Source of the DNA: Tsukamurella paurometabola
GTDB taxonomy: Bacteria; Actinomycetota; Actinomycetes; Mycobacteriales; Mycobacteriaceae
DNA: 64,000 nt
Assembly: GCF_900631615.1 (NCBI RefSeq)
Contig: NZ_LR131273.1
Location: 2,232,001 to 2,296,000, forward strand
Direction: 5' to 3'
The notes under the pieces were generated by a model, which had not been told where the DNA came from, ran no database searches, and worked only from the letters and a program-made list of their open reading frames with translations. Shown here in pieces: positions 1 to 64,000 of the stretch. Within the stretch, counting starts at the first letter, position 1. Each line of letters begins with the position of its first letter. Both the position numbers and the translations under genes were made by a program.

Positions 1-1
1 G

Positions 2-37
2 CTGGTGGTCGTGACCCGGGTGCGGGGTGGGGCCTAG
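2..37 (+). CDS. possible C-terminal end of a gene entering from the left
   Basis: One frame is open from the window edge to a TAG at 35-37 and would encode the last eleven residues LVVVTRVRGGA. The next gene starts about 60 bases downstream on the same strand. This is too short to identify and may not be a gene. Confidence 0.3.
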   Translation: MVVVTRVRGGA

Positions 38-83
38 GACGTCCGGCCCGGCCGCGTCGGCTGCGACGGTGCCCCACCTTCCG

Positions 84-89
84 TACTCT
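84..89 (+). promoter_or_regulatory. -10-like element for the DoxX gene
   Basis: TACTCT lies 8 bases before the GTG at 98, and no purine-rich ribosome binding site precedes that codon. This fits a leaderless transcript starting at or next to the GTG. Prediction from spacing only. Confidence 0.35.
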
Positions 90-97
90 TCGAGGGC

Positions 98-535
98 GTG
101 GATACGACGAGGGACCTCTGGCTGCTGGTGACGCGGGCGAGCGTCGGGGTGATGTTCTTCCTCAGCGGGTGGGGCAAGGCGGCGAACCCGAAGAGGTTCG
201 CCGCCGACTTCGCGGCCTGGGGCATCCCCGAGCCCGACCTCGCCTCGACCGCCACGGCGTGGGCGGAGCTGGTCCTCGGCGCGCTCCTGGTGCTGGGGCT
301 GCTCACCCGGCTCGCGGCCGCGGGCCTCGCCGTCACCATGCTGGGCGCGATCTACTACTCGGTGTGGCCCGCGGCGACCGAGGCCTCCACCACCTTCACC
401 GGCTTCCTGAGCCAGTTCTTCTACAGCCCCGAATGGCTGCTGCTCCTGGTGCTCCTGGCCCTCGCGGGTGCCGGCCCCGGCCGGTTCGCCCTCGACGAGC
501 CCTTCGGCGTGGAGGCCCGGCTTCAGCGCAGGTGA
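98..535 (+). CDS. DoxX family membrane protein
   Basis: Small integral membrane protein of 145 aa with about four hydrophobic segments: near residues 8-24 (LLVTRASVGVMFFLSGWGK), 50-70, 72-90 and 108-126. The early Arg and the FFLSGWGK stretch are typical of the DoxX/MauE-like superfamily, whose members are linked to thiol or redox homeostasis at the membrane. The exact role is not visible here. The start is the GTG at 98, with a -10-like hexamer just upstream and no Shine-Dalgarno. The 3' end overlaps the convergent thiamine-binding-type gene by 13 bases. No operon partner is apparent. Confidence 0.8.
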   Translation: MDTTRDLWLLVTRASVGVMFFLSGWGKAANPKRFAADFAAWGIPEPDLASTATAWAELVLGALLVLGLLTRLAAAGLAVTMLGAIYYSVWPAATEASTTFTGFLSQFFYSPEWLLLLVLLALAGAGPGRFALDEPFGVEARLQRR

Positions 536-825
536 TGCTCCACCCGCTCGACCTTCGCGGTGAGCTGGCCCGTGTGCCCGGGACGGATGTCGCACTTGAC
601 CACGAGGGAGACGCGGGGCGCGGTCTCCGCGAGGCGGTCGACGCACGCCTTGATGACGCCCATCACCTCGTCCCACTCGCCCTCGATGGTGGTGAACATC
701 GACGTCGTCTCGTTGGGCAGGCCGGAGGCGCGCACGATGGCGACCGCCTCCGCGACCGCCGCGGCGACGCCGCCGTCGGCGCTCTGGTCGCCGCCCATCG
801 GGCTGATCGAGAATGCAGCGAGCAT
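523..825 (-). CDS. MTH1187/YkoF-type thiamine-binding family protein
   Basis: Cytoplasmic protein of 100 aa that matches the thiamine-binding/DUF77 family: an N-terminal strand FSISPMGG, a central MGVIKACVDRLAE helix, and a C-terminal strand region SLVVKCDIRPG. Members form ferredoxin-like dimers or tetramers that bind thiamine-like ligands and are not known enzymes. The ATG at 825 is followed by LAAFSISP, the normal N-terminus of the family. AGGACT precedes the start as a ribosome binding site. It sits 11 bases downstream of the membrane-protein gene on the same strand, so it is probably the last gene of the peptidase operon. Confidence 0.78.
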   Translation of the reverse strand: MLAAFSISPMGGDQSADGGVAAAVAEAVAIVRASGLPNETTSMFTTIEGEWDEVMGVIKACVDRLAETAPRVSLVVKCDIRPGHTGQLTAKVERVEHHLR

Positions 826-836
826 GAGGAGTCCTT

Positions 837-1442
837 TCAGTTCCGGGCGGTGCCGGGATCGGTGGTCGAGCGGTGCGAATCCGCAAGGATGCGGAGGAAT
901 CCGAGGCCGTAGCCGAGGGTGCAGAGGGCGAGCGCGCCGCCCGCGATCGCGTGGCCGGTTCCGGGAGTGACGACGCCCGCGGCCATGAGACCGATCGCCG
1001 TCCCGGCGGCGACGGTGCCGACGGTGCCGGTGGCGACGTGCATCGGCTGCGGGCCATCGAGCAGGAAGACGAAGAAGTGCAGCGCCACGATGAGCGCGAT
1101 CGCGGGTGCGATGTACTGGGAGTGACCGGTGCGGTTCAGCGAGACGACGGCGATCAGCGCGGCCACGATCTCGGCTGCGACGGCGGTCCGGAACACGGAC
1201 CGCGATGCGCCCCCTGCCCGCGGCCGGCCGGTCCTTCCGGACGATCCGGGCCCCGTCGTCGCCGCGGCGTCGGCCCGGCCGCGGCCGCGGGCGAGGGCGA
1301 CAGCGCTGACCATCACCCCGGCGCCCGCCACCGCGAGCACAGCACCGACGACGGGCACCGCGCGCAAACTCAGGACGGACCACAGCACCGTCATCGCGCC
1401 CATGAAGACCGCCGGCGAGCGCGCACTGCGGACGGGCGTCAC
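837..1442 (-). CDS. hypothetical integral membrane protein, translationally coupled to the peptidase
   Basis: Protein of 201 aa, not recognised as a named family. It has about five hydrophobic segments: near residues 13-43 (two), 80-100, 105-125 around IALIVALHFFVFLLDG, and 130-185 in pieces. A basic, disordered loop near residues 45-70 is rich in Gly, Arg and Pro. I chose GTG at 1442 because it forms a GTGA overlap with the stop codon of the prolyl oligopeptidase (1439-1441). Two internal ATGs at 1403 and 1394 are alternatives. Coupling suggests it is made together with the peptidase. Confidence 0.68.
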   Translation of the reverse strand: MTPVRSARSPAVFMGAMTVLWSVLSLRAVPVVGAVLAVAGAGVMVSAVALARGRGRADAAATTGPGSSGRTGRPRAGGASRSVFRTAVAAEIVAALIAVVSLNRTGHSQYIAPAIALIVALHFFVFLLDGPQPMHVATGTVGTVAAGTAIGLMAAGVVTPGTGHAIAGGALALCTLGYGLGFLRILADSHRSTTDPGTARN

Positions 1443-3469
1443 CGGTCCGCGGATCCCAGTTCGCGCCACAGGAACTCGTACGCGAGGGCGGATTTGAAGG
1501 CGGCCTGCTTGTTGTCGGCCGCGCCGCCGTGGCCGCCCTCGATGTTCTCGTAGTAGTCCACCTCGATGCCGCGCTCGCGCAGCGCCGCGACGAACTTGCG
1601 GGCGTGGCCCGGGTGCACGCGGTCGTCCCGGGTCGACGTGGTGACAAGGAGCGCCGGCAGGTCCCCCGGACCGTCGGGCAGGTTCTGGTACGGCGAGTAC
1701 TCGCTGATGTACGCCCACTGCGCGGGATCGTCGGGGTCGCCGTACTCGGCCATCCACGACGCCCCGGCGAGGAGCTGGTGGTAGCGCCGCATGTCGAGCA
1801 GCGGGACCTGGCAGACGATGGCACCGAACAGCTCCGGGTACCGCGTGTACATCACACCCATCAGCAGGCCGCCGTTGCTCCCGCCCTGCGCGCCCAGCTG
1901 CTCGCGCGTGGTGATGCCCCGCGCCACGAGATCCCGCGCCACGGCGGCGAAGTCCTCGTAGGCGCGCAACCGGTTCTCCTTGAGCGCGGCCGTGTGCCAG
2001 TCCGGGCCGTACTCGCCGCCGCCGCGGATGTTCGCCAGCACGTAGACGCCACCCCGCTCGATCCACGAGACCCCGGACACCGGCGTGTAATCCGGCGTCA
2101 GCGAGACCTCGAACCCGCCGTAGCCGTAGAGCAGTGTCGGCTGCGGACCGTCCGCCGGCTTGCGCACGACGAAGTAGGGGACCCGCGTGCCGTCGTCGCT
2201 CGTGGCGAAGAACTGCTCGGCCGTGACGCCCTCGGTGTCGTAGAACGCGGGCGCGGCCTTCAGCGGCTCCACCGAACCGCCCGCCTCGCCGTGCAACAGT
2301 GTCGGCGGCAGGGTGAAACCACTGGCAGTGGCGAAGATCTCGTCGCCCTCGCGCGGATCGGTGTAGTAGACGCCGATCTCCGCGAGCTCCGGGAAGCCGC
2401 GCGTCTCCCGCGTCTCCCACGTGCCGGGTTCGAGGGTGTGCAGCTCCGAGCGCACGTCCCGCATCGTCGACAACAGGAGGTAGGACTTGGTCCACGAGTA
2501 CCCCGCGAGCGCCGTGTGCGCGTCGGGGGTGAAGACGGTGCTGTACTCGCGTGAACCCGCCCGGTAGGCGTCGAAGTCGAAGGCCACCAGGGCACCCGGC
2601 TCGACCACGCCGCCGGGAAGTTCCCATGCGGACTTCGGGCGCACCAGCAGCCGCGACTCGTGCACGTCCGCATCGGCGTCCGTCGGCACGTCGATCCGCT
2701 CCAGCGCCAGCGTGTCCGGGTCGAGGAGGTAGATCTCGCTGTTGTAGAAGTCGATGGCGCGCGAGACGAAATGCCGCTCGTATCCGGGGGTGTCGTCGTA
2801 GCCGGCGCCGATGGAGACATCCGAGTGGTGGCCCTCGTAGACCAGGTCCGCGTGGCCGAGCGGGGTGTCGCGGCGCCACCGCTTCACCAGCCGCGGGTAC
2901 CCGGAATCGGTGAGCGAGCCCGGACCGAAGTCGGTGCCCACGTACACGGTGTCCTTGTCGATCCACGAGATGCGGCTCTTGGCCTCCGGGAGGGAGAAGC
3001 CGTCGTCGACGAACTCCCGGCGCGAGATGGAGAACTCGCGCACCACCGTCGCGTCGGCACCGCCGCGCGAGAGGGAGACGAGCGCCCGGTCGTACGGCGC
3101 ACCGTCGGGCGACTCCGAGCGGAGGACGGCGGCCCCGCCCCACACCCAGTTCTCGCCCTCGGCCTCGCGGAGGGCGTCGACGTCGATGACGACGTCCCAC
3201 TCGGGGGCGTCCGTGCGGAAGGACTCGAGGGTCGTGCGGCGCCACAGCCCGTACGGGTGATCGGCGTCGCGCCAGAAGTTCCACAGGTACTCGCCGCGGC
3301 GCACCGGGTAGGGGATGCGCTGGTCGGTGTCGAGGATGGCGAGGACGCCCGCCTCCAGCTCGTCGAACCGCGGTCCGGTCAGGCGCGCGGTACTCGCGGC
3401 GTTGCGTTCCCGGGCCCAATCCAGGGCAGTGGCGGATTCCACGTCTTCGAGCCATGCGTACTGGTCCAT
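1439..3469 (-). CDS. prolyl oligopeptidase family serine peptidase (S9A)
   Basis: About 676 aa, the usual length for S9A peptidases, which cut short peptides after proline. The N-terminal part (about 1-400) is the beta-propeller that filters substrates; the C-terminal part is an alpha/beta hydrolase. The nucleophile sits in [12 protein letters not shown], the S9A GGSNGG signature, and the catalytic His lies in the C-terminal [12 protein letters not shown]. The signature DYFYGYGGF-like [14 protein letters not shown] is present. There is no signal peptide, so it is probably cytosolic. ATG at 3469 is used; GTG at 3478 is possible. It is divergent from lpd with only about 30 bases between starts. 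In Mtb the homologue Rv0457c also lies close to lpdC. Confidence 0.92.
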
Positions 3470-3499
3470 GGACTCCACACTAGGGCTACCCTGAATGCC

Positions 3500-4882
3500 G
3501 TGGCTGATCACTTTGACACTGTTGTTCTCGGCGCCGGCCCAGGAGGCTACGTCGCCGCAATTCGCGCCGCCCAACTCGGGCAGAAGGTCGCGGTCATCGA
3601 GGAGAAGTACTGGGGCGGTGTGTGCCTGAACGTGGGCTGCATCCCGTCGAAGGCGCTCCTGAAGAACGCCGAGCTGGCGCACACCTTCACGCACAAGGCG
3701 CAGCTGTTCGGCATCTCCGGCGACGTCTCCTTCGACTTCGGGGCCGCGTTCGACCGCAGCCGCAAGGTGTCGGAGGGGATCGTCAAGGGCGTTCACTTCC
3801 TGATGAAGAAGAACAAGATCACCGAGATCAACGGCTACGGCACCTTCGTGGACGCGCACACCATCCAGGTGGGCGACCAGACGGTGACGGGCGACAACAT
3901 CATCATCGACACGGGCTCGACGGTGCGCCTCCTGCCGGGCGTCACGTTGTCCGACAACGTGGTCACCTACGAGGAGCAGATCCTCACCCGCGACCTGCCC
4001 GCGTCGATCGCGATCGTGGGCGCCGGCGCCATCGGCATGGAGTTCGCGTACGTCCTCAAGAACTACGGCGTGGACGTCACCATCATCGAGTTCCTCGACC
4101 GCGCGCTGCCCAACGAGGACGCCGACGTCTCCAAGGAGATCGCCAAGCAGTACAAGAAGCTGGGCGTGAACATCCTGACCTCCACCAAGGTCGAGTCGGT
4201 CGACGACCAGGGCTCGCAGGTCGTCGTGAAGTACACCGGCCCCAAGGGGCCCGGCGAGATCACCGTCTCCAAGGTGCTCATGTCGATCGGCTTCGCGCCC
4301 CGCGTCGAGGGCTTCGGCCTGGAGAAGACGGGCGTCGCCCTGACCGAGCGCGGCGCCATCGCCATCGACGACTACATGCGCACCAACGTGCCCGGCGTGT
4401 ACGCGATCGGCGACGTCACCGCGAAGCTGCAGCTGGCGCACGTCGCCGAGGCGCAGGGCGTCGTGGCCGCGGAGACCATCGCGGGCGCGGAGACCCAGAC
4501 GCTGGGCGACTACCGCATGATGCCGCGCGCCACCTTCTGCCAGCCGCAGGTCGCCTCGTTCGGCCTCACCGAGCAGCAGGCCCGCGACGAGGGCTACGAC
4601 GTCAAGACCGCGACGTTCCCCTACTCGGCGAACGGCAAGGCACAGGGCCTCGGCGACGCCGTCGGCTTCGTCAAGCTGGTCTCCGACGCCAAGTACGGCG
4701 AGCTGCTCGGCGGCCACCTCATCGGCCCCGACGTCTCCGAACTGCTGCCCGAGCTGACCCTCGCGCAGAAGTGGGACCTCACCGTCAACGAGCTGGCCCG
4801 CAACGTGCACACGCATCCGACGCTGTCCGAGGCGCTGCAGGAGTCCATCCACGGCCTCGCCGGCCACATGATCAACCTGTAG
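3500..4882 (+). CDS. lpd: dihydrolipoyl dehydrogenase
   Basis: FAD-dependent disulfide oxidoreductase (E3) of 460 aa that reoxidises dihydrolipoamide in the pyruvate and other 2-oxoacid dehydrogenase complexes; in mycobacteria it also serves antioxidant complexes. Visible parts: FAD-binding [10 protein letters not shown] near residue 11, the redox pair C42/C47 in [13 protein letters not shown], an NAD-binding GAGAIGMEF near residue 177, the second FAD motif [14 protein letters not shown], and the C-terminal catalytic His-Glu in [10 protein letters not shown]. The start is GTG at 3500, giving the standard N-terminus [15 protein letters not shown]. It is followed by a strong hairpin terminator. 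Corresponds to Mtb lpdC (Rv0462). Confidence 0.96.
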
Positions 4883-4899
4883 CCATCGCGCTTCCCGGC

Positions 4900-4928
4900 G
4901 GCCCGGCACCGATCGACGGTGCCGGGCC
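4900..4928. terminator. hairpin terminator after lpd
   Basis: Perfect 11-bp arms GGCCCGGCACC and GGTGCCGGGCC around a 7-base loop, starting 17 bases after the lpd stop codon. No clear U tract follows, as is common in high-GC actinobacteria. Confidence 0.7.
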
Positions 4929-5005
4929 GTCGTGCTTTCCGGGATCGGTCCTCGGCGAGCTCACGGCGTAAGCATGCCTTTGGTGGGCGCCTACCGGCGA
5001 TTCCT

Positions 5006-5033
5006 AGGTTCGTCCGTGGGCAGGGACGAACCT
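5006..5033 (+). promoter_or_regulatory. inverted repeat in the leader of the DUF4253 gene
   Basis: Perfect 10-bp arms AGGTTCGTCC and GGACGAACCT separated by 8 bases, ending 30 bases before the ATG at 5064. It may be an operator for a dimeric regulator or an RNA hairpin in the leader; the sequence alone does not decide. Confidence 0.45.
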
Positions 5034-5063
5034 GCACGACCGATCACCACGAGGGGCGACACC

Positions 5064-5840
5064 ATGTTCAGTGCGACACCAGGAGACCTTCCGGAAGCGG
5101 GCGCCACGGAGATCGCGGGGATCGACCTGCCCCGGGGGCGGACCGTGGCCGGATCGGGCGGAGACGGCCGTGCCGTGGCCTGGATCAGCGAGGACGTCCT
5201 CACCGCGGATGAGCTCGGTGATCTCGTACGCCGGCTCGCGGGCGTGTTCGACCGCACGGGCCTGTGGCCGGTGCAGGTGCCCAAGCAGTACATGGGGTCC
5301 GACCCGGACGTGCCGTGGCGCGAGGGGCGACCGGAACCGCCGGTCACCGAGATCCCCGACCCGCTCGACGTCGTGCTCCGCTACGCTGCCGAGGACGCGG
5401 CGGCGATCGACGACGACGATGACGACCCCACCTCCCCGCCGCCGGTGACGGGCCTCGCGCCCGTGCAGCGCGGGCCCGACCCGCAGGCCGGCGAGCTCGA
5501 CGCTCCGGAGGACGGAGCGCTGCTCCTGGTCCCCGTCGCCCGGCCGGCCGACGTTCCCGCCGCGCTCGGATGGGACGGCGCCGTCAACGCCGACCTGGAC
5601 GCGGGTGACGTGACCGCCGTCGTCCGTTCCTGGGAGGACCGGTTCGGGGCGGTCCTCCTGAGTCTCGGCCTCGACACGATGTCGCTCCAGGTGACCCGGC
5701 GCCCCGAGACGCGTGCGCAGCTGGACGCCCTGGCCTACGAGCACTACGCCTTCTGCTCGGACAACTACAGCCACGACGTCTTCAGCAGTTATCGCACCGG
5801 GCTGAGCGAATGGAGGCGCTGGGACTTCTGGTGGGACTGA
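5064..5840 (+). CDS. DUF4253 domain-containing protein
   Basis: Protein of 258 aa, no signal peptide or membrane segment. The C-terminal half (about 150-258) matches DUF4253: LLLVPVARPADVPAALGW, then VVRSWEDRFGAVLLSLGLDTMSL, and an aromatic tail in which HYAFCSDNY and WDFWWD stand out. The middle carries a run of six aspartates (near residue 115) followed by a proline stretch, so it is likely a flexible linker. Function is unknown; the family is often predicted to be SUKH/immunity-like, which is only inference. ATG at 5064 with upstream GAGGGGCGA as ribosome binding site. It stands alone between lpd and ectD. Confidence 0.75.
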   Translation: MFSATPGDLPEAGATEIAGIDLPRGRTVAGSGGDGRAVAWISEDVLTADELGDLVRRLAGVFDRTGLWPVQVPKQYMGSDPDVPWREGRPEPPVTEIPDPLDVVLRYAAEDAAAIDDDDDDPTSPPPVTGLAPVQRGPDPQAGELDAPEDGALLLVPVARPADVPAALGWDGAVNADLDAGDVTAVVRSWEDRFGAVLLSLGLDTMSLQVTRRPETRAQLDALAYEHYAFCSDNYSHDVFSSYRTGLSEWRRWDFWWD

Positions 5841-5997
5841 GCGGCCGAGTTGGACACTCGTGCCGGACCCTGGCATGGTCGGGACCGCGGCGTGGCGTGG
5901 CCACGGCGCCGGGTCGAGAAAGGGCATCGGTCACCGTCTTCACGTCCTCGCCGCGAGGCACGCAGTGGAAAGCGCACTGCCCGGACGGAAGGAATCG

Positions 5998-6870
5998 ATG
6001 AACAACGCAGCAACGCTCACCGACAACTACCCGACGCGCGTCGACCAGAGCGAGATCCACGACCGCCACGACCCCGTCGTCTGGCCCGGCCGCTCCGGCC
6101 CCTGGTCCGACACCGCCGTCGACGACTTCGCCGCGAACGGCTTCCGCAGCGTGGAGGGTGTGCTCGGCGCCGACGACATCCGTGACGTGCGCGCCGAGAT
6201 CGACGCCGTGACCACCCGGCTCGGCGACGACGAGCGGGTGATCCGCGAGACCTCCGACGGCAGCGTGCGGTCGGTGTTCGCGGTGCACGAGCTCAGCGAG
6301 AAGATCGCGGCGATCATCGCCCGCGACGAGGTGTCGGGCGTCGCCCGGCAGCTGCTCGGCGACGACGTCTACGTGCACCAGAGCCGGGTCAACCTCAAGC
6401 CGGGCTTCGCCGGCGGCCCCTTCTACTGGCACAGCGACTTCGAGACCTGGCACGCCGAGGACGGCATGCCCTCCCCGCGTGCGGTGAGCGTCTCGCTGGC
6501 GCTCACGCCGAACACGCCCTTCAACGGCTCGCTGATGATCATGCCGGGCTCGCACCGCAAGTTCGTCTCCTGCGTGGGGCGCACGCCCGGCGAGTACCAC
6601 CTCGAGTCGCTGAAGTCCTACCGGCCGCCCTTCGGCACGCCGGAGGAGAGCGACATCGCCTCGATGGCCGACGAGTACGGCATCGAGCAGATCACCGGCG
6701 GCGCGGGCAGCGCGCTCTACTTCGACTGCAACTGCCTGCACGCCTCCGCGGGGAACATCTCGCCCTACCCGCGGTCGAACCTGTTCGTGGTGTTCAACGC
6801 GGTGTCGAACGCGCTCCAGGAGCCGTTCGCCGCCGACGCGCGTCGCCCGGAGTACCTGGCGACCCGCTGA
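5998..6870 (+). CDS. ectD: ectoine hydroxylase
   Basis: Fe(II)/2-oxoglutarate-dependent dioxygenase of 290 aa that converts the compatible solute ectoine to 5-hydroxyectoine in the cytosol. The EctD signature FYWHSDFETWHAEDGMPSPR is present. The iron triad is read as H145, D147 and H248 (in CLHASAGN), and the 2-oxoglutarate-binding Arg as that in PYPRSNLFVVFN. Length and residue spacing match characterised EctD proteins. The ATG at 5998 follows GGAAGGA. The ectABC biosynthesis genes, which often adjoin ectD, are not here: upstream is a DUF4253 gene and downstream a convergent CMD gene. The ectoine would have to come from another locus or from outside. Confidence 0.93.
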   Translation: MNNAATLTDNYPTRVDQSEIHDRHDPVVWPGRSGPWSDTAVDDFAANGFRSVEGVLGADDIRDVRAEIDAVTTRLGDDERVIRETSDGSVRSVFAVHELSEKIAAIIARDEVSGVARQLLGDDVYVHQSRVNLKPGFAGGPFYWHSDFETWHAEDGMPSPRAVSVSLALTPNTPFNGSLMIMPGSHRKFVSCVGRTPGEYHLESLKSYRPPFGTPEESDIASMADEYGIEQITGGAGSALYFDCNCLHASAGNISPYPRSNLFVVFNAVSNALQEPFAADARRPEYLATR

Positions 6871-6877
6871 CGCCCTC

Positions 6878-6944
6878 CGAAAGTCGAATCCTGCGGCGCG
6901 ACGCGACGTATGCCGTCGCGATGCGCCGCTGGATTCGACTTTCG
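6878..6944. terminator. 67-bp long palindrome between ectD and the CMD gene
   Basis: Perfect 14-bp outer arms (CGAAAGTCGAATCC and its complement at 6931-6944) enclose a second nearly perfect inverted repeat beginning GCGGCGC. It starts 8 bases after the ectD stop between convergent genes, so a bidirectional terminator is the simplest reading. It lacks T tracts. Confidence 0.55.
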
Positions 6945-6999
6945 CGACGGTCAGTGGTGACCACCTGCACGCTCGGCGGGCGGCGTCGATGTCGCATGA

Positions 7000-7524
7000 T
7001 CAGGGCTTCTCCGGCTGGATACCGAGGACGTCGATCGCGGTCGCGAGACCGTCGTAGTTCGTCGCGAGCATGACGATCTCCACCAGCCTGCGCTCGTCGT
7101 AGAACGCCGCGAGGCGGGCCCACGACTCGTCGGTGACGGCCTTCTCGTCGACCAGCTCGGTGACCACGTCGAGCAGCGCCGCGCTGCGCTCGTCCCAGCC
7201 GGAGCCGTCGAAGATGCGCTCGAACTGCGCTTCGGTGAGTCCGGCCCGGGCCCCGATGCGGCGGTGGTGCCCCAGCTCGTAGTCGCTCCCGCGCAGGTAC
7301 GCGACGCGGACGATCACCGTCTCCGACTCCGAGCGCTTCAGCGCGCCGAAGGGCATGAGCATCCCCGAGTAGCCGAGCCAGCCGACGAACAGCCGCTTGG
7401 TGCGGCCGAGCGTGGAGAACAGGTGCATGTCGTCGGCGCGGATGGCCTTCGCACCGATCCGGGCGATGGCGTAGTTGATCGGGCCGAGCTGGCGGAGTCC
7501 GCCGGGAGTCACGCGCGGTGTCAT
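7000..7524 (-). CDS. carboxymuconolactone decarboxylase (CMD) family protein lacking the usual cysteines
   Basis: All-helical protein of 174 aa. The AhpD/CMD core is seen around SETVIVRVAYLRGSDYELGHHRRIGARAGLT (residues about 66-98), followed by the family pattern ERSAALLDVVTELV. AhpD-type members carry a CxxC pair before the His; here the position reads YELGHHR, so the thiols are missing and peroxidase chemistry is unlikely. In Mtb a protein of the same family (Rv0464c) lies in the same place between lpdC and ramB. The start is ATG at 7524. It is the gene downstream of ramB on the same strand, 28 bases away, and probably co-transcribed with it. Confidence 0.8.
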   Translation of the reverse strand: MTPRVTPGGLRQLGPINYAIARIGAKAIRADDMHLFSTLGRTKRLFVGWLGYSGMLMPFGALKRSESETVIVRVAYLRGSDYELGHHRRIGARAGLTEAQFERIFDGSGWDERSAALLDVVTELVDEKAVTDESWARLAAFYDERRLVEIVMLATNYDGLATAIDVLGIQPEKP

Positions 7525-7552
7525 GACCCGACGCTACCGCCCCGCGGGAGCC

Positions 7553-8953
7553 CTACCGGACGAGGTAGGGCGAGATGGTGGAGCGGTGCTCGTCGATGTC
7601 CAGAGCCTTGCCGATCGCGGGGAAGGCGCGCTGGGGGCAGCCGGCGCGCTCACAGACGCGGCAGCCCGCGCCGATGGGGGTGGCGTTGGCGTCCGAGAGG
7701 TCCAGGCCGCGGGCGTAGACGAGCCGGTGGGCGTGCCGCAGCTCGCAGCCGATGCCGATCGCGAAGGTCTTCCCGGGCTGCCCGTACCGCGCCGCCCGCC
7801 GCTCGACGGTGCGCGCGACCCACAGGTAGTTGCGGCCGTCGGGCATCTCCACGATCTGCGTGATGATCTTGCCCGGCCACGCGAAGGTCTCGTAGACGTT
7901 CCACAGCGGGCAGGTGCCGCCGGACGCGGAGAAGTGGAAGCCCGTGGAGCTCTGCCGCTTGCTCATGTTGCCCGCGCGGTCGACGCGGACGAACGAGAGC
8001 GGCACGCCGCGCAGGTTCGGCCGCTGCAGTGTCGACAGCCGGTGCGCGATGGTCTCGTAGCTCACCGAGAAGAACGCCGACAGCCGTTCGATGTCGTACT
8101 CGAACTCCTCCGCCGCGCCGTGGAACTGCGTGTACGGCAGCACGACGGCCGCCGCGTAGTAGTTCGCGAGCCCCAGCCGCGCCAGCCGCCCGGCCTCCTC
8201 CGAGCCGAAGCCGGCACCGTCGACCAGGGCGTCGATCTCCCGGCCGCACTCCAGATAGGCGAGCTCGGCGGCCATCTTGAAGACCTGCTGCCCGGTGGAG
8301 AGGTGCCGGTTGATCTCCAGCACGCGGGTGCGGGGGTCGTAGCGGTGCAGCACCGTCTCCCCGAGGTCGACGCGGCGGCGGATCGACACGTTGTGGACGG
8401 CCTCGAGGCGCGTGACGATCTCGGTGCGGACATCGGCGTTGTGCATGCGCATCCGCGCGGTGAGCTCCTCGGCGGCGACGTCGAGCTCGTGGAAGTAGTT
8501 CTGCCGCTGGTAGAAGAAGTCCCGCACCTCCTCGTGCGGATTGGGGATCGCGCCGCGGGCCCCGGGGTCGTTGCGGCCGTCGGTGACCTGCGCCAGCTGG
8601 TCGGCGGCGCCCAGGTAGCGGCGGTGCAGCGCGACCATGGCGCGGGCGAACCCGGGATGGTCGCGGGCGAGCTCGGACAGCTCGTCGGTGCTGGTCGGCG
8701 CGTCGACGTCCATGGTGACCTCGCGCAGCTCCGCGATCAGCCGCGTCTGGTCCTGGGAGTTGAAGAAGGAGGTGTCGACCCCGAAGACATCGGTGATCTT
8801 CAGCAGCACGGGCACGCTGAGCGGCCGCACGTCGTGCTCGATCTGGTTCAGGTACGACGGCGAGATCTCCAGCGCCTCCGCGAGGGACGCCTGCGACAGC
8901 CCGCGCTCCTTGCGCAGACCGCGGAGTCGTGCCCCCACGAAGGTCTTGGACAT
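7553..8953 (-). CDS. ramB: XRE-family transcriptional regulator of glyoxylate/acetate genes
   Basis: RamB-type regulator of 466 aa. Residues about 8-62 form the helix-turn-helix (LRGLRKERGLSQASLAEALEISPSYLNQIE). An IrrE-like/DUF955 middle part follows, and a C-terminal DUF2083 region ends in a Cys cluster (GCRVCERAGCPQR). RamB controls acetate and glyoxylate genes, notably aceA, in corynebacteria and mycobacteria. Here it is divergent from aceA across a 403-base region, as in Mtb (Rv0465c-icl1). The start is ATG at 8953, giving MSKTFVGARLR; no Shine-Dalgarno precedes it, so the mRNA may be leaderless. Confidence 0.92.
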   Translation of the reverse strand: MSKTFVGARLRGLRKERGLSQASLAEALEISPSYLNQIEHDVRPLSVPVLLKITDVFGVDTSFFNSQDQTRLIAELREVTMDVDAPTSTDELSELARDHPGFARAMVALHRRYLGAADQLAQVTDGRNDPGARGAIPNPHEEVRDFFYQRQNYFHELDVAAEELTARMRMHNADVRTEIVTRLEAVHNVSIRRRVDLGETVLHRYDPRTRVLEINRHLSTGQQVFKMAAELAYLECGREIDALVDGAGFGSEEAGRLARLGLANYYAAAVVLPYTQFHGAAEEFEYDIERLSAFFSVSYETIAHRLSTLQRPNLRGVPLSFVRVDRAGNMSKRQSSTGFHFSASGGTCPLWNVYETFAWPGKIITQIVEMPDGRNYLWVARTVERRAARYGQPGKTFAIGIGCELRHAHRLVYARGLDLSDANATPIGAGCRVCERAGCPQRAFPAIGKALDIDEHRSTISPYLVR

Positions 8954-9356
8954 GGAGCGAAGTTTAGTCGCGGACGCCCAGCTACCGTCGGGTTCCGGCG
9001 GTTCACGCACGGCTTCGCAGTGAGGTGTGTCACACCGGAGCGCCCGTGATGCGCGGCGGGGCGGCGGCGGACCGTCGGGAACGGGCGACGGGGCCCGAAT
9101 GCCGGGGCCCGCAAACTCCCAGTACGGGCGTACTTTTTCCCGCGAGGTTCGCTCTGGACCTTCGCAGGATTAGCAAGATCGGCGTGATTTCATGGCTTGC
9201 TTTGGCATCATCGACCGTCTTGGCCTGCAGCTTTAGGTGTGGCACAGTAGGCGAAGGCGCAACGCCGGGACTGCGAATCGGGTTAGCGATGACCCCTCGC
9301 TCAGCCGCCTGGTGGCCGATCAGATCCACATCGACGCAGAGAAGAACGGGGAGCCA
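8954..9356. promoter_or_regulatory. ramB-aceA divergent control region
   Basis: This 403-base stretch has no credible gene. It should hold both promoters and RamB sites. The only TTTGC core I can point to, on the minus strand at 9111-9115 (AGTTTGCGG), resembles part of the published RamB box but is imperfect. A palindrome AGTACG-GG-CGTACT lies at 9121-9134. A lower-GC stretch at 9160-9250, holding CTTTAGGTG and CACAGT, is the probable aceA promoter zone. The aceA leader would then be over 100 bases long. Confidence 0.5.
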
Positions 9357-10649
9357 ATGAGCACCGTCGGACAGCCGAGGACCGCCGCCGAGATCCAGCA
9401 GGATTGGGACACCAACCCGCGCTGGAAGGGCATCAAGCGTGACTACACCGCCGCCCAGGTCGAGGAGCTTCAGGGCACCGTCGTCGAGGACCACACCCTC
9501 GCGCGCCGTGGCGCCGAGATCCTCTGGGAGGGCGTGACCAAGGGCGACGACAGCTACATCAACGCCCTGGGTGCCCTCACCGGCAACATGGCCGTGCAGC
9601 AGGTGCGCGCCGGCCTCAAGGCCATCTACCTCTCCGGCTGGCAGGTCGCCGGTGACGCGAACCTCTCGGGCCACACCTACCCCGACCAGTCGCTGTACCC
9701 GGCCAACTCGGTCCCGGCCGTCGTGCGTCGCATCAACAACGCGCTGCTCCGCGCCGACGAGATCTCCCGCGTCGAGGGCGACACGTCGGTCGACAACTGG
9801 CTCGTCCCGATCGTCGCGGACGGCGAGGCCGGCTTCGGTGGCGCGCTGAACGTCTACGAGCTGCAGAAGGCCATGATCGCCGCGGGTGCCGCCGGCACCC
9901 ACTGGGAGGATCAGCTCGCCTCGGAGAAGAAGTGCGGCCACCTCGGCGGCAAGGTTCTCATCCCCACCCAGCAGCACATCCGCACGCTGACCTCGGCCCG
10001 TCTGGCCGCGGACGTCGCGAACACCCCCACCGTCGTCATCGCGCGCACCGACGCCGAGGCCGCCACCCTGATCACCTCGGACGTGGACGACCGCGACAAG
10101 CCCTTCGTCACCGGTGAGCGCACCGCCGAGGGCTTCTACAACGTCAAGAACGGCATCGAGCCCTGCATCGCTCGCGCCAAGGCCTACGCCCCGTACGCCG
10201 ACCTCATCTGGATGGAGACCGGCACCCCGGATCTCGAGCTCGCCAAGAAGTTCGCCGAGTCGGTCAAGGCCGAGTTCCCGGACCAGCTCCTGGCCTACAA
10301 CTGCTCGCCGTCCTTCAACTGGAAGCAGCACCTGGACGACGCGACCATCGCGAAGTTCCAGAACGAGCTGGGCGCCATGGGCTTCAAGTTCCAGTTCATC
10401 ACCCTGGCAGGCTTCCACGCCCTCAACTACTCGATGTTCGACCTGGCCTACGGCTACGCCCGTGAGCAGATGAAGGCGTACGTCGAGCTGCAGGAGAAGG
10501 AGTTCGCGTCGGAGGCCCGTGGCTACACCGCCACGAAGCACCAGCGCGAGGTCGGCGCCGGCTACTTCGACCGCATCGCCACCACCGTCGACCCGGAGAG
10601 CTCGACCACCGCGCTCAAGGGCTCGACCGAGGAGGGCCAGTTCCACTAG
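9357..10649 (+). CDS. aceA: isocitrate lyase
   Basis: Splits isocitrate into glyoxylate and succinate, the first step of the glyoxylate bypass needed for growth on acetate and fatty acids; cytosolic homotetramer. The 430-aa length matches short actinobacterial Icl1. The catalytic loop [11 protein letters not shown] is present with the active-site C193. Other landmarks are [42 protein letters not shown] and [11 protein letters not shown] at 9357 is preceded by GGGGAG. It is divergent from ramB and followed by fadB2 with a terminator-like hairpin between them. The fatty-acid context (fadB2) fits its role. Confidence 0.97.
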
Positions 10650-10688
10650 GAACTGGCAGGCCCGCCTCTCCGGGAATCTAGCCGATCG

Positions 10689-10722
10689 CAGGCGGTCCGT
10701 GACTTTCGTCGCGGGCCGCCTG
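10689..10722. terminator. hairpin terminator after aceA
   Basis: Arms CAGGCGGTCCG and CGGGCCGCCTG (one G-T pair) flank a 12-base loop about 40 bases after the aceA stop. It would separate aceA from fadB2 transcription. Confidence 0.6.
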
Positions 10723-10806
10723 TGGCGTAGGTGCGTACGTTCCGGGCGTACCCCTGCAGAGTTACCTCCATCTCGCCTCAGGCGGTTGTTACGTTAGGAA
10801 ATTCTC

Positions 10807-11676
10807 ATGAGTGAAGCTGTATCCAGGGTCGGCGTGGTCGGCGCGGGCCAGATGGGCGGCGGTATCGCCGAGGTGTCCGCCCGTGCGGGTGCCGACGTAC
10901 TGGTCTGGGAGGCCACCGAGGAGCTCGCGGCAGGTGGCCGCGCCCGCATCCTCAAGTCGCTCGATCGTGCCGTGTCCAGCGGCAAGATCACCGAGCGCGA
11001 GCGCGACCAGGCCGCCGAGCGCCTGACCTTCACCACCGACCTCGCCGACTTCGCCGACCGCCAGCTGGTGGTCGAGGCGATCGTCGAGAACGAGGCCGTG
11101 AAGGCGGAGATCTTCGGCAAGCTCGACGAGGTCGTCACCGACCCCGACGCCGTGCTCGCGTCCAACACCTCGTCGCTGCCGATCCAGCGCATCGCCACCG
11201 CCACGAAGAACCCGGGCCGTGTGCTGGGCCTGCACTTCTTCAACCCGGTGCCCGTGCTGCCGCTGGTCGAGGTCATCAGCTCGCTGTCGACGTCGGAGTC
11301 CGCCGCGGCCCGCGCCGAGCAGTTCGCCTCCGAGGTGCTGGGCAAGCAGGTCGTGCGCGCCACCGACCGCTCGGGCTTCATCGTCAACGCGCTGCTGGTC
11401 CCGTACCTGCTGTCCGCGATCCGTATGTACGAGTCGGGCTTCGCGACCGCCGAGGACATCGACAAGGGCATGATGCTCGGCTGCGCGCACCCGATGGGCC
11501 CGCTCAAGCTGGCCGACCTCGTGGGCCTGGACACGGTGAAGTTCATCGCCGACGCGATGTACGCCGAGTACAAGGAGCCCACCTACGCCGCACCGCCGCT
11601 GCTGCTGCGCCTGGTGGAGGCCGGCTACGTCGGCAAGAAGTCGGGCCGCGGGATCTACGAGTACCCCGCGAAGTAG
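10807..11676 (+). CDS. fadB2: 3-hydroxybutyryl-CoA dehydrogenase
   Basis: NAD(P)-dependent 3-hydroxyacyl-CoA dehydrogenase of 289 aa acting in beta-oxidation or butyrate metabolism. The Rossmann motif GVVGAGQMGGGIAEV starts near residue 8. Later come SNTSSLPI, the family signature GLHFFNPVPVLPLVEV with the catalytic His, DRSGFIVNALLVPYL, and GCAHPMGPLKLADLVGLD. ATG at 10807 has AGGAAA ahead of it. The order aceA-fadB2 equals Mtb icl1-fadB2. A copy of GGGCGTAC, also found upstream of aceA, lies about 60 bases before the start. Two hairpins close the gene. Confidence 0.94.
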   Translation: MSEAVSRVGVVGAGQMGGGIAEVSARAGADVLVWEATEELAAGGRARILKSLDRAVSSGKITERERDQAAERLTFTTDLADFADRQLVVEAIVENEAVKAEIFGKLDEVVTDPDAVLASNTSSLPIQRIATATKNPGRVLGLHFFNPVPVLPLVEVISSLSTSESAAARAEQFASEVLGKQVVRATDRSGFIVNALLVPYLLSAIRMYESGFATAEDIDKGMMLGCAHPMGPLKLADLVGLDTVKFIADAMYAEYKEPTYAAPPLLLRLVEAGYVGKKSGRGIYEYPAK

Positions 11677-11730
11677 TTCGCGGGTAGCGAACACTGTTGC
11701 TGAACCGGCAAGGAGACTTGCCGGTTCAGC
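11665..11730. terminator. tandem hairpins at the end of fadB2
   Basis: The first hairpin has 8-bp arms CCCGCGAA/TTCGCGGG and spans the fadB2 stop codon. The second has perfect 14-bp arms GCTGAACCGGCAAG and its complement around a GAGA loop (11699-11730). The second looks like a real terminator or a protein-binding palindrome ahead of the next gene. Confidence 0.65.
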
Positions 11731-11753
11731 TGTTCTCGGCGCACGGTGAGTGC

Positions 11754-12686
11754 ATGAGCGAGAACATCATCGACACCGTCATCATCGGCGGCGGGGCCGC
11801 CGGGCTCACCGCCGCGCAGGTCCTCGGCCGGGCGCGACGTGCGGTCACCGTCGTCGACGCGGGCGCGCCCCGCAACGCCCCGGCCGTGCACATGCACGGC
11901 TACCTCGGGCACGACGGACTGAACCCCGCCGAGCTGCTCGCGATCGGTCGCCGGGAGGCGCAGGCCTACGGCGTGCGCATCCTCCCCGGTGCCGCGACCG
12001 CCGCGCGCCGCGACGGCGACCTCCTCGAGATCACCGTCGGCGACGAGGTGCTGCGCGCCCGAACCCTGCTCGTCGCGACCGGCCTGCGCGACGTACTCCC
12101 CGCGATCGACGGCCTCGCCGAGCGGTTCGGCCGCGACGCCATCCACTGCCCGTTCTGCCACGGCTACGAGGTGCGCGACCGGCCGCTGGCGGTGCTCGGC
12201 GGCGACAACGCCGCGATGTCGGTGCACCAGGCGCTGCTCATCCCGCAGTGGTCCCGCGACCTGGTCTTCTTCACCAACGGCCTCGACGTCCCCGACGCAG
12301 ACCGGGAGCGGATCGAGGCGCGCGGGACGCGCATCGTCGACGGTGCCGTGGCGGGCCTCGTCGTCGAGGGCGACGCGGTGCGCGCCGTCCGGCTCGCCGA
12401 CGGCACCGAGATCGCGCGGGAGGCCGTCTTCGTCGGCCCGCGGTTCGTGCCGCAGGACGAGCTACTGCTGCAACTGGGCGCCGAGCGCGGGGACAACGGC
12501 TTCGTCGCCACCGACCCCATGGGCGGCGTGCTGCCGGGCGTGTGGGCGGCGGGCAACGTCGTGAGCCCGATGGCGCAGGTCATCGTCGCGGCCGGGGCGG
12601 GTTCCAGCGCCGCCGCCGGGATCAGCGCACACCTGCTCGAGCGCGACATCGCGGCGGACCTCGCCCGCGTCGCGCCCGCGATCTGA
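11754..12686 (+). CDS. NAD(P)/FAD-dependent oxidoreductase, thioredoxin-reductase-like
   Basis: Flavoprotein of 310 aa with the two-dinucleotide-fold layout of TrxB: FAD motif VIIGGGAAGLTAAQV near residue 10, redox pair C132-P-F-C135 in IHCPFCHGYEV, NAD(P) region ending in LGGDNAAMSVHQA, and the closing FAD motif GVWAAGNVVSPMAQV. TrxB usually has CATC; CPFCHGYE is typical of the TrxB-like group that includes dithiol oxidases and stand-alone reductases, so the partner is unknown. ATG at 11754. The methyltransferase follows 35 bases later on the same strand, perhaps as an operon. Confidence 0.85.
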   Translation: MSENIIDTVIIGGGAAGLTAAQVLGRARRAVTVVDAGAPRNAPAVHMHGYLGHDGLNPAELLAIGRREAQAYGVRILPGAATAARRDGDLLEITVGDEVLRARTLLVATGLRDVLPAIDGLAERFGRDAIHCPFCHGYEVRDRPLAVLGGDNAAMSVHQALLIPQWSRDLVFFTNGLDVPDADRERIEARGTRIVDGAVAGLVVEGDAVRAVRLADGTEIAREAVFVGPRFVPQDELLLQLGAERGDNGFVATDPMGGVLPGVWAAGNVVSPMAQVIVAAGAGSSAAAGISAHLLERDIAADLARVAPAI

Positions 12687-12721
12687 CCCGGCCCGGAGGG
12701 CGGCGCGCTAGCGTGGGCGCC

Positions 12722-13474
12722 ATGACCAGCGCACTCGACCGGGTGGAGGCCCTGCTCGACCCCGGCCGCCTCGGCCGCGAGCCCGACCGCAGCCACGGCT
12801 ATCTCGACGTGCTCGCCCCCGACAGCGGGAAGCCGGCGGGGCTGAGCAACGCGCTGATGCACAACCCGGCGCTGGCCGCGGTCTACGAGAAGGCGTGGCG
12901 ACCGGCCTTCACCCGGCTGTTCAGCCTGGGCGGCACAGGCACCCTGAGCCGCACCGACGTGCTCCTCGACGAGCTCACCGGCCGCGGCGACCAGAAGCTT
13001 CTCGACGTGGCCTGCGGGCCCGGCCTCTACACGAAGCCGCTCGCCCGCAAGCTCAGCGACGAGGGCGTGGTCGTCGGCCTCGACGTCTCCCCGGCCATGC
13101 TGCAGCGGGCCGTCCGCGACAACGCCGACGACCGCGTCGCCTACGTGCGCGGCAGCGCCCTCGAGCTGCCCTTCCCGGACGATACGTTCGACACGGTGGT
13201 CTGCCTCGCGGCGCTGTACCTGATCCCGGCGCCGCGGATCGCCGTCCGCGAGATCTGCCGCGTCGCCGAGCCCGGCGGCCGCGTCGCGCTGTTCACCTCG
13301 CTGCAGACGCCGCTGACCTCGGTCCTGGGCTCGTCGACGGCGGAGCGGGTCTCCGGGTTCCGCTGGTTCGGCAAGGACGAGATCACCGGTTGGCTGCGCG
13401 AGTACGGCCTCGTCGACGTGCAGCAGACCGTCAGCGGGCAGGGGCAGTTCGTGACGGCCCGTAAACCGCGGTGA
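12722..13474 (+). CDS. class I SAM-dependent methyltransferase
   Basis: Protein of 250 aa. The SAM-binding motif LLDVACGPGLYTKPLA is near residue 90, motif II is LDVSPAMLQRA, and the post-I strand acidic residue is in LELPFPDDTFDTVVCLAALYLIP. The first 60 residues, with GLSNALMHNPALAAVYE, form a helical cap seen in UbiE/COQ5-like methyltransferases. The substrate is not recognisable; lipid or quinone methylation is possible. ATG at 12722. It lies directly after the TrxB-like gene and converges on the LysR regulator with 30 bases between. Confidence 0.82.
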   Translation: MTSALDRVEALLDPGRLGREPDRSHGYLDVLAPDSGKPAGLSNALMHNPALAAVYEKAWRPAFTRLFSLGGTGTLSRTDVLLDELTGRGDQKLLDVACGPGLYTKPLARKLSDEGVVVGLDVSPAMLQRAVRDNADDRVAYVRGSALELPFPDDTFDTVVCLAALYLIPAPRIAVREICRVAEPGGRVALFTSLQTPLTSVLGSSTAERVSGFRWFGKDEITGWLREYGLVDVQQTVSGQGQFVTARKPR

Positions 13475-13504
13475 CCCGCCCGCAGTGACCCGGCCCGGCG
13501 GCGG

Positions 13505-14389
13505 TCACGCCGGGGGATAGGCGGCGAGCAGCTCCGCGCGCAGCGGGTCGGTCGTGTGCGGAAGCCACAGGGCCTGCACCGGGACCTGCGGCGCGTCGTC
13601 GAGCTCGACGACCATCACCCGCCCGCCGGACCGCGGCCCCGCGGGATCCGTGACGAACGCGGCCGCGTGCGGCGAGGTGAGCACGGCCGTCGCGGGCGGC
13701 GTGCCCTGCACCCGGTTCACCAGCAGGTCCGGCTCGAAGCCCGCACGCCGGCACTGCGCGACGAGGAAGTCCGTGTAGAACGACGCGTGCGGCGGGGCCC
13801 ACACCACGATCGGCGACGCGGCCAGGTCCGCGAGCGTCAGGGAATCCCGGCCCGCCAGCTCGTGATCGCGGTGCAGCGCCACCCGCATCCGGTGATAGGT
13901 GAGAGTGACGCCGGCGAGCCGGTCCGGGAGCGCGACGCCCCGCCGCAGCACCACGTCCACGGTGCCCCGCTCCAGTTCGCCGGTCATCGCCGAGGGGAAC
14001 AGCTCACGCACCGTGATCGACGGCGACTCCGGACGGTCGATGAGCGGTTCGAGCAGCTCGTAGGCCTCGTCCGCGGTCACAGCGGGGCTGCGGCCCACGA
14101 CGAAGACCCGCGGGCGGTCCGTCCCCGCGGCGCGGGCCCGCGCGGCGAGCAGGCGGGCGCCCGACAGGACGGACGGCGCACCGTCGTACAGGGTGTGCGC
14201 GGCGGCGGTGGGGGCGAGGCGACGACCGGACCGCGTGAACAGGGGCGTGCCGAGCTCGCGCTCGAGCTGGCGCAGCGCGGCCGAGAGCGCCTGCTGGCTC
14301 AGGTGCAGGCGGGCGGCCGCGGCGGCGAGCGAGGGCTCCTCCATCGCCGCGACGAACTGTTCGAGGCGGCGGAGGTCGGGTGTGGTCAC
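13505..14389 (-). CDS. LysR family transcriptional regulator
   Basis: DNA-binding regulator of about 294 aa. The N-terminal winged helix reads DLRRLEQFVAAMEEPSLAAAAARLHLSQ with QALSAALRQLERELGTPLFTR; the rest is a periplasmic-binding-protein-like effector domain. The start is taken as the GTG at 14389 (VTTPDLRRL); a TTG at 14407 is in frame but less likely. It is divergent from the SDR gene and by the usual LysR logic probably controls it. The 123 bases between carry AT-rich, dyad-like stretches (GAAGTGGTTGATAG) that could be its site. Confidence 0.86.
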   Translation of the reverse strand: MTTPDLRRLEQFVAAMEEPSLAAAAARLHLSQQALSAALRQLERELGTPLFTRSGRRLAPTAAAHTLYDGAPSVLSGARLLAARARAAGTDRPRVFVVGRSPAVTADEAYELLEPLIDRPESPSITVRELFPSAMTGELERGTVDVVLRRGVALPDRLAGVTLTYHRMRVALHRDHELAGRDSLTLADLAASPIVVWAPPHASFYTDFLVAQCRRAGFEPDLLVNRVQGTPPATAVLTSPHAAAFVTDPAGPRSGGRVMVVELDDAPQVPVQALWLPHTTDPLRAELLAAYPPA

Positions 14390-14512
14390 ACGACCAGCAT
14401 TGCACAACTAGAAGTGGTTGATAGTCCGGAAAGTTTCGATTGTCAGTTGAGCTTCCAGCTCGTACGTTGGGTATTGCAAAGGCTTCACCAACCCGACGAA
14501 GGAGAGACATCC

Positions 14513-15262
14513 ATGACGAAGCTCGCAGGCAAGACCGCAGTCGTCGCCGGTGGCGGCAAGAACCTCGGTGGCCTGGTCAGCCGACACCTCGCCGGCCTCG
14601 GCGCCAACGTCGTCGTGCACTACAACAGCCCGTCGTCGGAGGCGGAGGCGCGCGAGACCGCGGCCGCCGTCGAGGCCGCGGGCACGAAGGCGCTGCTGTT
14701 CCAGGGCGACCTGACCGCGCCCGCCAAGGTCACCGAGCTGTTCGACGCGGCCGTCGCCGAGTTCGGCGGTGTCGACGTCGCGGTGAACACCGTCGGCAAG
14801 GTGCTGCGCAAGCCGATCCTCGAGACCAGCGAGGAGGAGTACGACTCCATGCTGGACATCAACGCCAAGGCCGCCTACTTCTTCATCAAGGAGGCCGGCC
14901 GCACGCTCAACGACGACGGCACGCTCATCACCATCGTGACCGCGCTGCTCGGCGCCTTCACCGACGGCTACTCCACCTACGCGGGCGGTAAGTCGCCGGT
15001 CGAGCACTTCAACCGTGCCGCCGCCAAGGAGTTCGGCGTCCGCGGGATCAGCGTCAACGCCATCGCGCCCGGCCCGATGGACACGCCCTTCTTCTACGGC
15101 CAGGAGACGCCGGAGCGCGTCGAGTTCCACAAGTCGCAGGGCATGGGCAACCGCCTGACGTTCATCGAGGACATCGCGCCGATCGTCGACTTCCTCTCCA
15201 CCGACGGCCACTGGATCACCGGGCAGACGCTGTTCGCGAACGGCGGCTACACCACGCGCTGA
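14513..15262 (+). CDS. short-chain dehydrogenase/reductase
   Basis: NAD(P)-dependent SDR of 249 aa. The cofactor motif is VVAGGGKNLGGLVSR, a GxxxGxG variant near residue 11. The usual catalytic Ser position reads VTALLGAFTDGYSTYAGGK, so YxxxK is present as YAGGK while the Ser two turns earlier is replaced by Thr/Ala-type residues. The end is typical: INAIAPGPMDTPFF and GQTLFANGGYTTR. ATG at 14513 with a very good AAGGAGAG. It is divergent from the LysR regulator. The substrate is unknown. Confidence 0.88.
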   Translation: MTKLAGKTAVVAGGGKNLGGLVSRHLAGLGANVVVHYNSPSSEAEARETAAAVEAAGTKALLFQGDLTAPAKVTELFDAAVAEFGGVDVAVNTVGKVLRKPILETSEEEYDSMLDINAKAAYFFIKEAGRTLNDDGTLITIVTALLGAFTDGYSTYAGGKSPVEHFNRAAAKEFGVRGISVNAIAPGPMDTPFFYGQETPERVEFHKSQGMGNRLTFIEDIAPIVDFLSTDGHWITGQTLFANGGYTTR

Positions 15263-15350
15263 TTCGGGTGCGCGCCGGCGGTCCACCCGGCCTACGATGA
15301 TCGACGTTTCGTGCGATCACGAAGACGCGGACGACGACCAGGAGATCTCA

Positions 15351-16580
15351 GTGACCGATGGACCGCCGGCGGTGCGCCGCCGCTTGACCCGGATGGCAGG
15401 GCGCGACCCCCACGAGGAGGGCCGCACGGCCACCACGCTGGAGCTGTTCTTCGACCTCACCTTCGTGGTGGTCTTCTCCCTCGCCGGGGTGCAGCTGGCC
15501 GACGCGATCGCGGAGGCGCACTACCTCACCGCGTTCCTGGGATTCGGGCTGTGCGCGTTCGCCGCGGTCTGGGCGTGGATCAACTTCACCTGGATGGCCT
15601 CGGCGTTCGACACCGACGACTGGCTCTTCCGCGCCGTGACCATGATGCAGATGATCGGCGTCTGCATCATGGCCCTCGGCGTCGAGCCGTTCTTCACGTC
15701 GATCACCGCGCACGAGCAGCCGAACAACACGGTGCTCGTGATCGGCTACGTCGTGATGCGCGTGGCGCTACTGGCGCAGTGGACCCGCGTGGCGATCTCC
15801 TCGCCGCAGTACCGCAAGGCCGCGGTCACGTACATCGTCGCGATCACCACCGCGCAGATCGGCTGGGTCTTCAGCGCCTTCGCTCCGCTCACGCTGACGC
15901 AGTTCATCGTCGTCGGCCTGATCCTGTTCGTGGTCGAACTCGGCGGCCCCGTCGTCGCGGAGACGCGGCGGCGCACGCCGTGGAACCCGCACCACATCGC
16001 GGAGCGCTACGGCCTGCTCACCATCATCACCCTCGGCGAGGGCGTGGTGGGCACCGTCGTGGCGCTGCAGGCCCTGCTCAAGGCCCAGGGCTGGAGCTTC
16101 GACATCGCCGTGCTCGGCGTCGCGGCGATGGTGCTCAACCTGTCCATCTGGTGGATCTACTTCTCCATCCCGGTCGGGCACGCGCTGGTCCGCGCTCCGA
16201 ACAAGTGCTTCGCCTGGGGCTACGGGCACATGGTGATCTTCCTCGCGATCGCGGCGTTCGGCGCCGGACTGCACGTCGAGGCCCTGGGCATCTCGCACGA
16301 GGCGCACGTGAGCAACGTGGTAGTCGCGTCCGCGTTCGTCGTGCCGCTGGCCGTCGCGGTGCTCGGGATCGAGATCATGGACGCCTACCTCACCGGCTTC
16401 GACGGTCACCGCGCCGTCTCCGTGGGCATCACCCTCGCGCTCCTCGGCGCGGGCGTCGGGGCCGTGGCCGCCGGGGCGACGCCGCTGGCCGGCCTGGTGT
16501 GGAGCGCGCTCGCACTCCTGGTGCAGGTCGTCGTCGAGGAGCTGTGGTCCGGTAAGCGCCGGGCCGAGCGCCTGGCGTAG
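15351..16580 (+). CDS. low temperature requirement protein A (LtrA) family membrane protein
   Basis: Polytopic membrane protein of 409 aa with roughly ten to twelve hydrophobic segments. The LtrA hallmark TTLELFFDLTFVVVFSLA is near residues 24-42, with the downstream family motif HHIAERYGLLTIITLGEGV near residue 215. Role unknown; the name comes from a Listeria cold-growth mutant. I chose the GTG at 15351 because AGGAG lies 6 bases ahead of it; an in-frame ATG at 15297 has no ribosome binding site and would add 18 acidic residues. It ends at a complex palindrome, convergent with ppk2. Confidence 0.87.
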   Translation: MTDGPPAVRRRLTRMAGRDPHEEGRTATTLELFFDLTFVVVFSLAGVQLADAIAEAHYLTAFLGFGLCAFAAVWAWINFTWMASAFDTDDWLFRAVTMMQMIGVCIMALGVEPFFTSITAHEQPNNTVLVIGYVVMRVALLAQWTRVAISSPQYRKAAVTYIVAITTAQIGWVFSAFAPLTLTQFIVVGLILFVVELGGPVVAETRRRTPWNPHHIAERYGLLTIITLGEGVVGTVVALQALLKAQGWSFDIAVLGVAAMVLNLSIWWIYFSIPVGHALVRAPNKCFAWGYGHMVIFLAIAAFGAGLHVEALGISHEAHVSNVVVASAFVVPLAVAVLGIEIMDAYLTGFDGHRAVSVGITLALLGAGVGAVAAGATPLAGLVWSALALLVQVVVEELWSGKRRAERLA

Positions 16581-16669
16581 CGCTCCCTAGCGGGGCGGCG
16601 CACTCCCTACGTCCATGGACATGGGGAGTGCACGACTCGCCATGGCGCTGCACGCCCCGCTAGGGAGCG
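16581..16669. terminator. 89-bp nested palindrome between LtrA and ppk2 genes
   Basis: Outer arms are a perfect 17-bp inverted repeat (CGCTCCCTAGCGGGGCG and complement). Inside lies another 8-bp pair, GCACTCCC/GGGAGTGC at 16600-16631, around the palindrome TCCATGGA. It begins right after the ltrA-family stop codon and separates convergent genes. Probably a bidirectional terminator, though unusually elaborate. Confidence 0.5.
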
Positions 16670-16725
16670 TCGACGGGGCCGGGCCCGCGCGGCCCGGCAC
16701 GGTCGGACCCGACGGGGCGGAGCGG

Positions 16726-17580
16726 TCAGGCCTTCTCGAGTCGCGCCTTCTCGTGCTCGACGTCGAAGTCGGCGGGCGGCCAGTCGAGATTCAAGCCTTC
16801 GAGGGCCTCGATGAGCAGCTCGGTGATCGCGAGCCGGCTGAACCACTTCCGGTCGGCGGGGATGACGTGCCACGGCGCGCCGTCCGTGCTCGTGCGGTCC
16901 AGCACGGCCTGGTAGGCCTCCTGGTACTTCGGCCAGTAGCCGCGCTCGTCGATGTCGGCCGGGTTGTACTTCCAGTACTTGTCGGGGCGGTCGAGCCGCT
17001 CCGCGAGCCGCTTCTTCTGCTCGTCGAGGGAGACGAACATCGCGCACTTGACGATCGTGGTCCCGGCGGCGATGAGGTCGGCCTCGAAGTCGTTGATGAT
17101 GTCGTAGCGCGGCTCCCACACGGCCGGGGGCACCAGGTCGTGCACGCGGACCACCAGCACGTCCTCGTAGTGCGAGCGGTCGAAGACGCCGATCTGCCCG
17201 CCCTGCGGCGTCTGCTTGTGGATGCGCCACAGGAAGTCGTGGGCCAGCTCCTCCTCGGTCGGCTTGCCGAAGGAGGCGGTCTTCACGCCCTGCGGGTCGA
17301 CCATGCCGATCACGTGCCGCACGATGCCGCCCTTGCCGGCGGTGTCCATGCCCTGGAGCACCAGCAGCACCGAGCGGTGATCGCCCGAGCGGCCGTTGGC
17401 GTACAGCAGCTCCTGCAGCTCCGAGAGCCGCTCACCCCGCTCGGCGAGCAGCTTCTCCCCGAGGGCCTTGTCACCGTCGAAACCCGGCTTGCCCGAGGTG
17501 TCGATGTCCTGGACCGTGGCCCCCGGCTGCCAGCGCAGAGCTGCGGACGCGGAACCGGACCAACCGTTGTCGTTCGCCAT
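16726..17580 (-). CDS. ppk2: polyphosphate kinase 2 family protein
   Basis: Transfers phosphate between polyphosphate and nucleotides; class (ADP, GDP or AMP phosphorylation) cannot be read from sequence alone. The 284-aa one-domain PPK2 shows Walker A VLQGMDTAGKGGIVRHV near residue 75, Walker B region IGVFDRSHYEDVLVVRVHDL, a lid with KKRLAERLDRPDKYWKYNPADIDER, and WHVIPADRKWFSRLAI. The gap before the Walker A motif is short, as in small PPK2 enzymes. ATG at 17580. It is divergent from the DUF445 gene, 50 bases away. Likely cytosolic phosphate/energy storage role. Confidence 0.92.
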   Translation of the reverse strand: MANDNGWSGSASAALRWQPGATVQDIDTSGKPGFDGDKALGEKLLAERGERLSELQELLYANGRSGDHRSVLLVLQGMDTAGKGGIVRHVIGMVDPQGVKTASFGKPTEEELAHDFLWRIHKQTPQGGQIGVFDRSHYEDVLVVRVHDLVPPAVWEPRYDIINDFEADLIAAGTTIVKCAMFVSLDEQKKRLAERLDRPDKYWKYNPADIDERGYWPKYQEAYQAVLDRTSTDGAPWHVIPADRKWFSRLAITELLIEALEGLNLDWPPADFDVEHEKARLEKA

Positions 17581-17630
17581 GGAGTCACCCTATCCGGCGC
17601 GCGGCCCCGATCTTCGGGCAAGATCGACTC

Positions 17631-18974
17631 GTGACGGTGTCAGTTCCCGCGGGTTCCCCGCAGTCGTCCGGGGCCAGCTCCTCGCCCCGTGTCCCGGCGA
17701 GTCCGTTCGGCGGCACGCCCGACGAGCAGAAGAAGCGCGAGCTGCGCAAGATGAAGGCGCTGTCGCTCTCCTTCCTCATCGGCGCGGCGATCATCTACCT
17801 GTTCTGCGAGTACCTCGACACGAAGGGCTCGAACCTCCCCATGGCCGGGCCGTGGGTGGGCTACGTCAAGGCCGCGGCCGAGGCGGGCATGGTCGGCGGG
17901 CTCGCCGACTGGTTCGCGGTGACCGCGCTGTTCCGGCACCCCCTCGGCCTGCCGATCCCGCACACGGCGATCATCAAGCGCAAGAAGGACCAGCTGGGCG
18001 ACGCGCTCGGCGGCTTCGTGGAGAGCAACTTCCTCACCCCCGAGGTGATCGCGGAGAAGGTGGGCTCGCTCGACCTGAGCGGCCGCGTCGCCAATTGGAT
18101 GGCCGACCCCGACAACTCGCAGAAGCTCGGCGCCGAGGCGGCGAAGCTGGTCAAGGTGATGAGCGAGGTGCTGCGGGACGAGGACGTCGAGGCGGTGCTC
18201 AACTCGACCATCATCAAGCGGCTCGCCGAGCCCGAGTGGGGGCCGCCCATCGGGCGTCTGGTGGAGACGCTGCTGCAGGAGCAGCGCCAGCTGCCGCTGA
18301 TCAACCTGCTCGCCGAGCGCGCCCACCACTGGGCCCTGGGCAGCCAGGGCGTCATCGACAAGATCGTGGACACCGACGGTCCGCAGTGGTCGCCCAAGTT
18401 CGTCAACTCGCTGCTGGGGGAGCGGATCTACCGCGAGCTCGTCGAGTTCACCTGGAAGGTGCGGAGCGATCCGGACCACGAGGTGCGCCAGGCGATGAGC
18501 ACGTTCCTGTGGGACTTCGCCTCGGACCTCCAGCACGACCCGCGCACCATCGCCAAGGTCGAGGACGTCAAGGCCGAGCTCATGGGCCGCGAGGAGGTGC
18601 GCACCGCGGCGCAGGCGGCGTGGCGGGCCGCGAAGCGGATGATCGAGGCCTCCGTCGAGGACCCGGACTCCACGCTGCGGGAGAAGTTCAGCGAGTCGGC
18701 CGCCCGGTTCGGCGTGCGGCTGCGCGACGACCAGGCGCTGCGCGACAAGGTCGACTTCTGGGTCGACCGCTCGGTGCGGCACCTCGTCGAGAACTATGCG
18801 GGCCAGATCACATCGATCATCACGGACACCGTCGCGCGCTGGGACGCCGACGAGGCCTCCGACAAGATCGAGCTCGCCGTGGGGCGTGACCTGCAGTTCA
18901 TCCGCATCAACGGCACCGTGGTCGGCTCGATCGCGGGCCTGGTGATCTACTCGATCACCCAGATCTTCTTCTGA
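17631..18974 (+). CDS. DUF445 family membrane protein
   Basis: Protein of 447 aa anchored at both ends: a hydrophobic segment near residues 42-60 (LSLSFLIGAAIIYLFCEYL) and one at the very C-terminus (TVVGSIAGLVIYSITQIFF). DUF445 hallmarks include GGLADWFAVTALFRHPLGLPIPHTAII near residue 85 and NFLTPEVIAEKV. The long middle is helical. Function unknown. Mtb has a membrane protein (Rv0473) in the same place just before the XRE-hbhA pair. GTG at 17631 has no Shine-Dalgarno, but CAAGAT lies 6 bases ahead, so leaderless translation is likely. Confidence 0.86.
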   Translation: MTVSVPAGSPQSSGASSSPRVPASPFGGTPDEQKKRELRKMKALSLSFLIGAAIIYLFCEYLDTKGSNLPMAGPWVGYVKAAAEAGMVGGLADWFAVTALFRHPLGLPIPHTAIIKRKKDQLGDALGGFVESNFLTPEVIAEKVGSLDLSGRVANWMADPDNSQKLGAEAAKLVKVMSEVLRDEDVEAVLNSTIIKRLAEPEWGPPIGRLVETLLQEQRQLPLINLLAERAHHWALGSQGVIDKIVDTDGPQWSPKFVNSLLGERIYRELVEFTWKVRSDPDHEVRQAMSTFLWDFASDLQHDPRTIAKVEDVKAELMGREEVRTAAQAAWRAAKRMIEASVEDPDSTLREKFSESAARFGVRLRDDQALRDKVDFWVDRSVRHLVENYAGQITSIITDTVARWDADEASDKIELAVGRDLQFIRINGTVVGSIAGLVIYSITQIFF

Positions 18975-18987
18975 TTGGAATCACCCT

Positions 18988-19029
18988 GCTAGCAAACTGC
19001 TTGCAAGAGCTAGCACTAGCTGTTAGCGT
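18988..19029 (+). promoter_or_regulatory. promoter and repeat operator of the XRE-hbhA operon
   Basis: TTGCAA at 19001-19006 and TAGCGT at 19024-19029 are separated by 17 bases, a good sigma70-type pair. The heptamer GCTAGCA occurs at 18988 and again at 19009, exactly 21 bases (two helical turns) apart, and CTAGCTGTTAGCG follows. The repeats flank and overlap the -35 box, as an autoregulator site would. Confidence 0.6.
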
Positions 19030-19059
19030 GGAATCAGCCGCGCAGACGGGAGACCGGAT

Positions 19060-19440
19060 ATGACGAGCGACGAAGAGACTGTTGAGAATTCGGGATCTGA
19101 CATCGGAGCGTTCATCCGGGCGCAGCGTCTCGCGGCGGAGGTGTCCATCCGGCAGCTGGCCGAGAGGGCGGGGGTTTCCAACCCGTACCTCAGCCAGATC
19201 GAGCGGGGGCTCCGACGACCGTCGGCCGACGTGCTCGGGCAGATCGCCAAAGCGCTGCGGCTCTCGGCGGAGGTGCTCTACGTCCAGGCCGGGATCCTCG
19301 AGGAGCGACCGGAATCCCCGGTGCGCGATGCGCTGATCGCGGACACGGCCATCAACGAGCGGCAGAAACAGGCTCTCCTCGACATCTACGAGAGCTTCTG
19401 CCGCGAGAACGAGACCGCATTGAAGGAGAACGTGCCATGA
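19060..19440 (+). CDS. XRE family helix-turn-helix regulator upstream of hbhA
   Basis: Small DNA-binding protein of 126 aa. The helix-turn-helix lies at about residues 16-70 (IRQLAERAGVSNPYLSQIERGLRRPSADVLGQIAKAL); the C-terminal helix region (AINERQKQALLDIYESF) probably dimerises. It matches the position and type of Mtb Rv0474. Its stop codon overlaps the hbhA start (ATGA at 19437-19440), so the two are translationally coupled. The repeats over the promoter suggest that it controls its own operon. That is inference. Confidence 0.88.
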   Translation: MTSDEETVENSGSDIGAFIRAQRLAAEVSIRQLAERAGVSNPYLSQIERGLRRPSADVLGQIAKALRLSAEVLYVQAGILEERPESPVRDALIADTAINERQKQALLDIYESFCRENETALKENVP

Positions 19441-20054
19441 CCGAGCAGAACACCCTCGAAGACCTGAAGACCCCCCTGTTCGCCGCTCTCGGCGCCGGTG
19501 ACTACGCCTACGAGGCCGTCTCCGAGGTCGTCGAGAAGCTGCGCGCCGCCGCGACCGACGCGTCCAAGGACTTCCAGACCAAGGTCGAGGAGGCCCAGGC
19601 CAAGGTCGAGGAGGCCGCCGGCTCCGCGCAGACCAAGCTGACCGAGGCCAAGGACGGCCTGCCCAAGGACGTCGACGAGCTGCGCGCCAAGTTCACCGCC
19701 GACGAGCTGCGCAAGGTCGCCGCCGCCTACATCCAGGTCGCCACCGACATCTACGAGTCGCTCGCCGAGCGCGGCGAGACCGCCTTCGAGCGCCTCAAGG
19801 CCGGCTCCGTGATCGAGGACGCCACCGAGCAGGCCACCAAGGCCTACAACTCGGCCGTCGAGCTGACCGAGTCCTCGCTGGGCCAGGTCGCCACCGCCAC
19901 CAAGCAGGTCGGCGAGCGCGCCGCCAAGCTGGTCGGCCGCGCGGGCGACGAGGCCGAGGCCGCCGCCGACAAGGCCGAGGCCGTCGTCGAGGAGACCACC
20001 GCGAAGGCCGCCACCGCGGTCAAGAAGGCGGCCCCCAAGAAGGCCGACGCCTGA
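19437..20054 (+). CDS. hbhA: heparin-binding haemagglutinin
   Basis: Surface and lipid-associated adhesin of 205 aa. It has the typical three parts: a short N-terminal hydrophobic helix (FAALGAGDYAYEAV), a long alpha-helical coiled coil rich in Ala, Glu and Lys (residues about 30-165), and a lysine-rich tail (AVKKAAPKKADA) that binds heparan sulfate in Mtb HbhA. The lysine tail is shorter than in Mtb. There is no signal peptide, as in known HbhA. In non-pathogens the protein may bind membranes or lipid bodies rather than host cells. Second gene of the XRE-hbhA operon, closed by a strong hairpin. Confidence 0.92.
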   Translation: MTEQNTLEDLKTPLFAALGAGDYAYEAVSEVVEKLRAAATDASKDFQTKVEEAQAKVEEAAGSAQTKLTEAKDGLPKDVDELRAKFTADELRKVAAAYIQVATDIYESLAERGETAFERLKAGSVIEDATEQATKAYNSAVELTESSLGQVATATKQVGERAAKLVGRAGDEAEAAADKAEAVVEETTAKAATAVKKAAPKKADA

Positions 20055-20079
20055 TCGTCACCCCTCTCCGCATCACCCC

Positions 20080-20112
20080 GGGCGCCCGGCGGCACTGCCG
20101 CCGGGCGCCCGA
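20080..20112. terminator. hairpin terminator after hbhA
   Basis: Perfect arms CGGGCGCCCGGCGG and CCGCCGGGCGCCCG around a short loop, 25 bases after the hbhA stop, followed by ACCTTTAGG. A classical GC-rich intrinsic terminator. Confidence 0.8.
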
Positions 20113-20128
20113 CCTTTAGGCTGGTGTC

Positions 20129-20428
20129 ATGGACGTCCTCCTCTACGGATTCGGCACCCTCAGTCTGCTCGCATCGCTCGTGGTCACGGTCGCGCTGCTC
20201 GCGACGGGGGCCTTCTGCCTCATTCACGCCCTGCGCGCACCGGCCGATGCCTTCACCGCCGCCGGCAAATGGCAGAAGAACTACTGGGTGATCACGCTGG
20301 TCGCCTGCGGGCTGCTCGTGCTGGCCGGCCTGAATTACATGGGGACGGTGATCGGCGCCGTCGGCATCCTGGTGTACCTGCTCGACGTGAAGCCGAAGCT
20401 CGACGAGATCCGCCGCCCGCGCTATTGA
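20129..20428 (+). CDS. DUF2516 family small membrane protein
   Basis: Protein of 99 aa with three predicted membrane segments (near residues 8-33, 52-68 and 70-86) and a short basic C-terminus. This is the DUF2516 pattern, including AGKWQKNYWVITL before the second helix. Mtb Rv0476, directly after hbhA, is the positional counterpart. No function is known. ATG at 20129; no clear ribosome binding site, with CTTTAGGCT about ten bases upstream as a possible -10 for a near-leaderless mRNA. Confidence 0.85.
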   Translation: MDVLLYGFGTLSLLASLVVTVALLATGAFCLIHALRAPADAFTAAGKWQKNYWVITLVACGLLVLAGLNYMGTVIGAVGILVYLLDVKPKLDEIRRPRY

Positions 20429-20452
20429 GTAATAGTTAGTAAGGTTGTTGGT

Positions 20453-21505
20453 ATGAAGATCTCCAGGAAGCTCGTCGTCGGTGCCGCGGGCGCCCTCGGC
20501 GCCGGTGCCGCCGCCATCGCCGCGAGCGTCGCCGCCTACGCGCTGTCGTCCCCGGCGGAGCCGGCGAACGCCAAGCTGATCGAGGATTACGACGGCCCGC
20601 ACACCGACGGTGTCGTCGTCTCCGGAGACGGCACCCGCCTGCACACCAGGGTGTGGGGGCCGGAGGACGGGCCGATCGCCGTGCTCATCCACGGCTGGAC
20701 CTGCAATCTCACCAACTTCCCGCGGCAGGTCGAGCACCTCGTCGGCCGCGGCTACCGCGTCGTCGCTTACGACCAGCGCGGCCACGGCGAGTCCGAGGCG
20801 GGCGCCTTCGCGTTCTCCGCCGCCGTCCTCGCCGACGACCTGCACGCCGTCCTCGCCGCCCACGTGCCGGCGGGGAAGAAGGCGCTGCTCGTCGGCCACA
20901 GCATGGGCGCGATCACCATCATGGCCTGGGCCGACAAGTACACCGACGAGGTCGCCGAGCGAGCCCATCACGCGGTGCTCTCCTCGACCTACGCGCGCGA
21001 CGCCGTCGCCGGCTTCGCCGGGGCCACCCCGCTCGCCGCGCTGCCGCGCGTCGCGCCGCGGTTCACGCAGAAGCTGGGCGACGCGGTGCTCGGCGCCAAC
21101 GTCAAGGTCCGGCACAACCGCGTGCACACCGCCGTGATCCGGTACACCGCGCTGTGCGGTTACGCCTCCTACGGGGCGGTGAAGTACACCGAGGACATGG
21201 TCGCCTCCTGTCCGTCGGACGTGCGCGCCGAGTGGGGCCACGTGCTCGCGAACGTCGACGTGACCGCCGGCCTGCGCAAGATCACGATCCCCACGTCGGT
21301 CGCGGTCGGCCAGTTCGACCACCTCACCCCGCCCGCGGACGCCGACATCATCGCCGGCGAACTCCGCGTCGCCGGGAAGCTCGACCGCTTCGCCGTGATC
21401 CGCGACTCCGGCCACATGCTGCCCCTGGAGCAGCCCGAGAAGTTCAACGCCCTCCTGGACTCCATCCTCGACGGCCGCCCGGTCACCTCCGGGGCGCCGG
21501 AGTAG
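20453..21505 (+). CDS. alpha/beta hydrolase, probably membrane-anchored or exported
   Basis: Protein of 350 aa. An N-terminal basic-hydrophobic stretch (MKISRKLVVGAAGALGAGAA, residues 1-33) looks like a signal anchor. The hydrolase fold follows, with the oxyanion HGWTCN, the nucleophile elbow GHSMG (LLVGHSMGAITIM), the acid near VGQFDHLTPP and the His in DSGHMLPLEQPEKFN. The substrate is unknown; lipid esters are plausible in this group. The 24 bases ahead of the ATG are unusually AT-rich (GAGTAATAGTTAGTAAGG) and may hold the promoter. Convergent with purU across an 18-bp-arm palindrome. Confidence 0.86.
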   Translation: MKISRKLVVGAAGALGAGAAAIAASVAAYALSSPAEPANAKLIEDYDGPHTDGVVVSGDGTRLHTRVWGPEDGPIAVLIHGWTCNLTNFPRQVEHLVGRGYRVVAYDQRGHGESEAGAFAFSAAVLADDLHAVLAAHVPAGKKALLVGHSMGAITIMAWADKYTDEVAERAHHAVLSSTYARDAVAGFAGATPLAALPRVAPRFTQKLGDAVLGANVKVRHNRVHTAVIRYTALCGYASYGAVKYTEDMVASCPSDVRAEWGHVLANVDVTAGLRKITIPTSVAVGQFDHLTPPADADIIAGELRVAGKLDRFAVIRDSGHMLPLEQPEKFNALLDSILDGRPVTSGAPE

Positions 21506-21519
21506 CGGCCCCGTCGGGA

Positions 21520-21580
21520 ATTGAACACCGTTTCTGTACGGCGAAACCGCAGGTCGCGCAGGACAGAAACGGTGTTCAAT
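21520..21580. terminator. 61-bp palindrome between hydrolase and purU
   Basis: Perfect 18-bp arms (ATTGAACACCGTTTCTGT and its complement at 21563-21580) separated by 25 bases. It lies 15 bases after the hydrolase stop and 14 before the purU end. The arms are much less GC-rich than their surroundings. Confidence 0.55.
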
Positions 21581-21593
21581 CGCGGGGAGCGGG

Positions 21594-22469
21594 TCAGGAG
21601 AAGACGACGGTCTTGCGGCCGTGCACCAGCACCCGGTTCTCGAGGTGCCAGCGCAGGCCGCGCGCGAGCACGACCTTCTCGATGTCGCGGCCGCGCAGCA
21701 CCATGTCGCTGGCCGCGTCGGCGTGGTCCACGCGCGCGACGTCCTGCTCGATGATCGGGCCCGCGTCGAGGTCCGCCGTCACGTAGTGGCAGGTCGCGCC
21801 GATCAGCTTCACGCCGCGCGCGAACGCCTGGTGGTACGGCCGCGCGCCGACGAAGCTCGGCAGGAAGCTGTGGTGGATGTTGATCGCCCGCCCGGCCCAC
21901 GCCTCGCACAGCTCCGGCGGCAGCACCTGCATGAACCGCGCGAGCACCACGGCGTCGGGGTTCAGCGCATCGGTGAGTTCCGCGACGCGAGCGAAGGCCG
22001 CCGACTTGTCCTCGCCCGGACCGGGGAAGGGCACGTGGTGGAACGGGATGTCGAGCCGCTCCACGAAATCGCGCAGGTCCTCGTGGTTGCCGATCACCGC
22101 GGCGATCCGCGCGTTCAGCTCGCCCGTCGCCACCCGGCCGACGAGATCGTGCAGGCAGTGCCCCTCCTTGCTGACCAGCACCACGATGTCCCTCGGCTCC
22201 GCGCTGGAGGTCAGCCGCCACTCGGTCTCCGGGCCCAACTCGGCGACGACCTCGGACGCGAACCGCTCCCGCAGTTCGTCGAGCGGCACCGCCACACTGT
22301 CGGCGCGGACGGCCTGGCGGGTGAAGAACCAGCCGGAGTCCTGATCCGAGTGGTAGCCGGCCTCGACGATCCATCCGCCGACGTCGGCGAGGAAGGTCGA
22401 GATGCGCGCGACGATGCCGGTGGTGTCCGGGCAGCCGAGCGTGAGGACGTAGCGTGTATCGCGGGTCAC
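21594..22469 (-). CDS. purU: formyltetrahydrofolate deformylase
   Basis: Hydrolyses 10-formyl-THF to formate and THF, balancing the one-carbon pool and supplying formate for purine synthesis. The N-terminal ACT-like domain ([18 protein letters not shown]) is followed by a formyltransferase domain with [30 protein letters not shown] (catalytic Asn/His) and [13 protein letters not shown] (catalytic Asp). I chose GTG at 22469, giving 291 aa; an upstream GTG at 22496 would overlap the start of the divergent deoC and is less likely. It ends at the 18-bp-arm palindrome. Confidence 0.93.
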
Positions 22470-22488
22470 GCCCGGTATCGTCTCAGAC

Positions 22489-23193
22489 GTGCTCACCCGA
22501 TCCGAAGTCGCCGCCCTCGTCGATCACACGCTGCTCAAGCCCGAGGCCACGGAGGCCGCGGCCGCCTCGGCCTACGCCGAGGGGCTGGACCTGGGCGTCT
22601 ACGCCGTCTGCCTCTCCCCGTCGATGCTGCCGCTGCGCGCCGCGATCGACGCGCAGGCGGGCGCCGCGGAGACCGGGCGCCGCGCGCCGCAGCTCTGCGT
22701 CGTCGCGGGCTTCCCGTCCGGGAAGCACCACACCCTCATCAAGGCCGCCGAGGCGCGGATGGCGATCGAGGAGGGCGCGCACGAGGTGGACATGGTGATC
22801 GACGTCGGGCTCGCGCTCGCCGGCGAGCTGGACCGCGTGTTCTCCGACGTGCTCACCGTCCGTGAGGCCATCGGCGCCGACCCCGTGCTCAAGGTGATCG
22901 TCGAGTCCGCGGCGCTGCTCGAATTCGGCGACGCCGACCTGCTCACCGAGGTGTGCAAGCGGTCCGTCAAGGGCGGCGCCACCTTCGTCAAGACCTCCAC
23001 CGGCTTCCACCCGTCGGGCGGCGCATCCGCGGAGGCGGTGTCGCTCATGCGCGCGGCCGTCGGGCCCGACGTGGGCGTCAAGGCCTCGGGCGGCATCCGC
23101 TCCGCCGAGGCCGCGCAGGAGATGATCGACGCCGGCGCGAACCGCCTCGGCCTCTCCGGCACCCGCGCCGTGCTCGCCGGCTTCCCGGAGTAG
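22489..23193 (+). CDS. deoC: deoxyribose-phosphate aldolase
   Basis: Class I aldolase that splits 2-deoxyribose-5-phosphate into glyceraldehyde-3-phosphate and acetaldehyde in deoxynucleoside catabolism. The 234-aa TIM-barrel shows [11 protein letters not shown] at the N-terminus, CVVAGFPSG, the acidic EVDMVIDVG, the Schiff-base lysine in [10 protein letters not shown], and [14 protein letters not shown] at 22489 gives the standard start [16 protein letters not shown]. Mtb deoC (Rv0478) lies in the corresponding place. Divergent from purU. Confidence 0.95.
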
Positions 23194-23209
23194 CGCTCGC
23201 GTCACCGGT

Positions 23210-23286
23210 CCGACGGTGCCGGCCCGGCCCGTCGGGCGGGACCACCCGCGGGACGCCGGCCACCGGCGGGACGCCGGCACCGTCGG
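23210..23286. terminator. inverted repeat between deoC and the P450 gene
   Basis: Arms CCGACGGTGCCGGC and GCCGGCACCGTCGG (14 bp, perfect) span the convergent intergenic region. Between them lies GGGACGCCGGC, repeated twice. Probably a bidirectional terminator. Each arm contains the recurring octamer GACGGTGC. Confidence 0.6.
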
Positions 23287-23287
23287 G

Positions 23288-24595
23288 CTAGGCGAGCTTG
23301 GCGGGCAGCGACGCCCAGCCGTACAGCGTGGCGAGGCCGCGGTGCGTGCCCGGCCCGTCGAGCGCGAGGCCCGGGTAGCGCTCGAACAGCGCGGGCAGGG
23401 CGACGGCGCCCTCCATCCGGGCCAGCGCCGCGCCGATGCAGGCGTGGATGCCGTAGCCGAAGGAGACGTTCTTCTTCGCCTCGGGCCGCGCGACGTCGAA
23501 CTCGTGCGGGCGGTCGAACACGGCCGGGTCGCGGTTCGCACCGGCCAGCAGCAGGGAGACGACGGTGCCCTCGGCGAACGCGACGCCCTCGATCTCGCCG
23601 GCCTCCCGCGCCACGCGCGCGGTGCGCTGGACGGGGCTGGAGTAGCGCAGGATCTCCTCGACCGCGTTCGGCCACAGCTCGGGTTCGGCGCGCAGCCGCT
23701 CCAGTTGCTCCGGGTGCTCGAGCAGCGCGACGATGCCGTTGCCGATGAGGTTCACCGTGGTCTCGAAGCCGGCGCCGATGAGCAGCGCCGCGTTCGTCAC
23801 CAGCTCGCGGTCGGTCAGCTCGCCCGACGCGGCGAGCAGCGCGAACGGGTCGTCGGCGTCCGGGTTCGCGCGGACCCGCGCGAAGTGCGCGGTGAGGTAG
23901 TCGTCGAGGCCGCGCAGCGCGTCCTGCGCGCGCTTGTAGACGGGCCACGCGAGGCCCGTGTCCAGCAGCGGCGCCGCGGCCTCGCCCCACTCCAGCATGT
24001 ACTCGTCGTCCGCCTCGGGCAGCCCCAGCAGCCGGCCGATCATCGTGACCGGGAGCCGGGCGGCGTAGCCGGTCACGAGGTCGGGTCGGGGGTCGGCGGC
24101 GAGCTCGTCGAGCAGCCGCTCGCTGACCTCCCGCGCGCGGTCGGTGAGCGTCGCGATCGCCTTCGGCGTGAACGTCCGCGCGATGGGGTGCCGGTAGGCC
24201 GTGTGCGCCGGGGGCTCGGTGACCAGCATCGACGGTGGCTCGACGGGGTTCGGCAGGCGCGGGTCCGTCCGGTCCAGGACCGGGATGAGCGGCCGCGGGA
24301 AGCCGAAGTCCCGCGGCTGGATGGTCGCGAACCGCGGATCGCGCAGGACCGCCCGGCACACCGCGTGGTCGGCCGTCGCCGCACCCACCTCGCTGCCGAT
24401 GATCCGGCCCTGCTCCCGGATGCGGTCGAGCTGCGCGTACTGGCCGCCCGGCGCGCCGCGGTAGCCGAGGAGCAGTTCGGCCATGACGTCGCCGCGGGCG
24501 GCCCGCCGGGGGAGGGCGTAGCGCGGCAGGCCGTGCAGCACCGCCCAGCGGACCCGCAGCTGCAGGTCCGCGCGGGCGGCGCTCAGCGGGTTCAC
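23288..24595 (-). CDS. cytochrome P450
   Basis: Haem monooxygenase of 435 aa. The I-helix motif is AALLIGAGFETTVN, the ExxR motif is in AVEEILRYSSPVQRTAR, and the haem-binding loop is FGYGIHACIGAALARME with Cys as axial ligand. There is no membrane anchor, so it is a soluble class I type that needs a separate ferredoxin and reductase; none adjoins. The substrate cannot be predicted. GTG at 24595 forms a GTGA overlap with the stop of the DUF2993-like gene (24592-24594), so the P450 is the third gene of an amidohydrolase-DUF2993-P450 operon. Confidence 0.92.
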   Translation of the reverse strand: MNPLSAARADLQLRVRWAVLHGLPRYALPRRAARGDVMAELLLGYRGAPGGQYAQLDRIREQGRIIGSEVGAATADHAVCRAVLRDPRFATIQPRDFGFPRPLIPVLDRTDPRLPNPVEPPSMLVTEPPAHTAYRHPIARTFTPKAIATLTDRAREVSERLLDELAADPRPDLVTGYAARLPVTMIGRLLGLPEADDEYMLEWGEAAAPLLDTGLAWPVYKRAQDALRGLDDYLTAHFARVRANPDADDPFALLAASGELTDRELVTNAALLIGAGFETTVNLIGNGIVALLEHPEQLERLRAEPELWPNAVEEILRYSSPVQRTARVAREAGEIEGVAFAEGTVVSLLLAGANRDPAVFDRPHEFDVARPEAKKNVSFGYGIHACIGAALARMEGAVALPALFERYPGLALDGPGTHRGLATLYGWASLPAKLA

Positions 24596-25668
24596 ACGAC
24601 CGAGCAGTTCGTGGCGCCGACGTCGGAGCCGCTCTCGATGTCCTTCGGCAGCACGTTCTGGCCGGAGTAGCGGAGCGAGATGCCCTCGTCGGTCATCTTC
24701 AGGTCGCTGGCGGTGAGGCCGTTCGGGGTCGGGATGTCGGCGACGGCGGTGATGAGCTGCTGCGCGAGGTCGTCGGGTACGCCGATGCCGAACACCGACG
24801 CCTTGCTCGCCGTGAGCACCACCTTGTTGTCCTTGATGGTGGGCTTGAGGTTCACCGTCACCGGGAGGATCACGGCCGTGCCGCTGATCTCGATCTGGTT
24901 GGCCGAACTGTTGAGGCTGACCTTGGGATCGGAGATCACGCCCGAGCTCACGACCTTGTTCTTGATGCCGTCGGCGGTGAACGTGCCGAGGATCGTCACG
25001 TCGTCGACCTTGTTGTCGCCGCTGGGCTCGACGCCCTTGAGCAGCAGGTGCGCGTTGAGGCCCGAGGTGCCCTGCATGCCGTCGATCTGGATGTCGATCG
25101 ACGGGATCTTGCCGCTCGCGTTCTGGATCAGCATCGGGGTCTTCTCGAAGCTGACCTTCACGTCGGAGGCGCTGGTGCCCTTCTTGATGTTGTCGGCGAG
25201 GCAGCTCTGCACGTGGTTGCGGATGTACAGCTCGGAGCCGACGAGCAGGATCACGAGCACGGCGACGACGCCCGCCGCCGCCAGCCCGATGAGCTTGCCG
25301 GTGGACCGCTTCTTCGCCGGCGTGGCCGGGCCGCCCGGGCCGCCCGGGCCGCCCTGGCCCGACGGCCCGCCGGGCGGGACCTGGGTCGGCGGCACCGGGG
25401 GGACGGGGGGCTGCTGGCCGGGCTCGGGCCGTGCGTGCGCGCCCGAGGGGCGCGCCGCGGGCTCGATCGGCCGCGTGAGACCGTCCTGCGGCTGCGGAGC
25501 CTGAGGTGCCTGCGCCTGCGGCTGCTGCGGGTGCTGTGCCTGCGGGACCTGCGGGTGCTGTGCCGGCGGGACCTGCGGCTGCTGCGGTTGCGGGGCCTGC
25601 TGCGGCTGCTGACCGGGGTTCTGCGGGAAGTTCGGGTTCGTGTCCATCGGCGTTAGATTGTTCCTCAT
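24592..25668 (-). CDS. DUF2993-like membrane-anchored protein with Pro/Gln-rich N-terminus
   Basis: Protein of 358 aa. Residues about 9-70 are a cytoplasmic tract dominated by Gln and Pro (repeated QPQQPQ and QHPQVPQ units), followed by a Gly-Pro-rich linker. One transmembrane helix lies near 126-146 (LIGLAAAGVVAVLVILLVG). The rest, outside the membrane, is beta-rich and resembles DUF2993/LmeA-type lipid-binding proteins; it ends in a Cys (GATNCSVV). Mtb Rv0479c holds the same position. ATG at 25668 overlaps the amidohydrolase stop (ATGA). An internal ATG at 25647 is an alternative start. Confidence 0.78.
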   Translation of the reverse strand: MRNNLTPMDTNPNFPQNPGQQPQQAPQPQQPQVPPAQHPQVPQAQHPQQPQAQAPQAPQPQDGLTRPIEPAARPSGAHARPEPGQQPPVPPVPPTQVPPGGPSGQGGPGGPGGPATPAKKRSTGKLIGLAAAGVVAVLVILLVGSELYIRNHVQSCLADNIKKGTSASDVKVSFEKTPMLIQNASGKIPSIDIQIDGMQGTSGLNAHLLLKGVEPSGDNKVDDVTILGTFTADGIKNKVVSSGVISDPKVSLNSSANQIEISGTAVILPVTVNLKPTIKDNKVVLTASKASVFGIGVPDDLAQQLITAVADIPTPNGLTASDLKMTDEGISLRYSGQNVLPKDIESGSDVGATNCSVV

Positions 25669-26480
25669 CCCTGGGTGGCGACGGTGAAGTCCCTGCGGTT
25701 GGCGAGCACGGGCAGCGTGGCCCGCACCTCGTCGACGCGCGCGAGCGGCAGGTCGACGACGATCTGTTCCGGCCCGTCGCCGGCGGAGGCGAGCACGGCA
25801 CCGTCGGGCCCGACGGCGAGCGAGCCGCCCACCCCGCGCGGCGCGGTGCCGGGCTCCGGGTCGGACGGCCGCGCCTGGTCGACGGCGACGACGTAGGTGG
25901 TGGAGTCGAGCGCCCGCGCGCGGGCGAGCGTGGTGAAGGCGTCGAGCTTGCCCGGGCCGTCGCCCCACGACGCGGGCGCGACGATCACCCGGGCGCCGGC
26001 GTCGGCCAGCCCCTGATAGAGGGCGGGGAAGCGCAGGTCGTAGCAGGTGCTCAGCCCCACGGTGACGCCGGCGACGTCCACGAGGACGGCGCGCGCCCCG
26101 GGCTCCACGGTGCGGGACTCGGCGAAGCCGAAGGCGTCGTAGAGGTGGATCTTGTCGTAGGCGGCGCGGGTGCCGTCGGGGGCGGCGATGAGGAGGGTGT
26201 TGCGGACGCGACCGTCGGCGGCGGGGGTGAACATGCCGGCGACGACGTGCACGCCTGTGGCCCGTGCGAGGTCGGCGATGCGGGTGGCCCACGGGCCGTC
26301 GAGCGGCTCCGCCACGGGACCGAGCGGCACCCCGAACCGGCACATCGTGGCCTCGGGGAACACGGCGAGCGCCGCTCCCGCCGCGGCGGCGCGACGGAGG
26401 CCGTCCTCGACCAGCGCGGCGTTGGCCGCGGGATCGGTCGTGGCCTCGATCTGCGCCAGCGCGACGGTCAGCGATGTCAT
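25665..26480 (-). CDS. carbon-nitrogen hydrolase (nitrilase superfamily amidohydrolase)
   Basis: Protein of 271 aa with the Glu-Lys-Cys triad of the superfamily: Glu in LAVFPEATMCRFG, Lys in YDKIHLYDAFGF, and Cys in GLSTCYDLRFPALYQ. These enzymes hydrolyse amides or omega-amides (the Nit2/deaminated-glutathione branch looks closest by motif), but I cannot fix the substrate. ATG at 26480 starts MTSLTVALAQIE, the usual N-terminus; longer starts exist. Counterpart of Mtb Rv0480c. First gene of the operon with the DUF2993-like protein and the P450. Confidence 0.88.
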   Translation of the reverse strand: MTSLTVALAQIEATTDPAANAALVEDGLRRAAAAGAALAVFPEATMCRFGVPLGPVAEPLDGPWATRIADLARATGVHVVAGMFTPAADGRVRNTLLIAAPDGTRAAYDKIHLYDAFGFAESRTVEPGARAVLVDVAGVTVGLSTCYDLRFPALYQGLADAGARVIVAPASWGDGPGKLDAFTTLARARALDSTTYVVAVDQARPSDPEPGTAPRGVGGSLAVGPDGAVLASAGDGPEQIVVDLPLARVDEVRATLPVLANRRDFTVATQG

Positions 26481-26519
26481 GCGCACCACACTACTGACTC
26501 GTGCTCGATAAGGTTCCGC

Positions 26520-26595
26520 GCTCACGATGTCGACGTCCGCGGCCTTGGAGGTGCGTCAGAACACCTGCGCAGCGCCGGACGTCGACATCGTGAGC
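26520..26595. terminator. 76-bp palindrome upstream of the amidohydrolase operon
   Basis: Perfect 20-bp arms (26520-26539 and 26576-26595, GCTCACGATGTCGACGTCCG and complement) with a 36-base centre that contains a smaller AGGTG/CACCT pair. It ends 2 bases before the stop codon of the upstream methyltransferase-like gene, so it could terminate that unit. Confidence 0.55.
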
Positions 26596-26597
26596 CG

Positions 26598-27383
26598 CTA
26601 CGGCGCGACCAGGTGCCAGTCGACCGTGAGCACGTTGTCGCGGACCGGCCGGCGCGGCGCGCGGGCCGCGCCGTCGGTGCGGGCGGCGAGCGCGGCGGCC
26701 GCGGCCCGCCAGCGCACCCGGTTGCCGTACGGCGCGTAACCGGCGGCGTGATCCCAGCACTCGTCCGCCAGCGCCAGCAGCGTGTGGATCCGCTCGCCGG
26801 GCACGTTGTGGTGGATCAGCGCCTTGGGCAGCCGCTCGGCCAGGTCCGACGGGTGCTCGCTGTACCCCGGATGCCAGGCCAGGGTCAGGGTGCGCGGCCC
26901 GGACCGGTCCAGCGTGAGCCAGCAGCACCGCCGGCCCAGTTCGTCGCAGGTGCCCTCCACGAAGACGCCGCCCGGCGCGAGCCGCCCGACGACCGTCGCC
27001 CAGGCGTCGGCGACCTCGGATTCGTCGTACTGCCGCAGCACGTTGAAGGCGCGCACCAGGTTCGGGCGCAGCCCGGCGAGCTCGAAGCCGCCGCGGGCGA
27101 ACTCCACGCCGTCGCGGCCCGGGACCACGCGGGCGGGGTCGATCTCCAGGCCCGTGACCCGCACGGCCGGGTTGATCCGGCGCAACCAGGCCGCCCATTC
27201 GAGGGTGGTGTTCGGGCGGGCGCCGTAGCCCACGTCGACGGCCAGCGGCGACGGTCCGCCGAGCGCGGCCGACACCGCGGGGGAGTGCACCGACCAGCGG
27301 TCGCTGCGGCGCAGCCGGTTCAGGCCCGTGGTGCCGCGGGTGATCCGCCCCTCGGGCTGCCCGGCCCGCCCCTCCGGCGGCAC
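26598..27383 (-). CDS. SAM-dependent methyltransferase-like protein
   Basis: Protein of 261 aa. A Rossmann-like start LAVDVGYGARPNTTLEWAAWL (near residue 48) and LEIDPARVVPG resemble SAM motifs I and II, and LAPGGVFVEGTCDELG resembles motif post-III. The glycine-rich loop is VGYGARPN rather than the usual GxGxG, so activity is uncertain. I do not recognise a named family. GTG at 27383 lies 4 bases from the end of the upstream DUF2505 gene, so it is probably third in the two-DUF2505 operon. Confidence 0.68.
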   Translation of the reverse strand: MPPEGRAGQPEGRITRGTTGLNRLRRSDRWSVHSPAVSAALGGPSPLAVDVGYGARPNTTLEWAAWLRRINPAVRVTGLEIDPARVVPGRDGVEFARGGFELAGLRPNLVRAFNVLRQYDESEVADAWATVVGRLAPGGVFVEGTCDELGRRCCWLTLDRSGPRTLTLAWHPGYSEHPSDLAERLPKALIHHNVPGERIHTLLALADECWDHAAGYAPYGNRVRWRAAAAALAARTDGAARAPRRPVRDNVLTVDWHLVAP

Positions 27384-27387
27384 GGGA

Positions 27388-27897
27388 TCAGGCGTTCTTG
27401 TCGACCCAGTACTTGAGGTACTCGGCCTCCGCGCGGAACAGGTCCACGAGGTTGATGAGGATGAGCTGCTCCAGCTTGGTGCCCACGAACGGCACGAACA
27501 CCTTCACCACGGTGGTGTAGCGCATGGTGCAGCCGGTCTCGGTGTTGAACAGCGACGCCTCGCCCTTGAGGGAGCCGGGGCCCGCGGGGATCGACGCCTT
27601 GTAGTCGCCGATCGAGTTCTCGCCGTCCCACGCGCCGTAGAACTCCTCGCGCGTGATGATCATGTCCTTCTTCACGACGCCCTGCGCGATCGGCGGCAGG
27701 TACTCGTGCGGCAGGTTCTGCTTCTGGACGACCGTGATGCCCTCGTCATCGACGTCGAACTCGGTGAGCTCCGACAGCGGGGTGAGGTTGCGGAAGTCGG
27801 TCATCTTCTCGGTCCAGTACTCCTTGTTCGAGTACGCGGAGTAGAAGACCTCGGCGGGGAACGGGAAGCGCGCCGAGTAGCTGAGACGTCGTGCCAT
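27388..27897 (-). CDS. DUF2505 domain-containing protein
   Basis: Protein of 169 aa in the START/Bet v1-like superfamily (DUF2505), which folds into a hydrophobic ligand pocket. Hallmarks: FPFPAEVFYSAYSNKEYWTEKM near residue 11 and the end pattern VFVPFVGTKLEQLILINLVDLFRAEAEY. No signal peptide. Related to Mtb Rv0481c by position and type. A second DUF2505 gene lies immediately upstream, 19 bases away, with low identity by eye, so this is an old duplication. Function unknown. Confidence 0.84.
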   Translation of the reverse strand: MARRLSYSARFPFPAEVFYSAYSNKEYWTEKMTDFRNLTPLSELTEFDVDDEGITVVQKQNLPHEYLPPIAQGVVKKDMIITREEFYGAWDGENSIGDYKASIPAGPGSLKGEASLFNTETGCTMRYTTVVKVFVPFVGTKLEQLILINLVDLFRAEAEYLKYWVDKNA

Positions 27898-27915
27898 GTG
27901 GGGAAACCTTACCGG

Positions 27916-28443
27916 TCAGGGATGCTCCGCGATCCACTGCAGGGTGAAGTCCCGCTCGCTCTCCATGAGCTCCTGCAGGTTCTCGACCACCAGCGACTCG
28001 ACCTTCTTCGCGACGAACGGGATCGACACGCTGGCCTCGCCGTCCGCGGTGATGCGGGCGGACGCGCCGTCCGAGCCGGGCCCCGCCTCCAGCACGGCGG
28101 TCCCCGACAGCTGCGCCGGGACGCCCTGGATCTCGGCCGAGAAGCGGCCCTCACAGCGGGTGCCGTCGAACGGGCCCCACTCCTCGAGGCGGTGGATCTC
28201 CAGCCCGCCGGGGCGGATCGCGGTCACCACGGGCGGAAGCTTGTCCTCGCCGATCACGTGCACCACCAGCACGCGCACCGAGCGCCCGGTGCCCTCGCCG
28301 GTGATGGACAGCTCCGCGACGCGGGCGCCCTCACCGCCGACCTCGGCCACGCGGGCGGGCCAGTACGCATCGTCGGTGAACGCGGCGTGCAGCGCGGCCG
28401 GACTGGTGGCGTAGTCGAGCGAGCGCTCGAGACGGGTGGTCAT
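27916..28443 (-). CDS. DUF2505 domain-containing protein (paralogue)
   Basis: Protein of 175 aa with the same layout as its neighbour: an early LDYATSPAALHAAFTDDAYW, a central beta region, and the end VSIPFVAKKVESLVVENLQELMESE. It is more acidic. ATG at 28443 is 25 bases from the divergent murB start. Expression together with the downstream DUF2505 and methyltransferase-like genes is likely. A role in lipid or polyketide-like ligand binding is only an inference from the fold. Confidence 0.83.
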   Translation of the reverse strand: MTTRLERSLDYATSPAALHAAFTDDAYWPARVAEVGGEGARVAELSITGEGTGRSVRVLVVHVIGEDKLPPVVTAIRPGGLEIHRLEEWGPFDGTRCEGRFSAEIQGVPAQLSGTAVLEAGPGSDGASARITADGEASVSIPFVAKKVESLVVENLQELMESERDFTLQWIAEHP

Positions 28444-28467
28444 GAGGAGACACGTTACCGTTGCGGG

Positions 28468-29541
28468 GTGCCTGAACTGCTATCGGAGTTGACCACGCTG
28501 CGCTTGGGCGGCCCCGCCCGCGCCTACCTGCGTTGCGATTCCGCCGCCGCCGTCGCCGAGGCGGTCGCGCGCTGCGACGCGGCGGGCGAGCCGGTGCTGC
28601 TGGTCGGCGGCGGGTCCAACCTGGTGATCGCCGACGCGGGCTTCGACGGGACCGTCGTGCACCTCGCGCACGACACGGTGACGATCGACGGGACCGTGCT
28701 CACCGCCGACGCCGGCGCGGTCTGGGACGACGTCGTCGCCGCCTCCGTCGAGGCCGGGCTCGGCGGCCTCGAATGCCTCTCCGGCATCCCGGGTTCCGCA
28801 GGCGCGACGCCGGTGCAGAACGTCGGGGCGTACGGCGTCGAGGTGTCCGCCTGGCTCGACGCCGTCGAGCTGTACCACCGCGCCACCGGCGAGACCGCGT
28901 GGGTCGTGCCGGAGACGCTGGCCCTCGGCTACCGCACGTCGCGCCTCAAGCAGCACGAGGCCCCGGGCGCCGCCGGCTCCGGCCCCGCTGACGTCGTGCT
29001 GCGCGTGCGGTTCGCCCTGACCGACGGTGCCTCCGCCCCGATCCGATACGGCGAACTCGCCCGTTCCCTCGGTGTCGAGGCGGGCGGCACCGTCGACCCC
29101 GCGGACGCGCGCCGCGCCGTGCTCGACCTGCGCCGCGGCAAGGGCATGGTGCTCGACCCGGCCGACCACGACACGTGGAGCGTCGGATCCTTCTTCACCA
29201 ACCCCGTCGTGCCGGCCGCGACCGCCGAAGCGACGGTCCGGCGCATCGAGGAGTCGACCGGCGAGACCACGCCGCAGTACCCCGCGCCCGACGGGGTGAA
29301 GCTCTCCGCGGGCTGGCTGATCGAGCGGGCCGGGTTCCGCAAGGGCTACGACGGCGGCCGCACCGGCGTCTCGCTGTCGACGAAGCACACCCTCGCGCTC
29401 ACCAACCGCGGCACCGGCACGACGGCCGAGCTGCTCGCGCTCGCGGGCGAGGTCCGCGATGGGGTGTTCGCCCGGTTCGGTGTCGAGCTGCGGCCCGAGC
29501 CCGTGCTCGTGGGGGCGGAGCTTCCCCCGCTGCGCCAGTAG
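28468..29541 (+). CDS. murB: UDP-N-acetylmuramate dehydrogenase
   Basis: FAD/NADPH enzyme that reduces UDP-GlcNAc-enolpyruvate to UDP-MurNAc in cytoplasmic peptidoglycan precursor synthesis. The 357-aa type I MurB shows the start LSELTTLRLGGPAR, FAD motif VLLVGGGSNLVIAD, GLECLSGIPGSAGATPVQNVGAYG, SVGSFFTNPVV (catalytic Ser) and the C-terminal Glu in VGVELRPEPVLVG-like ELRPEPVLVG. GTG at 28468. It is followed 10 bases later by the L,D-transpeptidase, the same order as Mtb murB-lprQ (Rv0482-Rv0483). Confidence 0.95.
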   Translation: MPELLSELTTLRLGGPARAYLRCDSAAAVAEAVARCDAAGEPVLLVGGGSNLVIADAGFDGTVVHLAHDTVTIDGTVLTADAGAVWDDVVAASVEAGLGGLECLSGIPGSAGATPVQNVGAYGVEVSAWLDAVELYHRATGETAWVVPETLALGYRTSRLKQHEAPGAAGSGPADVVLRVRFALTDGASAPIRYGELARSLGVEAGGTVDPADARRAVLDLRRGKGMVLDPADHDTWSVGSFFTNPVVPAATAEATVRRIEESTGETTPQYPAPDGVKLSAGWLIERAGFRKGYDGGRTGVSLSTKHTLALTNRGTGTTAELLALAGEVRDGVFARFGVELRPEPVLVGAELPPLRQ

Positions 29542-29551
29542 AATTCATACA

Positions 29552-30736
29552 GTGTTCGACTTCTTTCGTGCGCCGGTGCGTCGGCGCGCCTTCCTCGGTG
29601 GTGCCGCGGCGACGGTGGCCGTCGCCGCGGCGGCCTGCACCCGTGACGGCGGCATCGGTGAGACCAGGGCCGATGCCCCCACCTTCGAGTACGCGCCCGC
29701 GGCCGGTCAGCGGATCGGCCCCCGCGACACCGTCTCCGTGCGCGTGCGGGGCGGCACCTTCCGTCCGGGCGTGGCGCTGACGAACGTCCAAACGGGCAAA
29801 AAGGTCGAACTGACCGCGTCGCCCGACGGTGTGACCTATTCGACGGCCGAGCCCCTCGGCTTCGGCGCCACCTACCGCTGGTCCGGGGCCGCCGACGGCG
29901 AGGGCGGCACCTGGTCGAGCCTCGACGGCGAGGTCGCGGTGGTCTCGCCCGACGCCACGATGTCGGTCCAGGTCAACATCGCCGACGGCGCCGAGGTCGG
30001 CATCGCCGCCCCGCTCATCCTGAAATTCGCGGGCACCGTCGAGGACAAGGCCGCCGTCGAGAAGGCCCTCGAGATCACCACCACCCCGCACACCGAGGGG
30101 GCCTGGGCGTGGCTGCCCGAGGACAACGGCTCCCGCGCCCACTGGCGGCCGCGCGAGTACTACCGGCCCGGCACCAAGGTGTCGATGAACGCGAAGCTCT
30201 ACGGCCTCGACCACGGCGGCGGGCAGTACGGCGCCAGCGACGTGACCAGCGACTTCGTGGTCGGGCGTTCGCAGATCGTGAAGGCCTCCGCCCCGTCGCA
30301 CCGGATCCGGGTGATGCGCGGCGACCAGGTGTACCTCGACCTCCCGTGCTCCTACGGTGAGGGCGACCTCCCGCGCAACGTGACCCGCTCGGGCATCCAC
30401 GTCGTCAGCGAGAAGCACGAGGACTTCGCCATGTCCAACCCCGCCGCGGGGTACTTCAACGTGCGCGAACGGTGGGCGGTCCGGATCTCCAACAACGGCG
30501 AGTTCATCCACGCCAACCCGCAGACCGTCGGGAACCAGGGCGCCTCGAACGTCACCAACGGCTGCATCAACCTCTCTCTCGAGGACGCGCAGCGCTACTT
30601 CGAGAGCGCACTGTTCGGGGACCCGGTGGAGGTCACCGGCACGTCGATCCCGCTGTCGGAGGCCGACGGTGACATCTACGACTGGACCCTAGACTGGCCG
30701 ACGTGGCAATCGATGTCGGCGCTGTCGAAGAACTAG
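29552..30736 (+). CDS. L,D-transpeptidase lipoprotein (LprQ/LdtMt5 type)
   Basis: Cell-wall cross-linking enzyme of 394 aa. The N-terminus has RRRAFLGGAAATVAVAAAAC with basic residues, a hydrophobic core and a lipobox Cys at 29. Two immunoglobulin-like domains follow, including VQVNIADGAEVGIAAPLILKF, and then a YkuD domain at about 230-360. The active site reads FIHANPQTVGNQGASNVTNGCINLS: Cys338 is the nucleophile, but the HGC seen in most family members is NGC (Asn336). A Trp-rich tail (YDWTLDWPTWQS) ends the protein. GTG at 29552, 10 bases after murB. Mtb lprQ is the positional match. Confidence 0.9.
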   Translation: MFDFFRAPVRRRAFLGGAAATVAVAAAACTRDGGIGETRADAPTFEYAPAAGQRIGPRDTVSVRVRGGTFRPGVALTNVQTGKKVELTASPDGVTYSTAEPLGFGATYRWSGAADGEGGTWSSLDGEVAVVSPDATMSVQVNIADGAEVGIAAPLILKFAGTVEDKAAVEKALEITTTPHTEGAWAWLPEDNGSRAHWRPREYYRPGTKVSMNAKLYGLDHGGGQYGASDVTSDFVVGRSQIVKASAPSHRIRVMRGDQVYLDLPCSYGEGDLPRNVTRSGIHVVSEKHEDFAMSNPAAGYFNVRERWAVRISNNGEFIHANPQTVGNQGASNVTNGCINLSLEDAQRYFESALFGDPVEVTGTSIPLSEADGDIYDWTLDWPTWQSMSALSKN

Positions 30737-31548
30737 TGGTCCCCGGCGCGCGGAGGATGTCCGCGCGGGTGGCGTGCACCGTGCTCGCCCCCACGGTGCT
30801 GGAGTATCAGGCGACCGTCGCGCGGGTGCCGGGCCTGCAGGTGCAGGAGTCGCTCGCCGTCACGCTCGACGGTGCGCCCCTGCCGGTGCACGAGGTCGTC
30901 GGGCCGCACGGCGGGCGGATCCACCGGGTCGACGCCGGGGCGGGGGCCGTGCTGCTGGAGTACCACGCGCAGGTCGCCGGCTTCGCGGCGCCGGAGCCGG
31001 TCGACGAGTACCTGCGGTCGCTGTACCTGCGGCCGTCGCGGTACTGCGAGGTCGACCGGTTCTACGGCTACGCCGCGAAGCAGTTCGCGGGCGTGACCGG
31101 AGATGCACAACGTGCTGTGGCGGTGCGGGAGTTCGTGGCGAATCGGCTCGACTACCTGCCCGGAGCCAGCCGCTCCGTCGACGGTGCCTCCGACACCCTG
31201 CTCGCCTCCGCCGGCGTGTGCCGCGACTACGCGCACCTGACGATCGCGCTGCTCCGCGCGCTGAAGCTGCCCGCCCGGATGAGCGCCGTCTTCGCGCCCG
31301 GGTGCGATCCGATGGACTTCCACGCCGTCGCCGAGGTGATGGTCGACGGCCGCTGGTGGGTCCTCGATGCGACCGGCCTCGCGCCGCGCGCCGCGATGGT
31401 GCGGATCGCCACCGGCCGTGACGCCGCCGACATCGCCTTCCTCGACAATCACGGCGGCTCCATCCGCTTCGACCGCTTGACGGTGACCGCCGAATCCGCG
31501 GCGCCCCTGCCCGCCGACGACCCGTACGCGCTCATCCCCATCGCCTGA
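30736..31548 (+). CDS. transglutaminase-like cysteine peptidase family protein
   Basis: Protein of 270 aa from the start I prefer. The N-terminal part is the bacterial transglutaminase-like beta domain (TVLEYQATVARVPG); the papain-like core has the nucleophile Cys near residue 162 in SAGVCRDYAHLTIALLRAL, the His in MDFHAVAEVMVDG and the Asp in WWVLDATGLAPR, giving a complete triad. No signal peptide. GTG at 30736 shares a base with the stop of the L,D-transpeptidase (TAGTG); a GTG at 30703 in the same frame would overlap it by 34 bases. Co-expression with murB and ldt is likely. Substrate unknown. Confidence 0.82.
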   Translation: MVPGARRMSARVACTVLAPTVLEYQATVARVPGLQVQESLAVTLDGAPLPVHEVVGPHGGRIHRVDAGAGAVLLEYHAQVAGFAAPEPVDEYLRSLYLRPSRYCEVDRFYGYAAKQFAGVTGDAQRAVAVREFVANRLDYLPGASRSVDGASDTLLASAGVCRDYAHLTIALLRALKLPARMSAVFAPGCDPMDFHAVAEVMVDGRWWVLDATGLAPRAAMVRIATGRDAADIAFLDNHGGSIRFDRLTVTAESAAPLPADDPYALIPIA

Positions 31549-31772
31549 GCTGCGCGGGCTGCCACTCGGAGGGGCGGTGGTGCCGCGCGAGAGCCATGCG
31601 CGCGACGCATGCCTGGTGAACTCACAGGTCAACTCTTGTTTCTGAGCGCAGGTCGTCCGCCCGGCGCCGCATGTCTGCGCCCGCAGGAGGTACGTGGCTT
31701 CGGGTGGACGGAACGCGGCGCGCATGGCCTGCCCGCAGACACACCGGCCTGGACGGAGCGCGTCGACGGGAC

Positions 31773-32537
31773 TCAGCCGCGACGCAGCGCCAGCAACTCC
31801 TCGAAGACCGCGCGCGCATCGGCCGGCCCGTCGACGCGGAAGCGGGCGGCGGTGGCACCGTCGCCCACCTTCACGGAGACGTCCTCGGCGCCGGTCAGCG
31901 CGGCGAAGGCCTTCTCGTCGGTCACGTCGTCGCCCAGATACAGCACGGCGTCGGCGCCGGTGCGCTCGCGGAGCGTCTGCAGCGCCCGTCCCTTGGAGGC
32001 GTCGAGCACCGTCAGCTCCAGCACGGCCTTGCCCTCCGTGGCGTGCACGCCGGGCAGGGCGGCGGGGCCCCGTCGGGCCTCCTCCAGCGCGAGCGGCCCG
32101 GCGGACGCGTCCACGACGTTCCGGACGTGCAGCGCGGCGCCCAGCGGCTTCGGCTCGACGGCCGCGCCGGGGAAGCGCTCGGCGATCGCCGCGAGGTCGT
32201 CGAGCACGGTCGACCGCAGGTCCACCAGGTCGGGGGTGAGGGCGCCCTCGAATCCCTCCGCCCACTCCGCGCCGTGGCTCCCGACGGTGACGAGCGCCTC
32301 GCCGGCGCCGGAGAGCCGGCCGAGCGTCGCGCGGTCGCGGCCGGAGACGACGGCCACCGTCACGCCGGGCAGGCCGGCGAGCGCCTCCAGCGCGGCGACG
32401 GTCCCCGGCAGCGGAAAGGCCGCGGCGGGGTCGGCGACGATCGGTGCGACCACCCCGTCGTAGTCGGTGCCCACGAGCACCGCCGGCAGCGCGGCGAACC
32501 GCCGCAGGGCGTCGCGGACCGAGCCGGGCAGGGTCAT
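31773..32537 (-). CDS. otsB: trehalose-6-phosphate phosphatase
   Basis: HAD-superfamily enzyme of 254 aa that removes phosphate from trehalose-6-phosphate in the cytosol. The HAD nucleophile motif is seen as [15 protein letters not shown] near residue 20, motif II as VAVVSGRDR, and motif III/IV as [12 protein letters not shown] with [15 protein letters not shown] at 32537 overlaps the otsA stop (ATGA), so the pair is translationally coupled. Together they make trehalose, a stress protectant and the sugar of mycolic-acid glycolipids. Confidence 0.93.
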
Positions 32538-33979
32538 GCCCGGGTCTCGTCGACGGTGCCGGCGAGCGTCTGCAGGAAGGAACGGGCCCAGCGGTCGACG
32601 TCGTACTGCAGGACCTGGCGGCGCATGGTGCGGATGCGGCGCTTGCCCTCCTCGGCGTCCTGGTGCACGGCCTCGTCGATCGCGTTCTTCACGCCCTCGA
32701 GGTCGTGCGGGTTGCACTGGTAGGCCTGGCGCAGCTCGGCGGCGGCGCCGGTGAACTCGCTGAGCACCAGCGCGCCCGTCGAATCGTTGCGGCAGGCGAT
32801 GTACTCCTTGGCGACCAGGTTCATGCCGTCGCGCAGCGGGGTCACGAGCATGACGTCGGCTGCGGCGAAGAAGGCGAGCAGCTCGCGGCGCGGCACCGGG
32901 CGGTGCACGTAGCTCACCACGGGCCGGCCCACGCGGCCGAAGTCGCCGTTGATCCGGCCGACCTGCCGCTCGATGTCGTCGCGCATCACCTTGTAGGACT
33001 CGACCCGCTCGCGCGACGGGGTCGCCAGCTGCACGAAGACGTGCCGCTCCGGATCGAGGCGGCCCTCCTGGTACAGCTCGCCGATCGCGCGCAGCCGCAC
33101 GTCGATGCCCTTGGTGTAGTCCAGCCGGTCGACACCGAGCAGGATCTTCTCGGGATTGCCCAGCTCCTTGCGCAGCGCCCGGGCCCGCTGCTTCGTCTCG
33201 GGGAGCTTCGCGGTGGCCGACAGGTCGGCGGAGTCGATGGAGATGGGGAAGGCGCCCACCCGGACCGACCGGAATCCGACGGTGACCACGCCGAACTTCG
33301 AGCGCACGCCGATGGAGTTCTTGCTGGTGGAATACCCCGCCAGCTTGCTGGCGAGGTAGAGGAAGTTCTGCGCGCCGCCGGGCAGGTGGAAACCGACGAG
33401 GTCGGCGCCGAGGATCCCCTCGACGATCTCGCGGCGCCACGGCATCTGCATGAACAGCTCGACGGGCGGGAACGGGATGTGCAGGAAGAAGCCGATCTTC
33501 ACATCGGGCCGCAGCATCCGCAGCATCTTCGGCACCAGCTGCAGCTGGTAGTCCTGCACCCAGACGGTGGCACCCTCGGCGGCGACCTTGGCGGTCTCCT
33601 CCGCGAAGCGGCGGTTGACCTCGACGTAGGTGTTCCACCACTCGCGGTGGTACTCGGGCTTGACGATGACGTCGTGGTACAGCGGCCACAGACTGCCGTT
33701 GGAGAAGCCCTCGTAGTGCTCCTGCACCTCCTGGGCGCTGAGCTTCACCGGAACGAGGAGCATGTCCTCGCCCTCGATGGGGCCGTCGCCGACGTCGGGG
33801 GCGCCGGGCCAGCCGACCCACGCGCCGTTGCGCGCGCTGAGGATCGGCTTGAGCGCGGTCACGAGGCCGCCCGGAGATTCCTTCCAGGTCAGCGTCCCGT
33901 CGGGCGCCTTCTCGACGTCGACCGGGAGCCGGTTGGCCACGACGATGAAATCAGAAGTTCCGAACGCCGCAGCGGTCAT
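32534..33979 (-). CDS. otsA: trehalose-6-phosphate synthase
   Basis: GT20 glycosyltransferase of 481 aa that joins a nucleotide-activated glucose to glucose-6-phosphate. Key parts: [11 protein letters not shown] at the N-terminus, [56 protein letters not shown] and [20 protein letters not shown] at 33979. Preceded by a 53-aa gene with a 7-base gap and followed by otsB, a compact three-gene operon. No signal peptide. Confidence 0.96.
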
Positions 33980-33986
33980 GGGTGGG

Positions 33987-34148
33987 CTACGCCTCCTTGG
34001 GGCCGATGCCGAGCATCGACAGCAGCATCCGGCACTCGTCGGCGTCCTCGGCGTACGCCGCGACGACCCGCTGGGCCTGGCGGGCGGTCTCGTCCGCGAC
34101 GGGCTCGAGATCGTCTTCGCTGATGTCCTGCGTGGTCTTCGGGGGCAT
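33987..34148 (-). CDS. conserved-looking small protein upstream of otsA
   Basis: Protein of 53 aa, acidic, helical ([31 protein letters not shown]). I do not recognise a named family. ATG at 34148 follows GAAGG, and the gene ends 7 bases before otsA, so it belongs to the trehalose operon. It might be a small regulator or chaperone of OtsA; that is speculation. TAAACT on the minus strand at 34186-34191 could be the -10 of the operon. Confidence 0.7.
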
Positions 34149-34204
34149 GAACGCACCTTCGTTCGGGAAATGGACGAGCAGGGACAGTTTACCCGCGAAA
34201 CGAT

Positions 34205-35632
34205 TCAGTCGCGGACCCGGCGGAAGGTGATGCCCCCGATGTGCGGCCGCAGGTTCGGCGGGAGCTGCGGCCGGCGCAGGGTGCGGGCCACCCATTCGCC
34301 CAGCGTGACGCCCGCGGCCAGCGCGCAGCCGACGGTGAGCGCGGTGGCCATGTTGGTCAGTGCGGAGGTGGTCTGTCCCTCCATCAGCTCGGACAGGCCG
34401 CGGTAGACGGCGAGGCCGGGGACCAGCGGCGTGATGCCCGCGACGGCGACGATGAGCGGGGGGACCACGGCCCGTCGGGCGAGGAGGCCGCCGGCCAGGC
34501 CGACGACGGTCGCGGCCACCGTCGACGAGACGATGGGCCCGAGCCCCAGGTTGAGGATCGACCCGGCGACCAGGGCGCCCGCGCACCCGGCCAGGAAGGA
34601 CGCGGTGAGCGCGCGGATCTGTGCGTACCCGGCCAGGGCGAACGCCGCCGCGGCCACACCGCCCGCGCCGACGAGGATCGGCAGCGGCGCGTAGTCGAAG
34701 GGCTGCTGCTGCAGGGGCGGCAGGGTCGCGCCGAGTTGCGCGGTGACGCTCAGCGCCATGCCGACGCCGGCCACCACGCCGCCCGTGAACACGACGACCT
34801 CGAAGAACCGGGCGGCGCCCGTCACGGGCGCGCCGGTGATGGCGTCCTGCACGCTGCCGACCAGTGACAGCCCGGCCATGAGCACGATGATGCCGGCGAC
34901 GATCACCCGGTAGGGCTGGACGTCCCAGCCGAACTCGATCGACAAGCGGTAAATGATCGCGGCGGGCAGTGTCGCGAGGAAACCGCCCACGACCTGCTGG
35001 AAGAAGTACGGCAGGCCCCACTGGCTCAGCCGCACGTTCACGGCGTAGATCAGCGCGGTCGTCACGAAGGCCACGCCCGCCAGCGAGAGCTTGCCGCCGA
35101 GCAGCAGCGTGAGGGCGCCCGCCATGAGGGCCCAGCCGAAGGTCGCGACGGCACGCGGGTAGGGGTGCCCCGCGGTCATGATCGACTCGAGCGCGGCGAG
35201 GGCCTGGTCCGGGCGGATCCGCCCGCGCCCGATGCGCCGCACCAGGGTGTCGACCTGGGACAGGCGGGTGTAGTCCAGGGAGCGGTGGCTCACCGTCCGC
35301 GTGTAGGTCGACGGGGGCAGGCCGCGCCCGCGCTGCACGCTCACGGTGATCGCGTTGTACGTGACGGTCACGGTGACGTCGTCGATGCCGTAGGTGGCCG
35401 CGACGTACCGGACCTGGGCCTCGGTGTCGACGGCGCCGGTGCCCGAATCCAGCAGCACCTCGCCGACCTTCATCGCGACCTCGAGGACCTCGCCGACGGT
35501 CTCGTTGTCGCGGAGGTCGACGGGCTGCAGCGGCGTCAGCACCGGCATGCCCGCGGTGTCGACGGTGGCGGCGTTCCGGCCGGTCACGGCCTGTATTGCG
35601 TGCGCGAGGCGATCGCGGAACGCGGGCTTCAT
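34205..35632 (-). CDS. ThrE-family threonine/serine exporter
   Basis: Inner-membrane protein of 475 aa. The cytoplasmic N-terminal region (about 1-170, DUF1212) has VLLDSGTGAVDTEAQVRYVAATYGI and RTVSHRSLDYTRL; it is followed by about ten membrane helices in two halves (DUF1212 and the DUF3815 part ending in GITPLVPGLAVYRGL). This two-part arrangement in one chain is that of ThrE from Corynebacterium, an amino-acid exporter. ATG at 35632 with GAGGAGGTG 10 bases upstream, one of the best ribosome binding sites in the window. Single gene. Confidence 0.9.
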   Translation of the reverse strand: MKPAFRDRLAHAIQAVTGRNAATVDTAGMPVLTPLQPVDLRDNETVGEVLEVAMKVGEVLLDSGTGAVDTEAQVRYVAATYGIDDVTVTVTYNAITVSVQRGRGLPPSTYTRTVSHRSLDYTRLSQVDTLVRRIGRGRIRPDQALAALESIMTAGHPYPRAVATFGWALMAGALTLLLGGKLSLAGVAFVTTALIYAVNVRLSQWGLPYFFQQVVGGFLATLPAAIIYRLSIEFGWDVQPYRVIVAGIIVLMAGLSLVGSVQDAITGAPVTGAARFFEVVVFTGGVVAGVGMALSVTAQLGATLPPLQQQPFDYAPLPILVGAGGVAAAAFALAGYAQIRALTASFLAGCAGALVAGSILNLGLGPIVSSTVAATVVGLAGGLLARRAVVPPLIVAVAGITPLVPGLAVYRGLSELMEGQTTSALTNMATALTVGCALAAGVTLGEWVARTLRRPQLPPNLRPHIGGITFRRVRD

Positions 35633-35731
35633 CGTGGGGCACCTCCTCGGGGTTTCACGTCGGTGTCGTGGCACTGACCTCGATTCGTTACTGTGCCAGA
35701 TCACGCCGGGTTCCGGTCCGCCCGTGGGCCC

Positions 35732-35750
35732 GTGATCCGCGCCGGATCAC
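35732..35750. promoter_or_regulatory. short inverted repeat between ThrE and PucR genes
   Basis: GTGATCCG and CGGATCAC, perfect 8-bp arms with a 3-base spacer, in the 181-base gap between the end of the pucR-type gene and the start of thrE. Could be a terminator stem or an operator. Confidence 0.4.
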
Positions 35751-35813
35751 CACTTGCCGCGCGACCGCCGCGGCGGTGTCCTCGACGTCCCCGGAATGCG
35801 CCCGCGCCGGGGC

Positions 35814-36995
35814 CTAGTCGCGCCCGAACAGCCGGTCCGCGAGGACCGCGACGTAGAGCTCCGCGGCCGCCCGCGGGTCCGACCGGTCGCGGCCGGTGAG
35901 CTGCTCGATCCGGCGGAGCCGGTGATTGATCGTGTTCCGGTGGTAGTGCAGGGCCTCCGCGGTGGCGGCGAGGGAGCCGCCGCAGTCGAACCAGGCGCGC
36001 ACAGTGGTGATGAGAGCGTCCCGGTCCGCCTCCGGGAGCGCGAGCACGGGGCCGAGGACCGCGTCGCGCAGCTCGCGCGCGGCGGCGGGGGAGTGCGCCA
36101 GCGCGAGCGGCAGCGCCGATCGCCCGTAGGTCTCGGTCGTCGTCTCGCCCGGGATCAGGCTGGCCATCGCGAGTTCGGCCTGGCGCAGCGCGTCGCGCGC
36201 GCCGAGCGGTGTCGTGAAGGGCTCGCTGACGCCCACGCGCCCGCCCGCTTCGCCGCGCAGCAGGTCCAGTACCTGCGGCAGCGTCTGCGGTGTGCTCAGG
36301 CTCAGCAGGCCGATGCGGGTCTGCACGTCCGACATCCAGTGCGAGGCCACCAGCCGGTCCCGCAGCCGACGGTCGATCCCGGCGTACGGGTCGCCGGCTC
36401 CGCGGGCCTCGGCGCACACCACGAGGAACGTGCCCGTGGCGGGCAACTGCAGCATCTGCGCCGCGGTGTGCAGGCGACCGGGCTCGAGCACCCCGTCGAA
36501 CAGGGCGCGCAGCTCGACCTGGAGCAGCTCGGCGTGCCGGGTGGTGCGTTCGGAGACCGCGCGCCCGTACTCCTCGGCGGCGGCCGTCGAGTACTCGTCG
36601 ATGATGCGCCAGACGTCCGCGCCGATGTCCGGGAGAATCTCGGGATTGTCGGCGCACGCGGTGCGCATGCGATCCCACACCAGGCGCCCCGCGAGCCTGT
36701 AGGCGTGCAGGACCGCGGCCAGCGGGAAGCCGTACTCGGCCTTGAGCCGGCCCGTCGCGCGGGCGGCGTGCAGGTCGCTGCCGAGCTCGCCGGTGAGCTG
36801 CCGCAGCACCGAATCGAGGTTCGCGTGCACAGCCTCGCGGAGCTCGACCGGGGTGATGAGGGTGCTCTCCGCATAGGCGTGTTCGCCCGTGAGGATGCGA
36901 TCCACGAGCTCGTCGGTCAGCCCGTCGAGGTCGTTCACCAGCAGTCGGGCGACCGCGGCGGGCGACGTCTCCGCGGGCTCTGTGATCGTGGACAC
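35814..36995 (-). CDS. PucR/CdaR-type helix-turn-helix regulator
   Basis: Regulator of 393 aa. The N-terminal RsbRD-like region (about 30-150) is followed by a GGDEF-like middle and a C-terminal helix-turn-helix, SLAATAEALHYHRNTINHRLRRIEQLTGRD, which is the PucR_C signature. GTG at 36995 (VSTITEPAETS). It is divergent from the aldehyde dehydrogenase gene, with 166 bases between starts, and is probably its regulator. The inducer is unknown. Confidence 0.87.
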   Translation of the reverse strand: MSTITEPAETSPAAVARLLVNDLDGLTDELVDRILTGEHAYAESTLITPVELREAVHANLDSVLRQLTGELGSDLHAARATGRLKAEYGFPLAAVLHAYRLAGRLVWDRMRTACADNPEILPDIGADVWRIIDEYSTAAAEEYGRAVSERTTRHAELLQVELRALFDGVLEPGRLHTAAQMLQLPATGTFLVVCAEARGAGDPYAGIDRRLRDRLVASHWMSDVQTRIGLLSLSTPQTLPQVLDLLRGEAGGRVGVSEPFTTPLGARDALRQAELAMASLIPGETTTETYGRSALPLALAHSPAAARELRDAVLGPVLALPEADRDALITTVRAWFDCGGSLAATAEALHYHRNTINHRLRRIEQLTGRDRSDPRAAAELYVAVLADRLFGRD

Positions 36996-37160
36996 GCCTC
37001 GATGGTAGCCCTCGTCATGTGCGCGGTCGTTGTGCGTGGGCACAACGGATCGGCGTGACGGCCGAAGCTCTCGCACGATGCCCGGGGCGCGTCCGGGGGT
37101 CAGACTCGAAGGGGAACAGTGACCCGGCTCACGTCGGGTCGAACGGAGACGGAGAGCCGT

Positions 37161-38867
37161 ATGACCACCACCGAATCAGTCCTCGACGCCGCTGTCGCCG
37201 ACCTGCAGCAGGGCGAGCGCACCTGGGCCGCCACGCCGCTGGCGGACCGTCGCGCCCTGCTCGACGAGGTCCGCGAGGCGACCGCCGCCGTCGCGCGGCA
37301 GTGGGTCGACGTCGCCACCGGGATCAAGGGCCTGCCCGCCGATTCCACCCTGCTCGGCGAGGAGTGGCTGTCGGGGCCGTACTCCGTGATCACCGCGTGC
37401 GAGGCGCTCGCCGCGTCGCTCCGGTCGCTGGAGGAGGGGCGCAGCCCCGCCGACGGTTTCACGGTCCGCCCCGCGCCCGGTGGCCGCTCGGCCGTCGAGG
37501 TGCTGCCGCACAGCGCCTTCGACCGGCTCCTGCTCAGCGGCTTCAGCGCGGAGGTCTGGACGGTGCCGGGGGTGGATGCCGCCGCCGTCCGGGAACGCGC
37601 CGGCCTGGGCGAACTCGACCCGACGATCACGCACGGCATCGCCGGCGTCCTCGGTGCGGGCAACATCTTCTCGATCCCGCCGCTGGACACGCTCTACCAG
37701 CTGTACGCCGACAACCGCGTCGTGCTGCTCAAGCTCAACCCGGTCACCGACCCGCTGCTGGAGACCTACCGCGCCGCCTTCGCCCCGCTCATCGACCGCG
37801 GCGTGGTCCGGATCGTGACCGGCGGGGCCGACGTGGGCGGCGCCCTGGTCAACCACCCGGGCATCACGACGGTGCACATGACCGGCAGTGCCCGCACGCA
37901 CGACGCCATCGTCTTCGGCACCGGCGACGACGGCGCGCAGCGCAAGGCGGAGAACCGCCCGCTGCTCGACAAGACGATCACCAGCGAGTTGGGCGGCGTC
38001 TCCCCGACCATCGTCGTGCCGGGCGAGTGGTCCGCCGCCGACCTGCGGTTCCAGGCCGAGCACCTCGCCACGCAGCGTCTGCACAACAACGGCTACAACT
38101 GCGTCGCCTCGCAGGTGGCCGTGATCAGTGCCGACTGGCCGCAGAAGGAGGAGTTCCTCCGCGAGCTGCGCGCCGCGTTCGACCGCGCGCCGTCGCGCCG
38201 CGACTACTATCCGGGCTCCGCCGACCGGGTGGCCGCCGCCCGGGCCGGCTACGGGGAGCGGGCGCAGGCCGTCGGGCCCGACGGTGCCCGCACCCTCCTG
38301 TCCGGCCTGCGGGCCGATCGCACCGAGGAGGCGCTGCGCACCGAGTACTTCGCGCCGGTCTACGGCGTGCTGGAGCTGGCCGGCGACGCCGCGACCTTCC
38401 TCGACGCCGCCGTCAGGGCGGCGAACGAGGACTTCGAGGGCACGCTCGGCGTGAACATCGTCGCCGACCCGGCGACGATCAGCGCGCTCGGCCCGGCGTT
38501 CGATCGGGCGATCGCGGACCTGCGGTACGGCACGATCGCCGTGAACGCGTGGACCGGCGTCGGCTATCTCACGGCCCGCGCGTCGTGGGGTGCCTTCCCC
38601 GGCCACACCATCGACGATGTGCAGAGCGGCATCGGCGTGGTCCACAACGCGCTGCTGCTCGACGACGTGGAGCGGACCGTCGTGCGCGGACCGTTCCGTC
38701 CGTCGCCCCGGTCGTTCGCGGGCGGCGAGCTGTCGATGTCGCCGAAGCCGCCGTGGTTCGTGACCAACCGCACCGGTGCCGTGACCGGCGAGCGGCTCAC
38801 CGCGTTCGCGGCGAAGCCGTCCTGGCTCAAGCTCCCCGGTATCTTCGCCTCGGCCCTGCGCGGCTGA
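37161..38867 (+). CDS. aldehyde dehydrogenase family protein
   Basis: NAD(P)-dependent oxidoreductase of 568 aa, longer than classical ALDHs (about 500). Catalytic landmarks: the Asn region VLLKLNPVTDPLLE, the general-base Glu in SELGGVSPTIV, and the nucleophile Cys in NNGYNCVASQ, which departs from the usual GQxCxA. The C-terminal part ends in MSPKPPWFVTNRTGAV. It belongs to a divergent actinobacterial ALDH group; the substrate is unknown. ATG at 37161 follows GGAGAG; an upstream GTG at 37119 is in frame. Divergent from the PucR regulator. Confidence 0.88.
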   Translation: MTTTESVLDAAVADLQQGERTWAATPLADRRALLDEVREATAAVARQWVDVATGIKGLPADSTLLGEEWLSGPYSVITACEALAASLRSLEEGRSPADGFTVRPAPGGRSAVEVLPHSAFDRLLLSGFSAEVWTVPGVDAAAVRERAGLGELDPTITHGIAGVLGAGNIFSIPPLDTLYQLYADNRVVLLKLNPVTDPLLETYRAAFAPLIDRGVVRIVTGGADVGGALVNHPGITTVHMTGSARTHDAIVFGTGDDGAQRKAENRPLLDKTITSELGGVSPTIVVPGEWSAADLRFQAEHLATQRLHNNGYNCVASQVAVISADWPQKEEFLRELRAAFDRAPSRRDYYPGSADRVAAARAGYGERAQAVGPDGARTLLSGLRADRTEEALRTEYFAPVYGVLELAGDAATFLDAAVRAANEDFEGTLGVNIVADPATISALGPAFDRAIADLRYGTIAVNAWTGVGYLTARASWGAFPGHTIDDVQSGIGVVHNALLLDDVERTVVRGPFRPSPRSFAGGELSMSPKPPWFVTNRTGAVTGERLTAFAAKPSWLKLPGIFASALRG

Positions 38868-38877
38868 CGGTCCGCGG

Positions 38878-40437
38878 TCACTCCTCGTCGAGCAGTGCGA
38901 CGACGGTGCCGACGATCGTCGTGAGCAGCCGGTCCGTCGCGGGCTGCCAGAGCCCGTGGCGACGGCGGGGCGTGACCTCGACGGCGTCGCCGTCCCGCGT
39001 CACGCGGACGGTCGCGATGCTCACGCGGTGACCGTTCACCTCGACGTGCCTGGCCGCGACGTTCACCGCTGTGGTGGGCAGCTCGGCGAGGATGTGCTCG
39101 AGAATCATTCTTCGAGTGGCGAGTACGCCGGCGGGGGTCTGGTCGCCGCGAACGCCGTCGTCGAACCCGTTCTCGTCGAGGGCGATCGTCGATGCGCTGA
39201 GGATGAGGTCCACCGACCGCACCAGCTCGGACTGCGCTGCCGCGTCGGGTTCGGCGTCGAGCGTCCGGATGCCCTGTGCGGTGAACGACGGTGCGCCGAT
39301 GGCCAGTCCGAGCGGGTGACACTGTTGCGAGCCGGAGCCGGGGTACATCGAGGCGTCGAACCAGAGGAGCGCTCCGGCGGCGGCGGTACCGCGTGCGATC
39401 GTGTTGTCGCCGTCGTGACGCCAGCCCTCGGAACGGTAGAGGCCGATCACCTGTCGGGTGTCGTGCACGGTGTTCGCGGCTACGAGTCGATCGGCATCCG
39501 AGGCGTCGTAGTGCTCACGGAACACCTGCGAGAAGGGTTGCTCGAGCTTCGCCTCGCGGACGTGTTCTCGCCAGGCGGTCCGATCGGCGTCCGTCGATGC
39601 AGCGGGATGCCAGAGACGGACTCGCGCGTCGTCGGGGACCTGCACCGGCCGTCCCGCGGCGTCGCGGAACGCGCCGGGGCGGCCCAGGAACGACGGCCCG
39701 TCGATGACCTGCCAGACCAGCGCTTCGCTGAACGTCGTGACGGATGTCGCGAACGCGGCCCGAATCCAACGAGCTGCGTCCCAGGAGGCGGCGACGGTCC
39801 AGGAGCCCTCGACGGACTTCAGCCAGGTGGTGACTTGTGCCTTCGTCGGGTGCTCCTCGGCCAGGCGTAGCGCCACGTCAGGCCGGGATCCCAGGCGGCG
39901 CCTGGCGTCCCGGGTATAGCGTGTGAACTTCTTCTTGATGCCGGCGTGCCGGGTGGCGCTGGTCGCGTCCGCGAGCGCCGACACGGTCTCGGGCGTGGGG
40001 GCCGCCATGATGGCGCGCGCCATCGCGAATGCCGCGGCCTGCGACGGGACGGCCTTGACTGCGGGGTTCGGTGCGACCGATGCCTGCGCCAGGATGCGGG
40101 AGACGGGCGCTGCCCACTCGGCGTCGAGGGTGAGTGCGACGAGTCCGGCGCGTTCCAGTGCTCGCGCATCCTCAGGGGTGAACGCCTTGTCGGCGACGAA
40201 GGGCTCCGAGCCGTCGTGGATGCGTGCGAGGCGATCGTCCGCGAGTTCGAGGACCTTCGCGGCGAAGATCCGATACGGCTCGCTCGCGGCGAGCTGCGTG
40301 GCGAGCTCCCCGAGGAGCGCATTGTCCTCGCCGACGTAGATCCACCTGGACCGCATGGTGCTCAGTGCGTTCGCCGCCGCGAGGCCGAGGCGCACCTCGG
40401 TGTGCGCTTCCAGCTCCTCGAACAGACCGCCCTCCAT
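38878..40437 (-). CDS. DUF4132 domain-containing protein
   Basis: Protein of 519 aa. The DUF4132 core lies at about residues 225-420: ALVWQVIDGPSFLGRPGAFRD, the linker PVQVPDDARVRLWHPAA, and WREHVREAKLEQPFSQVFREHYDA, all familiar features. Full DUF4132 proteins (MolR-like) usually exceed 800 aa with an N-terminal WGR or helical-repeat region; here only a shorter helical N-terminus is present. Function unknown; such proteins are scattered and often in accessory regions. GC content is somewhat below the surroundings. ATG at 40437; GAGG follows rather than precedes it. It lies next to a tRNA gene. Confidence 0.78.
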   Translation of the reverse strand: MEGGLFEELEAHTEVRLGLAAANALSTMRSRWIYVGEDNALLGELATQLAASEPYRIFAAKVLELADDRLARIHDGSEPFVADKAFTPEDARALERAGLVALTLDAEWAAPVSRILAQASVAPNPAVKAVPSQAAAFAMARAIMAAPTPETVSALADATSATRHAGIKKKFTRYTRDARRRLGSRPDVALRLAEEHPTKAQVTTWLKSVEGSWTVAASWDAARWIRAAFATSVTTFSEALVWQVIDGPSFLGRPGAFRDAAGRPVQVPDDARVRLWHPAASTDADRTAWREHVREAKLEQPFSQVFREHYDASDADRLVAANTVHDTRQVIGLYRSEGWRHDGDNTIARGTAAAGALLWFDASMYPGSGSQQCHPLGLAIGAPSFTAQGIRTLDAEPDAAAQSELVRSVDLILSASTIALDENGFDDGVRGDQTPAGVLATRRMILEHILAELPTTAVNVAARHVEVNGHRVSIATVRVTRDGDAVEVTPRRRHGLWQPATDRLLTTIVGTVVALLDEE

Positions 40438-40529
40438 GAGGCTTCATGATAAAGGAGATGTCATTCTGTTGATTGAATTCACGGTTGGGTGCATGCCGGC
40501 CGGCGCTCGCCGACCGACGCGAGTGAGAC

Positions 40530-40697
40530 TCAGCGGTCGAAGAAGCGATCGCTGAGCCGGTCGAAGAAGCCGTCGATCCGCTTCTCGCGCTCGGTGCCCT
40601 CGACCCGGGTGTTCCACAGGTGCACCAGCCCGAAGACGAGGGCGACGAGGCCGAGCACCAGCGCGGTGATGAGGATGACCTGCACCGTGGTCGACAT
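40530..40697 (-). CDS. small single-pass membrane protein
   Basis: A short gene of 55 aa. Residues 7-27 form one transmembrane helix (VILITALVLGLVALVFGLVH); the tail is charged and ends in DGFFDRLSDRFFDR, a near repeat of FFDR. AAGGGGG lies 6 bases before the ATG at 40697, a strong ribosome binding site. It lies between the tRNA-Thr 3' end and the DUF4132 gene on the same strand. I do not recognise the family. Confidence 0.65.
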   Translation of the reverse strand: MSTTVQVILITALVLGLVALVFGLVHLWNTRVEGTEREKRIDGFFDRLSDRFFDR

Positions 40698-40712
40698 GGC
40701 CGTCCCCCTTCG

Positions 40713-40787
40713 TGGAGCCCCCTGTCGGGATTGAACCGACGACCTTCGCTTTACAAGAGCGGTGCTCTACCACTGAGCTAAGGAGGC
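40713..40787 (-). tRNA. tRNA-Thr (anticodon UGU)
   Basis: Reading the minus strand from 40787: the 7-bp acceptor GCCTCCT pairs with AGGGGGC (one G-U pair); D-arm TAGCTCAGTGGTAGAGCA; anticodon arm CGCT-CTTGTAA-AGCG with anticodon TGT; T-arm GTCGG-TTCAATC-CCGAC. CCA is encoded at the 3' end after a U discriminator (40713-40716). The fold is complete, so the gene should be functional. It flanks the accessory segment. Confidence 0.93.
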
Positions 40788-40827
40788 GCGGACCGCACGG
40801 TCGCCGCGCCAGCATATCGTGACCAGC

Positions 40828-41706
40828 ATGACTGATTCCTTCGAGACCATCAGCTGGACGCTCGACGACGACGGCATCGCCACGCTCGTGCTCGACCGCC
40901 CGGATCAGCTCAACGCGTTCAGTGTGACGATGGCGCGCGAGCTGACGGAGTTCTTCGAGGTGCACGCGCGGCGCGACGAGGTGCGCGCGGTCGTCGTCAC
41001 CGGCGCGGGCCGTGCCTTCTGCGCGGGTATGGATCTCACCGGCGAGGGCAACGTCTTCGGCCTCGACGAGTCCGTGCGTCCGACGCCCGAGGAGTTCGCG
41101 GCGCACTACGACGAGGCGCCGTACCAGGACGGTGTGCGCGACACCGGCGGCAAGCTCACGCTCGCGATCTACTCGCTGCCCAAGCCGGTGATCGCCGCGA
41201 TCAACGGCCCCGCGGTGGGCATCGGCGCGACGATGACCCTCGCGATGGACACGCGGCTCGCGTCGACGAAGGCCCGCATCGGCTTCGTCTTCGGCAGGCT
41301 CGGCATCGTCATGGAGGCGTGCTCGAGCTGGTTCCTGCCGCGGATCGTCGGTCCCGCGCAGGCGCTGGAGTGGGTCTACTCCGCCGACATCCTCACCGCC
41401 GAGCAGGCCCGCGAGGGTCGCCTCGTCCGCAGCCTGCACGAGCCCGACGAGCTGGTCCCCGCCGCGCAGGAACTCGCCCGCTCCTGGGTGAAGGGCCGCT
41501 CGGCCGCCGCCACCGGAGTCATGAAGCAGCTCGTCTACGGCGGCCTCGGTGCGGCGAAGCCCCTGGACCAGCACCTCGCCGACTCGCTCGGCATGTACTA
41601 CACCTCGATCGGCGACGGCAAGGAGGGCGTGGCCGCCTTCCTCGAGAAGCGCGCCCCCGAATTCACCAGCAAGGCCTCCGAGATCCCGCGCATCGTCCCG
41701 GAGTAG
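40828..41706 (+). CDS. enoyl-CoA hydratase/isomerase family protein
   Basis: Crotonase-fold protein of 292 aa. The oxyanion-hole stretch is AFCAGMDLTGEG; the second glycine stretch is AAINGPAVGIGATMTLAMDTRLAS; the catalytic position corresponds to RLGIVMEACSSWFLPRIVG, with Glu present. The crotonase insert DGVRDTGGKLTLAIY is longer than usual. Acts on a CoA thioester, likely in fatty-acid breakdown. I chose ATG at 40828 because TATCGT lies 7 bases ahead (leaderless); GTG at 40819 is an alternative. Divergent from the tRNA gene. Confidence 0.9.
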   Translation: MTDSFETISWTLDDDGIATLVLDRPDQLNAFSVTMARELTEFFEVHARRDEVRAVVVTGAGRAFCAGMDLTGEGNVFGLDESVRPTPEEFAAHYDEAPYQDGVRDTGGKLTLAIYSLPKPVIAAINGPAVGIGATMTLAMDTRLASTKARIGFVFGRLGIVMEACSSWFLPRIVGPAQALEWVYSADILTAEQAREGRLVRSLHEPDELVPAAQELARSWVKGRSAAATGVMKQLVYGGLGAAKPLDQHLADSLGMYYTSIGDGKEGVAAFLEKRAPEFTSKASEIPRIVPE

Positions 41707-41844
41707 CCACCGCGGGTTAGCGTCCGCAGCCCGAAGTGCGGCGTCTAGAAGGCACTCCGTACCCCTCTGAGGCGCGGCGCAGCCATCGGTGTGGGTGAAT
41801 ACGTGAAGTCGGACACGCGGAACCCTGTTGGGTGACACAATCGG

Positions 41845-44250
41845 GTGGTGGGCGAGTCAGATAATACGTCGGTCTTCTTTGCTTACGCGTCGTATCCGGC
41901 ATCCTGTGGTGAGGCAATGTCTACAGCTGCGGCGGATTTGCGCGATCAAGGTGTTGCAGCGCGAACCTGGCAAGACATGAATCCGAGCGGACGGATCCTC
42001 ATCGACGCAATCACAGACGAGATCGATCGCGCCGACGTCGTCGTGGCCGAAATCAGCACAATGAACAAGAATGTGTTGTTCGAGGCAGGGTATGCGCTGG
42101 CGCGAAATAAGACACTGTTGTTTGCTTTGGATGAGTCTCTGGAGAGTGCGCGACGACTGTGGGAAGGCGTCCAGTTATTCGCCACAATCGGCAGGTTGGA
42201 TTACCATGGTAATGGTCACGAACTAGCGAACCGTATTCAAGGTGCTATTATTGCAGGTGGTGAAGGTTCGCTTCTTTCGAGTATTCTTTCAGATCGTCGG
42301 CAACAACAGCTCAATGCTGTGTTCGCCCCGACTGTTCCGGTCAAGTTTCAAGCTGCCGAAATGCTGGATAAGGAGCTTGGAAACCGTGGGAGTATCCAGG
42401 TTCTTGCTAGCGGCGACGACCTAGGGCTGGCGCCCCTCTCTTACTACGCGTGTGAGATAGTGCGATCGGCGGCGGCGATATTTCACTTGATGAACCCCGG
42501 CAGGACGCGAGGAGTCGAGCATAATGCTCGATCAAGTTTTCTTGCGGGATTTGCGCGGGGTTGGGAAACGCCTGTGTTAATGGTTGCTGAATCGGAGTAC
42601 GAAAGTCCTCTCGACTACCGAGATCTCCTCTTTAATTATTCGACTGCGGCTCAAATGGTCCGACATGTTGATGATTGGCTGGAGAGCATACCTCTGAAAC
42701 AGGGAAGTAGTCGTCGCCTGGGGCGATTGACAATGGACTTGGAATTGCCCGTTAGCTCGTTTGGTCAATACGTGGCGGAAAACGAGGAGTTTTCGCGGCT
42801 TGAAGAGTATTTTTTGCCAACGAGCGAGTTCGGCAGCCTGTTGCGGGGATCGGAAACAGTCTTCATTGGGAGGAAAGGGACTGGAAAAACAGCCACGATG
42901 CTGCAGGCTGCAGCTGAATTGGAAAAAGACCGACGGAATCTGGTGGTGCGGGTCAAGCCGACATCCTATGAGCTTGCTGGGTTGGTTGATCTGGTTAGTC
43001 GATTCGAGTTGCGCTCGGGGAGTGAATACCTTCTCAATAACCTATGGAACTTTCTCTTGTCGACTGAGGTCGCGTGTCATCTGCTCGCATCTGCAGACGC
43101 AAGTGGCGCAGGAGTGGGTGGATCGCCGGAGTTGTTGGCGATCGATCGCAGACTTGCGGCGATGAGAGTAGACGCCACGGCTGACTTAGCTACGCGGCTG
43201 GAAGAAGCGATATCCAGGATTCAAACCGAATCTGCATCGACGTGTGATGATCGAGAGCTTCGAGAAGTCGTCGGTAGCGCCCTCGGCGTGCACTCATTCA
43301 AAGAGTTTCACCACGAACTCAGGAAAGCGGCATTCAGTGCGCATAATCGGATTGCTATCCTCGTTGATAATCTTGACAAGACGTGGGAGAGCGACACTGA
43401 TTTCGAAGTTACTTCCAGGTTCCTGCTAGCGCTATTAGGGGCGGCAGGACAATTTCGAAAGGCGCTTCTAAGGGGGATGGACGGGAGAACTGTAACGCTG
43501 GGAATATTCATTCGATCGGACATTTTCGAAGTAATGACTTCTTACGCGAGGGAGCCAGACAAGATCGGTCCACTTGCGGTCCATTGGGATGACCCTTATC
43601 TCCTTGCACGAGTGCTCGAGGAGCGATACTCGACTAATCGAAGGCGTAAGAATCCTCGAGATGATGACATGTGGGCTACCATATTCCCAGATGAGGTGAG
43701 CGGGTTACCCGCTAAGGACTACATTCTATGGAGGATACTGCCGCGTCCGCGTGACATTATCTACTTCGGTAACGCTGCCCTCACTACCGCAATAAATCGG
43801 AGGCACGCAGTTATTACTCAAGATGATATAGCGATGGCCGACGAAACCTATTCAAGGTTTGCGTATGACGCCCTTGTGGTTGAGAGCGGATCGCAAGGCT
43901 TCAGTCTCGAGGATGTTCTATACGAATTTGCGGGGCTCAATTCAATTCTCACCGAAGAGGAATTGGGTCAGGTCTTGGGGAGCATCGATTACGATCCGTT
44001 GGAGATTAGATCGTGGCTACTGAGGACGTCATTCCTTGGTATTGAGGTCCGAGAGGGCAAGTTTGCTCATGTGGAGGGGAAGTCTGAAGTTGATCGCAAG
44101 CTGAAGGTTGCATCACGTTCCTCAGAGCGCTCCTCGCGTCCGATACATTTTAGAGTTCATCCCGCATTTCGGCACTACTTGGATATTCGTGATGACGACT
44201 TGCATGCCTCGGGGTTGGAAGACGTAACACTGAAGTTTGATTCCGAGTAG
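41845..44250 (+). CDS. TIR-like domain fused to a P-loop ATPase (putative defence protein)
   Basis: A single 801-aa protein. Residues about 8-110 look like the TIR-like/nucleoside-hydrolase fold: FFAYASYPASC, DAITDEIDRADVVVAEISTM, then NKNVLFEAGYALARNKTLLF with Glu80 at the usual catalytic position. A second, variable alpha/beta part follows (about 150-300). From 320 on comes an ATPase resembling the Sll1717 group: Walker A GRKGTGKT at 342-349, Walker B IAILVDNLDKTWE around D508, and a long helical C-terminus. G+C is about 50 % against 70 % around it, so it was acquired recently. GTG at 41845 or 41848; CACAAT lies 6 bases before the second. An NAD-depleting phage-sensing role is inferred. Confidence 0.8.
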   Translation: MVGESDNTSVFFAYASYPASCGEAMSTAAADLRDQGVAARTWQDMNPSGRILIDAITDEIDRADVVVAEISTMNKNVLFEAGYALARNKTLLFALDESLESARRLWEGVQLFATIGRLDYHGNGHELANRIQGAIIAGGEGSLLSSILSDRRQQQLNAVFAPTVPVKFQAAEMLDKELGNRGSIQVLASGDDLGLAPLSYYACEIVRSAAAIFHLMNPGRTRGVEHNARSSFLAGFARGWETPVLMVAESEYESPLDYRDLLFNYSTAAQMVRHVDDWLESIPLKQGSSRRLGRLTMDLELPVSSFGQYVAENEEFSRLEEYFLPTSEFGSLLRGSETVFIGRKGTGKTATMLQAAAELEKDRRNLVVRVKPTSYELAGLVDLVSRFELRSGSEYLLNNLWNFLLSTEVACHLLASADASGAGVGGSPELLAIDRRLAAMRVDATADLATRLEEAISRIQTESASTCDDRELREVVGSALGVHSFKEFHHELRKAAFSAHNRIAILVDNLDKTWESDTDFEVTSRFLLALLGAAGQFRKALLRGMDGRTVTLGIFIRSDIFEVMTSYAREPDKIGPLAVHWDDPYLLARVLEERYSTNRRRKNPRDDDMWATIFPDEVSGLPAKDYILWRILPRPRDIIYFGNAALTTAINRRHAVITQDDIAMADETYSRFAYDALVVESGSQGFSLEDVLYEFAGLNSILTEEELGQVLGSIDYDPLEIRSWLLRTSFLGIEVREGKFAHVEGKSEVDRKLKVASRSSERSSRPIHFRVHPAFRHYLDIRDDDLHASGLEDVTLKFDSE

Positions 44251-44315
44251 CTGGATCTTCTGCGAGTCTTCGCACCAAGTGAACCAGTGATTTGTTGAGA
44301 GCCTACTATTGCCCC

Positions 44316-44804
44316 ATGGAGATCCGCGACGCCCAGCCGGCCGACCTTCCGGCCATCCTCGCCATCCACAACGATGCCGTGGAGAACTCGACCGCCATCT
44401 GGTCCGAGGAGAAGGCGGACCTCGCCGAGCGCGAGGCCTGGCTCGCCGAGCGCCGCGCCGGGGGCTTCCCCGTCCTCGTCGCCATCGTCGACGGTGAGCT
44501 CGGCGGGTACGCCTCGTACGGGCCGTTCCGCAGCAAGTCGGGCTACAAGCACACCGTCGAGAACTCGGTGTACGTGGCGGACGGCTTCTACCGCCGCGGC
44601 ATCGCCGAGGCGCTGATGAACGCGCTCATCGAGCGCGCGCAGGAGTCCGACGTGCACGTGGTGGTCGCCGCCATCGAGGAGTCCAACCACGCCTCGGTCG
44701 CGCTGCACCGCAAGCTCGGCTTCCGCGTGACCGGCCAGATGCCGCAGGTCGGCATCAAGTTCGGTCGCTGGCTGGATCTGGTGCTGATGCAGCGGATCCT
44801 CTAG
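44316..44804 (+). CDS. GNAT N-acetyltransferase, phosphinothricin acetyltransferase-like
   Basis: Acetyl-CoA-dependent transferase of 162 aa. The PAT/bar-type start EIRDAQPADLPAILAIHNDAVENSTAIW, the FRSKSGYKHTVENSVYV block and the acetyl-CoA loop YRRGIAEALMNALI are clear, as is the end GFRVTGQMPQVGIKFGRWLDLVLMQ. Close relatives acetylate phosphinothricin, methionine sulfone or similar amino acids; resistance cannot be claimed from sequence alone. ATG at 44316. Its 3' end overlaps the convergent membrane-protein gene by 50 bases. Confidence 0.9.
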   Translation: MEIRDAQPADLPAILAIHNDAVENSTAIWSEEKADLAEREAWLAERRAGGFPVLVAIVDGELGGYASYGPFRSKSGYKHTVENSVYVADGFYRRGIAEALMNALIERAQESDVHVVVAAIEESNHASVALHRKLGFRVTGQMPQVGIKFGRWLDLVLMQRIL

Positions 44805-45201
44805 TCCGGGCGATCCCGGCGATCACCGTCGCGAGCACGATCACCGCGAGCAGCGACAGTGCGGAGGCGGTGTACGGCTGGTCGAGGACCGTCGGGTTCA
44901 GTGCCCGCTTGTCGGGCGGCCGCGGCAGCACGACCGGCGCGGCCAGGGCGCACACCGTCACCGCGAAGATCGTCCCGATCAGCACCGGTTGCCACCATGC
45001 GACGGGCAGGATGCGCTTCGCGCCGTGCCCGAGCAGCAGGCACACGGGTGCGAAGATCCCGTCGTGCGCGATGAGGATCGCCGCGGCCCAGATCGCCGCG
45101 TCGAGCAGGTCTTTCGGGGGGATCGTCTCGTAGAGCCGGTTCGCGCCGAACGCGAGCAGGCTCACGCCCACGACGGCGAGCAGTACCCGTACAGCTCTCA
45201 T
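44755..45201 (-). CDS. small integral membrane protein at the end of the glycosyltransferase operon
   Basis: Protein of 148 aa with four membrane segments (near residues 5-20, 34-58, 65-90, 110-128). Between segments are GHGAKRILPVAWWQP and a Pro-Arg-rich loop with LPRPPDKRALNPTVL. Not a recognised family. ATG at 45201 overlaps the stop of the molybdopterin oxidoreductase (ATGA). Its last 50 bases lie across the GNAT gene on the other strand. It is the fifth and last gene of a coupled operon; it might complete the electron-transfer unit of its neighbour. Confidence 0.75.
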   Translation of the reverse strand: MRAVRVLLAVVGVSLLAFGANRLYETIPPKDLLDAAIWAAAILIAHDGIFAPVCLLLGHGAKRILPVAWWQPVLIGTIFAVTVCALAAPVVLPRPPDKRALNPTVLDQPYTASALSLLAVIVLATVIAGIARTRGSAASAPDPASDRT

Positions 45202-46319
45202 CGCACGGCCTCGATCCGGCTGACCCACTTGGTCTGTTGCACGCCCGGCCGCGACGCCGCGATCAACCGGCACGGGAAGCCGTGGTCGAGGTCCAGGTCC
45301 TCCCCGCCCAGGCGGAGCGCGAGCAACGTGTCCGGGTCGGTCACCTGCGCGTGGTCCATCTCCGACTGGCCGTAGGGCCCGCGTTCGAGCGAGACGAAGC
45401 GCAGGTTCAGGCCTTCGAGGCCGGCGAGCGCGGCCAGATCGCCCACCCGCACCCCCGACCACCAGCCGTACTGCGTCCAGCCCTCCACGCACGCGAGGGG
45501 GAGGCGCGCGGTGTGCTGCGGCATCGCGCGCAGCTGCTCCAGGGTGAGCTCCACCGGCGTCGGGCCGGCGAGCACCAGGCGGTAGTCGCCCGAGCGGGCA
45601 CTCGTGGCGACGCCGGCGGCCGCCGCGGTCCGGTTCACCGGCATGCCCTGCGGCCCGGATCCGGAGCGCGGTGCGAACACGCCCAGCCGGTGCAGCGCGG
45701 GCACGGACTGGCTCCCGACGGTGACCACCGCCAGTCCCGCCGCCGCGATCCCGGCGGTGAGCACGGCGCGCCGCGACAGGCCGGGAGTGACGGATTCCGC
45801 GGTGCGCCTGCGGAATTCCGCTGCGACCAGGGGCAGCTTGATCGCGACGTGCACCGCGACGGCGCCGAGTACGAGGTACGCGGTGGCGTAGTGGGTGGTG
45901 GTGAAGAAGAATTTCCACGCGTACCACTGCGAGATGTTCAGCAGACCGGTGAACAGCTGGAACAGCATGGAGGCCACCAGGACCGCGGTCGCTACGCGTT
46001 CGAGGAGCCGCACGGGCGAGCCGATCATCGGGCGTTCGAAGAGCTTCGGATAGACCGCGGCGAGCTTGAGCAGCACCAGTGGGATCGTCGCCACCCCCGA
46101 TGCCACGTGCACCCCCTGGGTCAGCTGGTAGAGCCAGGCGGGCGAGCGGGGCGTGACGAACCACGACGGCGGGTGCTGGATCCAGTGACTGAAGAGCCCG
46201 GTGGCGAAACAGAGCACGACGCACACGCCGAGCAGGACGCCCAGCCGCGCCGCGATGCCGGGACGCCGCAGCAGCGGCACGTGCGCCGGCGTCTCCGGGG
46301 CCGTCTGCGGCGCGCTCAT
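45198..46319 (-). CDS. molybdopterin-dependent oxidoreductase with an N-terminal membrane domain
   Basis: Two-part protein of 373 aa. Residues 20-165 hold four transmembrane helices like a cytochrome b561/DUF4405 haem anchor (GVHVASGVATIPLVLLKL and TTHYATAYLVLGAVAVHV supply His ligands). A further helix at about 178-196, preceded by SRR, leads to a sulfite-oxidase-type Mo-cofactor domain: LPLACVEGWTQYGWWSGVRVGDL carries the Cys expected to bind molybdenum, and DLDHGFPCRLIAASRPGVQQTKWVSRIE is typical. So an electron-transferring oxidoreductase facing the outside. ATG at 46319 overlaps the methyltransferase stop. Substrate unknown. Confidence 0.86.
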   Translation of the reverse strand: MSAPQTAPETPAHVPLLRRPGIAARLGVLLGVCVVLCFATGLFSHWIQHPPSWFVTPRSPAWLYQLTQGVHVASGVATIPLVLLKLAAVYPKLFERPMIGSPVRLLERVATAVLVASMLFQLFTGLLNISQWYAWKFFFTTTHYATAYLVLGAVAVHVAIKLPLVAAEFRRRTAESVTPGLSRRAVLTAGIAAAGLAVVTVGSQSVPALHRLGVFAPRSGSGPQGMPVNRTAAAAGVATSARSGDYRLVLAGPTPVELTLEQLRAMPQHTARLPLACVEGWTQYGWWSGVRVGDLAALAGLEGLNLRFVSLERGPYGQSEMDHAQVTDPDTLLALRLGGEDLDLDHGFPCRLIAASRPGVQQTKWVSRIEAVR

Positions 46320-46942
46320 CGCGCCAGCTCCACGCACATCCGGCCGCCGCTCTCGATCCGCCGGACGATCCGCAGCCGCGCCTCGTGGGCGAGGGCGCCG
46401 ATCCCATCGGCCCCCACCCGCGCCCAGGGGAACCATTCGGTGGCCCCGCCGGCGACGTTGAGCCGCACCGCCTCTCGGAGGACTCCCCGCACGGCTGGTT
46501 CGACCTCCACCATGATCGTCCCCTTCGGCTCGATCAGTTCGAGGGCGCGGCGCACCAGCCGACCCGGATCGCCGCCGATGCCGACGTTCCCGTCCAGCAG
46601 CACGACGTGCGACCACCGGCCCTCGCCGGGCAGCGGCGCGAAGACGTCCCGCTGCACCGCGGCGGCACCGCGATCGCGGGTCAGCCGGATCGCGGTGGGG
46701 GCGTCGTCGATCCCCAGGGCGGGGACCTGCCGGCGGAGCAGGTGGGCGACGAAGCGGCCGGGCCCGCAGCCCAATTCCACCGTCGGCCCGGTGCACCACT
46801 CGGCGACGGTGCGGATCAGCGTGTCGTCGGCCCGGTCCCGGCCGTGCCACCGCGCGACGGGGAGCCGCCGGACGTGCCCGTCGGCGGTCTGGAGTTCCCG
46901 GCACCGTCCCGCCATCACCGACTCCCAGTGCCCCGTCAGCAC
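46316..46942 (-). CDS. class I SAM-dependent methyltransferase
   Basis: Protein of 208 aa. SAM motif I is TVELGCGPGRFVAHLL, motif II LGIDDAPTAIRLTRD, and a motif III-like part is WSHVVLLDGNVGIGGDP. The start pattern AGRCRELQTADGHVRRLPVARW is the one shared by methyltransferases in this conserved glycosyltransferase cluster. GTG at 46942 overlaps the end of the upstream TIGR04282 gene by 7 bases; an internal ATG (MAGRCREL) is possible. Third gene of the operon. It probably methylates a sugar or lipid made by the neighbours; this is inference. Confidence 0.82.
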   Translation of the reverse strand: MLTGHWESVMAGRCRELQTADGHVRRLPVARWHGRDRADDTLIRTVAEWCTGPTVELGCGPGRFVAHLLRRQVPALGIDDAPTAIRLTRDRGAAAVQRDVFAPLPGEGRWSHVVLLDGNVGIGGDPGRLVRRALELIEPKGTIMVEVEPAVRGVLREAVRLNVAGGATEWFPWARVGADGIGALAHEARLRIVRRIESGGRMCVELAR

Positions 46943-47607
46943 GGCGAACCCGCGCTCGTCAGCTCGGCCGCGGCGCGGCGGAACGCCGAACCCGGCGCGC
47001 AGGCGGCGGCGACCGGGGCGACGTCCCCCGGGTGGTCGACGTCGCGCAGCTCGGGCAACGGGGCGGGGGACAGCCCGATCGATGCGAGGGCGATCCGGGT
47101 CGCCTCCCCGGTCCGGCTCGTCGACATGGGGACGTCCGCGAGGCACCCGAGGCGGTCCGCCGCGCCCGCGGGCACACCGAGCGCCCACCACCCGCCGTCG
47201 GCCGCGGGGCCCAGCGCGGCGCGACGCCGGGACGCGCGCAGACCGGAGGCCAGGAGCTCGGGGGTGACCTGCGGCGTGTCCATCCCGATCTGGAGGACGG
47301 GCCCGTCGGGGTCGGCGGCGCGCCGGTGGGCGTCCGCGAGCCGGGCGCCGAGGCCGCCCGCGGACTGCGGGAACACGACGCACCGTGCGAGGAGTTCGCG
47401 CAGGACACCGGCATCGACGGCGTCGTCGAGCCGTCCGGCGAGGGCGACCGCGCACCGGGCGCCGGGCACGGCGAGGGCCGCCGCGAGCGTGTCCCGGAGG
47501 GCGGCGGCGGCGAAACGCGCCGCATCGGCCGCACTGTAGGCGCTGGTCAGGCGGGTCTTCACCCGCCCCGGAACGGGTGCTTTCGCGACGATCAGGACGG
47601 TGCTCAT
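46936..47607 (-). CDS. TIGR04282/DUF2064 family glycosyltransferase-like protein
   Basis: Protein of 223 aa in the GT-A fold. Hallmarks: VLIVAKAPVPGRVKTRLTSAYS at the N-terminus (as in nucleotidyltransferases), LQIGMDTPQVTPELL, the AALGPAADGGWWALGV block and ELRDVDHPGDV near the end. The family was named for arsenosugar biosynthesis but is widespread; in Mtb Rv0540 is a member next to a GT2 gene. ATG at 47607 overlaps the GT2 stop (ATGA). Together these two genes probably make and use an activated sugar. Confidence 0.85.
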   Translation of the reverse strand: MSTVLIVAKAPVPGRVKTRLTSAYSAADAARFAAAALRDTLAAALAVPGARCAVALAGRLDDAVDAGVLRELLARCVVFPQSAGGLGARLADAHRRAADPDGPVLQIGMDTPQVTPELLASGLRASRRRAALGPAADGGWWALGVPAGAADRLGCLADVPMSTSRTGEATRIALASIGLSPAPLPELRDVDHPGDVAPVAAACAPGSAFRRAAAELTSAGSPC

Positions 47608-48269
47608 CGCGCCGCCCGCAGGAAGTCGACGGTGGCCCGGACCGTGCCGGTGAGCGAGCCCGACACCTTCGACCGCCCGCCGGTCCGCGGGCCGTAGCGG
47701 ACGGGGCGCTCGACCACGCGCCACCCCGCCGCGCCGGCGCGGGCGAGCAGCTCCACGGGGTACCCGGACCGCCGGTCCAGCACGCCGAGGCCGAGGACGG
47801 CCTCGCGCCGCGCGGCCCGCATGGGGCCGATGTCGTGCAGGGGCAGGCCGTACCGGCGGCGCAGCCGGGCGGCGACGAGCGCCGATCCGAGGCGGGCGTG
47901 CCAGGGCCAGACCCCGCGGGTGTCGGGTCGGCGCCGCCCGACGGCGAGGTCCGCCCCGCCGCGTACGGCGTCGACGAGTGCGCCCAACTCCGCGGGGTCC
48001 ATCGAGCCGTCGCCGTCGATGGTGCAGACCATCTCCGTGCGGGCCGCCGCGACCCCGGCGTGCACGGCGCTGCCGTATCCCGGACGCGGCTCCGCGAGGA
48101 CCTCCGCGCCCGCGCGGCGGGCGGCCTCGCCGGTGCCGTCGCTCGATCCGTTGTCCACGACGAGGGCGGTGAATCCCTCGGGGAGGGAGGCGATCACGGC
48201 TCCGATCGAGGCCGCCTCGTCGCGGCACGGGATCACCACGGTGACCGCGTCCGGCTCGATGTCTGTCAT
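47604..48269 (-). CDS. glycosyltransferase family 2 protein
   Basis: Protein of 221 aa in the dolichyl-phosphate mannose/glucose synthase-like branch. Motifs: TVVIPCRDEAASIGAVIASLP, VVDNGSSDGTGEAARRAG, PGYGSAVHAGVAAA, CTIDGDGSMDP (metal-binding DxD region) and the end RRSGYPVELLARAGAAGWRVVERPVRYGPRTGGRSKVSG. No membrane helix. First gene of the five-gene minus-strand operon. ATG at 48269, divergent from the GT-C-like gene. In Mtb Rv0539 looks equivalent. It probably loads a sugar on a lipid carrier. Confidence 0.9.
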   Translation of the reverse strand: MTDIEPDAVTVVIPCRDEAASIGAVIASLPEGFTALVVDNGSSDGTGEAARRAGAEVLAEPRPGYGSAVHAGVAAARTEMVCTIDGDGSMDPAELGALVDAVRGGADLAVGRRRPDTRGVWPWHARLGSALVAARLRRRYGLPLHDIGPMRAARREAVLGLGVLDRRSGYPVELLARAGAAGWRVVERPVRYGPRTGGRSKVSGSLTGTVRATVDFLRAAR

Positions 48270-48393
48270 GGTCTTCACGCTAGGAACGCGGCGCCGCGCA
48301 GGCCATGCCTTCGCGATGACGAAAGTATGACGCTGCGCCGCGACCTCCCGTTCCGGCTGTCCCGGACGGGGTCCGGTGGATACCGTCGGGGAC

Positions 48394-49764
48394 ATGCCCT
48401 CCGAGTCGGCCGCGCCCCGCGGCACCGTGCGCCGCGACGTTGCCTGGGCGGCGGGGTCGGTCGCGCTCGTGGCCGCGGCGGTGATCGTGCCGTACCTCTT
48501 CGACGAGGGGTTCCGCATGCGGCTCGTCGCCGAGGCCGCGCCCCTGTTCGGGACGTTCGACGCGCACGCCGGGATCGGCACCGTTCCCGCCCTCGTGCTC
48601 GCCGCCGCCGTCGTGCTCCAAGGGCCGGCGCTGGCGCGCCGGCTGCCGTTCGGCCGCCTCGCCGTGGTGACGTCGACGGCACTGTTCGCCTGGGCGCTGA
48701 GCCTGGGCACCGTCGCGGGGTGGGAACGGTTCGCCACCAAGCTCACCGGCTACGACCAGTACCTGCACGAGGTGCCGGGTGCGCGCGCGGACGTCGGTGG
48801 CGCGGTCCGCGAGTTCGCCCGCCGTATCCCCGATTACCACCCGGACTCCTGGACGGTGCACGTCTCCGGACACCCGCCCGGTGCCCTGCTGACCTTCGTC
48901 GGCCTGGACCGGATCGGCCTCGGCGGCGGCACCTGGGCGGCGCTGTTCTGCACGGCCGCCGGCGCGTCCGCCGCCGCGGCGATCCTGGTCACGGTCCGGA
49001 CCCTCGGCACCGAGGAGATCGCCCGCTGCTGCGCGCCCTTCCTCGCGCTGTTCCCGGGCGCGCTGTGGCTGGCGCCGTCGGGCGACGCGTACTTCGCCGG
49101 CACCGCCGCATGGGGGATCGCGGCGCTGGCGGTCGCCGCGGTCGCGCGGGGGCGCCGCGCCGTGGCGTTCGGTGTGCTCGCGGGCCTGTTGCTCGGCTGG
49201 GCGATCTTCCTCAACTACGGCCTCATCCTGATGGGCGTCCTGGCCGTCGCGGTGCTCCTGATCGCGCGGAACCCCCGCCCGCTGCTGACCGCGGTCCCGT
49301 CGGCGCTCCTGGTGGTCGCCGTGTTCGCCGCGGCGGGGTTCTGGTGGCTCGACGGCTATCACGGCGTGGTGCTGCGGTACTACCAGGGCATCGCCTCCTT
49401 CCGGCCGTTCGCGTACTGGGGCTGGGCGAATCTCGCCGCCGCGGCGTGTGCGCTCGGCCCGGCGGGCGCCGCGGCGATCGGAAGGATCCCCGGTGCCGTC
49501 GGGGCCTTCCGGCGCCCGCTCCTCGGCACCCCGACGGCCCTCCTCGCGCTCGTCGCGGGCGCCGTGGTCATGGTGCTCGCCGCGGACCTGTCCGCCCTGA
49601 GCAAGGCGGAGGTCGAACGCATCTGGTTGCCGTTCACGGTGTGGATCGCGGCCGGAGCGGGGATGCTCGTACAGCGGCGGGGCGACGGGCTCGCCCGGGG
49701 CTGGCTCACCGCGCAGGCGGTGGGCGCGCTCGTGGTGGCGCACGCGGTCCTGATCTACCAGTGA
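48394..49764 (+). CDS. polytopic membrane protein resembling GT-C glycosyltransferases
   Basis: Protein of 456 aa with about 10-12 membrane helices. The outside loop between the third and fourth holds FARRIPDYHPDSWTVHVSGHPPGALLTFVGLDRIG; the HPPG motif recurs in actinobacterial integral-membrane mannosyltransferases. The later helical part LLALVAGAVVMVLAADLSALSKAEVERIWLPFTVW also fits that group. It would use a lipid-linked sugar. ATG at 48394 (GTG at 48376 possible). In Mtb Rv0541c is an integral membrane protein in a comparable cluster. The two-component genes follow 18 bases later. Confidence 0.78.
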   Translation: MPSESAAPRGTVRRDVAWAAGSVALVAAAVIVPYLFDEGFRMRLVAEAAPLFGTFDAHAGIGTVPALVLAAAVVLQGPALARRLPFGRLAVVTSTALFAWALSLGTVAGWERFATKLTGYDQYLHEVPGARADVGGAVREFARRIPDYHPDSWTVHVSGHPPGALLTFVGLDRIGLGGGTWAALFCTAAGASAAAAILVTVRTLGTEEIARCCAPFLALFPGALWLAPSGDAYFAGTAAWGIAALAVAAVARGRRAVAFGVLAGLLLGWAIFLNYGLILMGVLAVAVLLIARNPRPLLTAVPSALLVVAVFAAAGFWWLDGYHGVVLRYYQGIASFRPFAYWGWANLAAAACALGPAGAAAIGRIPGAVGAFRRPLLGTPTALLALVAGAVVMVLAADLSALSKAEVERIWLPFTVWIAAGAGMLVQRRGDGLARGWLTAQAVGALVVAHAVLIYQ

Positions 49765-49782
49765 ACGACGGACGGAGCCGAG

Positions 49783-50484
49783 ATGGCGGATGAGCGGTAC
49801 GTTCTCATCGCCGATGACGACCCGCTGGTCAGCGACGTCGTGCGGCGGTACCTGGAGCGGGACGGCCTGCGCACGTCGGTGGTGGCCGACGGTGCGGCGG
49901 CCGCCGAGCACCTGGCCGCGGGCCGGGTGCGACTGGCGGTGCTCGACGTCATGATGCCGGGCCCCGACGGGGTGGAGCTGTGCCGCCGGGTGCGGGGCGG
50001 GGAGGCGGGCGCACCGTCGGACCTGCCGCTGATCCTGCTCACGGCCCTCGGCGAGGAGGACGATCGCGTGACGGGCCTCGCCGCCGGCGCCGACGACTAC
50101 GTGACCAAGCCGTTCAGCCCACGGGAGTTGGCGCTGCGTGTGGCGTCGGTGCTGCGGCGCGCGCACCAGGAGCCGGCGGGCCCGGTGGCCGACGGCGCCG
50201 TCGCCGTCGACACCGCGGGCTGCGTCGTGACCGTGCACGGTCGGGTCGTGGCGACCACGCGCCGCGAGTTCGACCTGCTGGCGCACTTCCTCGCGCACCC
50301 CGGGGAGGTCTTCACCCGGGAGGAACTGCTCGAGCGCGTGTGGGGCTGGCAGTTCGGTGACCTGTCGACGGTGACGGTGCACGTCAAGCGGCTGCGGGCG
50401 AAACTCGGTGCGGAGCATCGGATCGAGACGGTCTGGGGCCGCGGCTACCGCTGGAGCGGGGAAGAGGAGGGCGACGATGCCTGA
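49783..50484 (+). CDS. OmpR/PhoB-family response regulator
   Basis: Protein of 233 aa. The receiver domain has acidic residues ADDDP at the N-terminus, phospho-acceptor Asp55 (VLDVMMPG), Thr in ILLTAL and Lys in [11 protein letters not shown]. The C-terminal winged helix shows [40 protein letters not shown] and [13 protein letters not shown] at 49783. Its stop overlaps the sensor kinase start by 8 bases. Placed between the GT-C-like gene and the kinase, it probably controls the surrounding glycosyltransferase cluster. Confidence 0.94.
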
Positions 50485-51508
50485 GGTCGTCAAGATCGCG
50501 CTGCTGGCGCTGCTGTGGTCGGCTCCGGTGGTGCTCGCGGGCGCGCTGGTGCTGTGGCGCGCGCGCCGGATGTCCCTGCAGATGTCGATGGTGATCCTGG
50601 TGCTGATCCCCGTGCTCGCGGTGCTGTCGGGCGTGATCGGCGTCAGCGGGTTCATGTTCACGGCGGACTTCGCCCGCACGCTGACCGTGCTCGCCGCCGT
50701 CCTCGTGGTCGCGGTGCCCGCGGCCGTCGCGCTGGGGCGGTTCCAGGCCCGTCGCACGGTGTGGGAGAGGCAGATCCGGGAGCAGGAGCGCGCCGCCGAG
50801 GCGGCCCGGCGCGAGCTCGTCGCGTGGGTGAGTCACGACCTGCGGACGCCGCTCGCGGGGATCCGCGCGATGTCCGAGGCGCTGCGCGACGCGGTGGTCA
50901 CGGACCCGGGCGATGTGACCGAGTTCGCCGACCGGATCGACCGGGAGACCGTGCGCCTGTCGGCGATGGTGGACGACCTGTTCGAGATGTCGCGGATCCA
51001 CTCGGGCGCGCTGACGCTGGAGCTCGAGACCATCGACGTGCGCGAGGTCGCCGACGAGGTGCGCGCAGGGCTGGCGCAGGTGGCGAAGCGGTCACGGGTG
51101 GACCTGGATCTCGACGCGCCGGAGCCCGTGCAGGCGCCGGTGGGGGTGTCGGCGCTCGCCCGCATCCTGCGCAACCTGGTGCTCAACGCGCTCGCGCACA
51201 CTCCCGCCGGCGGACGGGTCACCATCGCGGTGCGTCGCGACGGCGACGACGTGGTGCTCCGGGTGGACGACACCGGGACCGGCATCGCCGACGACGATCT
51301 GGACCGGATCTTCGACCTCGCCTACCGCGGCACCGCGCACCGGTCGCCGGTGAACACCGACGGCCTCCCGGCGGGCACGGGGATGGGGCTCGCGATCGCG
51401 CGCGGCCTCGTCGACGTGCACGGCGGCACCGTCGTCGCGGCGAACCTGCGGCAGGGGGCTCGGTTCGAGGTGCGGCTCCCGGGTCGGATCAGCGCAGGGG
51501 AGCAGTAG
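50477..51508 (+). CDS. sensor histidine kinase
   Basis: Protein of 343 aa. There are two or three N-terminal helices (residues about 5-28, 35-60, 66-86) with almost no extracytoplasmic loop, so it may sense the membrane itself. The HisKA domain has H120 in [13 protein letters not shown]; the N box is [17 protein letters not shown], the G1 box VDDTGTGI, and the G2 box [21 protein letters not shown] at 50477 is preceded by GAGGAGG. Partner of the upstream response regulator. Its last 20 bases overlap the convergent epimerase gene. Confidence 0.93.
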
Positions 51509-52520
51509 CGAACTCGGCCAGCCCGCACTCCGGGCGGATCGACGCGGTGAAGCCCAGTTCCGCCGCCGCCCGCGCCGGATCGGCGACGATGTGCCGCACA
51601 TCGGGGGTGCGGAACTCGCCGGTCACCACCGGCGCCGGGGCGCCCGGGGATTCGCTCGCGAGGATGGCGGCCACGTCGCCGATCGTGACCGGCACGCCCG
51701 AGCACACGTTGTACGCGCGGAACGGCCGGTCCGCGGGCGCGTCCAGTGCCCGCAGGTTGGCGGCGGCCACATCGCGGACGTGGACGAAGTCCCGCGCCTG
51801 CCGGCCGTCCTCGAACACCCGCGGCGGGCGGCCCGCCGCCAGCGCCGAGCGGAAGATCGAGGCGACGCCCGCGTACGGGGTGTCGCGCGGCATCCGCGGC
51901 CCGTAGACGTTGTGGTAGCGCAGCGCGGTCACCGATCCGCCGGTGGCGCGGGCCCACGCGGCGGCGTAGAACTCCTGCGCCGCTTTGGACGCCGCGTACA
52001 GGCCGTTCGGCGCGATCGGCGCGTCCTCCCCGGTCAGGGCCCAACGGGCCGTGCCGCCGCCGGGAAGGAGCCGTTCGAACCGGCCCGCCCGCAGGTCGTC
52101 GACGGTGCGCGGCAGGGGCGTCACCGGCCGCCCGTCGGCGTCGACGTACGCGCCGTCGCCGTAGACCACCATCGACGAGGCGAGCACCAGCCGGCGGCAG
52201 CCCGCCCGCGCCATGGCCGCGAGCAGCTCGGCGGTACCGAGGTCGTTGTTCGCGGCGAACAGCGGCGCGTCGGCGGCGTCCACACCCGCGCCGACGGCGG
52301 CGGCCTGGTGGCAGACGGCGTCGACGCCGCGCAGCACCCGGTCGAGGCCGTCCGCGTCCAGCAGATCGAGCCGCTCGACGCCGTCCGGCGGTTCGCCGGT
52401 GCCGTGTGCCTGCGGGAGCATCCCGTCGATGCCGACGACCTCGTGCCCGCCGCGGTCGGCGAGCAGGTCGGCGACGTGCGAGCCGATGAATCCGGCGGCA
52501 CCGGTGAGGAGTACGCGCAT
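51489..52520 (-). CDS. NAD-dependent epimerase/dehydratase
   Basis: Extended-SDR sugar enzyme of 343 aa. NAD motif [14 protein letters not shown] near residue 7; catalytic Ser/Tyr/Lys region [14 protein letters not shown] and [13 protein letters not shown] (YxxxK); [16 protein letters not shown] and [16 protein letters not shown] later on, typical of UDP-glucose/GDP-mannose epimerase-dehydratases. The exact nucleotide sugar cannot be named. ATG at 52520. It belongs to the glycosyltransferase cluster but on its own minus-strand unit; Mtb Rv0536 is an epimerase in a comparable neighbourhood. Confidence 0.89.
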
Positions 52521-52583
52521 GCCCCCATGCTCGCCGCCGGCGCCCGGCCGGTCGACCGGGCGGGGCGAGACGTCACCGACTCG

Positions 52584-53423
52584 TCACACCTGCGCGGCGG
52601 TCTCCGCGATGAGGCCGGCGAGTTGCTCCGGCCGCTCGTCCGGGATCCAGTGGCTCACCCCGTCGAGTACGACGAACCGGTACGGACCGTCGACGTACTC
52701 GCCCGCGAGCTCGGCCCCGGCCCGGCTCAACGCGATGTCCTCGGTGCTCCACACGTACGTCACCGGGCACGCGATGCGCGTGCCCTCGCCCGGCTTCACG
52801 GCGGTGAACGGCATACCGCGGTAGTAGCCCAGGCCGCCGCGCAGCAGGCCGGGCGTCAGCACCTCGTCGACGACGGTGCGGATCGCGTCGTCGGGCATGC
52901 CGCTGGCGCGGAGGAAGGCCTCGAACCGGCCCGGGAAGCGGCGGGCCAGCAGCTCCGGCACGGCGGGGATCTGGAACAGGTACATGTAGTACGACTTGAG
53001 CGCCTGGTCCGACCGGAGGAACGCCCGCAGGAAGGCGAGGGGGTGCGGCACCGAGACCGCGGTCAGCGTGCGCACCAGGTGCGGGTAGGTGGCGGCGGTC
53101 AGCCACGCCGTCGACGACCCCCAGTCGTGCCCCACGAGGTGCGCGGGGCCGGTCCGCTCGAGCAGCGCCGCGACGTCGGCGGCCAGTTCGGAGCTGCGGT
53201 ACTGCCAGCGTCGCGCAGGGCTGGCGGTGCGCGCGTACCCGCGCTGCCACGGCACGACGGTGCGGTACCCCCGCGCGTGCAGGTCCTCGGACGTCGCCGC
53301 CCACGACGTCGGGGTCTGCGGGAAGCCGTGCAGGAGGACGACGATGTCGCCGTCGGCCGGCCCGCTGTCGACCACCGGGAAGATGAGTCCCGACCGGGTG
53401 AACTCCGTGATCCGTTCCGTCAT
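52584..53423 (-). CDS. alpha/beta hydrolase, epoxide-hydrolase-like
   Basis: Protein of 279 aa. HGFPQTPTSW (oxyanion region), the nucleophile elbow VGHDWGSSTAWL with Asp (as in epoxide hydrolases and haloalkane dehalogenases), a cap region with SYYMYLFQIPAVPELLARRF, and the end VLDGVSHWIPDERPEQLAGLI with His. The Asp nucleophile and cap Tyr residues favour an epoxide hydrolase. ATG at 53423; GTG at 53435 is possible. Single gene between the epimerase and a lipoprotein gene. Confidence 0.88.
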   Translation of the reverse strand: MTERITEFTRSGLIFPVVDSGPADGDIVVLLHGFPQTPTSWAATSEDLHARGYRTVVPWQRGYARTASPARRWQYRSSELAADVAALLERTGPAHLVGHDWGSSTAWLTAATYPHLVRTLTAVSVPHPLAFLRAFLRSDQALKSYYMYLFQIPAVPELLARRFPGRFEAFLRASGMPDDAIRTVVDEVLTPGLLRGGLGYYRGMPFTAVKPGEGTRIACPVTYVWSTEDIALSRAGAELAGEYVDGPYRFVVLDGVSHWIPDERPEQLAGLIAETAAQV

Positions 53424-53477
53424 GCCCCCACCCAACCACGCCCGACGGTGCGGGGCATCCGCCCGACGGCGGAGAAA

Positions 53478-54350
53478 TCAGCCCGAATAGGTTCGGCCGA
53501 CCCAGGTCTGGCGGCAGAAGTGTTCGCCGACCCCGGCGACGGTGACTCCCGCCTGCTCAAGCGCACGAGCCTGCTCCGGAGTCGCCTGCACCGCACGGCA
53601 GTTCGTCCGGTCGTTGGTCACGACGGGGCCGTTGCCGTCGCTCGGTGTCGCGCCCGCGCCCGCCGCGGCGACGGGGAGGTCGAGAAGTTCCACGACGCGA
53701 TCGCCGTCGAACCGAAAGATCGTGTACACGCCGCTGACGGCCGAGCTGTGCGCGTACATGGCGGAGAAGCCCTCGTCGGTGGTCGCGACCCGGGAAGGGA
53801 AGCCGAATAGCTCGCCGCCGCGAACGAACGGTCCCTTCGGCCCGCGTGCGCGCCAGACCGCCATCCCGCTGCCGCCGGATCCGCCGGTCGTGGTCACCAC
53901 CAGCAGCTGGCCCGCTCCGTCGTTCGCGAACCGCTGCACGAAGGGCGGTGTGCGGTAGGCGGCCACGACGCGTTCGGTGATCGTCTGCACCACGCGAGCA
54001 CCGTCGCGCACCACGATCCGCTGCTCGCGGCCCTCGTACCCCCGCACCGCCGCCGTGTCCGAGTACTCGAAGCGCAGCCCGGGAAAGCTGGGCGACAGCA
54101 GCACGCAGGCGACCGGCGCGACCGGATCCAGGTCGCGGACCTCCGCCGCGTCGCAGTCGGGACCCGGCTCGGGCGGAACGGAGTACGACGGTGCCGCCGC
54201 CGTCGACGTCGACGTGCCCGGGGGAGGGGCGGTCGCCTCCGAGACGTGGGCGCCGGTCGGAACGGAGTACGACGGTGCCCGCGTGCCGGAGCCCGGGTCG
54301 CACCCCGTCACCGTCGCCACGACGGCGACGAGCGTCATGAACTTCTTCAT
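53478..54350 (-). CDS. hypothetical lipoprotein
   Basis: Exported protein of 290 aa. The first residues MKKFMTLVAVVATVTGC form a short signal with a lipobox (TVTG before the Cys). A Pro/Thr/Ser-rich linker follows, containing the motif APSYSVP twice, encoded by a 21-bp direct repeat (54177 and 54256 regions). The rest is beta-rich, with five further Cys residues, and unrecognised. ATG at 54350 with GGGGA ahead; another ATG at 54362 gives MGIAMKKF. It is a probable surface protein of unknown role. Confidence 0.72.
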   Translation of the reverse strand: MKKFMTLVAVVATVTGCDPGSGTRAPSYSVPTGAHVSEATAPPPGTSTSTAAAPSYSVPPEPGPDCDAAEVRDLDPVAPVACVLLSPSFPGLRFEYSDTAAVRGYEGREQRIVVRDGARVVQTITERVVAAYRTPPFVQRFANDGAGQLLVVTTTGGSGGSGMAVWRARGPKGPFVRGGELFGFPSRVATTDEGFSAMYAHSSAVSGVYTIFRFDGDRVVELLDLPVAAAGAGATPSDGNGPVVTNDRTNCRAVQATPEQARALEQAGVTVAGVGEHFCRQTWVGRTYSG

Positions 54351-54499
54351 CGCGATCCCCATCTTTCAGATATCGACGATGGTAGCTCCACGGACGGCCG
54401 GCGTGCCGCGCGACCTGCGCATTCAGTGGATCTTGAGCGAGGCGTAAGGGGCCGGGATCACTGTGGAGGGAGACGAACACCGACGACGGAGGAGTCATC

Positions 54500-54859
54500 A
54501 TGCGCACGAGGACCATCACCATCACGGCAGCGCTCGCGGCCTCCGCGGGCCTGGCGATGCTCGCGCCGGGTGCCGCCAACGCCGCGCCGAACGGCTGCGA
54601 CGTGCACCAATGGACCGTCGCCCACATCGAGACCCCCAGCTCCAGCGCGTCCATCTGCCGCTGGCAGGGGGACGGCCGCACCGAGTACCGCGGCTTCGGC
54701 AAGGGCAACGGCCTCGCCGTGACCGCGCCGGTCGTGTGGTCGAACGGATCGTCGTACAGCGCCGTCAACAACGGCTACACGTACCGCGTCGATGTGGGGC
54801 GCGGCCTCGCCGTCATCGCGCCCAACGGCTACCAGATCTCCTACGAGCCCGCGCTCTGA
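54500..54859 (+). CDS. small secreted protein of unknown function
   Basis: Protein of 119 aa with a classical signal peptide: basic RTR, hydrophobic ITAALAASAGLAML, and a cleavage site after APGAANA-AP (near residue 28). The mature part is about 90 aa with two Cys residues and aromatic/Gly-rich pattern such as YRGFGKGNGLAVTAPVVW and the related GRGLAVIAPNGYQI, suggesting an internal beta repeat. Family not recognised. ATG at 54500 with GGAGGAG. It may interact with the envelope. Confidence 0.75.
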   Translation: MRTRTITITAALAASAGLAMLAPGAANAAPNGCDVHQWTVAHIETPSSSASICRWQGDGRTEYRGFGKGNGLAVTAPVVWSNGSSYSAVNNGYTYRVDVGRGLAVIAPNGYQISYEPAL

Positions 54860-54869
54860 GCGCACGCCC

Positions 54870-54897
54870 GCGGCACCGCGTTCACGCGCGGTGCCGC
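54870..54897. terminator. hairpin terminator between convergent genes
   Basis: Perfect 11-bp arms GCGGCACCGCG and CGCGGTGCCGC around a 6-base loop, 10 bases after the secreted-protein stop and overlapping the end of the AhpD-like gene. Serves both directions. Confidence 0.7.
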
Positions 54898-55346
54898 ACC
54901 TCGTAGCCGCTGATCACCGACACGCGGTTGAAGGCGTTGATCGTGACGGCGGCCCAGATGAGCACGGACGTCTGCGCCTCGTCGAGCACGTCGGTGGCGC
55001 GGTCGTAGGCGATGTCCGCCGCGTGGTGCGGCGGCAGCTCCGTCACCAGCTCGGCGATCTCGAGCGCGGCGCGCTGCACGTCGTCGAACAACGCGGGCGC
55101 CTCCCGCCAGGCGGCGAGCACGTCGAGCTGCTGACTGGTCAGTCCTGCGGCGCGGCCGGCGCGCGCGTGCAGGTCGAGGCAGAAGGCGCAGCCGTTGAGT
55201 TGAGAGCACCGCAGATTCACCAATTCGACCACGTCGCGGCCGATTCCGGCGGCGGCCGCGGCCTCGGCGACCTCCGTCGAGACCGCGATCAGCTGCTTGT
55301 AGATCCGGGGGGACGCCTTGTCGATCCGCACGCGCTGGGCTGGCAT
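54882..55346 (-). CDS. AhpD-like carboxymuconolactone decarboxylase family protein
   Basis: Helical protein of 154 aa with the intact AhpD-type redox motif: ELVNLRCSQLNGCAFCLDLHARAG, where Cys-x-x-Cys and the His six residues later make a peroxidase-like centre. The end AVTINAFNRVSVISGYEV is typical of this alkylhydroperoxidase group. It stands in contrast to the cysteine-less CMD protein at 7.0 kb. ATG at 55346, divergent from the pirin gene with 18 bases between starts. Confidence 0.9.
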   Translation of the reverse strand: MPAQRVRIDKASPRIYKQLIAVSTEVAEAAAAAGIGRDVVELVNLRCSQLNGCAFCLDLHARAGRAAGLTSQQLDVLAAWREAPALFDDVQRAALEIAELVTELPPHHAADIAYDRATDVLDEAQTSVLIWAAVTINAFNRVSVISGYEVRHRA

Positions 55347-55364
55347 GCCACTAGGCTAGCGGTC

Positions 55365-56369
55365 ATGAGCAACGTCGACCGCCAGCCCGAAGAGGTCGAG
55401 TGCGGGGCCTCGGTGGACGGACCGGCCCCCGCGAGCGGGGTGGAGGTGATCGAAGCCCGCGAGGTGCCGCTCGGCGGTCCCCGCGCGATGACGGTGCGCC
55501 GTACCCTCCCCACGCACGAACGCTCCATGATCGGGGCGTGGTGCTTCGCCGACCACTACGGCCCGGACGAGGTGGACCGCTCCGGCGGTATGAACGTCCC
55601 GCCGCACCCGCACACGGGCCTGCAGACGGTGAGTTGGCTGTTCGAGGGGGAGATCGAGCACCGCGACAGTGCCGGCGTCGAGGCGCCGGTGCTCCCGGGC
55701 GAGATCAACCTCATGTCGGCCGGCTACGGCATCAGCCACTCCGAGGTGTCCACGCCGGAGACCCGCCGCCTGCACGGCGTGCAGCTCTGGCTCGCGCTGC
55801 CGGATCGGACGCGCAACGCCCCGAACGGCTTCCAGCACTACGCGCCGCCCTCCGTCGAGCTGCCCGACGTGCGCGCGGGCGGCCCGGGCGGCACCGCCCG
55901 CGTCTTCATCGGCGAACTCGCGGGCAGTACGTCGCCGATCGTCACCGCCACTCCGCTCCTGGGCGCGGAGCTGATCCTGCGCCCGGGCGCGCGGGTCAGC
56001 CTCGCCGTCGACCCCGCCTTCGAGCACGGCGTCCTGCTCGACACCGAGCGCCTCATCTTCGACGGTGTGGCCCTCGCCTGGGGCGACCTCGGCTACGCCG
56101 GGCCGGGCCTCGGCGGGCTCCGCCTGCACAACCCCACCGAGGAGGACGCCCGCGTGGTCCTGCTCGGCGGCGTGCCCTTCGACGAGGACATCGTGATGTG
56201 GTGGAACTTCGTGGGCCGCACGCACGAGGAGATCGTCGAGTACCGCGAGGAATGGCAGGCGCGGTCCCCGCGTTTCGGCAGTGTGAACGGATGGCGCGAC
56301 GATCAGTACCTGCCGGCGCCGCCGCTCCCCACCACCCGGCTCAAACCCCGCAGGAGGAACCCGCAGTGA
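55365..56369 (+). CDS. pirin family protein
   Basis: Bicupin of 334 aa. The N-terminal cupin has the metal site in NVPPHPHTGLQTVSWLFEGEIEHRDS (two His, then Glu/His) and LMSAGYGISHSEVS. The second cupin has fewer ligands. Pirins are redox- or quercetinase-like proteins; this one's role is not known. The C-terminus LPTTRLKPRRRNPQ is basic. ATG at 55365. Its stop overlaps the GTG of the next gene (GTGA), so the two are coupled. Confidence 0.9.
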   Translation: MSNVDRQPEEVECGASVDGPAPASGVEVIEAREVPLGGPRAMTVRRTLPTHERSMIGAWCFADHYGPDEVDRSGGMNVPPHPHTGLQTVSWLFEGEIEHRDSAGVEAPVLPGEINLMSAGYGISHSEVSTPETRRLHGVQLWLALPDRTRNAPNGFQHYAPPSVELPDVRAGGPGGTARVFIGELAGSTSPIVTATPLLGAELILRPGARVSLAVDPAFEHGVLLDTERLIFDGVALAWGDLGYAGPGLGGLRLHNPTEEDARVVLLGGVPFDEDIVMWWNFVGRTHEEIVEYREEWQARSPRFGSVNGWRDDQYLPAPPLPTTRLKPRRRNPQ

Positions 56370-56692
56370 GCGAGAACACCGAGAACGTCGCCGTCGTCCG
56401 CAACGACGCCGAGGGCCGCTACGACATCACCGTCGACGGGGAGCCGGCCGGCTTCACCGTCTTCATCGACCGCGGTGAGCAGCGAATCTTCCCCCACACG
56501 GAGCTCGACGAGAAGTTCTCCGGCCGCGGTCTCAGCGGCATCCTGGTGCACGACGCACTGGAGGACACGCGCGCCGCGGGAAAGCGCGTCGTCCCGGTGT
56601 GCCCGCTGGTCAAGCGGTACGTCTCCAAGCACCCCGAGGTGCAGGACATCGTCGATCCCGTGACGCCGGAGATCCTCGCGTCCCTGCGCTGA
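56366..56692 (+). CDS. small GNAT-family (YidJ/Gcn5-related) N-acetyltransferase
   Basis: Protein of 108 aa of the short YidJ-like GNAT type: RYDITVDGEPAGFTVF, FPHTELDEKFSGRGLSGILVHDALEDTRAAGKRVVPVCPLVKRYVSKHPE. The acetyl-CoA loop is FSGRGLSGIL and the Cys is in PVCPLVKRY. Substrate unknown. GTG at 56366 lies 7 bases after AGGAGGA and overlaps the pirin stop. Last gene of a two-gene operon before phoP. Confidence 0.9.
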   Translation: MSENTENVAVVRNDAEGRYDITVDGEPAGFTVFIDRGEQRIFPHTELDEKFSGRGLSGILVHDALEDTRAAGKRVVPVCPLVKRYVSKHPEVQDIVDPVTPEILASLR

Positions 56693-56710
56693 GCGGCCCC
56701 GGCGGGACGT

Positions 56711-56728
56711 TCACAGCCAACTGACAGC
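56711..56728 (+). promoter_or_regulatory. PhoP box upstream of phoP
   Basis: TCACAGC-CAAC-TGACAGC is two heptamers with a 4-base spacer and agrees, with one mismatch, with the direct-repeat PhoP box described for mycobacteria (TCACAGC-N4-TCACAGC). It lies 43 bases before the phoP start, suggesting autoregulation. Confidence 0.7.
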
Positions 56729-56759
56729 GAGTCGTCAGAGTCCTGGGCGCCGCGGCGTG

Positions 56760-56765
56760 CACTAT
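56760..56765 (+). promoter_or_regulatory. -10-like element of phoP
   Basis: CACTAT, followed by six bases and then the GTG at 56772. No Shine-Dalgarno is present, so a leaderless transcript starting at the GTG is likely. Confidence 0.5.
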
Positions 56766-56771
56766 TGCGGT

Positions 56772-57479
56772 GTGTCCAGTGCGAATGACGAAGCCAAGCC
56801 CCGCGTGCTCGTGGTCGACGACGAGCAGAGCATCCGGGAGCTGCTGCAGGTCAGCCTCAAGTTCCAGGGCTTCGACGTGGCCGTGGCCCACGACGGCCCG
56901 GCCGCGCTCGACCGCGTCCGCACCTTCCGGCCCGACGTCATGGTGCTCGACATCATGATGCCCGGCATGGACGGTCTCGGCCTGCTCAAGCGGCTGCGGC
57001 AGGACGGGATCGAGGCCCCCGTACTCTTCCTCACGGCCCGCGACTCCGTCGAGGACAAGGTCGCCGGCCTCACCCTCGGCGGCGACGACTACGTCACGAA
57101 GCCGTTCAGCCTCGAGGAGGTCGTGGCGCGGATCAACGTGCTGCTGCGCCGTCACGGCTTCGGCGAGCAGGAGAACTCCACCCGCCTGACGTTCGCCGAC
57201 CTCGAACTGGACGACGAGACGCACGAGGTCTGGAAGGCGGGGGAACTGGTGTCGCTCTCGCCGACGGAGTTCACCCTGCTGCGCTACTTCATGGTCAACG
57301 CCGGTGTCGTGCTGTCCAAGCCGCGGATCCTCGACCACGTCTGGCACTACGACTTCGGCGGCGACGTCAACGTGGTCGAGTCCTACGTCTCCTACCTGCG
57401 CCGCAAGGTCGACACGGGCGAGAAGCGGCTGATCCACACCCTCCGCGGCGTGGGGTACGTGCTCCGCGAACCGCGGTAG
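56772..57479 (+). CDS. phoP: response regulator PhoP
   Basis: DNA-binding response regulator of 235 aa, nearly collinear with Mtb PhoP (Rv0757), which controls virulence lipids, pH and hypoxia responses. Receiver: VLVVDDEQSIRELL, phospho-acceptor Asp60 in VLDIMMPGMDG, FLTARDS and [14 protein letters not shown]. Winged helix: LTFADLELDDETHEVWKAG, LSPTEFTLLRYF, VNVVESYVSYLRRK and GVGYVLREPR. GTG at 56772 (an upstream GTG at 56757 is in frame). The PhoP box and -10 lie upstream. Its kinase gene phoR follows 6 bases later. Confidence 0.94.
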   Translation: MSSANDEAKPRVLVVDDEQSIRELLQVSLKFQGFDVAVAHDGPAALDRVRTFRPDVMVLDIMMPGMDGLGLLKRLRQDGIEAPVLFLTARDSVEDKVAGLTLGGDDYVTKPFSLEEVVARINVLLRRHGFGEQENSTRLTFADLELDDETHEVWKAGELVSLSPTEFTLLRYFMVNAGVVLSKPRILDHVWHYDFGGDVNVVESYVSYLRRKVDTGEKRLIHTLRGVGYVLREPR

Positions 57480-57485
57480 GCGCGC

Positions 57486-58880
57486 ATGGGCTCGACCTCG
57501 CTCGCGTCCCGCGTCCCGCTGCGCCTGTCGCTGGTCGCGGTGGTCGTCGGCCTCGTCTTCCTGGGGCTGCTGGCGTCCGGCACCGCGTTGACGGCGGCGA
57601 TGAAGGACCGGCTGCTCTCCCGCGAGGACCAGGCGCTGCGCCAGGCGGCGGAGACGTGGGCGCGGCCCAAGCCGGTGCTGCTGCCGGAGCCGCCCCGCGA
57701 CGGGCGCCCGCCGACCCGCTTCTACCAGGCGGTCTTCCTTCCCGACGGCAGGCAGCTGCAGATCAGCAATCCCGACTTCACCGAGCGCCCCGACCTGTCC
57801 GGCCTCGGCGACCTGCACGGCGACGCCGTGACCGTGCCCTCCGCCGGTGGCGGCGGGCCGGAGTGGCGGGTCGTGCAGTCCTCGTCCCAGTACGGCGTCG
57901 CCTTCGTCGCGGTCACGCTCACCGACGTCGAGTCGACCCTGCGCGCGATGGTCGTGCTGGAGCTGCTCATCGGCGGCGGTGTGCTGATCATCGCGGGCGG
58001 CCTCGGCTACCTCGTCGTGCGCCGCTCGCTGCGCCCGCTCGAAGAGGTGGAGGCCACCGCGGAGGCGATCGCCGCGGGTGACCTGACGCGGCGGGTGCCG
58101 GCGGCGCCGGCGCACACCGAGGTGGGGCGGCTCTCGACGTCGATCAACACGATGCTGCACCAGGTGCAGGACTCCTTCGACCGGGTCGCGTCCTCGGAGG
58201 AGCGGGCCCGTGCCGACGAGGAGCGGATGCGGCGCTTCGTCGGCGACGCCTCGCACGAGCTGCGCACGCCGCTGACGTCGATCCGCGGCTTCGCCGAGCT
58301 GTACCGCCAGGGTGCGACCGACGACACCGGATTCGTCATGTCGCGCATCGAGTCGGAGGCGGAGCGGATGGGCCTGCTCGTGGAGGACCTGCTGCTGCTC
58401 GCCCGTCTCGACGCGCGCCGGCCGCTCGCGGCCGACACCGTCGACCTGGTCGCGGTGGCGGACGACGTGGTGCACGCCGCGCAGGCCCGCGAACCGGGGC
58501 GTGACATCGCCCTGGAGGCCGAGGCCGGCACCGTCGACCTGACCGGCGACCGGGACCGCCTGCACCAGGTGGTCACCAACCTGGTCTCGAACGCCCTGCG
58601 GCACACGCCGGACGAGGCGACGGTGCGCGTCCGGATCCGCACGGAGCCGGGGGCCGTGGTCCTGTCGGTCGCGGACACGGGGCCGGGTATGGAGCCCGAC
58701 GAGGCCGCGCGCGTCTTCGAGCGCTTCTACCGCACCGACTCCTCCCGCAGCCGTGGCAGCGGCGGTGCGGGGCTGGGCCTGTCGATCGTGCTCGGCATCG
58801 TCGAGCGGCACGGCGGGAGCGTCACCGTCGACACCGCGCCGGGGGAGGGCGCGACCTTCACGGTGCGCCTGACCCGGTAG
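57486..58880 (+). CDS. phoR: sensor histidine kinase PhoR
   Basis: Protein of 464 aa. A first membrane helix (about 15-38), an extracytoplasmic sensing domain of about 120 residues, then a second helix at about 157-180 (VVLELLIGGGVLIIAGGLGYLVV), HAMP, and HisKA with H257 in DASHELRTPLTSI. ATPase boxes: VVTNLVSNALRHTP, VADTGPGM, FYRTDSSRSRGSGGAGLGLSIV. Counterpart of Mtb Rv0758. In Mtb PhoR responds to acid/chloride. ATG at 57486. Converges on the HIT gene, one base apart, the same order as in Mtb. Confidence 0.94.
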   Translation: MGSTSLASRVPLRLSLVAVVVGLVFLGLLASGTALTAAMKDRLLSREDQALRQAAETWARPKPVLLPEPPRDGRPPTRFYQAVFLPDGRQLQISNPDFTERPDLSGLGDLHGDAVTVPSAGGGGPEWRVVQSSSQYGVAFVAVTLTDVESTLRAMVVLELLIGGGVLIIAGGLGYLVVRRSLRPLEEVEATAEAIAAGDLTRRVPAAPAHTEVGRLSTSINTMLHQVQDSFDRVASSEERARADEERMRRFVGDASHELRTPLTSIRGFAELYRQGATDDTGFVMSRIESEAERMGLLVEDLLLLARLDARRPLAADTVDLVAVADDVVHAAQAREPGRDIALEAEAGTVDLTGDRDRLHQVVTNLVSNALRHTPDEATVRVRIRTEPGAVVLSVADTGPGMEPDEAARVFERFYRTDSSRSRGSGGAGLGLSIVLGIVERHGGSVTVDTAPGEGATFTVRLTR

Positions 58881-58881
58881 G

Positions 58882-59283
58882 TCATTCCGCGGCGAGCGCC
58901 TCGACGATCCTGGTCTGCGCGTCGTCCAGCGACTCGGGCGACGGGTTCTGGTCGACGCTGTCGAAGCTGAAGTCGGTGAGGCCGTACGCGGGGAAGACGT
59001 GCAGGTGCAGGTGCGGGATCTCGAAACCGGCGACGATCAGGCCTGCGCGCGGCGCGTCGAAGGCGCGCTTGACGGCGCGCCCCAGCTTGCGTGCCACCGT
59101 GTTGAGGTGCTGCCAGAGCTCGTCGTCGATCGACTCCCAGTGGTCCACCTCCTCGCGCGGCACCACCAGCACGTGGCCCTGCGTGAGCGGCGCGATGGTC
59201 AGGAACGCCACCACCGCATCGTCCTGGTACACGAACCGGCCCGGGAGCTCGCCGGCGATGATCTTCGAGAACACGGATGCCAT
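58882..59283 (-). CDS. HIT family protein
   Basis: Histidine-triad nucleotide hydrolase of 133 aa. It has the N-terminal part [41 protein letters not shown] and the triad [13 protein letters not shown] (HxHxH). Likely hydrolyses nucleoside phosphoramidates or dinucleotides such as ADP-linked substrates. Mtb Rv0759c sits in the same place after phoR. ATG at 59283. The ArsR-like gene upstream (9 bases) may be co-transcribed with it. Confidence 0.93.
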
Positions 59284-59292
59284 GGGGCCAGG

Positions 59293-59757
59293 CTATCGGA
59301 GCAGCCCGCCGATGTCCGCCGCGGTGACCAGTGCGACGAGCGCGGGCACCACTTTCTGCGGTGCGACGGCGTACCGGCCGCGCGCGCCCTTGCTGACGAC
59401 GCCGGCGGCGGTGAGCGTGCTCAGGTGGTGGTACAGCTGGCCTTTCGAGCCGCCGTCGGCGAGCTCCACCAGTTCGGCCGCCGTGCGCGGGCCCCGGAGC
59501 AGCTCCTGCACGATCTCGATCCGCGCGGGATGCCCGAGCGCGCCGAGCACCGTCGCGATCCGGTCGGCGGGCAGGGCGGTCGCGGCGCCGGCGGAGTAGT
59601 CGATGCGCCAGGTGACCTCGCCGTGCAGCGCCACGTCGCCGCCGTACCCGACGGTGCCGGCACCGCTGGGCGCCTGCTCGGCGGGCGCCGCCCCGAGGGC
59701 GGCCTCGAGGGCGGCGACCCGCGCCTCGAGAGCGGCGAGGCGATCGTCGTCGGTCAT
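59293..59757 (-). CDS. ArsR-like winged helix regulator
   Basis: Protein of 154 aa. An N-terminal coiled coil (RLAALEARVAALEAAL) is followed, at about residues 70-140, by a winged helix-turn-helix: IATVLGALGHPARIEIVQELLRGPRTAAELVEL, then GSKGQLYHHLSTLTAAGVVSKGARGRY. There are no metal-binding Cys pairs, so not a classical ArsR; the ligand is unknown. The GQLYHHL recognition helix is as in HTH_20/ArsR-type repressors. ATG at 59757. Next to a secreted serine hydrolase it may control, 9 bases apart on the same strand. Confidence 0.85.
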   Translation of the reverse strand: MTDDDRLAALEARVAALEAALGAAPAEQAPSGAGTVGYGGDVALHGEVTWRIDYSAGAATALPADRIATVLGALGHPARIEIVQELLRGPRTAAELVELADGGSKGQLYHHLSTLTAAGVVSKGARGRYAVAPQKVVPALVALVTAADIGGLLR

Positions 59758-59766
59758 GGCGGGAGT

Positions 59767-60768
59767 TTACGAGCGCAGCGCGCAGGCCACTCGCGTGCGG
59801 GTGCCCTCGTCGGTCATCGCCTGCACCAGCAGCTGCTGATGCGGCATGCCGGCCTCGGCGTCCTTGCGCACGTCCTGCGCGGACGCCCGGCGCACCATGA
59901 GGACCCCGACGGTGACGGAGCCGTCGGTCCGCCGGCCCTCGAAGGCCTCCGTGAGCACGCCGACCAGCGATCCGCCCTTGAAGCCGAGCGCGGTCAGGCC
60001 CGCGGGTGCGGCGTCCTGGAACTCCAGGAAGCGGCGCGCCGCCTCGGAGCCCGGGCCGAACCGGCCGGTCCCCAGATCGCCGATCAGTCGCGCGAAGGAC
60101 GCGGCCGGCGCCGCGTACGTGCGGTCGATCGCGGCGTAGGCCTGCTGCTCCGTCGCGGCGCCGCTGTCGGTGATCCGCTGGTAGAGCTCCTTGAGCGAGG
60201 GGACGGGCCCGGGCATGCCGTAGCGCGTCATCACCTCCCGCAGCGCCTCGTCGCCGAGCCGCGCGCGGATCGCGTCCGGTGCGGCGCTGTCGGAGAACCG
60301 GATCATCACGTCGGCGAGCTGGTGCAGCGAGACGCTGCCCGACGGGGCGTTCGGGACACCCTTGGTCGCCGGGATGCCCAGGTACTCCAGGGCCTTGATG
60401 TGGGCGCCTCCGTCGACGGGGGTGCCCTCGTGATCGACGTACCACTTCTGCCAGTCGGCGACGCGGATCCGCTCGTTGAGATCGATCCGGCCGGCACCGG
60501 CCCGGCCGGTGAGCGCGGCGAGGTGGATCAGTTTCAGCATCGACGCGGTCGGCATGGCCGCGTCGGCGCGGTGCGCGACGGTGCCGCCCCGCCCGTCGTC
60601 GACGACCAGCGCGACGTCGCCGCGGTGCTGCGCGAGGTAGCCGGTCCAGCCGGCGACGGTGCTCGTGTCCGCCGCCGGCGCGGGGGCGCACGGCGCGGCG
60701 CTCGCCGCGGGGGCGGGGATCGCGGCCACGAGGGCGGCGGCGACGACGGTGATCAGTGTGCGGCGCAT
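59767..60768 (-). CDS. secreted serine hydrolase (class A beta-lactamase fold)
   Basis: Exported protein of 333 aa. The signal peptide is MRRTLITVVAAALVAAIPAPAASA followed by APC. The catalytic SxxK is in MPTASMLKLIHLAAL, an SDN-like motif is IRFSDSAAPDAI and the KTG-like motif is FKGGSLVGVL. This makes it a penicillin-binding/beta-lactamase-related hydrolase, but the SDS instead of SDN and missing Glu166 landmark mean lactamase activity is unproven. ATG at 60768 with GGGAGG. The promoter side has a ATTCC repeat cluster. Confidence 0.85.
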   Translation of the reverse strand: MRRTLITVVAAALVAAIPAPAASAAPCAPAPAADTSTVAGWTGYLAQHRGDVALVVDDGRGGTVAHRADAAMPTASMLKLIHLAALTGRAGAGRIDLNERIRVADWQKWYVDHEGTPVDGGAHIKALEYLGIPATKGVPNAPSGSVSLHQLADVMIRFSDSAAPDAIRARLGDEALREVMTRYGMPGPVPSLKELYQRITDSGAATEQQAYAAIDRTYAAPAASFARLIGDLGTGRFGPGSEAARRFLEFQDAAPAGLTALGFKGGSLVGVLTEAFEGRRTDGSVTVGVLMVRRASAQDVRKDAEAGMPHQQLLVQAMTDEGTRTRVACALRS

Positions 60769-60786
60769 CGGGCCTCCCAAGAACGC

Positions 60787-60807
60787 GGAATCGGAATTCC
60801 GGAATAA
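60787..60807 (-). promoter_or_regulatory. possible operator of the serine hydrolase
   Basis: GGAATCGGAATTCCGGAATAA contains the palindrome CGGAATTCCG and three copies of GGAAT, two tandem and one overlapping, 19 to 39 bases before the gene on the minus strand. Could bind the ArsR-like regulator encoded downstream. Confidence 0.4.
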
Positions 60808-60848
60808 CGATACCCATGCTGGGGTGCGGTGTACAGCCCTCGCCCCGG

Positions 60849-60854
60849 TAAGGT
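60849..60854 (+). promoter_or_regulatory. -10-like element of purD
   Basis: TAAGGT is followed by seven bases and the GTG at 60862. The absence of a Shine-Dalgarno suggests a leaderless mRNA. Confidence 0.4.
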
Positions 60855-60861
60855 CTGCGAC

Positions 60862-62100
60862 GTGCGAGTACTCGTCATCGGCACCGGCGGCCGCGAACAC
60901 GCCCTCATCGACGCCCTGACCCGTGATCCCCGGGTCACCGAGCTGCACGCGGCCCCGGGCAACCCGGGCACCGCGGCGATCGCGACCAATCACGACGTCG
61001 ACGCCTCCTCCGGCGACGAGGTCGCGGCGCTCGCCGAGCGTCTCGGCGCCGACCTCGTGGTGATCGGCCCCGAGGTTCCGCTGGTCCTCGGCGTGGCCGA
61101 CGCCGTCCGGGCCCGCGGCATCGCCGTCTTCGGCCCGTCCGCGGCCGCCGCGCAGATCGAGGGTTCCAAGGCCTTCGCCAAGGACGTCATGGACGCCGCC
61201 GGCGTGCGCACCGCGCGCAGCGAGATCGTCGACAGCCCGGCGCAGATCGACGCCGCCCTCGACCGCTTCGGACCCACCTGGGTGATCAAGGACGACGGCC
61301 TGGCCGCCGGCAAGGGCGTCGTCGTCACCGCCGACCGCGCCGAGGCCCGCGCGCACGCCGCCGACCTCCTCGAGTCCGGGCGCCCGGCCCTGTTCGAGTC
61401 CTTCCTCGACGGCCCGGAGGTCTCCCTGTTCTGCCTCGTTGACGGCGAGGACGTGGTGCCGCTGCTGCCCGCGCAGGACCACAAGCGCGTCGGCGACGGC
61501 GACACCGGCCCCAACACCGGCGGCATGGGCGCGTACGCACCCCTGCCCTGGCTCCCGGACGGCGCGACCGAGGAGATCGTCGAGACCGTCGTGCGCCCCG
61601 TCGCACGGGAAATGGTGCGCCGCGGCGTCCCGTTCTCGGGCCTGCTCTACGCGGGCCTGGCGATGGGCGCAGAGGGCCCGGCCGTCGTCGAGTTCAACTG
61701 CCGCTTCGGCGACCCCGAGACGCAGGCCGTGCTGAGCCTGCTCGAGTCGCCCCTCGGCGAGGCGCTGCACGCCACCGCGACGGGCGGCCTGGGTGCCCTC
61801 GCGCCGCTCCGGTGGCGCGACGGTGCCGCCATCACCGTCGTGCTCGCCGCGGAGAACTACCCGGCCGCGCCCCGCAAGGGCGACGTCATCACGGGCGCCG
61901 ACGGCGCGGGTATCTACCACGCCGGGACGGCCGTGGACGCCGAGGGCCGCCTGGTCTCGAACGGCGGCCGCGTGCTGAACGTGGTCGGTGTCGGCGACGA
62001 CCTGGCCGCGGCCCGCGCGGACGCCTACGCGAAGCTCGACCGGATCAAGCTGCCGGGCAGTCACTTCCGGACGGACATCGGGCACCAGGCCTTGCAGTAG
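60862..62100 (+). CDS. purD: phosphoribosylamine-glycine ligase
   Basis: ATP-grasp enzyme of 412 aa for the second step of purine synthesis, forming GAR. Motifs: [17 protein letters not shown] at the N-terminus, [60 protein letters not shown] (a purD hallmark) and [16 protein letters not shown] at 60862 gives the usual [15 protein letters not shown]. Mtb purD (Rv0772) lies in the same neighbourhood as purB (Rv0777). Divergent from the serine hydrolase. Confidence 0.96.
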
Positions 62101-62178
62101 CGCATTTGTCCATGTCGGCCGCCACCGGCGCCGACGATTTGGTCGAAACCCTCAGACCGAGCGGGACGTGCTGGCAGC

Positions 62179-62790
62179 ATGTCTCAGATGACAGCCGCGA
62201 CCACGCCCAAGGGTGAGCGCCGGCGCGCGGCCCTCGTGGCGGCGGCCGGGGAGCTCCTCGTCGAGGGCGGTTTCGAGTCGGTGCGGCACCGGGCCGTCGC
62301 GCACCGCGCGCACATCCCCCTGGCCGCGACGACGTACTACTTCGAGTCCCTCGGCGACCTGCTGTCGAACGCCGTCGCGTACGCCGGCGAGCTGGACGTC
62401 GCGGCGGTCCGCGGTCGCGCGGAGGCGGTCAGCCGCCGCAGGCGCGGCGACTCCGCGCTCGCGAAGCTCCTCGCCACCGTGTTCTTCGCCTGCGACACCG
62501 AGGCGGAGCGGGGCGCACTCGTGTCCCGCTACGAGCGGATGGTGCTGTGCGCCCGCGATCCCGAGCTGACCCGGCTGCAGGCCCAGGTCCGGCGGGTCGT
62601 GGCGGAGTTGCACGTCGAGGTGCTCACCCGCTCGGGCCGGCGGGCGACGGGGCCGGACGTGGAGCGGCTGATGGCGATCGAGGACGGGGCGGTCCTGGCG
62701 GCGCTCACCACCCACGGTGCCGACGTGCCCCGCGCGGTCCGCGACGCACTCGTCGCCGTCGTCGACGATCTGGCGCCCGCCCTTCCGTGA
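62179..62790 (+). CDS. TetR family transcriptional regulator
   Basis: Protein of 203 aa. The TetR DNA-binding helix is EGGFESVRHRAVAHRAHIPLAATTYYFESLGDLLSNAVAY (residues about 28-70), with TTYYFESL as recognition region. The remaining helical part (YERMVLCARDPELTRLQAQV) is a ligand domain of DUF-type unknown inducer. ATG at 62179. Between purD and purB on the same strand, 34 bases ahead of purB. The Mtb purD-purB region also holds regulators. Confidence 0.86.
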   Translation: MSQMTAATTPKGERRRAALVAAAGELLVEGGFESVRHRAVAHRAHIPLAATTYYFESLGDLLSNAVAYAGELDVAAVRGRAEAVSRRRRGDSALAKLLATVFFACDTEAERGALVSRYERMVLCARDPELTRLQAQVRRVVAELHVEVLTRSGRRATGPDVERLMAIEDGAVLAALTTHGADVPRAVRDALVAVVDDLAPALP

Positions 62791-62824
62791 CGGGCCCGGC
62801 GTCCGTGCATGAGAGAATCGCGGG

Positions 62825-64000
62825 GTGAGCACTCCCCGCATCCCCGACGTCCTCGCCAACCGGTACGCCAGCCCCCGCATGCGCGAGCTGTGGTCGCCGG
62901 AGTACAAGATCGTGCTGGAGCGCCAGCTGTGGATCGCGGTGCTCAAGGCGCAGCGCGACCTCGGGATCGACGTGCCCGACGGTGCCGTCGAGGCCTACGA
63001 GAAGGTCGTGGACCAGGTCGATCTGGCGTCGATCGCGGAGCGCGAGCGGATCACCCGGCACGACGTCAAGGCGCGGATCGAGGAGTTCAGCGACCTCGCC
63101 GGGTTCGAGCAGATCCACAAGGGGATGACCTCGCGCGACCTGACGGAGAACGTCGAGCAGCTGCAGGTGCTGCGATCGCTGGAGTACGTGCGCGACCACG
63201 CCGTCGCCGTCGCGGCGCGGCTCGCCGAGCGCGCGGCGCAGTACTCGTCCGTCGTGATGGCGGGCCGCTCGCACAACGTCGCGGCGCAGGCGACCACGCT
63301 GGGGAAGCGCTTCGCGTCGGCGGCGAACGAGTTGCTGGTCGCGATCGCCCGCCTCGAGGACCTCATCGGCCGGTATCCGCTGCGCGGCATCAAGGGCCCG
63401 ATGGGGACCTCGCAGGACATGCTCGACCTCCTCGGCGGCGACGCGACGAAGCTCGCCTCCTTGGAGGAGCGGGTCGCCGCGCATCTCGGCTTCTCGGAGT
63501 CCCTCGTCTCCGTGGGCCAGGTGTACCCGCGCTCGCTCGACCACGACGTGGTGAGCGCTCTGGTCCAGGTGGCGGCGGGACCGTCGTCGATGGCCACGAC
63601 GATCCGGCTGATGGCCGGGCACGAGCTGGTCACCGAGGGCTTCCAGCCCGGCCAGGTGGGCAGCTCCGCGATGCCGCACAAGATGAACACGCGCTCCTGC
63701 GAGCGGGTCAACGGCCTCACCGTGATCCTGCGCGGCTACGGCTCGATGGCCGCCGAGATGGCCGGCTCGCAGTGGAACGAGGGCGACGTCTTCTGCTCGG
63801 TGATCCGCCGCGTCGCCCTGCCGGATTCGTTCTTCGCCATCGACGGCCTCTTCGAGACCTTCCTGACCGTCCTCGACGAGTTCGGTGCCTACCCGGCGGT
63901 GATCGAGAACGAGCTGAACCGCTACCTGCCCTTCCTCGCCACTACCCGCGTGCTCATGGCCGCGGTGCGCGCGGGCGTCGGGCGCGAGGTCGCGCACGAG
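62825..64000 (+). CDS. purB: adenylosuccinate lyase (truncated by window end)
   Basis: The first 392 residues are visible; the 3' end lies outside the window. The enzyme removes fumarate from SAICAR and adenylosuccinate in purine synthesis. Motifs: IPDVLANRYASPRMRELWSPEYKI, HDVKARIEEFSDLAG, FEQIHKGMTSRDLTENVEQ (catalytic His), VMAGRSHNVAAQATTLG, and the fumarase-superfamily signature GSSAMPHKMN at 279-288. GTG at 62825. Frame stays open to the last base. Close to purD, so two purine genes cluster. Confidence 0.95.
   Translation, partial: MSTPRIPDVLANRYASPRMRELWSPEYKIVLERQLWIAVLKAQRDLGIDVPDGAVEAYEKVVDQVDLASIAERERITRHDVKARIEEFSDLAGFEQIHKGMTSRDLTENVEQLQVLRSLEYVRDHAVAVAARLAERAAQYSSVVMAGRSHNVAAQATTLGKRFASAANELLVAIARLEDLIGRYPLRGIKGPMGTSQDMLDLLGGDATKLASLEERVAAHLGFSESLVSVGQVYPRSLDHDVVSALVQVAAGPSSMATTIRLMAGHELVTEGFQPGQVGSSAMPHKMNTRSCERVNGLTVILRGYGSMAAEMAGSQWNEGDVFCSVIRRVALPDSFFAIDGLFETFLTVLDEFGAYPAVIENELNRYLPFLATTRVLMAAVRAGVGREVAHE

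Follow-up and report, generated by a model that had tools for sequence, protein, structure and literature searches.

A foreign gene of Tsukamurella paurometabola joins a TIR/NDT-like domain to a Sll1717-family ATPase and may encode a single-gene anti-phage protein

The window, that is, the whole 64-kb stretch of Tsukamurella paurometabola DNA that was analysed, carries on its plus strand an intact open reading frame (41845-44250) that begins with GTG, contains no internal stops and encodes a protein of 801 amino acids. It is preceded by an enoyl-CoA hydratase/isomerase (ECH) gene (40819-41706, plus strand; PF00378, E 3.7e-43) and followed by a GNAT acetyltransferase gene (44316-44804, plus strand, ATG at 44316; PF00583, E 1.7e-18), as identified in a Pfam search that covered the window gene and its two neighbours. 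Both flanking genes are kept in all 16 genus genomes, and in the other 15 they neighbour each other. The GC content of the window gene is 52.3%, compared with a mean of 71.9% and a minimum of 67.1% in 1136 overlapping windows of gene size taken outside the gene within the 64 kb. No integrase or transposase was recognised by eye among the ORF translations between 36 and 50 kb. An earlier sequence-only reading had described a gene AT-richer than its neighbours by about 20 points, flanked by two ordinary core genes and lacking an integrase, and these points were borne out.

When the locus was compared by blastn with the 15 sister loci of the genus, homology to all 15 stopped at 41696-41712, at the ECH stop codon, and restarted at 44301-44316, at the GNAT start. 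The window gene is therefore carried by a cleanly bounded insert of roughly 2.6 kb, approximately 41713-44308, within which no homology to the sister loci was detected at E 1e-5. A tRNA-Thr gene (40713-40787) lies beyond the ECH gene, on the side far from the insert, and does not touch it. Horizontal acquisition is the best explanation for the presence of the gene. The ECH-GNAT junction itself (41707-44315 in the window; L042-L056 in the sisters) is variable in the genus. The sister gaps measure 7-85 bp in six of the 15 loci and 475-1888 bp, at native GC, in the other nine, where the ORFs recognised by eye from their translations are glyoxalase-, permease- and class V aminotransferase-like. 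Since the gene stands alone and the sister loci are near-empty or metabolic-looking, the locus is not a defence island. The junction was also considered as a defence hotspot, and this idea was dropped because of the same tiny or metabolic-looking gaps.

A scan of genome contigs, limited in its reach to close relatives, turned up a single one, a copy in a Nocardioides MAG (L002) that is about 72-73% identical up to residue 544 and is then cut short. Over 521 codons, the identity between this copy and the window gene is 77, 86 and 36% at codon positions 1, 2 and 3 respectively; dN is 0.21 and dS is too saturated to compute. The codons of the window gene are under protein-level constraint, and the gene is real, intact and foreign.

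The distribution of the gene is sporadic. In overlapping samples of increasing taxonomic depth, it was found in one of 16 genus genomes and two of 301 family genomes, the genome under study being counted in each. Eleven of 397 genomes in the order sample matched at E <= 0.001, five of them (own included) nearly full-length, and four of 396 matched in the phylum sample, where the matches other than its own comprise the ATPase part only, one at a contig edge. Among plasmids, 16 records matched and 13 covered at least 80% of the query; these 13 come from Rhodococcus, Leptolyngbya (four records, one species), Leptospira, Paraburkholderia, Mesorhizobium, Ochrobactrum, Rhizobium and Ensifer (three records, one species). 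Four scans of viral contigs, the first of them empty, together yielded six distinct relatives with open full-length frames, and no match turned up among 50,697 phage records. The three-part architecture thus recurs widely, in the window's order, a cyanobacterium, Leptospira, proteobacteria and the six viral contigs. In all 12 loci that were fetched, the GC content of the gene is lower than that of its locus.

Seventeen intact full-length proteins, including that of the window, were used for the main alignment, and an 18-row version adds L009, whose tblastn match spans 787 codons with a single stop, its natural end, at codon 784. Copies with truncation or in-frame stops (L002, L017, L023 and L025), a copy at a contig edge (L004), duplicate records, ATPase-only matches and very short matches were left out. 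In a midpoint-rooted tree, the 17 proteins fall into two fully supported groups. The first holds the window protein, four genomes of the window's order, the cyanobacterium, Leptospira and one viral contig; the second holds the proteobacteria and the other five viral contigs. In-frame stops or truncation affect these four relatives (L002, L017, L023 and L025), against 18 intact full-length proteins. Loss this frequent would fit a costly accessory gene, and sequencing errors are also possible.

The N-terminal domain of the protein (D1, residues about 8-140; 41866-42264) is predicted to be catalytic. The sequence-only reading had called it nucleotide-hydrolase/TIR-like on the motif NKNVLFEAGYA with Glu80 (codon 42082-42084), and profile searches now mark it as TIR/NDT-like (NDT, nucleoside deoxyribosyltransferase). 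The Pfam family with the most member matches in D1 is nucleoside 2-deoxyribosyltransferase (Nuc_deoxyrib_tr, PF05014), found in 15 of the 17 proteins at E <= 0.05 (best 1.5e-6). The PADLOC TIR effector model matched 14 of 17 (best 6.3e-6), the CAP12 TIR model (PF10137) two of 17 (best 0.001) and TIR_2 (PF13676) one of 17. The window protein alone scored 21.0 bits with PF05014, under the gathering cut-off of 28.8, and 16.9 bits with TIR_2, under the cut-off of 28; PF10137 gave no match in the window protein itself. Seven residues of D1 are invariant in all 18 intact full-length proteins, namely Y14, W42, G49, N76, E80, A84 and G116. TIR, DrHyd and SLOG domains are grouped together in a Rossmannoid class whose members either cleave nucleotides or bind them (PMC9503650). 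From these profiles, D1 most likely belongs to the TIR/DrHyd/SLOG class, assigned to neither TIR nor NDT specifically.

Against solved structures, the D1 profile matched DNPH1/Rcl best (E 4.4e-6), followed by a CMP N-glycosidase (0.0072), with weaker matches to an NDT (0.086) and to the TIR domain of TLR2 (0.087). The best solved match of D1 is thus a nucleotide hydrolase and not a TIR protein. Glu80 is aligned with the glutamate of VGYELGRA in DNPH1, which we take to be the catalytic nucleophile of that enzyme. Phmmer with the whole window protein returned weak matches, to Lon (E >= 0.46) and DNPH1 (E 0.57). The order of the structural matches, together with the predominance of Nuc_deoxyrib_tr among the members, would fit a reading in which D1 is a DNPH1-like N-hydrolase of deoxynucleoside monophosphates or modified nucleotides, and defence would then proceed by depriving the replicating phage of nucleotides, not by loss of NAD+. 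This reading is considered unlikely, though it is the strongest of the rivals: the structural match spans a 45-residue core of D1, and related DrHyd domains of conflict systems are reported to be NADases or ADP-ribosyl cyclases (PMC9503650).

The middle domain (D2, residues about 156-285; 42310-42699) had been described as a segment of about residues 150-300 that matched nothing and could be the phage sensor. It more likely represents a degenerate TIR/NDT-like domain. D2 has the pattern HN-x-R ... F-x-AG-x-A-x-G ... P-x-L, which mirrors N-x-NV-x-FE-x-GYA-x-G-x-x-K of D1 with the glutamate replaced; N227, G235 and D257 are invariant in 18 of 18 proteins and P255 is nearly so. When D1 and D2 were compared by hhalign, the score was 26.1 over 29 columns at a probability of 28%, which fell to 15% with slightly shifted boundaries. 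Column shuffling of D2, repeated 200 times, gave a mean of 11.4 and a maximum of 19.3, always short of 26.1; reversed D2 scored 16.6, and ten slices of the ATPase scored 19.5 or less. Because the score lies beyond all 200 shuffles, D2 is probably a second copy of the TIR/NDT-like domain. D2 alone, searched against PDB sequences up to E 5, gave one chance-level match (E 0.85) and no credible structure.

The C-terminal part (residues 306-779; 42760-44181) is a P-loop ATPase of the Sll1717 family. It matched NF047389 with 254.2 bits against a cut-off of 75 (E 2.7e-75) over the entire profile (1-454 of 454), and the same model matched all 17 aligned members. Walker A is GRKGTGKT (residues 342-349; 42868-42891) and Walker B is VDNLDK (residues 507-512; 43363-43380), in which D508, N509 and D511 are invariant. 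The Walker A and B residues are invariant in the alignment, and the protein is predicted to hydrolyse ATP. The 801-residue length, NKNVLFEAGYA with Glu80, GRKGTGKT and VDNLDKTWE (507-515) had all been recorded in the sequence-only reading and were found as written, and its P-loop ATPase is confirmed by the family model. The window protein also showed a weak ORC-CDC6-like Pfam match (E 3.8e-4, below cut-off), shared by eight of the 17 members, and a weak match to nSTAND5 (16.8 against 34 bits), with no TPR family in its Pfam list. These weak profile matches suggest an AAA/ORC-CDC6/STAND-like ATPase. The PHROG family phrog_13260, of unknown function, matched residues 306-673 (E 5.6e-19). At the level of the whole protein, the PADLOC candidate-defence model PDC-M28C matched 10 of 17 members (best 5.9e-8).

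The ATPase module also occurs without D1 and D2. Four proteins from the window's order (L011-L014, minus strand) have another N-terminus in front of it, of about 110 residues in three and up to 217 in one, where the start is uncertain. In a Pantoea plasmid protein (L027:7962-10073) the ATPase comes first, with an extension of some 220 residues on its C-terminal side, and in Nostoc the module stands nearly alone. Reuse of the module with other partners fits a switch with exchangeable effectors.

Some further features of these ATPase-bearing proteins were noted. L011-L014 have a short tail, and their only matches were to nSTAND1, below the cut-off. The Pantoea extension appears nuclease-like by eye, and no Pfam match was found there at E <= 0.01. 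Two plasmid scans gave 211 and 220 matching records, of which 198 and 207, respectively, covered less than 80% of the query; 60 records were listed for each scan, mostly from Klebsiella, Escherichia, Enterobacter and Citrobacter. Among the matches listed, those on enterobacterial plasmids are confined to the ATPase (about residues 294-771) and are mostly annotated as ATP-binding or hypothetical protein.

Mechanical ORF calling around 12 relatives gave two sets of 66 and 62 ORFs, 128 in all, which were searched with PADLOC (E <= 1e-10). Among the matches listed, which for the second set are 25 of 48 families, were type IV restriction enzyme (two ORFs), ThsB (two) and type II methyltransferases (two). 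Single ORFs resembled a defence reverse transcriptase, QueC, TGT and RecD helicases; of all these, the methyltransferase, RecD-like, QueC and TGT matches lack specificity for defence. When neighbouring ORFs of relatives were scanned singly, a PADLOC match at 1e-5 was obtained for two of 10 and none for eight. At L031, a type IV restriction enzyme (2.5e-277) adjoins the family gene. At L041, an 82.7-kb viral contig, ThsB (2.2e-40) lies beside a TPR-S protein (1.8e-20), and the family member, TPR-S and ThsB are consecutive on one strand (7968-13230). The Rhodococcus plasmid copy, which has an in-frame stop, is flanked by an annotated TIR protein on one side and a DUF4062 protein (5.9e-10) on the other. 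Thus the check proposed with the sequence-only reading, that homologues be examined for adjoining defence genes, showed that some relatives have Thoeris genes, a type IV restriction gene or DUF4062/TIR genes next to them. The counts were made without control regions, and these neighbours are taken as support, not as enrichment.

The plasmid stretches of Leptospira, Paraburkholderia, Mesorhizobium and Ensifer carry annotated toxin-antitoxin and transposase or recombinase genes, and that of Leptolyngbya carries a relaxase and a conjugative-transfer gene. The occurrence of relatives on plasmids and viral contigs, together with the weak ORC-CDC6-like match, would fit an ATP-dependent DNA-maintenance or plasmid-addiction protein, with an ORC-CDC6-like ATPase and a nucleotide-binding N-terminus, that is spread on mobile elements and has no part in phage defence. 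This is less probable again than the nucleotide-hydrolase reading. The window copy stands by itself on the chromosome, an invariant glutamate of catalytic type is not obviously required for DNA maintenance, and some relatives adjoin defence genes.

No model in Pfam, PADLOC, NCBIfam or PHROG names the window protein as a whole. The sequence-only reading did not recognise the combination as a named one; this stands for the whole fusion, whereas the ATPase half does have a name, the Sll1717 family of NCBIfam. That family model describes the same ATPase over its whole length and lacks the TIR/NDT-like pair of the window protein, and phrog_13260 is likewise similar in the ATPase, with the TIR/NDT part outside the match. 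In a comparison with PADLOC, proposed at the same time, members had the TIR effector matches described above; the window protein had just two matches, both weak (E 0.016 and 0.034), and no identifying model. DS-41 (NF053860, DS41_1) has a distantly related ATPase: 16 of 17 members matched (best 7.5e-14), but the window protein scored 31.7 bits, far under the equivalog cut-off of 370. The DS41_1 model was linked by name to DS-41 of the DefensePredictor study, which is listed among the experimentally validated systems (PMC13092281).

DUF4062 TIR-like NADases are reported to defend through NAD+ depletion, with an auxiliary sensor in the same protein (PMC13174449). One of these, Swarozyc, resembles the window protein in having a TIR-like domain with one catalytic glutamate joined to an auxiliary part (PMC13174449). 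The auxiliary part differs, however, and PF13271 is absent from the Pfam matches of the window protein at E <= 1. Thoeris ThsB and TIR effectors share the TIR-like class, and ThsB lies near the relative L041, whereas the window system is one protein flanked by ECH and GNAT genes, with no adjoining ThsA; neither ThsA nor ThsB was among the PADLOC matches of the window protein. DNPH1/Rcl and NDTs resemble D1, including the glutamate, but the matched solved proteins are 145-176 amino acids long and have no ATPase. The window protein has the glutamate at the catalytic position of the PF05014 family but misses its gathering cut-off. The CAP12/Pycsar TIR effector is similar to D1 in two of 17 relatives, and the window gene has ECH and GNAT instead of an adjoining cyclase. 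With regard to Avs/STAND proteins, which combine a STAND NTPase with a TPR-like sensor at the C-terminus, the window protein showed the weak nSTAND5 match and no TPR family in its Pfam list. Among the titles and abstract openings listed, mostly from outside the subscription journals, no description of a TIR/NDT-Sll1717 fusion was found. The fusion design is recurring but apparently uncharacterised.

The reading favoured here, which we consider probable, is that the gene was acquired horizontally and by itself encodes an anti-phage protein that works by abortive infection, in which the ATPase switches on a TIR/NDT-like glycohydrolase. An NTPase switch combined with such a glycohydrolase is the anatomy of infection-triggered depletion of NAD+ or nucleotides. 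The Sll1717-family ATPase, with ATP bound, would serve as the switch: on sensing an infection cue it would oligomerise and bring the N-terminal TIR/NDT-like domains together. The Glu80 site would then cleave an N-glycosidic bond, most likely that of NAD+ and possibly that of another nucleotide, and growth would stop before phage release. The Glu-less D2 would probably restrain the active copy, pair with D1 or bind a nucleotide. Counting against this reading are the ordinary neighbours of the window gene, the scores of its D1 below the Pfam cut-offs, the single TIR_2 match among 17 proteins, the weak PADLOC matches of the window protein, the eight of 10 neighbouring ORFs without a PADLOC match, a nucleotide hydrolase as the best solved match of D1, the low hhalign probability for D1 and D2, the lack of a match among the 50,697 phage records and the in-frame stop of the Rhodococcus copy.

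The least probable of the readings considered is a signalling enzyme, in which an ADP-ribose-type signal, cyclic or linear, would be produced by D1 and read by D2 or by an unlinked effector. In its favour, cyclic ADP-ribose species are among the products that TIR and DrHyd domains can form (PMC9503650), and the Glu-less D2 could bind a nucleotide; against it, no common partner gene is apparent by eye in the annotated plasmid stretches.

The anti-phage reading may be extended, more tentatively and with somewhat less than even confidence, to an unnamed and widespread one-protein immune system. Its tandem TIR/NDT-like domains would comprise one catalytic copy and one Glu-less copy acting as inhibitor or nucleotide sensor, and the Sll1717 ATPase would be an interchangeable infection sensor that is fused elsewhere to different effectors. 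If the anti-phage reading is true, a compact one-gene system would be added to the TIR-class NADase and nucleotidase defences, and the little-described Sll1717 ATPase family would be tied to the control of effectors. The Glu-less D2 also lends itself to the question of which role pseudo-TIR domains play.
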